DNA of 43,614 nucleotides from Parapedobacter soli. GTDB lineage: Bacteria; Bacteroidota; Bacteroidia; Sphingobacteriales; Sphingobacteriaceae. Positions 1 to 43,614 of this stretch are shown here, one piece after another (positions within the stretch are counted from its first letter, which is position 1; each line of letters starts with the position of its first letter). The stretch is taken from NCBI RefSeq assembly GCF_025460835.1, contig NZ_JAMXAY010000041.1, positions 1-43,614 of the forward strand. The letters run 5' to 3'. A model generated the notes under the pieces. It made no database searches and was not told the DNA's origin. It saw only the letters and a program-made list of their open reading frames with translations. The position numbers and the translations under genes were made by a program.

Positions 1-80
1 AAGGAAATTAGATCGAGAACCGCCTATTTTTCGGGGTAAGTCCAGTAAAACAATAACTCCCTATAAATAAAAGTTTTTCA

Positions 81-88
81 TACCTTTG
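81..88 (+). promoter_or_regulatory. rpsA promoter, -7 box
   Basis: TACCTTTG matches the Bacteroidota -7 consensus TAnnTTTG exactly and lies 41 bases before the rpsA start. I see no clear -33 TTTG at 17-23 bases upstream. The transcript would start near position 93-96, at the foot of the leader hairpin. Confidence 0.6.
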
Positions 89-90
89 CA

Positions 91-132
91 GTCCCGATAA
101 AAATCGGGGAAAAGGAGAAAAATGAATTAATG
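91..132 (+). promoter_or_regulatory. rpsA leader: hairpin, strong Shine-Dalgarno, two-codon upstream ORF
   Basis: CCCGAT (93-98) pairs with ATCGGG (103-108) around a four-A loop. It is followed by AAGGAG (112-117). An ATG at 122 opens a minimal ORF, ATG-AAT-TAA, whose last base is the A of the rpsA ATG at 130 (TAATG). The Shine-Dalgarno is 4 bases from the mini-ORF start and 12 bases from the rpsA start, so it sits better for the mini-ORF. Termination-reinitiation or autogenous control by S1 is inference. Confidence 0.45.
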
Positions 133-2073
133 GCAAAAAAACAAGAAGCAGAAAAGGAATTAGCAGCTAAAACAGCTGAACTCCAAGACACTGAGGAAAC
201 CTTGGTGAGAGAAAAAGAAGACATCGAGTCGGAAGCCGATTCGAAGTTCGTTGACGAAATCAAATCGATTGCTTGGGAAACACCCGACGACGATTTTGAT
301 TGGGACAAGGACGAAAAAGGTTTTGGCAACTACAGCGACGAAGAACGTGCGAAGTTGGAAGAACAATATGCAGGAACCTTCAATTCGATCAACCGGGGTG
401 AAATCGTACCGGGCACCGTTGTATCCATTAACAACAAGGATGTAGTGCTCAATATCGGTTTCAAGTCCGACGGCTTGGTATCCCTTTCTGAATTCCGTGA
501 CACCCCTGAATTGAAAGTTGGTGACACGGTCGACGTTTTCGTTGAATCACAGGAAGACGCCAATGGCCAGTTGGTGCTTTCACGGAAACGTGCAAAAACA
601 CAGAAATCGTGGGAAGAAATCAACGAGGCGCTCGAAAACGACACCATTATCAATGGTTTTGTGAAAAGCCGCACCAAAGGTGGCCTCATCGTAGACATCA
701 AAGGTGTTGAAGCATTCTTACCCGGTTCGCAAATCGATATCAAGCCTATACGCGACTACGACATCTATGTGGGCAAGACCATGGAATTCAAGGTAGTAAA
801 AATCAACCACGAATTCAAGAATGTGGTCGTATCTCACAAGGTGCTTATCGAAGACGACTTGGAAAACCAAAAGACCGAGATTGTCTCCAAGCTCGAAAAA
901 GGACAGGTATTGGAAGGTACGGTCAAAAACATCACGGATTTCGGTGTGTTCATCGACCTCGGTGGAGTCGATGGTTTGCTACACATTACCGACATCTCAT
1001 GGGGCCGCATCGAGCACCCTCGGGAAGTATTGCAGCTTGACGAAACCGTCAACGTGGTAGTACTTGATTTTGACGACGAGAAAAAACGTATCGCACTCGG
1101 CTTGAAACAACTTACCGAGCATCCTTGGGAGTCGTTGGATACTTCACTGGAAGTAGGCTCGAAGGTGAAAGGCAAAATCGTAACCGTGGCAGACTACGGT
1201 GCGTTCCTCGAAATCACCCCTGGTGTGGAAGGACTGATCCACGTGTCGGAAATGTCGTGGTCGCAAAACTTGCGCAGCCCACAAGAATTCCTCAAAGTGG
1301 GCGACGAGGTAGAGGCACAGATTCTTACACTCGACCGCGAAGACCGAAAAATGAGTCTCGGCATCAAGCAATTGACTCCAGACCCCTGGAAAAATATTGC
1401 AGAGCGCTACCCCATCGGTTCGAAGCAAAAAGCAGTTGTGAAAAACATGACCAACTTCGGCGTGTTTGTGGAACTCGAAGAAGGTATCGATGGCTTGATC
1501 CACATCTCTGACCTCTCTTGGTCGAAAAAAATCAACCACCCCAACGAATTCACCAAGGTAGGTGAAGAATTGGAAGTTGTAGTACTCGAACTGGATGAAG
1601 AGAACCGCAAGCTGAGCCTTGGCCACAAGCAATTGGAAGAAAACCCCTGGGATACGTTTGAAACCATTTTCACCCTCGACTCCATCCACCAAGGAACGGT
1701 AATCAAAGTTGGTGAAAAAGGTAACATCGTTGCCTTGCCTTATGGTGTAGAAGGGTTCTCTCCAGCTAAGCACAGCATCAAAGAAGATGGCAACCCATTG
1801 AAGCTTGACGAAGTTGCTGATTTCAAAATCATTGAATTCAACAAAGACAACAAGCGTGTGGTTATTTCACATTCTCGCATCTGGGAAGACCAACGTGCAG
1901 AAGCTCGGATGGAAGACTTCAACAACCGTAAGAAGGAAGCTAAGGCTGCTTCAACCGCGGTTAAGAAAGTGAAGGAATCCGTAGAGAAATCCACATTGGG
2001 CGATCTCGATGTACTTGCACAGCTGAAACAACAGTTGGAAGGCGAAGAGAGTGCCAACCGCTCGAAAAAATAA
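130..2073 (+). CDS. rpsA: 30S ribosomal protein S1
   Basis: 647 aa. S1 binds single-stranded mRNA on the 30S subunit and assists initiation. After an acidic, charged N-terminal stretch (about 1-85, rich in E/K/D) there are six S1/OB repeats at roughly 91-153, 170-235, 256-326, 342-412, 429-499 and 516-580. Repeats 3 to 5 carry the typical G(V/A)F(I/V/L)(D/E)L then G(L)(I/L)H(I/V)S pattern. Repeats 1, 2 and 6 are diverged, as usual for the outer domains. The C-terminal tail is basic and charged. The ATG at 130 gives the usual MAKKQEAEKEL start of Bacteroidota S1 proteins. The gene is monocistronic: its own promoter lies upstream and a strong terminator follows. Length and domain count are normal for the phylum. 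Confidence 0.97.
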   Translation: MAKKQEAEKELAAKTAELQDTEETLVREKEDIESEADSKFVDEIKSIAWETPDDDFDWDKDEKGFGNYSDEERAKLEEQYAGTFNSINRGEIVPGTVVSINNKDVVLNIGFKSDGLVSLSEFRDTPELKVGDTVDVFVESQEDANGQLVLSRKRAKTQKSWEEINEALENDTIINGFVKSRTKGGLIVDIKGVEAFLPGSQIDIKPIRDYDIYVGKTMEFKVVKINHEFKNVVVSHKVLIEDDLENQKTEIVSKLEKGQVLEGTVKNITDFGVFIDLGGVDGLLHITDISWGRIEHPREVLQLDETVNVVVLDFDDEKKRIALGLKQLTEHPWESLDTSLEVGSKVKGKIVTVADYGAFLEITPGVEGLIHVSEMSWSQNLRSPQEFLKVGDEVEAQILTLDREDRKMSLGIKQLTPDPWKNIAERYPIGSKQKAVVKNMTNFGVFVELEEGIDGLIHISDLSWSKKINHPNEFTKVGEELEVVVLELDEENRKLSLGHKQLEENPWDTFETIFTLDSIHQGTVIKVGEKGNIVALPYGVEGFSPAKHSIKEDGNPLKLDEVADFKIIEFNKDNKRVVISHSRIWEDQRAEARMEDFNNRKKEAKAASTAVKKVKESVEKSTLGDLDVLAQLKQQLEGEESANRSKK

Positions 2074-2106
2074 GGGCATAAGCCATTGTGTTTAACACAA
2101 TAGATG

Positions 2107-2139
2107 AACGCTTACCGAATATTCGGTAAGCGTTTTTTT
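2107..2139 (+). terminator. rho-independent terminator of rpsA
   Basis: AACGCTTACCGAAT (2107-2120) is followed directly by its perfect complement (2121-2134), which runs into seven Ts (2133-2139). A smaller hairpin, TTGTG/CACAA, lies just before it at about 2086-2100. Confidence 0.9.
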
Positions 2140-2192
2140 ATTGTATATAAAAAGTGTTTTCTTTAAGTTTGTGTTAGTAACTAACCACAAGT

Positions 2193-2744
2193 ATGATGAA
2201 AACCTTAAAAAAAATCCTACTCATCTTAGTGATTATTATCGCTATCCCGCTCGTCGTAGCCCTTTTCGTAAAACGAGAATTCACCAGCGAACGACAAATC
2301 AGCATCGATAGGTCCAAGCAGGAAGTATTCGACTATATCAAGTACCTCGGTAATCAGAAAAACTATGACGTTTGGCATAAGATGGATCCTGACGCTAAAA
2401 CAACGACCCGTGGCACCGATGGTACCGTAGGATTTGTTTATGCTTGGGATGGTGAGAAAATAGGCAAAGGAGAACAGGAAATAATCGGCATAGTAGATGG
2501 TGAACGAATGGATACTAAATTACGCTTCAAGGAACCATTTGAATCCGAAGCATCTTGTTACATGCTTACCGAGGCACAAGGAGAGCACCAGACCATCGTC
2601 AAATGAGGGATTTCGGGTAAGTCGCCATATCCCCTCAACCTGATGTCGCTCTTTCTCGATATGGGCGATGATTTCGACAAGGGGTTGTTGGAATTGAAAA
2701 GTATACTCGAAACCGATAACAGCGAGGAAACCCCAAAACTATGA
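2193..2744 (+). pseudogene. SRPBCC-family membrane-anchored protein, interrupted by an in-frame TGA
   Basis: The open part (2193-2606, 137 aa) has an N-terminal membrane anchor (residues about 7-26) and the start of an SRPBCC/polyketide-cyclase-like fold (RQISIDRSKQEVFDYIKYLG). It stops at TGA 2604-2606. Reading on in the same frame restores the expected end of the family: GISGKSPYPLNLMSLFLDM, ending at TGA 2742-2744. Relatives usually have Trp just before the Gly, so TGG to TGA is the simplest lesion. The restored stop overlaps the next gene's ATG as ATGA (2741-2744), which supports 2744 as the original end. The cause may be a real nonsense mutation, a base-call error or, less likely, readthrough. 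SRPBCC folds bind hydrophobic ligands; the substrate is unknown. Confidence 0.75.
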
Positions 2745-3202
2745 AAGCAAGACTACTTTTCAGTACGATAGGAATATTTTGGTGTATGGGTACCATCGCC
2801 CAAACGGCCAACCCCAACTACGACAAGGCCCTCGCCGATTCCTTGGGGGCCGACGAGTACGGGATGAAATCCTACGTTTTTGTCATCCTGAAAACAGGAC
2901 CGTCAAAGCTAGACGATAAACAGCAAATCAGCGCATTGTTCCGAGGGCACCTTGAAAACATCAATCGCTTGGTGGAGCAGAAAAAGCTAATCGTCGCCGG
3001 ACCGCTTGGAAAAAACGAGCACAACTACCGTGGGCTATTCATCTTCGATTCTAAAAACAAAGCAGAAGTGAAAACCTTATTACAAACAGATCCTGCCATA
3101 AAAGAAAAGCTCCTTGAAGCGGAGCTCTTTGATTGGTATGGTTCAGCGGCACTCCGCACCTATTTGGAAACGAGTGACCGGGTTACGAAAACGAAACCCT
3201 AA
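2741..3202 (+). CDS. secreted YciI-like (YCII-related domain) protein
   Basis: 153 aa. Residues 1-21 form a signal peptide (MKARLLFSTIGIFWCMGTIAQ). The rest is a ferredoxin-like alpha/beta barrel of the YCII type: a strand YVFVILKTGP, then LFRGHLENINRL with the family His, a GPLG segment, and TDPAIKEKLLEAELFDWYG with the conserved Asp and Trp. YciI-type domains are small proteins with a proposed His-Asp active site, but the reaction is unknown. The ATG overlaps the stop of the broken SRPBCC gene by four bases, so the two were translated together and expression may be reduced by the upstream nonsense codon. Only 15 bases separate its stop from that of the convergent icd gene, with no clear terminator between them. 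Confidence 0.8.
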   Translation: MKARLLFSTIGIFWCMGTIAQTANPNYDKALADSLGADEYGMKSYVFVILKTGPSKLDDKQQISALFRGHLENINRLVEQKKLIVAGPLGKNEHNYRGLFIFDSKNKAEVKTLLQTDPAIKEKLLEAELFDWYGSAALRTYLETSDRVTKTKP

Positions 3203-3217
3203 GTCACTCACCACGGT

Positions 3218-5800
<2,583 letters not shown>

Positions 5801-7687
5801 TCACCCCAAATAGTACTTATCACCGTTGATTTTCAACCTTCCCTCGTCCAACCGCTTACGTATAAACACCAGGCGAGTTGCCTCGTCGCCCGACTGCAGC
5901 CCTAGTACCAGCTGGTCAATAGTCAGTGGTCCATCCGCAAGCAATTCCACCAATTCTGCCATTAAGTGCTCCTCCACATTCCCAGCCTTATTCCGTACCA
6001 AGCAACGGTCGCATATACCGCATGGCTTTGACTTACCCTCATCAAAATAGGCTAATAATTGCTTACTTCGGCAATCGGTGCCATCCAAGTAAGCAAATAC
6101 AGCGTCCAACTGCCCCTGTCTGACTGCTTTCCGCTCGCGGATGTAGCTACTATCGATATGCAGCCGCTTACTATCGATACGAGCCCGCAAAAACTGTAAC
6201 TTCGGGCTGTCCGTTTGCGGCAGGTAAGATAGTACCTCCATTTTTTGGAGGTGCTCTAGCATGTCAACAACCGTTCGGTAAGGTTTCCCACTCCGTTTTG
6301 CAAGCTCATATTCCCGGACAGGTATGAAATCATCAAACGCACCACCATGGCTACGGAGGATGGTTTTAATCAGCCCGTCATAAGCTGCGTTCTCCACTTG
6401 GAATTTATACAAATCTTGCTGGTCCGTCTCGAATTTCACTCGCGACGGGATAAACACCGACTCGGTCATACCAATCCACCCATCCTGCTCCAGAAACTTC
6501 AGTGCACTGAGCGTCATCACGACGTCCAGCTTGTAACGACTACAAAAATCGGCCACATCAAAATCGAGTACCAATCCCTCGCCAGCGCCATACGCTAATT
6601 GGTAATAGTTAGCCAACTGCTGGTAAACCTGCTTGATATAATCGACCGATGGAAAACTCAATGCATGGTTTTTCGACAATTGGTTACGGTCGCTCTGATG
6701 GTAAAGTAATATGGCATACGCTTTCTTACCGTCGCGGCCGGCTCGCCCCGCTTCCTGATAGTAAGCCTCCAGGGAGTCGGGGATGTCGAGGTGGATAACG
6801 AATCGTACGTCTGGCTTATCGATACCCATACCGAATGCGTTGGTCGCGACAATTACCCTTATGTTGCCTTCCATCCAAGCATCCTGGCGACGTGTACGCT
6901 CAGGTGTGTCCAAACCGGCATGATAGAAGTCGGCCGATATACCCGCGTTAAGCAACACGCGCGTAGTTTCCTGCGTTTCACGCCGGTTGCGTACGTAGAT
7001 AATGCCACTTCCCCCCAACCTACGGATAACGCGCAACATCCGACCTTGTTTATCTTCCTCATCAAGCGCCATATAAGCAAGATTCTCACGAAAAAAACTC
7101 TTCCGTAGTACATTTTTCTCGGAAAAGGCAAGTTGCGTTTGGATATCGGCTACAACGCGTGCAGTAGCCGTAGCCGTAAGCGCAAGGAAAGGCACATGGG
7201 GATGCAATTGCCGCAATATACTAATATAGCGGTATGACGGGCGGAAGTCGTATCCCCACTGGGAAATACAATGGGCCTCGTCAACCGTAAAGAGATTCAC
7301 TTTCATATGCCGTATACGCTCCTGCACCAAATCGCTATTCAGACGCTCGGGTGAGAGGTAAAGAAATTTGACAGGGCCGTAAATACAGTTGTCCAAGGCA
7401 ATATCCACCTCCCGTTTAGTCATGCCCGAAAAAATGGCGATGGCTCGGATACCCTTAGCCTGTAGGCTTCCAACCTGGTCCTTCATTAGCGCGATGAGTG
7501 GCGTAACAACGATGCATATACCATCCATCATCAAGGCCGGGATCTGGAAGCATACCGACTTCCCGCCCCCTGTGGGCATCAGGGCCAAGGTATCCCGTCC
7601 CGCCAATACCGACTGGATCACTTCTTCCTGCAACGGCCGGAAAGACTCGTGCTTCCAATATTTACGGAGTACTTCTACACTGTTCAT
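5801..7687 (-). CDS. recQ: RecQ-family ATP-dependent DNA helicase
   Basis: 628 aa from the ATG at 7687. This start is chosen because it overlaps the comEC stop as ATGA and gives the family start MNSVEVLRKYW; an upstream in-frame start would add eight residues. RecQ unwinds duplex DNA 3' to 5' in repair and recombination. Visible features: motif 0 (FRPLQEEVI), Walker A LMPTGGGKS (about 36-44), motif II DEAH (about 136-139) in VDEAHCISQWGYDFRPSY, TATAT motif III, and motif VI QEAGRAGRDG. A zinc-binding segment with SKPCGICDRC follows. The C-terminal part is short and I see no clear HRDC domain. It is the last gene of a four-gene overlapping operon beginning with two envelope proteins and ComEC, which suggests a role with incoming single-stranded DNA (inference). 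Confidence 0.95.
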   Translation of the reverse strand: MNSVEVLRKYWKHESFRPLQEEVIQSVLAGRDTLALMPTGGGKSVCFQIPALMMDGICIVVTPLIALMKDQVGSLQAKGIRAIAIFSGMTKREVDIALDNCIYGPVKFLYLSPERLNSDLVQERIRHMKVNLFTVDEAHCISQWGYDFRPSYRYISILRQLHPHVPFLALTATATARVVADIQTQLAFSEKNVLRKSFFRENLAYMALDEEDKQGRMLRVIRRLGGSGIIYVRNRRETQETTRVLLNAGISADFYHAGLDTPERTRRQDAWMEGNIRVIVATNAFGMGIDKPDVRFVIHLDIPDSLEAYYQEAGRAGRDGKKAYAILLYHQSDRNQLSKNHALSFPSVDYIKQVYQQLANYYQLAYGAGEGLVLDFDVADFCSRYKLDVVMTLSALKFLEQDGWIGMTESVFIPSRVKFETDQQDLYKFQVENAAYDGLIKTILRSHGGAFDDFIPVREYELAKRSGKPYRTVVDMLEHLQKMEVLSYLPQTDSPKLQFLRARIDSKRLHIDSSYIRERKAVRQGQLDAVFAYLDGTDCRSKQLLAYFDEGKSKPCGICDRCLVRNKAGNVEEHLMAELVELLADGPLTIDQLVLGLQSGDEATRLVFIRKRLDEGRLKINGDKYYLG

Positions 7688-9792
7688 GACATGGGTGATT
7701 CCAATGACCAAACATACGCAAAATTGTCTTTCAAGACATATACGGGGGTCCCCGTTGCCTCAGCTTCCGCCTTCAAGCGGGCAATCGTCGAATTGGAGTT
7801 GGAACCGTCCAAAATCAGTTTTCCACAATCGACAGCCTCCATAAGCGTCGGCAACGATTCCCTCGGGTTGTTGCGTAATATAAGGATATCAACGTCAATG
7901 TGTCCAGCATACATTTCCGTACCGTCATATACCATTAAACGAACATCCCCAAACTGCAATATACCACTTCTAGTATAAACCCTAGGGTCGCGATAAGTGC
8001 TATCATGCGCTAAGAAATGGATGGCTTTGAGCGGCACCTGGGCTTCCAACGCCGGCAATACCGAGTAACTGATCGTACGATCATCGATCGCCGGCAAATC
8101 GGTGTACAACCACGCACTTCCAGCATCCATCAAACCAATGGCCAAATTCCGCCGTACATTGAAGATTATTACCTTGCGCTCAGATTTTCTCAACACCGCA
8201 GAAAACGATGTACATACAAGCAGTGCTGTACACGCCAATACACTATAAACCCATTGTTTGCGGCGCACCAATACGGCCATTGCCACCGCTACGATAAATA
8301 TATACATCAATACGGTCTCCCACCATGTTATCCAGATACCTCGAACACTAGCCATCGGCCACTGCTCAATATACCCAAGCAAGCCATTGGTTATTAAGAT
8401 GAGTTTTTCCAACATCTTTCCCGCCCATGATGCTAGCATCCCCGGCGGCACGAGTAGCAAAACGAATCCAATATACATGATGACACTTGCGGGCAATACG
8501 ATAAGCAAATTCGCCGGCAGGAAATACAGTGGGAACTGATGGAAGTAATAAGCCGCTAAGGGGCCCGCTCCGGCTTGGGCACCAATAGACATTCCAATAT
8601 AATCCGTTACTGGTCTCAACAGCCGATTGTTATTTGAAATAAAGCGGCGCATAAGCGGATGTAAGAAAACGATACCTAAAACAGCTAGATATGAAAGCTG
8701 GAATCCAACATCCACAATAAACTTGGGTTGATATAACAAAAGGAAAAACGCAGAAGCGGCTATACTGTTATAAATTCTATTCTGTTGCCCGAAAATGGTA
8801 GCTGCCATCACGAAGCTCACCATAATAGACGCACGTAACGCAGGTGGCGAAAAGCCGGTCAGCAGCGCGTACCCCCACACGGCCAGCAGCAACAGGATAA
8901 ACTTAACAACACGAAAAGTCTTGCCGTTATCCATCCACCACAACAAAAGCGACAGCAACCAGAAGACGATAACCACGTGCATTCCAGACACACTCAAAAC
9001 GTGAATGGTTCCCGTATTGGCAAAGGTCTGAATAAGTGAATCGTCTATTTCTGCACGATACCCTAGGATCAATGCCGAAGCCACCGAGTAGGCATCCGGA
9101 TCCGGAATATAAGACGAAAACTTAGCAACCATTCGCCGGCGCAGTGACAATGCATAGGCTATAATAAGGCTGCCGTCTCCCTCATCCAACTTCTCCAATT
9201 CCTCCACACCTAGATAATCTTGATGCCAGATATCCTTCCCCGCGAGGAAGCGACCGTAGTCCAACTCACCGGGATTATACGGTGGAGGCACCGCCTGATA
9301 TCCTGTAGGAATAACCAGCCGATCACCATAGTTCAACGACATTGATGTGGCGCTGTCGTCCAACCGTACCGTAAGCATAAGTTTGCCCGTTGCCTCAAAT
9401 AGCCCATCGTCTCCATACGCTTGGGTCACTACAAAGGGAAACCTGATATGGTCGCTGCGCTCGACGGGTTCGTCGGCAACCCATCCAACCAATGCTTTCG
9501 ACTCGAAATGGCTGAAATGCGATCGGTCTATCGCGGGATCGGTTTTCCAAACCAACAGGAAGCCCACTAAGCCCCAAGCGAGAAGAATGTGTGCCCCCAA
9601 CACTCCGTAATAACGATATTGGCGCAACCGCGTGATACATCGGATAGTGATAAAAGAAACAAGCACAAAGACAAACAGCCCACAAGCTGCAATATAGAGC
9701 GACCACGCTGGCGTCACAGCGTACCCCATACCAATACCCGCCACTAAGGCCACAAGGAAACGAACAAAGGGCGATACCGCTAAAACTGCCAT
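7684..9792 (-). CDS. comEC: ComEC/Rec2-family DNA-uptake channel protein
   Basis: 702 aa. ComEC is the inner-membrane channel that passes single-stranded DNA into the cytoplasm during natural transformation. Layout: two or three N-terminal membrane segments (about 5-80), a soluble OB-like DUF4131 region (about 90-200, with PPPYNPGELDYGRFLAGKDI), then the polytopic Competence domain (about 225-520) with the hallmark HVLSVSGMHVVIV and LTGFSPPALRASIM motifs. The last about 150 residues are soluble but lack the HxHxDH metal site of the metallo-beta-lactamase domain of longer ComEC proteins. The start overlaps the upstream HhH gene by 13 bases and the stop overlaps recQ by four, so the genes are translationally coupled. 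Confidence 0.93.
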   Translation of the reverse strand: MAVLAVSPFVRFLVALVAGIGMGYAVTPAWSLYIAACGLFVFVLVSFITIRCITRLRQYRYYGVLGAHILLAWGLVGFLLVWKTDPAIDRSHFSHFESKALVGWVADEPVERSDHIRFPFVVTQAYGDDGLFEATGKLMLTVRLDDSATSMSLNYGDRLVIPTGYQAVPPPYNPGELDYGRFLAGKDIWHQDYLGVEELEKLDEGDGSLIIAYALSLRRRMVAKFSSYIPDPDAYSVASALILGYRAEIDDSLIQTFANTGTIHVLSVSGMHVVIVFWLLSLLLWWMDNGKTFRVVKFILLLLAVWGYALLTGFSPPALRASIMVSFVMAATIFGQQNRIYNSIAASAFFLLLYQPKFIVDVGFQLSYLAVLGIVFLHPLMRRFISNNNRLLRPVTDYIGMSIGAQAGAGPLAAYYFHQFPLYFLPANLLIVLPASVIMYIGFVLLLVPPGMLASWAGKMLEKLILITNGLLGYIEQWPMASVRGIWITWWETVLMYIFIVAVAMAVLVRRKQWVYSVLACTALLVCTSFSAVLRKSERKVIIFNVRRNLAIGLMDAGSAWLYTDLPAIDDRTISYSVLPALEAQVPLKAIHFLAHDSTYRDPRVYTRSGILQFGDVRLMVYDGTEMYAGHIDVDILILRNNPRESLPTLMEAVDCGKLILDGSNSNSTIARLKAEAEATGTPVYVLKDNFAYVWSLESPMS

Positions 9793-11831
9793 CTCAATTG
9801 CAATTTTACATCCGACCGCCGATTACCAGCGATAACATCCAACCCGCTCCCCACCTCGTCAACACCTCGATAAATAAATGTGGCATAGCGTAACCAAATA
9901 TCTACTTGCCTGCCGATGCGATAACGGGCATTAGCATAGGTTCGGATACCGTTATTGTGGTACATCGGGAAAGAGTATCCGTATAGAACATCGTTTTCAT
10001 ATGCATATATGCGTGAATTGTAACTCGGCGTGGCGAATACAGCCAATCGTATATTACCGCTTATCTTACCACTGAGGGGTTTGTAAATGACATCATGGTA
10101 TCCCATTAGTCCCAATTCAGAACCTTCGCTCTCCTTTTGGTAATGTAAAAGTTCCACCCGGTTACGCATTGTCCAGCGGTCATCAAGTTTATACTGCCCG
10201 CTAATGCGCACTTGCTGGCGATACTTATCAGCAACGAAACGATGCGGTTGCGCCGTTTCCAAATTCTCCTGCTGCTTCCGGTAACGGTATCGTACGGAAA
10301 TATGTGCCTTTTTATACCATGTATAAGTAAATTGGGTAAGGATATCTGTCCCTTGTGAAGGTACGTCCACGCGGTAACGCAACCATGGGAACTGAAAAAA
10401 ATCAGTATAAACGATCCACTCTACCTGGCGGCTCGGGTGGTACACTAAACCACTATAAAACCCACGTTCGTTGGCAACCCCACTTCCGGCAGCAACTGCT
10501 TGGCTGAAAAAAGAATGATAGTTGCGTTGATAATTACGGTAATGCAATGCTACAGACAAATGGTTGTGCAAGGTGGCAATCAGTCCTTGGGTAAAGGCAA
10601 CGCCACTCCCATGACTATGTGCTACCTCTCCGAAAAGGTAAACACCTCGCCAGGAATGGTTGTAATAGACACTACTGTTCCAAAGCGCATTCCCACGAAA
10701 TACATATCGGTTTCGGAGTACATCTTGTGGTTCAATTGCCGTATCAAAATGGGTATAGTAGCTCAATACACCTACTTGCAGCCGCGCGTGCTGGTAGAGC
10801 AAATTCGCCCCCGATACCCATTGTTGTACCGCATGACGGTTGGCAACTTCAGTGGGCGTACGGTGCAGGCCCGTTTGGCCAATTGACCCTGTGACAAATT
10901 GGCCCTCGTCTTTCCGTGAAACGGACCCGTCGAGGTGACGCCACGAAAAAAATGGGGTAACAGCAAGTCTACCTAACGATAATGTGGCTGCGCCTCCACG
11001 TAAAAACGACACCTCGTTTGAAGAAGTATACGGCCGCAATCCCGTTGCCTGTTTCGCGACCCCCTGTACCAGGGCACCTTTACCGAACCCCAACCCACCC
11101 CACATCGACACCCCCTGGCCGAACTGCAATGCATAGTCGCCCACCACAATATTCTGGAACTTCCCCTGGTTACGTATATAAATACTGCCCGAGTAAAAAT
11201 CAAAGCCATATCGTTGCGCACCACCGAAAAACGATTCGCCAGCATCTTTCTCCATGTTCAATGCGATTTGGAGATCTTGGCCGTAACGATACCGATACCG
11301 GATTAACACTTGGTCGGGGGTGCCGAGGTAACGCGAGCGGCTAGTGTCTGTAACAGTATATCCTTGTCGCTGCTGCAACGTCCGGCCGTATCTAACCATT
11401 ACATCGTGCGTACCTACCTGTAGCAACTCGCCTACACCGACCTCCGAAAGCGATGATGAGCTGGAAACTGTAATATAAGGCAGCAATAGGCGAAGCAACT
11501 CGATATCCAACCCGTCGATAGCCTGCAATTCGTGGACATCGATAAACTGTCCAGAACGACGGCGGTGTTCCAGTAGATTATTAATAAACAGTTCGGGCAC
11601 AAACTGGAGCTCCCTCAATTCGCTGCCGTCGGTCTGGTTTAGGTCGATTGGAAACTGCAAATAGAAGTACAAGCGCTCGGAAAGCGCTGAAAAATCAAAA
11701 TCCTCACCTAGTTCCTCGGCAACGAACTCGGTCATACGCTCCACAACCGCGTCCACTTCTGTTTGCGCCTGAATATGGTGGCTAATAAACACAAATCCAA
11801 CAACTAGCAAAAGCATGCTATTGAAACGCAT
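9780..11831 (-). CDS. exported helix-hairpin-helix (ComEA-like) protein with putative outer-membrane barrel
   Basis: 683 aa from the ATG at 11831, which yields a clean signal peptide (MRFNSMLLLVVGFVFISHHI, ending in QAQ). The earlier in-frame start would place about 30 unrelated residues before it. Residues about 60-130 resemble two ComEA-type helix-hairpin-helix units: PIDLNQTDGSELRELQFVPE, then FIDVHELQAIDGLDIELLRL. HhH units of this kind bind DNA backbone. The remaining about 530 residues alternate polar and aromatic or hydrophobic positions in strand-length blocks (for example YRYRYGQDLQIALNMEKD and WTMRNRVELLHYQKES) and end in aromatic WQF, the usual C-terminus of an outer-membrane beta-barrel. 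No barrel family is named with confidence. It overlaps the upstream PorV-like gene by 14 bases and comEC by 13. Confidence 0.82.
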   Translation of the reverse strand: MRFNSMLLLVVGFVFISHHIQAQTEVDAVVERMTEFVAEELGEDFDFSALSERLYFYLQFPIDLNQTDGSELRELQFVPELFINNLLEHRRRSGQFIDVHELQAIDGLDIELLRLLLPYITVSSSSSLSEVGVGELLQVGTHDVMVRYGRTLQQRQGYTVTDTSRSRYLGTPDQVLIRYRYRYGQDLQIALNMEKDAGESFFGGAQRYGFDFYSGSIYIRNQGKFQNIVVGDYALQFGQGVSMWGGLGFGKGALVQGVAKQATGLRPYTSSNEVSFLRGGAATLSLGRLAVTPFFSWRHLDGSVSRKDEGQFVTGSIGQTGLHRTPTEVANRHAVQQWVSGANLLYQHARLQVGVLSYYTHFDTAIEPQDVLRNRYVFRGNALWNSSVYYNHSWRGVYLFGEVAHSHGSGVAFTQGLIATLHNHLSVALHYRNYQRNYHSFFSQAVAAGSGVANERGFYSGLVYHPSRQVEWIVYTDFFQFPWLRYRVDVPSQGTDILTQFTYTWYKKAHISVRYRYRKQQENLETAQPHRFVADKYRQQVRISGQYKLDDRWTMRNRVELLHYQKESEGSELGLMGYHDVIYKPLSGKISGNIRLAVFATPSYNSRIYAYENDVLYGYSFPMYHNNGIRTYANARYRIGRQVDIWLRYATFIYRGVDEVGSGLDVIAGNRRSDVKLQLRWQF

Positions 11832-12615
11832 AACCCAAGCCAATTTGTGGCGACATACCCAATCGCGGATGGAAAGTCGCCGCAGTGTCAAACAAAAAGC
11901 GATACCAACGGATACCAAAGCCAGCATGTTGTTGCATAGGGTTCACAGACAATCCCCCGCGTAGGCACAGGATATCACCAATCCAATAAGCAAGGCCCAT
12001 GTGCCCACCCACCCTGTTCTCCCGTCGATAGGCCACGTCTACAGTAAATGTAGCGGTCGATAAGGGGTAACTGAAGCCCACTCTCACAAACGAGGGAATG
12101 GTGCTGTAGACCGTCGATCCGTAATCGGCACGGCTCACGTTAGTATATTGTAATCCAATTGTACCTCCCTGCCCTAAATGGCATTGGACTCCGACATCTA
12201 CCGACAGTGAATAGGCACTTAGATAAGCTGGCACGTAAAGCTGGTGGTAACTCGCAGACATACCTATGGATAGCCGGGGGCCAAACTGCTTGGCGAAAGC
12301 AAAATTGGCTTTCGTGTCGTGGTATGCACCATCGATTCCGTAGCGACGTAACATCACCCCCCAGACACCCAAGCCGGTGGGACCACCCAACAAAGCCGCT
12401 TGTGTGGAAATATCCGCCGATAAAAAATGTTGTTGATATCCTAGGTTTACAGCAATATGGTCCAAACTCGCCAAACCTGCCGGATTAGCGGTTAAGCTGT
12501 AAATCCCCTGAAGGGCAGTGCCCGCTTGCCCCATAGCTTGATAGCTTGGGCCAACGTAGGTTTGGGCGATGCATTCATAGGAGATCAGGAGGAGTATTAA
12601 GCACCTTCCAATCAT
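11818..12615 (-). CDS. outer-membrane beta-barrel protein, PorV/PorQ-like
   Basis: 265 aa from the ATG at 12615, giving the signal peptide MIGRCLILLLISYECIAQ. The mature start YVGPSYQAMGQAGTALQG, followed by SLTANPAGLAS, is the pattern of the PorV/PorQ/UPF0164 group of FadL-like barrels (A/G-rich N-terminus, then NPAGLA). The rest is alternating strands, ending in Phe-Gln after an aromatic strand. In the type IX secretion system PorV and PorQ are accessory outer-membrane proteins, but this one sits in front of a ComEA-like/ComEC/RecQ operon with a 14-base overlap, so a role alongside DNA uptake or simple envelope assembly is possible. The exact subfamily is not determined. Confidence 0.7.
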   Translation of the reverse strand: MIGRCLILLLISYECIAQTYVGPSYQAMGQAGTALQGIYSLTANPAGLASLDHIAVNLGYQQHFLSADISTQAALLGGPTGLGVWGVMLRRYGIDGAYHDTKANFAFAKQFGPRLSIGMSASYHQLYVPAYLSAYSLSVDVGVQCHLGQGGTIGLQYTNVSRADYGSTVYSTIPSFVRVGFSYPLSTATFTVDVAYRRENRVGGHMGLAYWIGDILCLRGGLSVNPMQQHAGFGIRWYRFLFDTAATFHPRLGMSPQIGLGYAFQ

Positions 12616-12633
12616 GGAGGTGAATATACTACG

Positions 12634-12679
12634 AAAAAATGATAATTGAAAGCCGATTACCAATAAGCAACCGGCTTCC
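12634..12679 (-). terminator. possible terminator after the Gfo/Idh gene
   Basis: On the minus strand GGAAGCCG (12679-12672) pairs with CGGCTTTC (12655-12648) across a 16-base loop, with one G-U pair. Six Ts (12639-12634) follow after eight bases. The long loop and delayed T-run make this a weak call. The element lies just before the PorV-like gene. Confidence 0.35.
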
Positions 12680-12681
12680 AA

Positions 12682-12710
12682 CTATCAACTGACAGCTATC
12701 AAATTTGATA
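12682..12710. repeat. CTATCAA direct repeats and a 14-bp palindrome at the Gfo/Idh stop
   Basis: CTATCAA occurs at 12682-12688 and 12696-12702, separated by CTGACAG. The second copy runs into the perfect palindrome TATCAAATTTGATA (12697-12710), which contains the stop codon of the oxidoreductase. Such TATCAA-rich patches are common between genes in this phylum. Function is not known. Confidence 0.4.
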
Positions 12711-14123
12711 ATACTGTTCCCAGCCTTTGCGTGGCGGTGGCCCGATCAATAACTCGTTGGCCACATTATTATTCGTAATCCGCTTTTTCTTGCGGTCAAA
12801 TTCCAATTTGGTGTTTAGTTTTTGGGCTAGCACCCCTAAGCAGAATACCTGGCTCAGGGGAGCGGAAACCTCAAATGGTGAACGTGTTTTTTCTTCACCT
12901 TTGCAAGCCTTCAGGAAATTTGCAAAGTGATTCGAAGGGCTCACAGGGACTTCCGGCAGCCGTGACGCCATATCTTTGGCTTTCTCTTCGGGTATGATTG
13001 ACAGCGTACTACCATGCGACCCACCTTTGAACGTAAGCTCCTTGCTGTAAATGATCTTACCGGGATTTAACTTCACCGGTTCAATATCGCCCGTGCTGGG
13101 GGGCGGGATATTGGGATCCAAACCCGACACACCATATCCTTCAGGGATAGGTGGAAGGTTATCAAGGCCATCATACCAAGTAATATCCAGTGCAGGCATA
13201 CGCTTCCGTTTTGGAAACCGGAACACAATGGTGGATGACATCGGGAAGAAAAAGTCATTATGGCCGGTAGCTCTCGTGCATTCTACCTCGTAGGGCAATC
13301 CGAGTTTCAAAAACTCGTGGGCCGTATCAATGATATGCGCACCCCAATCGCCTAGCGCACCCATTCCAAAGTCGTACCAGCAGCGCCATTGTCCATTGAT
13401 GTAGTCGTGGTTATAATCGTGTTGCTTAGCAATCGCAGAATGCCAGAGGTCCCAATCGAGCGAGCCGGGAATTGGCTCTGCGGGCGGGAACGATTTGATA
13501 TTCGGATCCCATCCGTGCCAACGACGCGGAGAGTTCATGTGAGCGGTAATGGCGGTTACATCTTTGATGATTCCAGCATCCACCCAGGCCTTGAATTGGA
13601 AATAGTTAGCTTCCGAATGCCCTTGGTTCCCCATTTGGGTAACAACATTTTTGTACTTGCGTGCCGCCCGCATCAACAGCTCACACTCCTGGAATGTACG
13701 GCCAAGAGGCTTTTCCACATACACGTGCTTACCTAGTCCCATAGCATGCATGGTAATGGGAAAGTGCGAGTGGTCCGGGACCCCGATGGAAACCGCATCG
13801 ATTTGGTTTCCCATCTTATCAAACATTTGCCGAAAATCCTGGAAGCGGGGTACATCGGGAAATTGTTTCAATATTTTGGCCGTATGGGGGGCACCCATAT
13901 CCACATCACAAAGTGCCACGATATTAGCCAAGCCGGTCGCATACAAATCGCCGATGATTTGTGCTCCCCGGTTACCGATACCGATACACGCCAAATTGAC
14001 CCGTTCATTGGGCGCCGCTAATTTAGGTTTTGCCGATAGCAAGCTGGGAGCGACAGCCGCCGCAGCCGAGGCCAACATAGCCTGCTTGAGGAATATCCTC
14101 CTCGAGTACTCATACTTATTCAT
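12699..14123 (-). CDS. Tat-exported Gfo/Idh/MocA-family oxidoreductase
   Basis: 474 aa. A twin-arginine signal (SRRIFLKQAMLASAAAAVAP) predicts export to the periplasm in folded form with its cofactor bound. A Rossmann NAD(P) site follows (LACIGIGNRGAQIIGDL), then VALCDVD and the family motif YVEKPLGRTFQE (EKP). The C-terminal half is the alpha/beta substrate domain. Members oxidise or reduce sugars and cyclitols, often making 3-keto sugars. It is downstream of, and close to (45 bases), the Tat-signalled isomerase gene, so both are probably one operon under the divergent LacI-type regulator. The substrate cannot be read from the sequence. Confidence 0.92.
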   Translation of the reverse strand: MNKYEYSRRIFLKQAMLASAAAAVAPSLLSAKPKLAAPNERVNLACIGIGNRGAQIIGDLYATGLANIVALCDVDMGAPHTAKILKQFPDVPRFQDFRQMFDKMGNQIDAVSIGVPDHSHFPITMHAMGLGKHVYVEKPLGRTFQECELLMRAARKYKNVVTQMGNQGHSEANYFQFKAWVDAGIIKDVTAITAHMNSPRRWHGWDPNIKSFPPAEPIPGSLDWDLWHSAIAKQHDYNHDYINGQWRCWYDFGMGALGDWGAHIIDTAHEFLKLGLPYEVECTRATGHNDFFFPMSSTIVFRFPKRKRMPALDITWYDGLDNLPPIPEGYGVSGLDPNIPPPSTGDIEPVKLNPGKIIYSKELTFKGGSHGSTLSIIPEEKAKDMASRLPEVPVSPSNHFANFLKACKGEEKTRSPFEVSAPLSQVFCLGVLAQKLNTKLEFDRKKKRITNNNVANELLIGPPPRKGWEQYYQI

Positions 14124-14168
14124 TTATTCTTGATTTATTGATCGAACTTTAGTTTCAACGATATATCA

Positions 14169-15014
14169 CTATACAGACGCGTCCGATACGCCCCTGAAAT
14201 AACCTACACTCTCTGCTAATCCCGCCAGAGGGTCTTTCATATCTTTCTCAAATTCCAAACTGCATTTCCCATCATAGCCCACTTTGCGTAACGTCTTGAC
14301 AAATGCTGGAATATCAATCACCCCCCTACCTAGCTCACATGTCTTGCCGTCCTTGTTCGCCGCCGTCACATTCTTGAAATGGATGTCGAATATCCGCTTA
14401 TGGTAACGCTTTACATCCCCGGCTGGATCTTGGCCGTCGCGCATGTTATGCCCCATATCAAAACACAGTCCCATACGTGGGTCTAAGTCTTTCACCAACT
14501 CAAAAATACTGGTAGCATTGGGGTATAACTTATCTTCAGGGCCATGGTTATGTATGGCATACCGAATATCATATTCCGCCGTTTTGTCGGAAATATATGG
14601 TAAATCTTCCTTGTTTGGGATTCCAACAATCAATTTCACACCGACACGTTTAGCGTACTCAAAGGCATTGTCGATTTCCGCCTTGGATTTCGTCATGTAA
14701 ATCGGTCCCACAGCATACCCCGTTACGCCCGATGCGGCCAGTTTCTGATGAAAAGCCGCAATTTCAGCCGCGGTGCTATTCAATGGAAGGTGAAAATCCT
14801 TGATACATAGGAAATGTACATCCATGCGCTTCATCATGGCTAACGATGCATCGATATCGAAATGAACAAAACTGTAGCCGGCAATACCCAATGCAAACCG
14901 GTCGGTCGCTGTACGGGAATCACCGGAAAATGCCCGTACTGTAGATGTACCCATTACCGTAGCCGCCGATACACCTAAAAGACTCTTTTGAATAAATCTT
15001 CTTCTCGTTTCCAT
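14169..15014 (-). CDS. Tat-exported sugar phosphate isomerase/epimerase (TIM-barrel, AP-endonuclease-2 type)
   Basis: 281 aa from the ATG at 15014; the codon before it is TTG and could not be excluded. A Tat signal (TRRRFIQKSLLGVSAATVMG) predicts export. The mature part is a xylose-isomerase-like TIM barrel with likely metal ligands in the segments IRYAIHNHGPED (His/Glu), MGLCFDMGHN (Asp/His), IFDIHFKNV (His) and CSLEFEKD (Glu). Such proteins are isomerases, epimerases or lyases acting on keto sugars. It is the first gene of a two-gene operon with the Gfo/Idh oxidoreductase and is divergent from the LacI regulator across 85 bp. A periplasmic pair of this type fits a 3-keto-sugar route (inference). 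Confidence 0.88.
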   Translation of the reverse strand: METRRRFIQKSLLGVSAATVMGTSTVRAFSGDSRTATDRFALGIAGYSFVHFDIDASLAMMKRMDVHFLCIKDFHLPLNSTAAEIAAFHQKLAASGVTGYAVGPIYMTKSKAEIDNAFEYAKRVGVKLIVGIPNKEDLPYISDKTAEYDIRYAIHNHGPEDKLYPNATSIFELVKDLDPRMGLCFDMGHNMRDGQDPAGDVKRYHKRIFDIHFKNVTAANKDGKTCELGRGVIDIPAFVKTLRKVGYDGKCSLEFEKDMKDPLAGLAESVGYFRGVSDASV

Positions 15015-15099
15015 CAATTTTTAATTATAAAAGATCATACGTTATTTTCTTATTATGCCGACCTCCTCCTTAATCCGGCTTTTTGTCTATATTAGCCCA

Positions 15100-16125
15100 A
15101 TGGACCACAAGCGCCCTACCATTAAAGATATTGCAGCTGCTCTGAGTCTCTCGCCTTCCACTGTTTCAAAGGCACTCCGGGATCACCCCAATATCGGGGC
15201 AACAACAAAAGAGCGTGTCAAAAAACTCGCCAAGCAGCTGCACTTCGTTCCTAACCAAACCGCTATCCGTTTCAAGCAGCAAAAATCATTCACCTTGGGT
15301 ATTCTTATACCGAGCATGCTCGACCATTTCTATGTCGCTGCAGTCGAGGGATTTGAAAAATTCGCGTATGATCACGGTTACAACGTACTCATCGGTCAAA
15401 GCCACGAAAGCATCCAACGTGAAAAGGAACTGTTGGTTACGATGCAGAGCAATCGCGTAGACGGCCTCATAATTGCAATATCTCGCGAAACACTGGATAC
15501 CACGCATATTAACGATGTTGTCAATTCGGGGATACCAATCGTCTATTTTATGCGAAAGCCGATCAACGAAGAACACCATTGCGTTTGCAGCGACGTATAC
15601 ACGGGGGCAATAGATGCGATCGCCTATTTCGTATCACGGGGGCACCGACGCATCGGTTTTATCAATGCGTCTTCTTTCTGGACCACCAGCCGCGATCGCT
15701 TTTTGGGGTACCGCGACGGATTGATTCAACACCGTATCCCTTACGATAAATCACTCGTGCAAGAAAGCGATTTTACACAGGCAAGCAACAGACAGGCGAC
15801 ACGCCGGCTGATGCGGCTCGACAAACCTCCCACTGCCATCCTCGCTTTCAAAGACCAGGTAATGCTCGACGCATTGAACTGTCTACGTCAAGACTTCCCT
15901 GCCAAGGCCGACTCAGTAGAATTGATTGGCTATGGTGCTAATCCCGTCATCGAATACCTCGAACGCCCCCCACTAGGCTCACTCAAAGAACAACCCCATG
16001 AAATCGGACAAAAAGCCGCTTCACTCCTACTGGATTTAATCAATAACCCACAAGCGGAGTATCAACCAAAACTTGTCAAAACGTCTTGTGAATTACAGGT
16101 CTTCTCCAGTCATAAACAAAGATAA
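15100..16125 (+). CDS. LacI/GalR-family transcriptional regulator
   Basis: 341 aa from the ATG at 15100, which gives the normal start MDHKRPTIKDIAAALSLSPS; an upstream ATG at 15055 would add 15 unlikely residues. The N-terminal LacI helix-turn-helix and hinge span about 6-60 (TIKDIAAALSLSPSTVSKAL, then KKLAKQLHFVPNQTAIRFKQ). A periplasmic-binding-protein-like effector domain follows, with typical ILIPSMLDHFYVAAVEGFE, NRVDGLIIAIS and GHRRIGFIN segments. It likely binds a sugar or sugar-derived inducer. It is divergent from the Tat isomerase/oxidoreductase pair, and the 85-bp gap is the obvious operator region, although I found no clear palindrome or consensus -7 box in it. It may also control the cytochrome operon (inference). 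Confidence 0.93.
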   Translation: MDHKRPTIKDIAAALSLSPSTVSKALRDHPNIGATTKERVKKLAKQLHFVPNQTAIRFKQQKSFTLGILIPSMLDHFYVAAVEGFEKFAYDHGYNVLIGQSHESIQREKELLVTMQSNRVDGLIIAISRETLDTTHINDVVNSGIPIVYFMRKPINEEHHCVCSDVYTGAIDAIAYFVSRGHRRIGFINASSFWTTSRDRFLGYRDGLIQHRIPYDKSLVQESDFTQASNRQATRRLMRLDKPPTAILAFKDQVMLDALNCLRQDFPAKADSVELIGYGANPVIEYLERPPLGSLKEQPHEIGQKAASLLLDLINNPQAEYQPKLVKTSCELQVFSSHKQR

Positions 16126-16251
16126 CTAAAGCCGTCCCCAAAACACCGATGATTGCGTAAAACTTTACGGGCACCATTAAAAACCCGTCAAAAAGCCCTA
16201 TCAAAACACATTTCAAACGGTGTACTTGGTTTTAGAGATAACCAGCTAATT

Positions 16252-18402
16252 TTAGCGGACAATGATTTCATCGACGAAAATCCATGCCGGATTACCCGCT
16301 GCCGGGTACCCAACTGGAATGGGAACATAGGGCTTCGCCTCAATACGTAGGTAACGGATGTCCCTCCCCGATACGGGAACCTCAATCACTCTACTTTGCA
16401 ATGCCGAGGTAAACAGTTCGGGCTGCAATTGGCCCAACAATTCGGCTTGCTCCGCATTCGCCCCACCCCACACCTCAACTTGTTGCGGAGGATAAATATG
16501 GATCGGATAATCCTGTTTGACGCTTACGCCCACCATCCCGATACCTATAGCTTTATCGAAAAACAGCGCAGCAACCATCGATTCGCCGTAAAACCCAAGC
16601 CATTTCCCGTCGGCATGATTACTCCCTCCACTCTCAAGGTCATGCAGTGTGTAGCTCCCCCTACCTTTGTAGTTGGTACTCGGTACCGTTTCCAATACGA
16701 CCGAACTGAACGGGTGACCCGAAGGGTGGAAAGTACGGACGGCTTCGCTACTCGATATCCACCCCGGCTTATACCCTTTTACCCGCACGGAAGTTGACTC
16801 AGACACCAGAAAAGGTTCTCGATAGACCGACGAATGTATGCTATCAGGCTCACTCCCATCGGTGGTATACCGCAGCTCCACGCCCGGCACAGGGTGACGC
16901 AGCACAACCCACAGACTATCGCGGAAAAACTTACTTACCGGTGTGATGATAGGATCATTCAATGGAAGCACCGTCTGTCCATCGTCAATATATCCTAGCT
17001 CGATACGAGTATGTGGGTACTGCCGCTGTAGCTTCTCAACAGCGATAGCATCGATAGCTGTATTCCACACATACACAGACCGCAAAGACGGCACCGACAA
17101 CACGGCCATGAGGCCTGCTTCCGTTATTGAGGTACTACTTAAACTTAGTGTGTGCAATTTCGGAATATCCGACAATATATCGCACCATGTATCGTCCACC
17201 GGTGTACCATTCAATTTCAGTTCCCGCAAATTGGTAAAAGTTCGCAATACATCACGGTCGGCTTCGGTTAATGGCATACCACTCAGTGTAATCGACACCA
17301 CTTGCCGGTTAACGGGCTTCAGGGCCTCAAGTGATTCCGCAGTATAAAATGCTTTACCAAAAAAACTCACTGACAACGCAGGCGACGACTCAGCGACTGG
17401 CCTGACTACACGGTAAGGGGTATTCAACGACCTGACAATTTCGGCATCAGCGGCCGGGAAATCATACTCATCTTCGGCTATTGGGTATAGGGCTAGTGCC
17501 AAACGTCGAATGGTATCATCCGACGGCAGCGACGCCAAGGGAATGTTGAAGTCAGCACCGGAAGCCACCCACGCACTGATTAACGCTAATTCCTCGGCCT
17601 TCAATTGGGGCCTACCTTTAGGAGGCATCCGGTGCTCATGGTCCAAATCCAGCAACAGGCGCTCAATGATGAGACTTTCCCCTGCCGCGCCCCTTACTAA
17701 CACGGGGCCACTCTCACCTCCCCGCATCAAAGCACCCGTATCGGCAAGCACCAAACCACCCTTCGCTTTAGTACTACTGTGGCAGCTCAAACACTTAGCC
17801 TCGAGTATTGGGTACACCAAATCGGGGAATACAGCCGCAGTAGCCATATCTAATGTTTTCTGCTTACCGTTGCGCAATGGTTCAATCAAGAAATCGCCTC
17901 CATGGGTCAACGAAGCTCCAAAGTGCCCGGCCACCACGAGAATGACCAATAAGATGCTCAGGCCTGCTCGGAATAAAAGGCGATAACCACCTGTTGGGCC
18001 CATTGCCCGACGGTGGTATGCCAACAACAATAGTGACAAAAACAGCAACGCCACACCAAGCCATTTATGCCACAAAAAATACGCCCCCTCATACCCACCT
18101 TCCTGCGCGAGCAGCAATCCGGCCACAACGGTAAAGGCTGCACTCACCACACTGGCAAACAGCAACGCATACACCATCCGTACAGCAAAACCCGCCGGTA
18201 ACACCAATCGGTTCTGGAAGCAAGCTAGCCCCCATGCTAAAACCAACAGTACTATGGGAAAATGCAGCAAAAGCGGGTGGCTACGCCCCAGTACCTGCAA
18301 TACGGGCGGGATAACAACAGCATATTCGAAAATCAGCAAAAACAGGGTAAATACAACCAAGCCAATGAGAATATTCAGAAAAAGGGACTGGATAATTTTC
18401 AT
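16252..18402 (-). CDS. DUF2231 membrane domain fused to a planctomycete-type cytochrome c, LRR-like and carbohydrate-type domains
   Basis: 716 aa mosaic. Residues about 1-165 contain five membrane segments with conserved His (HPLLLHFPIVLL and GHFGASLTHGGDF), a DUF2231-type membrane domain. Next comes a haem site, CLSCH, in a PSCyt1-like segment that includes RMPPKGRPQLKAEELALISA. Residues about 385-460 are leucine-rich repeat-like. Then come a chitobiase C-terminal/Fn3-type stretch (VELRYTTDGSEPDSIHSSVY) and a discoidin-like C-terminus. It is probably an inner-membrane electron-transfer protein with large periplasmic adhesive domains; the partner is unknown. It is the last gene of the four-gene operon, nine bases after the DUF1501 gene. 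The stop faces the LacI gene across 126 bp. Confidence 0.82.
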   Translation of the reverse strand: MKIIQSLFLNILIGLVVFTLFLLIFEYAVVIPPVLQVLGRSHPLLLHFPIVLLVLAWGLACFQNRLVLPAGFAVRMVYALLFASVVSAAFTVVAGLLLAQEGGYEGAYFLWHKWLGVALLFLSLLLLAYHRRAMGPTGGYRLLFRAGLSILLVILVVAGHFGASLTHGGDFLIEPLRNGKQKTLDMATAAVFPDLVYPILEAKCLSCHSSTKAKGGLVLADTGALMRGGESGPVLVRGAAGESLIIERLLLDLDHEHRMPPKGRPQLKAEELALISAWVASGADFNIPLASLPSDDTIRRLALALYPIAEDEYDFPAADAEIVRSLNTPYRVVRPVAESSPALSVSFFGKAFYTAESLEALKPVNRQVVSITLSGMPLTEADRDVLRTFTNLRELKLNGTPVDDTWCDILSDIPKLHTLSLSSTSITEAGLMAVLSVPSLRSVYVWNTAIDAIAVEKLQRQYPHTRIELGYIDDGQTVLPLNDPIITPVSKFFRDSLWVVLRHPVPGVELRYTTDGSEPDSIHSSVYREPFLVSESTSVRVKGYKPGWISSSEAVRTFHPSGHPFSSVVLETVPSTNYKGRGSYTLHDLESGGSNHADGKWLGFYGESMVAALFFDKAIGIGMVGVSVKQDYPIHIYPPQQVEVWGGANAEQAELLGQLQPELFTSALQSRVIEVPVSGRDIRYLRIEAKPYVPIPVGYPAAGNPAWIFVDEIIVR

Positions 18403-18411
18403 TGACTCCCC

Positions 18412-19893
18412 TTATACCAGTATATCTTTTACGATGGTTCCTGCCACATCCGTTAACCGGTAACGTCTGCCTAAGTGGCGATAGGTTAGCTTCTCATGGT
18501 CCAATCCCAATTGGTGCAGAATAGTGGCATGGAAATCGTGTACATGTACCGGATCTTTGATAATATTGTAGCCAAATTCATCAGTTTCACCATATACAAC
18601 ACCCGGTTTAATCCCGCCGCCCGCCATCCACACGCTGAAGCAGCGCGGATGATGGTCCCTACCATAGTTGTTATAAGCCAGATTTCCCTGACAGTAATTG
18701 GTACGTCCAAACTCGCCACCCCAAATGACCAGCGTCTCATCAAGCAAACCGCGTTGTTTCAAATCGGTTACTAGCGCGGCTGATGCCTGATCGACATCTT
18801 TGGCCTGCAAAGCCATCTGACCTGGCAGGCTATCGTGCTGGTCCCACCCTTGATGGTAGAGCTGCACAAAACGAACGCCGTTTTCAGAAAGCTTACGAGC
18901 CAACAAGCAGTTTGCAGCATATGTGCCCGGCACTAAGCAGTCCGGGCCATATAGTTTGATAATATGGTCGGGTTCTTTGGCGAGGTCCGTCACTTCAGGC
19001 ACGGAGGTTTGCATACGGTAAGCCATTTCATATTGCTGCACTTTTGCAGTAATCTCCGGATCACCAAAAGCATCGAACTGGAGTCCATTCAATTCCGCCA
19101 GCTTATCAAATAATGCTCTGCGACTTATACGGTCTGTCCCGGAAGGGTCACTCAGATACAGTACCGGATCAGGACCGCCCATGAACTGTACTCCCTGGTG
19201 CACGGAGTCAAGAAAACCATTGGTCCATAATTTCGCATACACGCCCTGCCCATTGCCCCGCCCTTTCGACACCAATACACAGAAAGCAGGCAAGTTTTGG
19301 TTTTCGCTACCCAGTCCGTAGCTCAGCCACGCACCCATACTGGGCCGGTTGCCTTGCTGCGCCCCCGTTTGAAAAAAGGTAATTGCTGGATCGTGGTTGA
19401 TTGCATCCGTATGTAGCGACCGGATGATACACAAGTCATCCACCACATTAGCCATATAGGGAAATACACTGCTTACCCATGCCCCACTTTTGCCATATTG
19501 TGCGAAATCATAATACGAGCCTACCAGCGGAAATGTCGCTTGGCTAGCGGTCATACCGGTAAGCCGCTGCCCGCCACGTACCGATTCGGGGAGGTCCTCC
19601 CCCATCATTTCCCGCAGCTTCGGTTTCGGGTCGAACGACTCCAATTGGGAAACACCGCCACTTTGGAACAAATAAATCACACGCTTCGCTTTGGGCGCAA
19701 AATGCGGAAGCATCGAGACCCCACGATCGCCTCCCGTACCCTTACCCGAAAAGAGATCTGGGATTAGTAGCGAACCCAACGCCGCACTCCCGATACCAAT
19801 GCTCAACTTCGAGAGGAATTGTCGCCTGTTCTGGTACAGACGGGCTTGTTCCACTTCTTTTTCGATCACCTTATCTTTATTCATATCCTTCAT
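18412..19893 (-). CDS. DUF1501 family protein (Tat-exported, sulfatase-like fold)
   Basis: 493 aa. The Tat signal lies after an unusually long charged N-terminus: NRRQFLSKLSIGIGSAALGS at about 22-41. DUF1501 belongs to the alkaline-phosphatase/sulfatase-like superfamily. Typical segments are KRVIYLFQSGGVSQLESFDP near the start, LPAFCVLVSKG, and the C-terminal LVIWGGEFGRTNYCQGN and GRDHHPRCFSVWMAGGGIKP blocks with candidate metal His/Asp residues. The enzymatic activity is not established for the family. In Planctomycetes and many Bacteroidota this gene is almost always next to a DUF1549/DUF1553 cytochrome gene, exactly as here. It lies 27 bases after that gene's stop. Confidence 0.92.
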   Translation of the reverse strand: MKDMNKDKVIEKEVEQARLYQNRRQFLSKLSIGIGSAALGSLLIPDLFSGKGTGGDRGVSMLPHFAPKAKRVIYLFQSGGVSQLESFDPKPKLREMMGEDLPESVRGGQRLTGMTASQATFPLVGSYYDFAQYGKSGAWVSSVFPYMANVVDDLCIIRSLHTDAINHDPAITFFQTGAQQGNRPSMGAWLSYGLGSENQNLPAFCVLVSKGRGNGQGVYAKLWTNGFLDSVHQGVQFMGGPDPVLYLSDPSGTDRISRRALFDKLAELNGLQFDAFGDPEITAKVQQYEMAYRMQTSVPEVTDLAKEPDHIIKLYGPDCLVPGTYAANCLLARKLSENGVRFVQLYHQGWDQHDSLPGQMALQAKDVDQASAALVTDLKQRGLLDETLVIWGGEFGRTNYCQGNLAYNNYGRDHHPRCFSVWMAGGGIKPGVVYGETDEFGYNIIKDPVHVHDFHATILHQLGLDHEKLTYRHLGRRYRLTDVAGTIVKDILV

Positions 19894-19920
19894 TACAGTT
19901 AATGAAATACCCTCAGATCA

Positions 19921-22284
19921 TCATGTCCGCGTAATCGCTTCTTCCAGATTATATAAAGCGTGGACAGCCGCCATTAGTGCGGCATGCTCGGCAAGGGGCA
20001 CACCCGGTTTCTCCGGGGCTTCACCCACAGCCAGGAATGCACGTGCTGCATCAGGCTCTCCTTCATAGCGGTCCAACTCACCCTTATAATAAGCTTCCAT
20101 AAGTGTTAATTCCCTGGCACTCGGATCCCGGCTTAATATCCGGCGAAAAGCCCGTATGAGATAAGTCTCTAATGGAGCCTCCGGCTCCTCCATCAACAAC
20201 CTCCCCGAAAGTACCCGCGACGCTTCGAGGATGACCGGATCATTCAGCATTACGAGCGCCTGAAGCGGGGTATTGGTACGCTGACGCGTCACTTCGCACA
20301 TATCGCGGTTACTGGCATCAAAAATGAGCATGTTGGGTGGCGGTACGGTCAGTTTAACGAACACGTACATTCCCCGGCGGTACAAGGCGTCGCCATGGTC
20401 TTGAACATAATTGGCTAGCGAACCCCGTCCCGAACTTGTGACTTCCCATATACCGTCAGGCTGATAGGGTTTTATGCTCGGACCACCGATTTCGGTATTC
20501 AGCAGGCCACTACTGGCCAACGCAAGGTCACGGATAGACTCTGCTGGCAAACGAAGCCGCTTCGAACGCGCCAGATAGATATTCTCCGGATCATCCCTTA
20601 AATGCCTTTCGGTAACCCTTGATGACTGACGGTAAGTCGCCGTCATCACCAGCTGTTTCACTAACCGCTTCACATCCCACCCATTATCGCGGAAATCGGC
20701 TGCCAGCCAGTCCAATAGCTCGGGATGGCTGGGCAATTCACCCTGGTTTCCGAAATCCGCTGCGGTAGCTACTAACCCCCGCCCGAAAAACATGGCCCAT
20801 ATTTGGTTTACAAATACCCGGGCAGTGAGTGGGTTTTCCTTACTAAAGGTCCATTCGGCTAGTCCAAGTCTATTCGGTGCATATTGTGCACTATCAAAAG
20901 ATAGGATTGCCTCAGGTGTACCAGGGTATACACGCTCTGTGGGCGAATCGTATAGTCCACGATCGAGGATATAGGTAGGTCTCACCTCATCGCGTTCGCC
21001 CATCACAGATACCGATACTGCCGATGTATCACCTCCTTTATTTATGAATTTCAATATATCTTCCACATCCTGCTGGGTAATGGTGAGCCGCGGCGTTTTG
21101 GATGGGCCAGAGTCAACCAACCCCTCGAGTCCCTTCTCTAGCGAATTGTTGAAAAATGCGTATAGTTGGAAATAATTTTTCTGTGAAAAAGGATCGTACT
21201 TATGGTCATGGCATTGGGCACATTCCATGGTGATACCCAGAATACCCTTGGTGAAGGTGTTAGTCTTATCAATGGCATATGCCACCCGATACTCTTCTTC
21301 GATTACACCACCTTCTTCAGTGATTTTATGATTCCTATTGAATGCCGAAGCAAGTACCTGTTCTTTCGTGGCGTTTGGCAGCATATCTCCAGCCAATTGC
21401 CATGTTACAAAACGATCATAAGGCATATTTCCATTGAACGCGTGGATTACCCAATCCCGCCAAGGCCATTGTGTCCGAATATCGTCATCCTGATAACCGT
21501 ATGAGTCGGCATATCTTGCTACATCCAGCCAGTGCATCGCCATACGCTCTCCATAGGCAGGCGACGCTATAAGCTCGTCAACCATCTTTTCGTAGCTATC
21601 CACAGACCGATTTGCCATGAATCGGTGGAGTTGATCTTCATTGGGCGGCAATCCGGTCAGGTCAAAGCTTATCCTTCGCAACAAGTGTTGTTTTTCAGCC
21701 TCCGGGTTGGGCTCAAATCCTTTTTCCCCCATACGGGCTAACACAAAATGGTCTATCTCATTGACGGGCCAGTGCTCATCATCAACCTTGGGTACAGCAA
21801 CCTTCTCTGGTGCGGTGAATGCCCAATGTGGTTTATATACCGCCCCCTGCTCAATCCAGCGTTCAATCAGCTTCACTTCGTAAGTCGTGAGCACCAAGTT
21901 GGATGACATGGGGGGCATTCTCATAGTTTCATCTTCGCTGGTAATACGCAGGAAGGCCTCACTCTTATCGGGATGGCCCGGTACAATAGCATGCATACCA
22001 GCGGTCTCCACCAATGCTTTATAAGCCCCTTCTTCCGTGTCGAGCCGCAAGTCTGCCTCCCGGGCATTCTTATCCGGACCATGGCAGGCGAAACATTTAT
22101 CTGAAAGGATAGGTCTGATATGGAAATTATAATCGACAACCGATGGCAACACGGCCGCCCCCCCTACTGAACGACCACTTTTATTTACAGACAAAAAATA
22201 ACCCGAAAGCACTACCGCAACTAAAATGATAGCAACTCCAATAAGCCATTTTGCCGAAAAAAAGCATCGCATCTGTCGATTCAT
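19921..22284 (-). CDS. planctomycete-type cytochrome c with DUF1549 and DUF1553 domains
   Basis: 787 aa. A membrane anchor (about 11-30) is followed by a PSCyt1 haem domain with KCFACHGPDKNAREADLRLD (about 60-150), a DUF1549 domain (about 175-385) containing a second CxxCH (ECAQCHDHKYDP), and DUF1553 (about 480-745) with the characteristic ARVFVNQIWAMFFGRG and PSHPELLDWLA segments. Proteins of this kind are periplasmic and membrane-anchored; their donor and substrate are unknown. It is the second gene of the operon, between the PVC-type haem protein and DUF1501. Two haem sites mean that a cytochrome c maturation system is needed elsewhere in the genome. Confidence 0.93.
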   Translation of the reverse strand: MNRQMRCFFSAKWLIGVAIILVAVVLSGYFLSVNKSGRSVGGAAVLPSVVDYNFHIRPILSDKCFACHGPDKNAREADLRLDTEEGAYKALVETAGMHAIVPGHPDKSEAFLRITSEDETMRMPPMSSNLVLTTYEVKLIERWIEQGAVYKPHWAFTAPEKVAVPKVDDEHWPVNEIDHFVLARMGEKGFEPNPEAEKQHLLRRISFDLTGLPPNEDQLHRFMANRSVDSYEKMVDELIASPAYGERMAMHWLDVARYADSYGYQDDDIRTQWPWRDWVIHAFNGNMPYDRFVTWQLAGDMLPNATKEQVLASAFNRNHKITEEGGVIEEEYRVAYAIDKTNTFTKGILGITMECAQCHDHKYDPFSQKNYFQLYAFFNNSLEKGLEGLVDSGPSKTPRLTITQQDVEDILKFINKGGDTSAVSVSVMGERDEVRPTYILDRGLYDSPTERVYPGTPEAILSFDSAQYAPNRLGLAEWTFSKENPLTARVFVNQIWAMFFGRGLVATAADFGNQGELPSHPELLDWLAADFRDNGWDVKRLVKQLVMTATYRQSSRVTERHLRDDPENIYLARSKRLRLPAESIRDLALASSGLLNTEIGGPSIKPYQPDGIWEVTSSGRGSLANYVQDHGDALYRRGMYVFVKLTVPPPNMLIFDASNRDMCEVTRQRTNTPLQALVMLNDPVILEASRVLSGRLLMEEPEAPLETYLIRAFRRILSRDPSARELTLMEAYYKGELDRYEGEPDAARAFLAVGEAPEKPGVPLAEHAALMAAVHALYNLEEAITRT

Positions 22285-22358
22285 ATTGGTATTCCATTCA
22301 AAAGTAACGAAACTTTTGGAATAGCCGAATGCTAAATCGATAAAAGTAAGTATCCTAG

Positions 22359-24623
22359 CTAGTCCCGTCCAAAAACGCGATATAACTCGTCTTGGGTAAA
22401 TGGCTCGGTGCGCTTGCCAAATGTTGAGCGCGCTACGCCCAAATCTTCAGGCAGTACTTCGTCCCCTGTCGCATTTCCCCAAGCATTGCGGATGTAGCTC
22501 AACAATTGGGCGAGCTCGGCATCGTCGATGGAAGGGTTGTGTGCAATTCCTGGCATTTCACCGCTAACGTCGGCTTTTTCATAGATACGTCCCGAAACAT
22601 CCACTGCTCCAGTAAGCCCATACAAAACGAGGGATGCCAGGCGTTGCTTATTGCCCATTACCCATTGCGATCCCGCCAGCGGCGGCGCAATTGATGAAAC
22701 GCCACGGCCGTCTTCGCCATGGCAAGGCTGGCAGGTCGCTTGAAACAGCGCGACACCCTGCGGATACCGCTTAGCCAATTCCAGCTGGCTGTTTGCAGCC
22801 GCTTTGCCATCTATATCGTCTACCACCGCCGCCAAACGATGGTATAACACCGAAGATGTATCGAGCAATTTTCTGGATATTATTCGCGTAAGCAACGCTT
22901 TTTCCTGGCCTTCAATCCCACTAATCAGCGCGTCGGCCACATATTTGTTGTCTGCATGCGCAATGGCCCACTGCTCAGTGATTGACCGATCTACGTCAGC
23001 AAATGCAGCAATGGCAAACGCAGCATGAGGCATCAATAGCGTATCGCTCTCCGAGACATGGGCGGCAATCAAATTTACCAGTTTTTCAGTAGGGGTTTTC
23101 TCGGCCAACGACACGGCTGCCGAAATAGCCTGCGCACGAAGCTGCCATTGTTGGCGCTCCAGCAACACACGGATATCAGCTAGGTCCAACTGTCCCAGCC
23201 CCTCAAGAGTCCACAATGCATGGGCGACCTGCTTATCGTTATCGCTTGCCTGTAAAATTTCGCGTAGTTTCCCAACAACATCTGTCGCATGACGGTCTAT
23301 CAATACCTGTTGTGCTTTATCGCGGACCCATCCGTTGATATGTCCTAGGAGCATTACTAACGAGTCGGCATCGCGAGGCACTGCAGTCCGAGTAGTTTTG
23401 ACACCCTTCGGGACCACCTTGTAAATCCTCCCCATGCTAAGTGGAAGGGCTAATCCACGTACGTCAATTTCATTTTTCAGATAAGGCGTTAGGTAAGTGC
23501 TGTGCTGGATGATACCACGGTACATGTCTACTACATAGAGCGCACCGTCGGGGCCATCGCAAAGGTTTACCGGGCGGAACCGCTCATCACTACTCGCCAA
23601 AAACTCTCGCCCACGATATGCCTGTTCACCCGTAGTACGGTAGCCATCTTCAACAAGCGTGTTCCTTTTGATAAGGTTAGCAGCAGGCTCTGCAACAAAC
23701 GCATTGATCCCAGGCAACAAACCTCCGCGGTAAACCAATGGACCACAGGCTGCGGTAAAATTCACTAAGCGTCCGGAACTATCAAGAATACCATCCATGT
23801 ACCCACGGTTTACACCTGTAGTGGGGTGCAACGGATAAACACGGGTATCGGCAACGATTGTTTCACCGTACCCCGCAACTTCTCGTTGATTGGGGTTACC
23901 CGAACCGAGACCGGGTAAAAAATAATCACCAAAAAGGTTACTCGAATTATCGTTGTAATAAAGCCGGCCCCAATCGTCTTGGCTAATACCCCATTGTCCA
24001 CGGAAGTGGGTTTTTTCCTTCCGCCAATCGCCATTAGCGAGCCGCCGGTAGCGCCAATCGTACTTCGCGCTGTAAATCCAGTTGTCCAAACCGCGCAAAA
24101 GGCCGTTGGGCTGATGCTCCACATTGCCTCCTTCGGCATACACACTATCCACAAGCGTACGGCCGGCAGGCTTATCGGCATCTATTTCGTAAAACCAAAG
24201 ATTGGGCGGTTCGGCTACAAGCACCCCGCTATCCACAAGGCATATCGCGCGCGGCATAACCAACGAATCGAGAAAAACCGTACGCTCATCCATCTTACCA
24301 TCACCGTCATGATCCGTCAGGATTGCCACTCGGCCCACAGGTGCATTTTCACCAATGCCTAAGGTATCGGGCATATACCCATCCATCTCTACTACCCAAA
24401 TCCTACCTTTTTCATCAAAAGCCATAGCAACGGGAGCAATCACCAACGGTTCTGCAGCTACAAGATCCACCTCAAAACCATCCTCGACCTCCAATGCTTT
24501 TAGGGACGCCTGCGGACTCAACACTCGTTGATCAGCCGTATGGCAGGATGTAAAGACAGTGATTACAATTGTAAAAACTAAAAAAAAAGTAACAGGACTA
24601 GTGTTCACACTACAAATCTGCAT
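22359..24623 (-). CDS. PVC-type haem-binding CxxCH lipoprotein (sorbosone-dehydrogenase-like propeller, HEAT-like repeats, cytochrome c)
   Basis: 754 aa from the ATG at 24623 (the preceding TTG is another possible start). The signal ends in VFTSC, a lipobox-like site. Residues about 40-400 form a beta-propeller related to the PVC-type N-terminal/L-sorbosone dehydrogenase region (MAFDEKGRIWVVEMDGYMP, and DGPDGALYVVDMYRGIIQHS). About 420-620 are HEAT-like helical repeats. The C-terminal cytochrome c domain carries CQPCHGEDGRG and an axial Met candidate in GEMPGIAHNPSIDDAELAQL. It is probably a periplasmic dehydrogenase-cytochrome; the substrate is unknown. It is the first gene of the four-gene operon. 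The 188-bp gap to the divergent flavin oxidoreductase holds no clear -7 box for this strand. Confidence 0.9.
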   Translation of the reverse strand: MQICSVNTSPVTFFLVFTIVITVFTSCHTADQRVLSPQASLKALEVEDGFEVDLVAAEPLVIAPVAMAFDEKGRIWVVEMDGYMPDTLGIGENAPVGRVAILTDHDGDGKMDERTVFLDSLVMPRAICLVDSGVLVAEPPNLWFYEIDADKPAGRTLVDSVYAEGGNVEHQPNGLLRGLDNWIYSAKYDWRYRRLANGDWRKEKTHFRGQWGISQDDWGRLYYNDNSSNLFGDYFLPGLGSGNPNQREVAGYGETIVADTRVYPLHPTTGVNRGYMDGILDSSGRLVNFTAACGPLVYRGGLLPGINAFVAEPAANLIKRNTLVEDGYRTTGEQAYRGREFLASSDERFRPVNLCDGPDGALYVVDMYRGIIQHSTYLTPYLKNEIDVRGLALPLSMGRIYKVVPKGVKTTRTAVPRDADSLVMLLGHINGWVRDKAQQVLIDRHATDVVGKLREILQASDNDKQVAHALWTLEGLGQLDLADIRVLLERQQWQLRAQAISAAVSLAEKTPTEKLVNLIAAHVSESDTLLMPHAAFAIAAFADVDRSITEQWAIAHADNKYVADALISGIEGQEKALLTRIISRKLLDTSSVLYHRLAAVVDDIDGKAAANSQLELAKRYPQGVALFQATCQPCHGEDGRGVSSIAPPLAGSQWVMGNKQRLASLVLYGLTGAVDVSGRIYEKADVSGEMPGIAHNPSIDDAELAQLLSYIRNAWGNATGDEVLPEDLGVARSTFGKRTEPFTQDELYRVFGRD

Positions 24624-24784
24624 CAATTTCTTAAAATATCAAGCTAATTGCTGAACTAGCTATAAAAATATTACGGATGATGTTTCCAGATCCAATAATC
24701 GCCAGGCAAAGCTAACATTTTTTATAAACCTTGTTCATCACATATTTCTTAACCTATGACAACATTCTCCACAAACTTCTTGTT

Positions 24785-24792
24785 TACCTTTG
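24785..24792 (+). promoter_or_regulatory. promoter of the LLM-type oxidoreductase, -7 box
   Basis: TACCTTTG is an exact match to TAnnTTTG, 19 bases before the chosen ATG. GGAG (24802-24805) sits six bases before the ATG, which supports that start. Confidence 0.6.
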
Positions 24793-24811
24793 TCTCCAAA
24801 CGGAGATAATT

Positions 24812-25852
24812 ATGGAATTAGGTATCAGCATGTTTGGAGATCTGGCCGTAGATCCGGCAACAGGTAAATTTCAACCAACACAACAAAGGCTTCAGGAAAT
24901 CATCGAAGAAATCAAGTTGATGGACGAAGTGGGATTGGATTATTTCGGTATTGGCGAGCACCATCGCCCAGATTATGCCGTGCCCAGTCCGGAAATCATA
25001 TTAGCCGCCGCAGCTCCGGTAACCAAACGCATCAAGCTAGGAAGTGCCGTATCAGTGGTCAGCTCGGCCGACCCTGTGAAGTTATATCAGAATTTTGCTA
25101 TGGTAGACCTATTGTCTGGTGGCCGTGCCGAATTGATGGCTGGCCGGGGCAGCTTCATCGAGTCTTTCCCTCTTTTTGGGTACGACCTGCAGGATTATGA
25201 AGCATTGTTTACCGAAAAGCTCGATTTGCTCCTCGCTATCAACAAAAACGAACGAGTCACGTGGAAAGGAAACTTCAGGGCACCACTTAACAACCAGGAA
25301 GTACTGCCCCGGGCGCTAAACAACAACCTCCCGATATGGATAGCCGTGGGTGGCACCCCACAATCTGTAGTCCGTGCGGGCAGGTTAGGGTTGCCACTGA
25401 TGGTAGCTATCATCGGCGGGTCGCCTGCCCAATTCAAGCCTCTCTTTGAACTCTATAAAAAAACGTACACAGAGCATGGACACGATCTTTCCAAACTTCA
25501 AGTAGGCATCCACGCGCACGGGCTATTTGGCGATGACGACCACGAGCTCAGCCGCAATTATTACCCGCTGTACGCCGCACAGATGGACCGGATAGGCCGG
25601 TCACGGGGCTGGCCGCCATACCAGCAGACCCAATTTGATTTTGGGAAATCGAATCATGGTGCATTATTCATCGGTGAGCCCGATGCCATGGTAGAAAAAA
25701 TCTTATATGTGCAGGAGTTATTCGGACTGACGCGATTTGCAACGCATATGGACGTGGGCGCACCTTCCCATAAAGACCTGATGAAATCCATCGAGGTTTA
25801 CGGCACAAAGATTGTCCCGAAGGTGAAGGCCGCCCTACGTGACAAATCGTAG
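24812..25852 (+). CDS. LLM-class flavin-dependent oxidoreductase
   Basis: 346 aa from the ATG at 24812. The upstream in-frame ATG at 24731 would run through the -7 box, so it is rejected. This is a bacterial luciferase-like monooxygenase (TIM barrel, FMN/F420-type): MELGISMFGDL at strand 1, GLDYFGIGEHHRPDYAVPSP around strand 2, KLGSAVSVVSSADPVKLYQ, and LSGGRAELMAGRGSFIESF, the family block near the flavin site. The substrate is unknown; close relatives are annotated only generically. It stands alone, divergent from the cytochrome operon and convergent with the ABC-type binding protein. Confidence 0.9.
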   Translation: MELGISMFGDLAVDPATGKFQPTQQRLQEIIEEIKLMDEVGLDYFGIGEHHRPDYAVPSPEIILAAAAPVTKRIKLGSAVSVVSSADPVKLYQNFAMVDLLSGGRAELMAGRGSFIESFPLFGYDLQDYEALFTEKLDLLLAINKNERVTWKGNFRAPLNNQEVLPRALNNNLPIWIAVGGTPQSVVRAGRLGLPLMVAIIGGSPAQFKPLFELYKKTYTEHGHDLSKLQVGIHAHGLFGDDDHELSRNYYPLYAAQMDRIGRSRGWPPYQQTQFDFGKSNHGALFIGEPDAMVEKILYVQELFGLTRFATHMDVGAPSHKDLMKSIEVYGTKIVPKVKAALRDKS

Positions 25853-25935
25853 GCTGCATATATATTGTAATCATATTCAATACGGGAAGTAGTCCAACTA
25901 GGCACGCCTTCCATTGGGGTACTTAATAAATTTTA

Positions 25936-26922
25936 CTAGTTCCCGGCTCCTAGTTGCGCAAAGGTATCCGGGAATTCGAAACCAAAACGTTGCGCCGCTT
26001 CGGTATTATATACACGCCTCCTCACATGGAGCATCTCTACCTGCAAACCGTCTGTGGATCCTACCGTGAGATACCGTGCGGCTTGTGCACCGCTTTGATA
26101 CCCCCACTGGTAAATGTCTGCTCCGAAAGCCGCAACAGCACCCCTGGCTACCAGTCCGGATTCACTGGTGAAAACCGGCACGCCTTTATCATTGCAGTTC
26201 TTCAAAATGGTTTCAAACGCTGCAAATACCGTATTGTCCGGGTTGGCAAAAAAGGCATCGATATCTTTATTCAATAACGTCCGCACCACCAGTTGCGCCT
26301 CGGCCGACGAATTGAGCGGCAGTGCTACCAATTGCACGCCTATACTGTCTGCTAACAGGGCTATCCGTTCATACGCCTCCAGCGATTGGGGTTCGGATTG
26401 GTTATAGATCATGCCGACAGTAAGCTGTTTACCCTTTGGCTTCACCATCTCAGCGATAAGGGTGAACGATGTGTCTATATAATCCAGGTTTTCGCCCGTA
26501 CCAAACAAATTATCCGGAGCATCGCCATCCGCTGCCAACAGCCCTAAAACAGTGGGCATGGCTGTCACCGTCTGAAATATCGGAATGTCCTTACCTCTTT
26601 GTACGGCAGCAATGGTAGCCAAGGTAGTGCTGGTACCAATAAGGTCCACCTCCTCGCTGTTGAAATAGCTGATAATCTGGTTGAGCGTGGCCGCGTCGCC
26701 CTGTGCATTGCGATGGATGATTGTAACGGTACCATCAGCTTCACTATACCCACTATCGGCGAGGGCATCCATGAAGCCTAGCCGCGCTTGGGCAATGGTG
26801 GCATCTTCAAAGGCCTCGACAAAGCCAACAACAGGAACCCCCTCCTGTTTCCGGGGCGATTGGCAAGCGATAATAAGACCACTCAGGAATATCGTTAGCA
26901 GGATACAGCATTTTCTAAGCAT
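25936..26922 (-). CDS. ABC transporter substrate-binding lipoprotein (ABC_sub_bind type)
   Basis: 328 aa. The signal MLRKCCILLTIFLSGLIIAC ends in a good lipobox (LIIAC). The mature protein is a two-lobe type I periplasmic binding fold: VPVVGFVEAFEDATIAQARL, DLIGTSTTLATIAAV, GKQLTVGMIYNQSEPQS, and GVPVFTSESGLVARGAVAAFG. This pattern is the ABC_sub_bind (PF04392) family, whose ligands are often amino acid-like or unknown. The usual permease and ATPase genes are absent: it is flanked by convergent and divergent genes. It may work with a transporter encoded elsewhere or as a sensor component. Confidence 0.85.
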   Translation of the reverse strand: MLRKCCILLTIFLSGLIIACQSPRKQEGVPVVGFVEAFEDATIAQARLGFMDALADSGYSEADGTVTIIHRNAQGDAATLNQIISYFNSEEVDLIGTSTTLATIAAVQRGKDIPIFQTVTAMPTVLGLLAADGDAPDNLFGTGENLDYIDTSFTLIAEMVKPKGKQLTVGMIYNQSEPQSLEAYERIALLADSIGVQLVALPLNSSAEAQLVVRTLLNKDIDAFFANPDNTVFAAFETILKNCNDKGVPVFTSESGLVARGAVAAFGADIYQWGYQSGAQAARYLTVGSTDGLQVEMLHVRRRVYNTEAAQRFGFEFPDTFAQLGAGN

Positions 26923-26927
26923 AGAAG

Positions 26928-26935
26928 CAAACTTA
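26928..26935 (-). promoter_or_regulatory. possible -7 box for the binding lipoprotein gene
   Basis: On the minus strand TAAGTTTG matches TAnnTTTG, but it ends only five bases before the ATG. If used, the mRNA would be nearly leaderless. No -33 TTG is seen. Confidence 0.3.
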
Positions 26936-27092
26936 GCGAAAATGTATCGTATTTATCAGCTCTCGTCCGCCACCGCGTATTATTTTATAGAGAAATAGAC
27001 TTTATGGGCAATTATTCAAACGAACGCCCAACACCTGATACAATACGTCAGCCAATACCTGTATAATCGGCTAAAATTCGTAATGTTGCCAA

Positions 27093-27875
27093 ATGGTTTT
27101 CAATTTCAAGAAACGATGGAAGCGGCCGCATAAGGTGGGCCTTGTACTCTCGGGCGGTGGCCTCAGGGGTATCGGGCACCTGGGGGCTATCAAAGCGCTC
27201 GAAGAACATGGTTACCGGCCCTCGGTCATTTCGGGGTGCAGTATGGGCGCTATAATTGGCGCCTTTTATGCCGCCGGCTATACAGCAGATGCGATGTTGA
27301 GTATCATCGAAAAAAACAACCTATTCCCTACAACAAGCTTCCGGCTACGGACGTCCGGCTTCCTAGACAGCCACTTCGTCTCGCGAATGATACAGAAGCA
27401 CATCCCTGCAAACACCTTCGAATCATTGAAAACACCGTTATATGTAGCCGCAACGAATTTTACATCGGGCCAGATCGAATACTTCCACTCGGGCACCTTG
27501 GATGAAGCGCTTCTAGCCTCATCCAGCGTACCATTGATGTTTCCCGCAGTAAAACACAAAGGCTCCATATATTATGATGGTGGTATACTCGACAACCTAC
27601 CTGTAAAGCCGTTGCTTGGACAATGCAAGTTCTTAATCGGAGTACATGTAAATGCACCCAACCGGATTATGGCAGACAAACTCAGCCCTGCCAAGGTATT
27701 CGACCGGATTACACATCTCGCAATCGGACATTCCGTAGCAGAGAGTGCGAAGAAATGCAACCTGTTTCTAGAACCACCCGAAATGCTACAATTCGGGATG
27801 TTCGAAAAAAAGGAAGTGATGGCTATTTATGAATATGTTTATACGTATGTCTCACAGCGTCTCACGAATGTCTGA
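27093..27875 (+). CDS. patatin-like phospholipase
   Basis: 260 aa. A Ser-Asp dyad lipid acyl hydrolase. The oxyanion-hole motif GGGLRG is at 21-26, the nucleophile elbow GCSMG at 48-52 (Ser50), and the catalytic Asp in DGG at 163-165. There is no signal peptide, so it acts in the cytoplasm or at the inner membrane face. Length and motif spacing match the small bacterial RssA-like group. The start ATG fits the short basic N-terminus KKRWKRPHK. It stands alone upstream of the aromatic operon promoter; I see no convincing terminator between them. Confidence 0.93.
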   Translation: MVFNFKKRWKRPHKVGLVLSGGGLRGIGHLGAIKALEEHGYRPSVISGCSMGAIIGAFYAAGYTADAMLSIIEKNNLFPTTSFRLRTSGFLDSHFVSRMIQKHIPANTFESLKTPLYVAATNFTSGQIEYFHSGTLDEALLASSSVPLMFPAVKHKGSIYYDGGILDNLPVKPLLGQCKFLIGVHVNAPNRIMADKLSPAKVFDRITHLAIGHSVAESAKKCNLFLEPPEMLQFGMFEKKEVMAIYEYVYTYVSQRLTNV

Positions 27876-27966
27876 AAAACACAGAGAACCGCCTTACCCC
27901 GGAACTGCGTTTTTCTCATACAAAACCAAGATATTATTAAAATTTTACAATTTTTACGTTTTCTCC

Positions 27967-27996
27967 TTGATAATAAAGAAAAATAGCGTAAATTTG
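27967..27996 (+). promoter_or_regulatory. promoter of the aromatic amino acid operon
   Basis: A -33 TTG (27967-27969) and an exact -7 box TAAATTTG (27989-27996) are separated by 19 bases, the Bacteroidota spacing. Transcription would begin near 28002, about a dozen bases before the leader peptide start. Confidence 0.7.
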
Positions 27997-28014
27997 GCTC
28001 GTCAAATAAGGAAA

Positions 28015-28083
28015 ATGTTAATAGAGAACAACGCATATCGGTTTTTCGGTTTCTTTTACTTTACCAGTGAATGCCGGGATTGA
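28015..28083 (+). CDS. Phe/Tyr-rich leader peptide of the pheA operon
   Basis: 22 codons, ATG 28015 to TGA 28081-28083. Codons 8-16 read YRFFGFFYF: five Phe (codons 10, 11, 13, 14, 16) and two Tyr (8, 15). AAGGA lies just before the ATG. It sits between a consensus promoter and an attenuator hairpin directly in front of pheA, which makes the aromatic run very unlikely to be chance. A ribosome stalled on the Phe codons would leave the antiterminator arm free; one that reaches the stop codon would cover it. It is too short for normal gene calling. Confidence 0.85.
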   Translation: MLIENNAYRFFGFFYFTSECRD

Positions 28084-28130
28084 TATGCATTGATAACGAA
28101 ATAAGGTATAAATGTAGAAAAGTCCCGGCA
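28072..28130 (+). promoter_or_regulatory. antiterminator hairpin of the pheA attenuator
   Basis: UGCCGGGAUU (28072-28081), formed by the last codons of the leader peptide and the U of its stop, is complementary to AGUCCCGGCA (28121-28130) over ten pairs with one G-U. The downstream arm is the same segment that forms the 5' arm of the terminator, so the two structures exclude each other. Confidence 0.8.
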
Positions 28131-28150
28131 CGAAAGCCGGGATTTTTTTT
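28118..28150 (+). terminator. attenuator terminator in front of pheA
   Basis: TCCCGGC (28123-28129) pairs with GCCGGGA (28136-28142) around the loop ACGAAA and is followed by eight Ts (28143-28150). It ends 17 bases before the pheA ATG and after the operon promoter, so it terminates inside the leader. GCCGGGA also occurs at 28073-28079, the competing antiterminator arm. Confidence 0.9.
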
Positions 28151-28167
28151 GTCCATACAAAAAGAAC

Positions 28168-28992
28168 ATGAGTATAAAAGTCGCCATACAAGGTATCAAA
28201 GGATGCTTCCATGAAGAAGCAGCTTACAAGTATTTTGGCAATGATATTGAAACTGTAGAATGCGAGTCATTTAAAAAAACCTGCGAATTGCTTAAGCATG
28301 GCCAGGTCGACCACGTCGTAATGGCTATCGAAAACTCCATCGCCGGCGGATTATTGCCAAATCATGCCCTGCTGCGCGATTACCGCTTCACCATCATCGG
28401 TGAAGTATATCTGCACATCAAACTCCACCTGTTGGCTGTTCCCGGCACCACTATCCAAGACATCAAGTTCGTCGAATCACATCCCATTGCCTTACAGCAA
28501 TGCAGCGACTTCCTTGAAGAAAATCCACAGTTCAAAGTCACCGAGGGAGAAGACACTGCCGGAAGTGCAAAAAAGGTAAGCGAGTTGCAGCTAACAGATA
28601 CCGCCGCAATTGCCAATCAACTATCAGCGAAGTTATATGGGTTGGATATCCTGGAAAGACGTATTGAAACCAACAAAAAAAACTATACCCGGTTCCTTAT
28701 CCTAGCTAGGGAAGCAGTAGAAAAAGAAAATACCAACAAAGCCATGCTTTCATTCCAGACTGGCAATGGGGTAGGGTCACTCTCCAATGTGCTGAAATGT
28801 TTCGCTGAGCAAAATATCAACCTCAGCCGTATACAATCTATGCCGGTGTTGGGCAAACGCAATGAATATGAGTTCTATGTAGATTTGGAATGGCAAAACC
28901 AGGCTGACTATGAGGCTGCAATACGCCGGGTATTAAAGCATACAAATAATTTCAACATCATGGGCGAATATGTAAAAAATGATAAGGTTTGA
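28168..28992 (+). CDS. pheA: prephenate dehydratase
   Basis: 274 aa. Converts prephenate to phenylpyruvate, the committed step to phenylalanine. The catalytic PDT domain spans about 1-185: VAIQGIKGCFHEEAAYKYFG, VMAIENSIAGGLL, VESHPIALQQCSDFL, and the signature NYTRFLIL with the TRF motif. A C-terminal ACT domain (about 193-270) has GVGSLSNVLKCFAEQNINLS and SRIQSMP, the Phe-binding regulatory region. So control is likely twofold: allosteric by Phe, and transcriptional through the attenuator 17 bases upstream. There is no fused chorismate mutase; that activity is in the next gene. First structural gene of the operon. Confidence 0.96.
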   Translation: MSIKVAIQGIKGCFHEEAAYKYFGNDIETVECESFKKTCELLKHGQVDHVVMAIENSIAGGLLPNHALLRDYRFTIIGEVYLHIKLHLLAVPGTTIQDIKFVESHPIALQQCSDFLEENPQFKVTEGEDTAGSAKKVSELQLTDTAAIANQLSAKLYGLDILERRIETNKKNYTRFLILAREAVEKENTNKAMLSFQTGNGVGSLSNVLKCFAEQNINLSRIQSMPVLGKRNEYEFYVDLEWQNQADYEAAIRRVLKHTNNFNIMGEYVKNDKV

Positions 28993-29074
28993 TTGAACCG
29001 AAATGATGTGTGTACATCACCCGAAAAAACAACGTGTAAAAAAACAAAAAAGAAGAAAATAAAAAGAAGAGAAA

Positions 29075-30181
29075 ATGAAACAGACATTAGACATTGTACC
29101 CTTGAAATCATGGATTGATACCGGCGACTTGCCATTGGTCATAGCCGGACCATGCAGTGCCGAAACGGAAGAACAAGTATTGGCCACTGCTCACCTACTT
29201 GCCAATACTGGCAAAGTAAACGTACTCCGCGCAGGTATCTGGAAACCTCGTACACGCCCCGGTGAGTTTGAAGGTATCGGCAGCATTGGCCTGCAATGGC
29301 TGCGTAAGGCCAAAGACGAAACGGGTTTGCCTATCACAACGGAGGTCGCCACGGCCAAACACGTTGAAGAGGCCCTCGCTGCCGGCGTGGATATCCTGTG
29401 GATAGGAGCCCGTTCTACCGCCAATCCCTTCACCGTACAAGAAATAGCCGATGCGTTGAAAGGTGTAGATGTACCGGTATTAGTCAAAAACCCGGTTAAC
29501 CCAGACCTCTCCCTTTGGTTAGGTGCCCTCGAACGCGTAAACCGTGCCGGTATCAGAAAACTGGGTGCTATACACCGAGGTTTCTCCTCCTACGAAAAAA
29601 CGGCATTCCGCAATGAGCCGATGTGGGATCTGGCGATCCAGCTCAAAACGATGGTACCCGAACTTCCCGTGATTAACGATCCCAGCCATATCTGTGGCAA
29701 CCGCGAGTTGATACCTTACATTGCACAAAAAGCACTGGACATGGACATGCAGGGGCTTATCATCGAATCGCATATCGACCCCTCCGTGGCATGGACCGAT
29801 GCAAAACAACAAGTGACTCCGCAAGCACTTGCCGAAATCATTACGAACCTCGTTGCCAGACACGCAGAGTCAAACGATCCTGTATTCGAAGACAAGCTAG
29901 CCGAATTCAGAAAAGACATCGATAAGCTGGACGACCAAATTATCAAAATCATAAGCGACCGGATGAAAATCGTTGAAAAGATCGGCGAATACAAGCGCGA
30001 CAATAATGTGACCATCCTGCAAGTAAGCCGCTGGGACGAGATTATCCAAAAGCGCAGCAATGTGGCACAGGCTCTTAAGCTCGATAAGGAATTCACCGTG
30101 AAGCTGCTTGAGCTCATCCACAACGAATCTATCCGCAAGCAAAATGAAATTATGAACACCACACCAGCAGCGGAGGCATAA
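29075..30181 (+). CDS. 3-deoxy-7-phosphoheptulonate synthase fused to chorismate mutase (type II)
   Basis: 368 aa. The N-terminal part (about 1-265) is a DAHP synthase of the KDO8P-synthase-like (type I beta) group: VIAGPCSAETEEQ with the metal Cys, GIWKPRTRPGEFEGIG, TTEVATAKHVEEAL, VINDPSHICGNRELI with the metal His, and LIIESHIDPSVAWTDAKQQV. It condenses phosphoenolpyruvate and erythrose 4-phosphate, the entry to the shikimate pathway. The C-terminal part (about 275-358) is an AroQ-type chorismate mutase: FRKDIDKLDDQIIKIISDRM and VEKIGEYKRDNN, making prephenate for PheA. The two ends of the aromatic route are thus joined in one protein. The stop overlaps the aroA ATG as TAATG. The 82-bp gap after pheA has only a weak hairpin (GATGT/ACATC) and is A-rich. 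Confidence 0.95.
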   Translation: MKQTLDIVPLKSWIDTGDLPLVIAGPCSAETEEQVLATAHLLANTGKVNVLRAGIWKPRTRPGEFEGIGSIGLQWLRKAKDETGLPITTEVATAKHVEEALAAGVDILWIGARSTANPFTVQEIADALKGVDVPVLVKNPVNPDLSLWLGALERVNRAGIRKLGAIHRGFSSYEKTAFRNEPMWDLAIQLKTMVPELPVINDPSHICGNRELIPYIAQKALDMDMQGLIIESHIDPSVAWTDAKQQVTPQALAEIITNLVARHAESNDPVFEDKLAEFRKDIDKLDDQIIKIISDRMKIVEKIGEYKRDNNVTILQVSRWDEIIQKRSNVAQALKLDKEFTVKLLELIHNESIRKQNEIMNTTPAAEA

Positions 30182-31437
30182 TGGCGAATCGGGTAATCGG
30201 GCTATTCCACCCAACAAAGTCGCTCGGCGGCACCGTAAAGCTCACTGGGTCGAAAAGCGAGAGTAACCGGGCATTGATTATCGAAGCCCTCGGACACGGC
30301 AGCGTAACGATTGAAAACCTTTCCGAAGCTGCCGATACCGTAGTGTTGAGGGAAGCACTCACCAAAGTAACGGCGGCCGACAGGGATTCTGAAATACCGA
30401 TCGATATCGGCCCTGCTGGTACGGCCATGCGGTTCTTAACCGCCTATTTAAGCATAACAAGCGGCCGTTACCAACTCACAGGTAGCGAACGGATGCAGCA
30501 GCGGCCCATTGGCATATTGGTAGAGGCACTGAAAACGTTGGGGGCCAACATCCAGTATACCGGACAACCGGGCTATCCCCCACTCGCCATCCAGGGTGGC
30601 TTAGATCAGCAGACCACCGCTATACGAATAAAAGGCGATGTAAGCAGCCAATACTTATCGGCGTTATTACTCGTCGCTAGCGCCCTGCCTCACGGATTGC
30701 AACTACAAATCGAGGGCGAACTTACCTCTCGCCCCTACCTCACCATGACGCTGGACATGCTAGCAGAGGCCGGTGTATCACATCATTGGGTGGCCAACAC
30801 CATCACCGTCGCTCCCCAGACGGTAAAACCCTGCCAATTGGTCATCGAACCCGATTGGAGCGCAGCATCTTATTGGTATGCAATGGTGGCTTTGGCCGAT
30901 AAAGCCAATCTCTTCCTACCGAACCTGAAAGAGAATACCCTCCAGGGAGATGCCGCAATAGCAACCATCATGGCTGACTTCGGAGTAATCTCCTCGTTTG
31001 AAAACGGCGGCTTGCGCATCCAGAAAACGATATCCGGCGGTACCGGCGAGAAAAAAACACTCGACTTTACCGAATGCCCCGATCTTGCCCAAACAGTCAT
31101 TGTTTGTGCAGCAGCTCAGCGACGGAATCTCTCATTCACAGGCCTGCATACGCTCCGGATCAAGGAAACAGACCGGGTAGCGGCATTGCAACACGAACTG
31201 GCTAAAATAGGGGTGCAGCTGATAGAAGATGGTACCGTATACCATCTCCATACCGAAGGTTTGTTCCGCCCGGTAAGTCTGACCATCGACACATACGAAG
31301 ATCACCGGATGGCCATGGCATTTGCACCACTGGCATTGGTATTCCATGGCGTACGGATCAATGAACCCAATGTGGTAGAAAAATCATATCCCGACTTTTG
31401 GAAACATTTGAAACAACAGGGATTTATTATATCTTAG
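30181..31437 (+). CDS. aroA: 3-phosphoshikimate 1-carboxyvinyltransferase (EPSP synthase)
   Basis: 418 aa. Transfers the enolpyruvyl group of phosphoenolpyruvate to shikimate 3-phosphate. Family landmarks: the N-terminal LTGSKSESNRALI with the conserved Lys-Ser, the PEP loop IGPAGTAMRFLTA (about 76-87), RMQQRPIGILVEALKTLGA, GDVSSQYLSALLL, and the C-terminal LRIKETDRVAAL and YEDHRMAMAF. At the position of the E. coli Pro101 (TAMRP) this enzyme has Phe85 (TAMRF), seemingly usual in the phylum. The start overlaps the previous stop by one base. aroC follows after 24 bases. Confidence 0.96.
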   Translation: MANRVIGLFHPTKSLGGTVKLTGSKSESNRALIIEALGHGSVTIENLSEAADTVVLREALTKVTAADRDSEIPIDIGPAGTAMRFLTAYLSITSGRYQLTGSERMQQRPIGILVEALKTLGANIQYTGQPGYPPLAIQGGLDQQTTAIRIKGDVSSQYLSALLLVASALPHGLQLQIEGELTSRPYLTMTLDMLAEAGVSHHWVANTITVAPQTVKPCQLVIEPDWSAASYWYAMVALADKANLFLPNLKENTLQGDAAIATIMADFGVISSFENGGLRIQKTISGGTGEKKTLDFTECPDLAQTVIVCAAAQRRNLSFTGLHTLRIKETDRVAALQHELAKIGVQLIEDGTVYHLHTEGLFRPVSLTIDTYEDHRMAMAFAPLALVFHGVRINEPNVVEKSYPDFWKHLKQQGFIIS

Positions 31438-31461
31438 CCACCATCGTAAGCTACAATCAAT

Positions 31462-32562
31462 ATGGCGGGAAATTCATTTGGAGATATATTTCGTATTACC
31501 ACGTTCGGTGAGTCGCATGGTGCGGCCATTGGGGTCATTATAGACGGATGCCCGGCGAACATCGCAATAGACGAGTCGTTCATCCAATCCGAATTGGATA
31601 AACGTCGGCCAGGTCAATCCAAGATCACCACGCAACGTAAAGAAAGCGATACAGCCCAAATACTATCCGGCGTGTTTGAAGGCAAGACCACAGGTACACC
31701 ATTAGCCATGGTCATTCCCAATGAGGACCAACGGTCGAAGGATTATTCGCACATCAAGGATAAGTATCGGCCGTCACACGCGGATTACACGTACCAAGTC
31801 AAATATGGCATCCGTGATTACCGTGGTGGTGGGCGCTCGTCAGCCCGCGAGACAGCTGCGCGAGTCGCTGCTGGTGCGGTCGCAAAAAGCCTCCTCGCAC
31901 AATCGGGTATCCGCATTTTCGCCCATGTATCCGGTGTCGGAAAAATCGAAGCTCCAAACCTGGAGCCACTGCCAATCGACGAGCTTATCCAAATCCGTGA
32001 AAGCAATATCGTACGTTGCGCCGACCCCGCCACGGCCAATGAGATGGTCGATTTCATTGATAGCATCCGTAAAGCCGGCGACACCGTGGGCGGCCGCATT
32101 AGCGTGGTCATCCAACAAGTACCCGTAGGATTGGGCGAACCAGTTTTCGATAAATTACATGCCGATTTGGCTAAAGCTATGTTGAGCATCAATGCGGTTC
32201 ACGGTTTCGAATACGGGTCTGGATTTGCCGGATCGGAAATGCAAGGGTCCGAGCATAATGATATTTTCGTTAACCCCGAAGCAGATGCGCAACACCTCAA
32301 AACGTTGACGAACTTCTCAGGAGGTATTCAAGGGGGGATATCAAACGGCATGGATATAACATTCAGGGTGGCGTTCAAACCCGTAGCCACCATCATGCGT
32401 CCGCAACAAACAATTGACCAAACCGGCAAAAGCACCGAAATCACCGGCAAAGGCAGGCACGATCCGTGTGTGGTACCACGGGCAGTAATCATTGTAGAAG
32501 CAATGGCAGCGCTGGTAATGGCCGACCATTTACTCAAAAACCGGATTTATGAAACAAAATAA
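31462..32562 (+). CDS. aroC: chorismate synthase
   Basis: 366 aa. Makes chorismate from EPSP with reduced FMN, the last step of the shikimate pathway. The three family signatures are clear: [19 protein letters not shown] (start), [16 protein letters not shown], and [20 protein letters not shown] (about 125-144). [13 protein letters not shown] and [17 protein letters not shown] complete the C-terminal half. Full length. Its last 14 bases overlap the ROK kinase start, so the kinase is translated with it. Confidence 0.97.
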
Positions 32563-33412
32563 CCAGTTCGTAATCGCTTCAGATATCGGAGGGACTCATA
32601 TTACTGCTGCCCTCGTAGACACTACCGATTGGAAGGTAGTCACCGAATCTATCGTCAGGCATTGTGTAAATTCACACGCTGATGCTAAATCGATTTTATC
32701 GGCTTGGGCAGCTCCGTTTCAGGAAATTATTAGAAGTAACCCAGCATTATCAGCCACACCGTCCATAGGAATCGCAATGCCTGGGCCGTTCGATTATGAA
32801 TGCGGAATTTCGCATATGCGCGACCAAGATAAGTACGATAGCTTGTATGGAATGGATATCCGAAAGGAATTGGCAGAGCGGCTCGGTATAAGTGGTGGAA
32901 ACATTCGGTTTATGAACGATGCAGCCGCATTCTTACAGGGAGAAGTCTTTGCTGGAAAACATCATGACCACACTAAGATCCTAGGTATTACGTTGGGTAC
33001 CGGACTTGGTACCGCAGTCTGGGAAAAAGGTAGCAACGCGGTAGATGCTGACTTATGGAAAACTCCGTATCGCGACAGCAATGCGGAAGAACATCTCGTG
33101 ACCCGATGGTTCGTGCGGGAAGCCGCCAAATACGACATAACGGTAACGGGCCTCAGGGAGTTACTACAGGTCCGGGATAATAGTACCGCCGTCGACGATA
33201 TTCTAGCCGAATACAGCAACCACCTGCTCGCTTTCATCCATTTTTTCAGTAGCAAAGAGGCTACCAATAAGTTCATTATAGGAGGCAATATCTCCAAAGC
33301 GTGGAACGTGTTCCGGGCATTTAATCCCGATGCCTTCGAAAATTTCGATATACATATCAGCCAATTAGGCGAAGATGCTGCATTGATTGGTGCAGCTGCA
33401 CAGTTTGCCTAA
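32549..33412 (+). CDS. ROK-family sugar kinase-like protein
   Basis: 287 aa. The ATP-binding phosphate-1 motif DIGGTH is at 12-17 and the second motif [10 protein letters not shown] at about 148-157. [11 protein letters not shown] and [13 protein letters not shown] (with the candidate catalytic Asp in NDA) match ROK glucokinases. The zinc-binding CxCGxxGCxE motif of typical ROK members is absent: the equivalent stretch has no cysteines. It is therefore either a zinc-free branch or a protein with changed activity. No DNA-binding domain is present. It overlaps aroC by 14 bases, ending the aromatic operon. Sugar specificity and the reason for this location are unknown. Confidence 0.85.
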
Positions 33413-33434
33413 TAGAAAACGCTTAGATCAAACA

Positions 33435-35855
33435 TCAAACAAATAATGCCGGATATTGCTTGGGATTTGAATCGTGCATAATGGCGTACACTGCTTCGAT
33501 AACATCGTCTGCCGAGGGTTTAGAAAAATAATCGCCATCAGATCCGTAGGGAGGACGATGAGCCTTGGCCGTCAATGTGCGGGGCTGGCCATCAAGGTGG
33601 TAATACCCGTTTTGTACTTCCAGTACCTGCTGCAGGATAAATGCCGATGCACCACCCGGTACGTCTTCATCCACCACCAATAATTTGTTGGTTTTACTAA
33701 GTGACTGCGCACACACGTGCTCCTCGTCAAATGGCTGCAGGGTTTGGGGATCGACAATTTCAATAGAAATACCCAGTTTAACCAACTCTGCCGATGCTTC
33801 CTGTACCACGCGCAAGGTCGATCCATAGGACACGACAGTCACATCCTCGCCGGGCCTAACAATTTCCGCTTTACCTAATGGCACGGTGAATTCACCAACG
33901 TTCATTGGCATACGCTCTTTAATCCGATAGCCATTGAGGCATTCGATGACCAGCGCTGGTTCATCTGACCGCAACAACGTATTATACATGCCCGCCGCCT
34001 GTGTCATATTCCGTGGCACACACACATGGATCCCCCGAAGGGACCCCAATATCATGCTCATCGGCGAACCCGAATGCCATATACCCTCCAATCGATGGCC
34101 CCGCGTACGAATAATCAACGGCGCTTTCTGTCCGCCTTTCGTGCGGTAGCTCAAGCTCGCCACATCATCCGTAAGAACCGTAAGGCCATATACCAGATAA
34201 TCCAGGTATTGAATCTCAGCAATAGGTCTCAATCCACGCATCGCCAATCCCATACCTTGCCCAATAATAGCGGCCTCGCGGATACCGGTGTCGAAAATCC
34301 GATGTTCACCGAACTTAGCTTGCAACCCAGCAAACCCCTGGTTCACATCACCAATTTTACCTACATCTTCACCAAACGCCACAATACGGACATCGCGTGC
34401 AAAATTAGCGTCGAAACAAGCGTTCAGCACTTCACGGCCATCTACAGGCTTGCTATCTCCATCATATATTGCTGCAACACTAGGCAGGTGCTGCGGCGCT
34501 TCGTGGGTTTCTGAGAATAGATAGGAATTATAGCGATTGTGATTAACTTGCTGCTTCTCGCGGTACCAAGCCAACAATGCGGCCTTTTCGTCACTTTGCG
34601 TTCCCCGCAATAGGCGGATGGCCCGCCTAACCGTGCCGTATACCTCTTTAAGGGATGGCTCAGTCAGCGACTTCAACTCATTGAGCAGCATCTGCGTCGT
34701 TTCATGAGGGATTGCTGCCAACAGCTCAATGGCCTCATCAACTTCCTTTTTCAGGGTTTTGTTGTAATCTGCCCAGGCACGCCGCTGTTCAGCACGTACT
34801 CCATCTTTCGATGCGCGCTCAATAGCACTCAATTCCTCATCATCAGCGATCCCCGATTCAATCATCCATGCTCGCATTTTGGAGATACAATCGTATTCTT
34901 CTTCCCATGCTAGTCGCTCGGCAGACTTATAACGCTCGTGCGAGCCCGACGATGAATGGCCCTGCGGCTGGGTCATCTCGGTTACATGTATCAAAACAGG
35001 GATATGTTGTTCCCGGCTTATTTTAGCCGCTTGTTCGTAGGTTTCGCAAAGGCCTGGGTAATCCCATCCCCTCACTTTGAAAATTTCCAGCCCGTCACCT
35101 TTCTCATCACGTTGGAATCCCTTCAGCACTTCAGATATATCGGCTTTGGTCGTCTGTATGTCGTTCGATACCGAGATGCCATAACCATCGTCCCATATCG
35201 AAATCACGACCGGAATCTGCCGTACCCCCGCCGCATTTACAGCCTCAAAAAACACCCCTTCCGATGTCGATGCATTACCCACTGTACCAAACGCAACCTC
35301 ATTACCATTATTCGAAAAAATACCCATATCTGCCAAGTCGGGATTATTCCGATACATTTTAGATGCCATTCCGAATCCCAGCAAACGGGGCATCTGCCCC
35401 CCCGTCGTCGAGATGTCGGCAGCAGTGTTTTTCATCAATGTTTGGTCAACCCATTGCCCATCAGGGGTAAGCATGCGTGTGGCAAAATGACTATTCATCT
35501 GCCGGCCAGCTGATGACGGGTCGGCATTAACATCAGGGTGTGCGTACAATTGCGAAAAAAACTGATAGACCGAGACAATACCCGCCGCAAACATAAAAGT
35601 CTGGTCCCGGTAATACCCAGACCGCCAATCACCAAGTTGAAACACTTTCGCCATCGCTATCTGTGCCAACTCCTTCCCATCACCGAAAACCCCAAATTTG
35701 GCCTTTCCAGTCAAAACTTCCTTCCGCCCCAACAAACTAACGGCCCTGCTCTCTACGGCAATCCGGTAATCATCGATAACGATGGATTTGAAATCATCGT
35801 AACTAAGTTTGGCGCGGGTAGGGTATTCGCTTTGTTTAATATGGGTCTCAGACAT
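33435..35855 (-). CDS. 2-oxo-acid dehydrogenase E1 component, alpha and beta subunits fused
   Basis: 806 aa. The thiamine-diphosphate-dependent E1 of a branched-chain 2-oxo-acid (or pyruvate/acetoin type) dehydrogenase complex. The alpha half (about 1-400) has TSEGVFFEAVNAAGVRQIPV and ISIWDDGYGISV around the ThDP site. The beta half (about 480-800) has VAFGEDVGKIGDVNQGFAGL, DTGIREAAIIGQGMGLAMRG and the C-terminal transketolase domain with LLVVDEDVPGGASAFILQQV. In most bacteria the halves are separate genes; the fused form is common in Bacteroidota. E2 and E3 genes are not in this window. It has its own promoter and is convergent with the ROK gene across 22 bases. Confidence 0.93.
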   Translation of the reverse strand: MSETHIKQSEYPTRAKLSYDDFKSIVIDDYRIAVESRAVSLLGRKEVLTGKAKFGVFGDGKELAQIAMAKVFQLGDWRSGYYRDQTFMFAAGIVSVYQFFSQLYAHPDVNADPSSAGRQMNSHFATRMLTPDGQWVDQTLMKNTAADISTTGGQMPRLLGFGMASKMYRNNPDLADMGIFSNNGNEVAFGTVGNASTSEGVFFEAVNAAGVRQIPVVISIWDDGYGISVSNDIQTTKADISEVLKGFQRDEKGDGLEIFKVRGWDYPGLCETYEQAAKISREQHIPVLIHVTEMTQPQGHSSSGSHERYKSAERLAWEEEYDCISKMRAWMIESGIADDEELSAIERASKDGVRAEQRRAWADYNKTLKKEVDEAIELLAAIPHETTQMLLNELKSLTEPSLKEVYGTVRRAIRLLRGTQSDEKAALLAWYREKQQVNHNRYNSYLFSETHEAPQHLPSVAAIYDGDSKPVDGREVLNACFDANFARDVRIVAFGEDVGKIGDVNQGFAGLQAKFGEHRIFDTGIREAAIIGQGMGLAMRGLRPIAEIQYLDYLVYGLTVLTDDVASLSYRTKGGQKAPLIIRTRGHRLEGIWHSGSPMSMILGSLRGIHVCVPRNMTQAAGMYNTLLRSDEPALVIECLNGYRIKERMPMNVGEFTVPLGKAEIVRPGEDVTVVSYGSTLRVVQEASAELVKLGISIEIVDPQTLQPFDEEHVCAQSLSKTNKLLVVDEDVPGGASAFILQQVLEVQNGYYHLDGQPRTLTAKAHRPPYGSDGDYFSKPSADDVIEAVYAIMHDSNPKQYPALFV

Positions 35856-35874
35856 AATTAAATTGCGTTTGCTC

Positions 35875-35904
35875 CAAAAATAGAGAAAAAAAATTTGTTC
35901 AAAA
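35875..35904 (-). promoter_or_regulatory. promoter of the fused E1 gene
   Basis: On the minus strand TTTTG (35904-35900) and TATTTTTG (35882-35875) match the -33 and -7 boxes with a 17-base spacer, 19 bases before the ATG. Confidence 0.55.
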
Positions 35905-36060
35905 GCTACATTTGCTTTTAAATCCAGGCGCAGTTATCGGTTTTGGCAAAATTGGCCATTCATTGGGCGCGACATTCACCGGTCACCTCCAGTATCACCA
36001 AATCCGCCCGTATCATTCAAACAATAATATAACGTCTCCCGAGGGAAAACATTGCCTCCG

Positions 36061-36255
36061 CTAGCCCAGTAATTTCGTTACGCGGCCAATCTGCCCATCT
36101 TCTAATCTCACCTTGATACCCCTCGAATGGAATGAGGAAGACGTAAGAATATCCTTCACTACGCCCTCAGTAAGGCGCCCTGTGCGTTGGTCCTTCTTTA
36201 GGATTACCGCAACCTCCAAGCCCGGGTAAATGTCCTTACGGTATTTTCCTTCCAT
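36061..36255 (-). CDS. YwbE family protein
   Basis: 64 aa, full length for the family. The pattern is typical: YPGLEVAVILKKDQRTGRLT, then GVVKDILTSSSFHSRGIKVR, then LEDGQIGRVTKLL, a small SH3-like beta-barrel with basic residues. Its function is unknown; an RNA or DNA link has been assumed only from the fold. It lies 24 bases after the Dabb gene on the same strand and may be co-transcribed with it. The next 205 bases downstream contain no gene on this strand. Confidence 0.88.
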   Translation of the reverse strand: MEGKYRKDIYPGLEVAVILKKDQRTGRLTEGVVKDILTSSSFHSRGIKVRLEDGQIGRVTKLLG

Positions 36256-36279
36256 ACAGTCTGCCGTCGGGATATGGGT

Positions 36280-36750
36280 TTAATTCAACCAAGAATCATG
36301 CACCACCACCTTATTCCAAAATTTGGAATATTTCTCGATGGCCGCAAGGTGAATGGGATGGGTCTCGTACGTATTGATATCCTCCATGGTATCAAAATAC
36401 ACCAACAGGTTGTATGTAAAACTATTATCCACCACATCGCGGTCGTGTGTGCTGGCCGCTCTCCCGTAATGGAGCGATTTGATCGTAGGAATAGCTTTCA
36501 GTTCCTCAAAAAAACCAGCGAAATCCTTAATCTCTTGTTCAGATAGCCCATCGTTGAGCCAAAAAAGCACGTAGTGTGCAATCACTTCTTTGTTTTCCAT
36601 TGTCTCGTTATTTTCGTCGTTTGTGTTTGTTTGATCGTTCTCCTGATTTGATGTAGGGGGTGCACACGCAGCCACCAAACTGCTACCTATCCCTGCCAGA
36701 GCAACTGCTGTCCCCGCTCGTTTAATAAAATGCCGTCTTTCCATATCCAT
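36280..36750 (-). CDS. Dabb-domain (stress-responsive alpha/beta barrel) lipoprotein
   Basis: 156 aa. The N-terminus has both a twin-arginine pattern (MERRHFIKRAGTAVALAGIG) and a lipobox ending in VAAC, so a Tat-exported lipoprotein is likely. A low-complexity N/E/T-rich linker (about 32-53) leads to a ferredoxin-like Dabb domain: VIAHYVLFWLNDGLSEQEI, SLHYGRAA, YNLLVYFDTMEDINTYETHP, and the final VVVHDSWL. The role is unknown; Dabb proteins are dimeric and sometimes bind small aromatics. An alternative ATG two codons in gives the same signal. Probably co-transcribed with ywbE. Confidence 0.85.
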   Translation of the reverse strand: MDMERRHFIKRAGTAVALAGIGSSLVAACAPPTSNQENDQTNTNDENNETMENKEVIAHYVLFWLNDGLSEQEIKDFAGFFEELKAIPTIKSLHYGRAASTHDRDVVDNSFTYNLLVYFDTMEDINTYETHPIHLAAIEKYSKFWNKVVVHDSWLN

Positions 36751-36819
36751 TTATTTGTTGTTAATTTGTTTGACCTATAGCTCGGCTTTACCGCTTCATC
36801 CCATTAACGCCAGTGCTCC

Positions 36820-38148
36820 CTATTTACTCACAATCTTTAAGATGTCATTACCAAAAACAAAAACCATAAGCGCCAAGAGTATAAAAAAGCCTGCGATCTG
36901 TGCCTTCTCAAGGAATTTATCGCTCAGTGGTTTGCCTTGGATGATTTCCACCAGTAAGAAAACGACATGTCCCCCATCCAACGCCGGTATTGGCAGGAAA
37001 TTCATCAGTGCTAACGCCATCGACAAGATGCCTACCAACGTCCAGAATTTGATCCAATTCACCTCAGACCCAAACATGGTGGCAATACGCACCGGACCTG
37101 ATATGGCCTTATCTGCACGCAATTCGCCAGTGGCTATTTTACCTAACCCCTTAGCGTTATCTATCAGTGTACCCCACGCTTTGGACGCCCCTATCGGCAA
37201 CGACTCAAAGAAGCCATAATGGACAGTGACATGGGGAAAATCGGTATCTTGGTAGGCCAAAAAACCGAGGGTACCATCCTCCGGCACGGTTGCCTCCACC
37301 GTAACCGTGTCAACACCGCGGAGCATCGTCAGCAAGACCTGCTTGCCGGAGCTGCCCCCAATGATATCTCTTACCTGATCCCAGTAGGGTGTAGCCGACC
37401 CGTTGATGCTCAAAATACTATCGCCGGGCTGAATCCCCGCCATCTCGGCTACACTACCCGCAATAACCGAATCGACGGCCATCGTCCTTGATCGGACCGC
37501 CACAAACTCATTCCTGTCATAGTCGGCAACATCATTCAAGATATCTCCCGGTACGGGTATCGATAAGGTCTCTCCATCGCGTACCACCGATAATGTGGTG
37601 TTTCCCATCAGCACTTTTGAACCGAGTAGGTCGCTGAACCGGAGAATAGGCTGACCATCCACCGCCGTGATATGGTCACCTGCCTGCAAACCGATCTGTT
37701 TACCGATTACGCCTGGCACCACCCCATTTACCAATTTGGTATTATCAATATAGGTTTCTCCATATTTGAATGTAAGCATCCAAAATATGAATATACCCAA
37801 TATGATGTTCACGATAATGCCCCCCATCATCACAATAAGGCGCTGCCACGCCGGTTTAGAACGGAATTCCCAGGGTTGTGGTTCGCCTTGGAGTTGTTCC
37901 GTATCCATCGACTCATCAATCATCCCTGCGATTTTAACATAGCCCCCTAATGGCAACCATCCGATGCCGTACTCGCAACCCTTATAGGTAAATTTGAACA
38001 GTTTGATACCCCACGCATCGAAAAACAGATAGAATTTCTCAACCTTAATCCCAAATGCACGTGCTGCCAGGAAGTGACCTAACTCGTGCAATACAATCAA
38101 AATGGACAGCCCTAACAATACCTGTCCTATCATCACCAATACACCCAT
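36820..38148 (-). CDS. rseP: RIP metalloprotease RseP (site-2 protease family)
   Basis: 442 aa. An intramembrane zinc protease that cleaves anti-sigma factors after the first site-1 cut. HELGH (21-25) provides two zinc His and the catalytic Glu in the first membrane segment. Two PDZ domains follow in the periplasm (about 130-200 and 215-290; PGVIGKQIGLQAGDHITAVD and AEMAGIQPGDSILSINGSA). The third zinc ligand is in ALMNFLPIPALDGGHVVF. It follows dxr by five bases, the normal dxr-rseP pairing of many bacteria. Confidence 0.95.
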   Translation of the reverse strand: MGVLVMIGQVLLGLSILIVLHELGHFLAARAFGIKVEKFYLFFDAWGIKLFKFTYKGCEYGIGWLPLGGYVKIAGMIDESMDTEQLQGEPQPWEFRSKPAWQRLIVMMGGIIVNIILGIFIFWMLTFKYGETYIDNTKLVNGVVPGVIGKQIGLQAGDHITAVDGQPILRFSDLLGSKVLMGNTTLSVVRDGETLSIPVPGDILNDVADYDRNEFVAVRSRTMAVDSVIAGSVAEMAGIQPGDSILSINGSATPYWDQVRDIIGGSSGKQVLLTMLRGVDTVTVEATVPEDGTLGFLAYQDTDFPHVTVHYGFFESLPIGASKAWGTLIDNAKGLGKIATGELRADKAISGPVRIATMFGSEVNWIKFWTLVGILSMALALMNFLPIPALDGGHVVFLLVEIIQGKPLSDKFLEKAQIAGFFILLALMVFVFGNDILKIVSK

Positions 38149-38153
38149 TTATT

Positions 38154-39362
38154 TTACTTTGCTATATGATATGCGTTATTATATTTCATTACTAAATCGG
38201 AAGTGACTTCACGGCTATACCGATCAGTTTCCATATAATCGTCCATTGAAGGAACCTCTATATGCGTCACCCGCTGCATCACCTCCTCGATAATATCACT
38301 CATCTGTAAAAAGCCCACCTCTCCATCCAAAAATGCAGCCACAACCACTTCATTCGACGCATTGAGGATGCAGGGCATATTACCCCCGATCTCCAACGCC
38401 CGATAGGCCAGTACTAGGTTACGGAATGTATCCGTGTCTGGTTTTTCGAAATTCAATGCCGGGAAATCCGTAAAACTAAAGCGCTTCAATCGGTTCTGCA
38501 CCCTTTGAGGATGTGTTAGTGCATATTGGATAGGCAATTTCATATCTGGCAGTCCCAATTGGGCCTTGATACTTCCATCCTCAAACTGCACGAGTGAATG
38601 AACCACGGATTGCGGATGGACGATCACGTCAATCTGTTCAGTTTGCAGACCGAACAGCCATTTTGCTTCAATAACCTCCAGGCCCTTATTCATTAATGTG
38701 GCCGAGTCAATCGTAATCTTCGCTCCCATCACCCAATTGGGATGCCGTAGTGCTTCTTCACAACCTACAGTAGCTAAGTATGCCGCACTCTGCCCCCGGA
38801 AAGGTCCACCAGACGCTGTCAGATAAATCTTTTCAATCGGGTTATGCTGTTCACCTGCGATGCACTGAAAGATCGCCGAATGTTCAGAATCTACTGGCAA
38901 AAGGCGGATGCCATGCCGCTCCACAAGTTCCATCACCAGCTGCCCAGCCACTACCAATGTCTCTTTGTTGGCTAATGCAATATCCTTACCGGCAGTAATG
39001 GCCGCTACTGTTGGGCGCAGACCAACGTATCCCACCAGTGCGCTGACAACCAAATCTATATAATCGTACTGCACAACATCTTCAAGCGCCGGGACACCCG
39101 CAAGCACCTCAATAGTGGTGTGTGATAATGCTGCTTTTACTTCACCATACCTACTCTCGTCTCCAATCACGACTGCTTTAGGTTTGAACTCCAACGCCTG
39201 CTCAATCAACAAACGCGCGTTCTTAGCAGCTGTAAGTACCACAACCTCAAACCGGCCGGGATACGAGCGGATCACTTCAAGTACTTGTGTGCCGATACTA
39301 CCGGTAGCACCTAAAATCGCTATTTGTTTTTTTTTCAATATTTTATAGTTTTCGTAGGCCAC
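38154..39362 (-). CDS. dxr: 1-deoxy-D-xylulose-5-phosphate reductoisomerase
   Basis: 402 aa as drawn. Converts DXP to 2-C-methyl-D-erythritol 4-phosphate with NADPH (MEP isoprenoid pathway). The NADPH-binding loop is ILGATGSIGTQVLEV, followed by ALANKETLVVAG, the metal site LPVDSEHSAIFQC, LTASGGPFRG, and HPNWVMGAKITIDSATLMNK. No ATG exists at the right place: the choices are GTG at 39362 or TTG at 39338. The TTG would give LKKKQIAILG, closer to relatives that begin MKKQIAILG. A run of nine As lies directly after that TTG, so a length error there could hide the true start. rseP follows after five bases. Confidence 0.93.
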   Translation of the reverse strand: MAYENYKILKKKQIAILGATGSIGTQVLEVIRSYPGRFEVVVLTAAKNARLLIEQALEFKPKAVVIGDESRYGEVKAALSHTTIEVLAGVPALEDVVQYDYIDLVVSALVGYVGLRPTVAAITAGKDIALANKETLVVAGQLVMELVERHGIRLLPVDSEHSAIFQCIAGEQHNPIEKIYLTASGGPFRGQSAAYLATVGCEEALRHPNWVMGAKITIDSATLMNKGLEVIEAKWLFGLQTEQIDVIVHPQSVVHSLVQFEDGSIKAQLGLPDMKLPIQYALTHPQRVQNRLKRFSFTDFPALNFEKPDTDTFRNLVLAYRALEIGGNMPCILNASNEVVVAAFLDGEVGFLQMSDIIEEVMQRVTHIEVPSMDDYMETDRYSREVTSDLVMKYNNAYHIAK

Positions 39363-39411
39363 TAATCATCCAATCACTGCGAAACATCCATCATAGTCCA
39401 CCCATCAAAGA

Positions 39412-40203
39412 CTAGATTATATGCTTCATTACTTCCGGATCATCCCCACCACGATAATCGGCCATCATGCTCCTAAAAGCCATCGCAATAACCACACTCG
39501 ACAACGGCCCTACCAAAAAAGAATTAACCAAACTCAATATCGTAGACACCATTGGATAACCCGCGTAATTAAAATACATATATAGAAGGTGCAAAATGGC
39601 AAAAAAAGCCAATATCAACAACAATCTGGTAACATTTCCTCTGGTAAGCGCAAAACTGAGGCGGAGTGCGCGGAAAGGTTCTGCCTGCTGTTGGATAATG
39701 AAAAACGGATAAAAAGCCACCCGCAGCAAAAATGCAAAAACAACGATAGCTGATATGATTCGCGCGATATTCACCATCAACGAAACTTCCACCCCCGCAT
39801 ATATCAATGGGAATGCTAATACCGAAATAATGAGATAAAACACCAACGCAAGCAACGCTATGCTAAACATCGCTGTAAAAAAATAGCGTAACTCCCTCGT
39901 ACTGGGCACCGTTTCCATTAAGCTGATCTTTTCTCTTTTATCGGCTAACGCCAAGATATATTTAAAAAGGGTAAGCTGCGTACCGAAATACAAGATAACG
40001 AACAGCAAAGCCATAAACACACTTAAGAAAGTGTTCACTTCGCTGAAATAAAAGGCCAATATACCAGACGTATTAGAGGTTAAAAACAACAGGAAACAGA
40101 GGCCGGCGATAGAAAAATAATGGTTTTTAAGCAACTCCCAAGAGCGGGAAATCACCTCATTTACGGCAAACGTACTGGCTTTCAAAAATTGAATCATTGA
40201 CAT
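39412..40203 (-). CDS. hypothetical polytopic membrane protein
   Basis: 263 aa with about six membrane segments (roughly 30-50, 60-83, 108-135, 140-165, 190-212 and 218-245). Polar loops are short and the C-terminus is acidic (RGGDDPEVMKHII). Segments such as FRALRLSFALTRGNVTRLLL resemble DUF-type membrane proteins with a glycerophosphoryl-type helix bundle, but I cannot name a family. There is a 49-base gap to dxr and no terminator between, so it may be co-transcribed with dxr-rseP. The tRNA-Ala terminator lies just upstream. Confidence 0.75.
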   Translation of the reverse strand: MSMIQFLKASTFAVNEVISRSWELLKNHYFSIAGLCFLLFLTSNTSGILAFYFSEVNTFLSVFMALLFVILYFGTQLTLFKYILALADKREKISLMETVPSTRELRYFFTAMFSIALLALVFYLIISVLAFPLIYAGVEVSLMVNIARIISAIVVFAFLLRVAFYPFFIIQQQAEPFRALRLSFALTRGNVTRLLLILAFFAILHLLYMYFNYAGYPMVSTILSLVNSFLVGPLSSVVIAMAFRSMMADYRGGDDPEVMKHII

Positions 40204-40227
40204 CCGGTAAACTCGGTTATTGACCCT

Positions 40228-40252
40228 AAAAAAAATCCCGACAACGTCGGGA
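40228..40252 (-). terminator. terminator of the tRNA-Ala transcript
   Basis: On the minus strand TCCCGAC (40252-40246) and GTCGGGA (40242-40236) form a seven-pair stem with a three-base loop, followed by eight Ts (40235-40228). It starts nine bases after the mature tRNA end. Confidence 0.9.
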
Positions 40253-40260
40253 CAATTCCG

Positions 40261-40334
40261 TGGAGGATACCGGATTCGAACCGGTGACCTCTTGCCTGCC
40301 AGGCAAGCGCTCTAGCCAGCTGAGCTAAACCCCC
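40261..40334 (-). tRNA. tRNA-Ala (anticodon GGC)
   Basis: 74 bases including the discriminator A73; CCA is not encoded. The cloverleaf is clear: D-stem GCTC/GAGC, anticodon stem CTTGC/GCAAG with loop CTGGCAG (anticodon GGC, codon GCC), and T-arm ACCGG-TTCGAAT-CCGGT. The acceptor GGGGGTT/ATCCTCC has the G3-U70 pair that identifies alanine tRNAs, and also a U6-U67 mismatch. It has its own promoter and terminator. Confidence 0.95.
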
Positions 40335-40347
40335 TTTTTGCGGACTG

Positions 40348-40378
40348 CAAACATAGATAAAATAGCTTTCACTTGCAA
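40348..40378 (-). promoter_or_regulatory. promoter of tRNA-Ala
   Basis: On the minus strand TTG (40378-40376) and the exact -7 box TATGTTTG (40355-40348) are 20 bases apart. The predicted start is about seven bases before the mature tRNA 5' end at 40334. Confidence 0.65.
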
Positions 40379-40414
40379 GTGGCAAAATAAAAATAAGAGG
40401 TAATTTATTCGCTG

Positions 40415-42535
40415 CTATCTCAATGCTTTGGGCACCGGCTCTTCCAGCAAATACTGATAGTAAAACCGATACCGCTCCTTCCGGTCGTAAGCCGATTTTT
40501 CGCGTGAAAAACCATGCCGGCTACCGGGGTATATCATTAGCTCGAAATGCTTATCGCTATCCGTCAATGCATCGACCAATTGGATGGTATTCTGCATGTG
40601 CACATTATCATCCATGTCGCCGTGCAGAATGCGTAGCACTCCTTTGTACTGGTCGGCATACGTCAGCACCGAACCGTTCCTATACCCTTCGGGGTTATCT
40701 TGCGGCGTATCCATATACCGCTCGGTATAGTGCGTATCATAAAGTTCCCAGCTAGTTACCGGTGCTCCGGCAATGCCGTAATCGAAATAATCCGCCCCTT
40801 TCGTCAATGCGAGGCACGTCATGTAGCCGCCGTAGCTATGTCCCGTGATGAGCAATTTATCTTTTGCTACCCAAGGCTTACTTTTCAACCACTTGGCCGC
40901 TGTGATGTAATCTATCATCTCCCAGTGACCAAGGTTCCGATGCATCAGCGCCACGCCCTCTTTTCCAAAATGGCCGGATGCCCGATGGTCGACACTGATC
41001 TGGATGATGCCCTCATTGGCCCAATGTTGGTTGGCCGTGCCCTTCCACGTATTCCGTACCGTACCCGCATCCGGACCGCCATAAATACTAAAAATGACCG
41101 GGTGCGGTGTCGTCTCGTCAAAATCCGTAGGCCAGGTGATCGTTGCCGGCAGGGCGTAGCCATCTGGCGTAGGAATGGTGATCAACTCCGTTTTGGCATA
41201 AATATAATCGTCGAAATCATCCGCTTTGCTGTCTGCCAATTCTTTTACCAGCCGCCCTTTGTTATCCAACAATGCGACCCTAGGCGGCGTACTGACATTG
41301 GAATACGTCGTGATGAAATGTTTCCCATCGGGCGCTACGGCCACCTGGTGGGTATAGTCGCCAAATGTGAGCCGCTTCAAGTTCTTTCCATTGTAATCTA
41401 CGCGGTAAAGGTCTTGCGTGGCCGAGTGCTCCTTACGGGCGGTAAAATAGATGACCCTATTCTTTTCATCAACCAATTCAAGCGAAGATACCTGCCATTT
41501 CCCTTCGGTAATCGGGTTTACAAGGGTTCCATCAAGCTTATACAAGTAATAGTGTGCCCATCCGGTCTTATCACTCTTCAAGATATAGTGCTTGTTGTCT
41601 TGCAGGTAAGTGATGCGCTCCTCGTGGCTAAGGTCGATCCAGGCATCTTGCCGTTCATCATAGATTTCCTTTTTTGCCCCCGTCCGCGGGTCTACTTGGT
41701 AAAATTTCAGATTGGTCTGATCCCGGTTCATCCACTGCACCATCAAGTTACTGCTATCGAAGCTCCAATAGGGCTGGCCGAAGTATTGGTCGTCTTCCGC
41801 ATTGAAATCGGCCCAAACCACATCGCCACCTTCCACAGGCACGAAGCCCACTTGCACTTCGGGGTTTGGATCGCCCGCTTTCGGATAACGTGTTTGCTCC
41901 ACATAGCCGTGTTGGCCGGCGGACCCGTATATAGGGAACATGGGTACGCGCGTATCGTCGAACCGCATAAAGGCCAGTGTTTCGCTATCCGGCGCCCACC
42001 AAAAGGCACGGTAGCGTGAAGCCCGACCTAAAATCTCTTCAAAATACACCCACGAGGCCCAGCCGTTGTAAATGACGTCGGTGGCATCCGTAGTGTACCG
42101 TATTTCACGACCGTCGGAAACGTTCACCGCATACAGATCGTTGTTCCGGGTGAAGGCGACATATTGGTTATTAGGTGATAGTGTGGGGTTCTTCTCTTCA
42201 TCCGCGGGCGATTGCGTCAATTGCCGCGGCGCTTCGGTGCCCTGGCGAATGAAAACATCGTTGTTCTCCATATAAACCACCACATTGCTGGCCGGTGGCG
42301 GCGTATACACACTTCGTTCGCCCGTTTTAACGTGTACTTGGTAGCGCTGCTTGCTTTGCACATCGTATTCAATATAATGCTGGGCATCCGCCCAGCCACT
42401 AAAAACGTTGATCGGCTTGGTCAGCGACGGCTTCTGCCCTAGCGACTGTTGCAGGTCTAGCCGCTTGGTCTGGGCTTCCGTTTGGGATACAAACAACAGG
42501 AACGCACCTATTGCCATGCATAAACTACGATTCAT
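40415..42535 (-). CDS. S9B-family peptidase, dipeptidyl-peptidase IV type
   Basis: 706 aa from the ATG at 42535; an upstream GTG would add eight residues. The signal peptide MNRSLCMAIGAFLLFVSQTE ends in AQ. The N-terminal eight-bladed propeller (about 40-470) includes the DPP IV signature segment WASWVYFEEILGRASRYRAF, with the Glu pair region that binds the substrate N-terminus (YFEEI). The C-terminal alpha/beta hydrolase domain has GHSYGG (Ser about 567), DMDDNVH (Asp about 642) and GSRHGF (His about 674). It removes X-Pro dipeptides in the periplasm. No promoter box was clear upstream. The stop lies about 80 bases from the tRNA. Confidence 0.95.
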   Translation of the reverse strand: MNRSLCMAIGAFLLFVSQTEAQTKRLDLQQSLGQKPSLTKPINVFSGWADAQHYIEYDVQSKQRYQVHVKTGERSVYTPPPASNVVVYMENNDVFIRQGTEAPRQLTQSPADEEKNPTLSPNNQYVAFTRNNDLYAVNVSDGREIRYTTDATDVIYNGWASWVYFEEILGRASRYRAFWWAPDSETLAFMRFDDTRVPMFPIYGSAGQHGYVEQTRYPKAGDPNPEVQVGFVPVEGGDVVWADFNAEDDQYFGQPYWSFDSSNLMVQWMNRDQTNLKFYQVDPRTGAKKEIYDERQDAWIDLSHEERITYLQDNKHYILKSDKTGWAHYYLYKLDGTLVNPITEGKWQVSSLELVDEKNRVIYFTARKEHSATQDLYRVDYNGKNLKRLTFGDYTHQVAVAPDGKHFITTYSNVSTPPRVALLDNKGRLVKELADSKADDFDDYIYAKTELITIPTPDGYALPATITWPTDFDETTPHPVIFSIYGGPDAGTVRNTWKGTANQHWANEGIIQISVDHRASGHFGKEGVALMHRNLGHWEMIDYITAAKWLKSKPWVAKDKLLITGHSYGGYMTCLALTKGADYFDYGIAGAPVTSWELYDTHYTERYMDTPQDNPEGYRNGSVLTYADQYKGVLRILHGDMDDNVHMQNTIQLVDALTDSDKHFELMIYPGSRHGFSREKSAYDRKERYRFYYQYLLEEPVPKALR

Positions 42536-42594
42536 ATGTGTATTATTTTGGTTATTCACGTAAGTTAATAGCGACTAAGGTAGGGAATTTTGTG

Positions 42595-42627
42595 CATCCG
42601 AACCACACAAATGGTTGCTTACGGATG
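42595..42627. repeat. imperfect inverted repeat
   Basis: CATCCGAACCA (42595-42605) and TGGTT-gctta-CGGATG (42612-42627) form an 11-pair stem with a five-base bulge and a six-base loop. No T-run follows. It marks the start of the gene-poor tail. Confidence 0.45.
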
Positions 42628-42660
42628 AAATCAACGTGTCTTCGTAAAAAACATCGTGTC

Positions 42661-42750
42661 ATGGCTACTAAACTGACCTTATCGGTTGAAGACTTCATCC
42701 ATAAACTGAAGCCAGAGCGTTGCTCTACGTCCCAAGTATTTCTCCAATAG
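42661..42750 (+). other. short ORF, possible gene remnant
   Basis: 29 codons, ATG to TAG. The first residues, MATKLTLSVED, resemble the start of small DUF6364-type antitoxin-like proteins, but the rest (FIHKLKPERC onward) does not continue that family. It could be a decayed remnant or chance. No neighbouring toxin was seen. Confidence 0.15.
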
Positions 42751-42829
42751 CTACGGGGAGCACTTCCTCGAAAGCCCACGGATTCAGGCTGCGGTACGGG
42801 GCCGGTGAAGAATGAGCACGGGTTGGACG

Positions 42830-43123
42830 CCGTAACGCTTTGTATTCTGAATCCGAATCCATGTAAACAGGCAAGGAAAACATGGAAAGCAAGGACAATG
42901 ACATGTATTCCGCGCCTCCATCAATGTAGTCTGTACCTAAAGACAGGTAGTTCGGGCATAAATACATGTAGTGCAAGGTAAACAACATTGCTTTTCCTGA
43001 CAACTACAATGACACCGCGTCTAAAGACGTGTAATCTGACGCTTTATACATGTCTTTGTAAATAGATTACATGTAAATGGAGGCAAACTACATGTAGTTA
43101 GCGGAAAACTACATGTAGTTTGA
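42830..43123. repeat. 21-bp-period degenerate tandem array, about 14 units, core ACA|TGTA
   Basis: Fourteen consecutive 21-base units have centres at 42840.5 plus multiples of 21, up to 43113.5, with no indel. The shared core is A-C-A before the centre and T-G-T-A after it, with AAA or AAC further left and G-T-T further right. Conservation improves toward the right end: units 13 and 14 contain the perfect palindromes AACTACATGTAGTT (43086-43099) and AAACTACATGTAGTTT (43106-43121), and unit 12 has TTACATGTAA. Neither strand is open through the whole array: the minus frame shows a heptad Y-(M/L/I)-(S/D) pattern between 43003 and 42725, but the best-conserved units carry TAG or TAA in it. Two helical turns per unit would place all centres on one face of the DNA. 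Confidence 0.8.
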
Positions 43124-43227
43124 TGCTCTTTAGCGATGGATTAGACACATAAACAACTAATATTAAGCGATTTAATTAAATGATTAGGGTCGGTTTATTT
43201 TACTGTAGCGATAGTGAGGTGTAATTC

Positions 43228-43267
43228 TAGGCCAGAATTCCGATTCGTCCGTCGGAAATATGGCCTA
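43228..43267. repeat. long imperfect hairpin
   Basis: AGGCCA (43229-43234) pairs with TGGCCT (43261-43266), and inside it TTCCGA (43238-43243) pairs with TCGGAA (43252-43257). The two helices are separated by a three-by-three internal loop and capped by eight bases. T43228 and A43267 extend it. No T-run follows on either strand. Confidence 0.6.
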
Positions 43268-43349
43268 ATTCTCCACCATCGAACCCTCAAGATAGTCAGA
43301 CCTTTGTAAATGTTAATGGCTTGCCAAATTTAAACGAATAAAAAGACTG

Positions 43350-43369
43350 TGCGAGTAAACGTACTCGCA
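43350..43369. repeat. perfect 8-bp hairpin before the second array
   Basis: TGCGAGTA (43350-43357), loop AACG, TACTCGCA (43362-43369). On the minus strand it is followed by CAGTCTTTTT, so it could act as a weak terminator for leftward transcription. It abuts the second 21-bp array. Confidence 0.5.
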
Positions 43370-43537
43370 AATCGGATGCGTGGCAGAGTGGATTTGATCT
43401 GACGCGGGGAAAGCCTGCCGCGGAGTAAATCCGATCGGATGCACGGTAGAGTTGATTTGATCTGACCTAGGGAAGGCCTTCCGGACAACAAATCCGGTCT
43501 GATCTGAGTCAAATCAAATTGGATTTCAGACCGAACA
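43370..43537. repeat. second 21-bp-period array, 8 units, including a 63-bp tandem duplication
   Basis: Units of 21 bases start at 43370, 43391, 43412, 43433, 43454, 43475, 43496 and 43517. Units 1-3 and 4-6 are a 63-base direct duplication (ATCGGAT at 43371 and 43434). Most units share a core like T(T/G)GAT(C/T)TGA about four bases in. On the minus strand an ORF (43560-43330, 76 codons) crosses it and reads as heptads of the type IRPDLLS, GRPSLGQ, IKSTLPC. The ORF is open, but it has no recognised start signal or homology, so I treat it as repeat DNA. Confidence 0.7.
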
Positions 43538-43614
43538 GACATTATCTTGCTTGTATCCAATCCTTTATCTATCGATTATTAACAAAAAAACGTAGTGAGG
43601 TGTCAAATCGTGGG

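Follow-up and report, generated by a model that had tools for sequence, protein, structure and literature searches.

The pheA gene of Escherichia coli is preceded by an attenuator in which a Phe-rich leader peptide, competing RNA helices and a U-tract are arranged ahead of the gene. Predicted attenuators in Bacteroidetes/Chlorobi are reportedly named in the abstract of Vitreschak 2004 (FEMS Microbiol Lett 234:357). In Rfam, the gamma-proteobacterial element is represented by Phe_leader (RF01859). Weinberg 2010 (PMC2864571) lists Bacteroid-trp (RF01692) as a cis-regulatory RNA of Bacteroidetes and, judging by its name, it is probably a Trp leader. In PMC9723704, clues for leader-peptide attenuation are described for amino-acid operons of Flavobacterium psychrophilum, as is a structured 5' element that precedes pheA and is conserved in Flavobacteriaceae. 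PMC7366714 notes that some sORFs of Bacteroides thetaiotaomicron recall leader peptides. A search of the titles and abstract openings of the open-licence literature found no experimental pheA attenuator in Bacteroidota. An earlier, sequence-only reading of the DNA considered here had been aware of no experimentally described case in the phylum, and that part of its claim stands for the literature searched, whereas hints of attenuation were already in print, in PMC9723704 and in the Rfam entry for Bacteroid-trp.

The window (the whole stretch of 43,614 nucleotides of Parapedobacter soli DNA that was analysed) contains a pheA gene encoding prephenate dehydratase (28168-28992, plus strand; Pfam PF00800, 2.1e-55). 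It is followed on the same strand by a DAHP synthase-chorismate mutase fusion (29075-30181; PF00793 and PF01817), aroA, encoding 3-phosphoshikimate 1-carboxyvinyltransferase (30181-31437; TIGR01356, above cut-off), and aroC, encoding chorismate synthase (31462-32562; TIGR00033, above cut-off). These genes are presumably co-transcribed with pheA as the first gene, and a ROK-family kinase-like gene (32549-33412, plus strand; PF00480), which overlaps the end of aroC, may also belong to the operon. On the 5' side the leader region adjoins a patatin-like phospholipase gene on the same strand (27093-27875). We estimate a probability of roughly 0.92 that the region between these genes acts as an attenuator of the trp/phe type, in which a translating ribosome decides on transcription and which would control the pheA-DAHP synthase/chorismate mutase-aroA-aroC operon; the effect on transcription is predicted from the sequence and from folding models.

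The putative promoter (27967-27996, plus strand) is of the Bacteroidota type, with TTG at 27967-27969, a spacing of 19 nt and TAAATTTG at 27989-27996; TTG / TAnnTTTG is the consensus for the phylum. In 88 of 90 upstream regions from the same family the TAnnTTTG (-7) motif was present no more than 40 nt 5' of the point where the leader starts, compared with 4 of 339 control blocks. The leader ORF, MLIENNAYRFFGFFYFTSECRD, runs from an ATG at 28015 to 28083 on the plus strand and comprises 22 codons (predicted translation) with a TGA stop at 28081-28083. Codons 8-16 (YRFFGFFYF, 28036-28062) include five Phe and two Tyr codons among nine, so that, at the sequence level, a short leader ORF carries tandem codons for the end product.

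Four segments on the plus strand can be recognised in the RNA. Segment 1 (28029-28050), identified from the fold and its conserved core, is the 5' side of a protector hairpin. Segment 2 (28072-28092) contains the 5' arm of the antiterminator (28072-28081) and the 3' side of the protector (28073-28092). Segment 3 (28116-28130) has alternative partners, pairing either with segment 2 through 28121-28130 or with segment 4 through 28116-28129. Segment 4 and the U-tract (28136-28150) supply the 3' arm of the terminator (28136-28149) and eight T residues (28143-28150). The antiterminator joins 28072-28081 to 28121-28130 by ten pairs, one of them G-U, and the terminator core joins 28123-28129 to 28136-28142, with the eight T immediately following. 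The motif GCCGGGA occurs at both 28073 and 28136. Antiterminator (2:3) and terminator (3:4) are mutually exclusive, having segment 3 in common, and an intrinsic terminator with a U-tract lies ahead of the first structural gene. The promoter, the 22-codon leader with its YRFFGFFYF run, the ten-pair antiterminator, the terminator, the eight T and the duplicated GCCGGGA had all been described in the sequence-only reading, and each was found where that reading had placed it.

The same reading had seen no obvious 1:2 protector hairpin and had proposed a compact three-segment version of the design, and these two points have to be revised. Folded at full length, the leader reaches its energy minimum (-42.3 kcal/mol, z -4.86) as a long 1:2 stem plus the terminator. 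This stem is built from 28029-28031 paired with 28090-28092, 28033-28043 with 28078-28088, and 28046-28050 with 28073-28077, and encloses an inner hairpin; it overlaps leader codons 5-12, and so covers regulatory codons, and it sequesters the antiterminator arm. This hairpin is retained in relatives, with weak covariation. With a conserved hairpin between segments 1 and 2, the leader follows the classical four-segment design. The antiterminator region (28063-28135) is itself unusually stable, at -24.2 kcal/mol (z -5.75), and none of 200 shuffled sequences was equally stable.

In the window, 84 nt separate the end of the leader ORF from pheA, and across the 90 family regions this spacing is 64-170 nt. 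This bears on whether the leader instead aids pheA translation through reinitiation, as PMC4833913 proposes for short leaders. According to that paper, Bacteroidetes leader genes peak 11-14 bp before the gene, which lends the idea some general support; the gap at this locus is much longer and has a terminator within it, making reinitiation a very improbable account. An attenuator is the preferred interpretation of the short ORF.

To assess whether these parts could have arisen by chance, the 292-nt intergenic region was shuffled 5000 times with its dinucleotide composition preserved. None of the shuffles (0/5000) had a leader in which seven or more of nine codons were Phe or Tyr, and none (0/5000) had a GC-rich 7-bp stem followed by T7. 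A simple terminator scan reported this hairpin for the minus strand alone and missed it on the plus strand, probably because A-U pairs prolong the stem into the T run. It could be argued from this call, and from the position of the hairpin between the two genes, that the hairpin is merely the terminator of the patatin-like gene ending at 27875 and that the short ORF is accidental. However, the hairpin lies about 250 nt past that gene and 3' of a promoter, a comparable leader was absent from the shuffles, and both leader and hairpin accompany pheA in relatives, as described below; a terminator for the upstream gene is hardly credible as the function of this element, and attenuation of pheA remains the favoured reading.

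Conservation was examined in Sphingobacteriaceae by searching 201 genomes, including that of the window, of which 183 gave a pheA match. The family set comprised 90 upstream regions (the 30 best matches and 60 picked down the list), and six further regions were added from three uncovered genera, so that the 96 regions span all 22 genera with a match; the count leaves out 87 pheA genomes, including the divergent pheA in G122, G127 and G137. An aromatic leader was found in 96 of 96 regions, the window's included (90/90 and 6/6), and the terminator hairpin in 90 of the 90, with a mean of -19.0 kcal/mol. The 90 leaders start with ATG in 88 cases, GTG in one and TTG in one, and Phe, Tyr or Trp account for 722 of their 1827 residues. 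A second set of 80 loci, which overlaps the searched family genomes, contained 36 loci counted as family (L143-L177 and L217) by title or genus, or by similarity only in the case of L148 and L158; the genera used for part of this assignment are presumably members of Sphingobacteriaceae. Leader and terminator were present in 36 of these 36. Two contigs in this set bear unexpected titles, Legionellaceae (L148) and Bdellovibrio (L221), and their pheA genes are 69% and 45% identical to that of the window, respectively. L148 has a family-type leader; these identities and this leader suggest that the MAGs may be mislabelled or misbinned.

When 41 family genomes were searched with a covariance model of the element, 33 gave a match exceeding 90 bits; this survey is not independent because many of these genomes trained the model. 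In 32 of the 33, comparison of coordinates placed the match directly 5' of pheA; for the other, G035, the position of pheA was not listed. Three genomes (G014, G015 and G038) had weaker matches of 41.9-47.8 bits immediately 5' of pheA, and the five family genomes with no pheA match had no model match above 43 bits. Weak secondary matches were numerous. Seven of the nine that were inspected resemble ordinary terminators and two precede an aspartokinase-like gene with a Thr/Ile leader; a tenth stretch lies 5' of pheA.

Conserved pairing was investigated in an alignment. From the 90 regions, 57 sequences were chosen, no two of which reached a similarity ratio of 0.86, and 53 were aligned; L011 and L013 (weak arms), L016 (displaced stop) and L049 were omitted, and the pair counts lean slightly towards structure as a result. 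As the aligned rows are related, the shuffle counts given here are not probabilities. In the 2:3 helix, 90.7% of 474 cells were paired, compared with at most 57.4% for slid versions; two-sided changes occurred at seven of nine pairs, there were 17 additional pair types, and none of 500 shuffles scored as high. The 3:4 helix was paired in 95.0% of 636 cells, with two-sided changes at 10 of 12 pairs, and again no shuffle (0/500) scored as high. The six-pair core of the 1:2 helix was paired in 88.5% of 314 cells (slid versions at most 66.8%) and had two pairs with two-sided changes; its covariation is weak, the score being reached by 20 of 500 shuffles and the number of two-sided pairs by 386 of 500. 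RNAalifold, applied to the 53-row alignment, returned the terminator and no other helix. Without an alignment, a leader's own duplex was better than a swapped one in 69 of 90 regions for 2:3 and in 77 of 90 for 1:2. The 2:3 duplex exceeded shuffled sequence at the 0.05 level in 85 of 90 regions; it did not do so in L011, L012, L013, L036 and L043 (5/90). The sequence-only reading had named conservation of the Phe run and covariation of the competing arms in relatives as the check on its proposal, and both are seen: the aromatic leader is universal in the 96 regions, and antiterminator and terminator arms covary.

Metabolite-binding riboswitches and T-boxes also commonly combine an intrinsic terminator and an alternative helix, and such an element could sense phenylalanine or its tRNA directly. 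However, the conserved core here consists of an ORF and complementary arms, and the consensus fold has no further domain. A scan of the window with Rfam at gathering score yielded a single tRNA, and between 27950 and 28180 no T-box, amino-acid riboswitch or other Rfam family exceeded its curated cut-off. Direct sensing of this kind is therefore most improbable, and sensing by a translating ribosome is preferred.

In the attenuation mechanism proposed, transcription would begin a few nucleotides past 27996 and a ribosome would initiate on the leader. With charged tRNA-Phe and tRNA-Tyr abundant, the ribosome would reach the stop codon at 28081 and mask segment 2, whereupon the 3:4 terminator would form ahead of pheA. 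If either tRNA were scarce, the ribosome would stall over 28036-28062, covering segment 1 and leaving most of 28072-28081 free; 2:3 would then pair before segment 4 is synthesised, and the polymerase would continue into pheA. If the leader were not translated, the 1:2 hairpin would be expected to form first, and then the terminator.

This scheme was modelled by folding the 90 family leaders with a ribosome whose downstream footprint was assumed to be 14 nt. For transcripts ending after arm 3, stalling at aromatic codons gave the antiterminator a median probability of 0.87, compared with 0.02 when the ribosome occupied the stop codon. Taking the median codon, the probability exceeded 0.5 in 90 of 90 stalled leaders; once the ribosome had reached the stop, it did so in 0 of 90. 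In silico, masking the RNA as far as the stop codon thus abolishes the antiterminator. With arm 3 complete and no ribosome, the median was 0.86 and 88 of 90 leaders exceeded 0.5. The antiterminator is thus favoured even without a ribosome, and thermodynamics alone do not yield the protector effect. Once segment 4 is present, the whole-leader fold without a ribosome is 1:2 plus terminator; a protector role for 1:2 would need kinetics to win.

In equilibrium folds that include segment 4, the terminator dominated in 90 of 90 leaders without a ribosome, in 90 of 90 with a ribosome at the stop, and in 79 of 90 even at the best stall codon. The probability of the terminator fell below 0.5 at the best codon in 11 of 90 leaders, the window barely so (~0.50), and in 3 of 90 when averaged over codons. 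The equilibrium model of the full switch therefore did not reproduce the classical states across the 90 family regions. As the terminator wins at equilibrium once segment 4 exists, the order of synthesis must decide the outcome, as is likewise the case for the E. coli trp attenuator.

The position of arm 2, as judged by the best duplex, varies relative to the ORF: it lies inside the leader ORF in 21 of the 90 regions, across the stop codon in 53 and past it in 16 (in L043 the best duplex coincides with the Phe/Tyr run and has probably missed the true arm). This variation implies that the arm is conserved as RNA and not as peptide. The aromatic run is conserved at the amino-acid level, and both synonymous codons are used for each residue (TTT 245, TTC 82, TAT 194 and TAC 157 in the 90 leaders). 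Codon choice is biased at the Tyr that comes directly behind the first Ala or Thr: TAT encodes it in 73 of 85 cases, and Tyr elsewhere in 121 of 266 (Fisher p 2e-11, a value that takes the leaders as unrelated). In the window this codon sits in segment 1, and the bias fits a constraint imposed by the 1:2 stem.

The leaders encode 351 Tyr, 327 Phe and 44 Trp residues, with a Trp codon in 41 of the 90; as Tyr is as frequent as Phe, 'aromatic leader' is the better name. At codon 9, seven of nine leaders from the genus have the Trp codon TGG, the window has CGG and L005 has CGA. The difference between TGG and the window's CGG converts a U-G pair of the protector stem to C-G. In another genus of the family, the codon preceding FYFYFF is TGG in one of two leaders (L256 and L257) and CGG in the other, a difference of the same Trp-to-Arg kind as in Parapedobacter.

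Leader peptides of the TnaC or ErmC type arrest the ribosome through the nascent chain, and the recurrence in the family of cores such as FFGFFYF or YFGYFYY raises the question of whether this leader responds to free ligand and not to a shortage of charged tRNA. The core, however, varies among Phe, Tyr and Trp, its Gly is replaced by Asn, Ala, Ser, Trp or His in some leaders, and product-induced arrest would regulate a biosynthetic operon in the wrong direction. Arrest by the peptide is consequently very unlikely, and stalling at codons for scarce aminoacyl-tRNAs is the preferred explanation. A broader proposal, to which slightly less than even odds are given, is that the leader reads the charging of tRNAs for Phe and Tyr (and for Trp in those leaders that encode it) as an OR gate over the route from DAHP to phenylalanine, and that it is an old RNA, widespread in class Bacteroidia, that has no matching Rfam entry.

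The distribution of the layout outside the family was surveyed at 69 pheA loci, made up of 25 of the 34 outside matches (the nine weakest were left out) and 44 of the 80 loci of the second set; the two sources may overlap. Across the class as a whole, 39 of 149 genomes had a pheA match. Leader, terminator and pairing arm were found together at 34 of the 69 loci, and all 27 of these that were compared with shuffled sequence reached the 0.05 level (27/27). By title, the carriers include MAGs of Cyclobacteriaceae, Chryseosolibacter, Hymenobacter, and MAGs of Bacteroidales and Salinivirgaceae. The layout was not found at the other 35 of 69 loci, 12 of which are titled Prolixibacteraceae, Maribellus, Draconibacterium, Mariniphaga or Tangfeifania. 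At one such locus, L139, the only one at which it was checked whether pheA comes first, pheA follows closely behind another gene.

Compared with Phe_leader (RF01859), the element described here is alike in having a Phe-rich leader, competing helices, a U-tract and pheA downstream. It differs in showing no sequence relation (the window scores 15.6 bits against a cut-off of 55), in the use of Tyr as often as Phe, and of Trp in a substantial share of leaders (41/90), across the Parapedobacter family, and in the additional presence of DAHP synthase, aroA and aroC in the Parapedobacter operon. Bacteroid-trp had no match in the window by Rfam scan and none in the genome using fast filters that scored 30 of 348 candidates, and it exceeded its cut-off in 2 of 99 genomes of the class. 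As described in PMC9723704, the element in Flavobacteriaceae resembles this one in phylum, gene and the lack of an Rfam hit, and leader-peptide attenuation is named there for amino-acid operons; it belongs to another family. The pheA leader of the window, which has no Rfam match at gathering score, is thus a well-supported addition to a known class of attenuators, in a phylum for which hints had already been published.

Candidate leaders of other specificities were observed in the same genome. Upstream of trpE (L263; G000:C105, upstream of 34133, minus strand) the leader MITDRFLIGLWWWLDSDSVGLEGTVIHS contains three Trp codons in tandem; it is accompanied by a terminator and an arm complementary to it (2:3 fold -26.0), in a genome in which Bacteroid-trp was not found. 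A gene that is presumably aspartokinase-like (L259; G000:C90, upstream of 217654) is preceded by a Thr/Ile leader, VNRNTTITTTITTGYNTRRK, with a GTG start, a terminator and a 2:3 fold of -16.7, and leaders similar to VNRNTTITTTITTGYNTRRK were seen in two other genomes of the family (L243 and L244). E. coli likewise has Thr- and Trp-type leaders, thrL and trpL; the genome studied here has leaders of both kinds (VNRNTTITTTITTGYNTRRK and MITDRFLIGLWWWLDSDSVGLEGTVIHS), at separate loci. Upstream of hisG (L262; G000:C90, upstream of 92443, minus strand) lies an ORF, MQIAFIHPFIHHHRLRGDI, with clustered His codons; no intrinsic terminator was found in that upstream region by the criteria applied, and the ORF is perhaps part of a different kind of attenuator. 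For the ilvB match, neither a leader nor a terminator was noticed in the 420 nt upstream. The Trp and Thr/Ile leaders, alongside that of pheA, suggest that attenuation may be general in this organism.

Attenuation by a leader peptide can work only if translation proceeds as fast as RNA polymerase moves ahead. Bacteroidota have unusual promoters and make little use of Shine-Dalgarno sequences, and attenuators whose arms covary across a family would provide a direct in vivo test of transcription-translation coupling in the phylum. They would also offer a switch that responds to Phe/Tyr, and genome annotation would gain a new RNA family.
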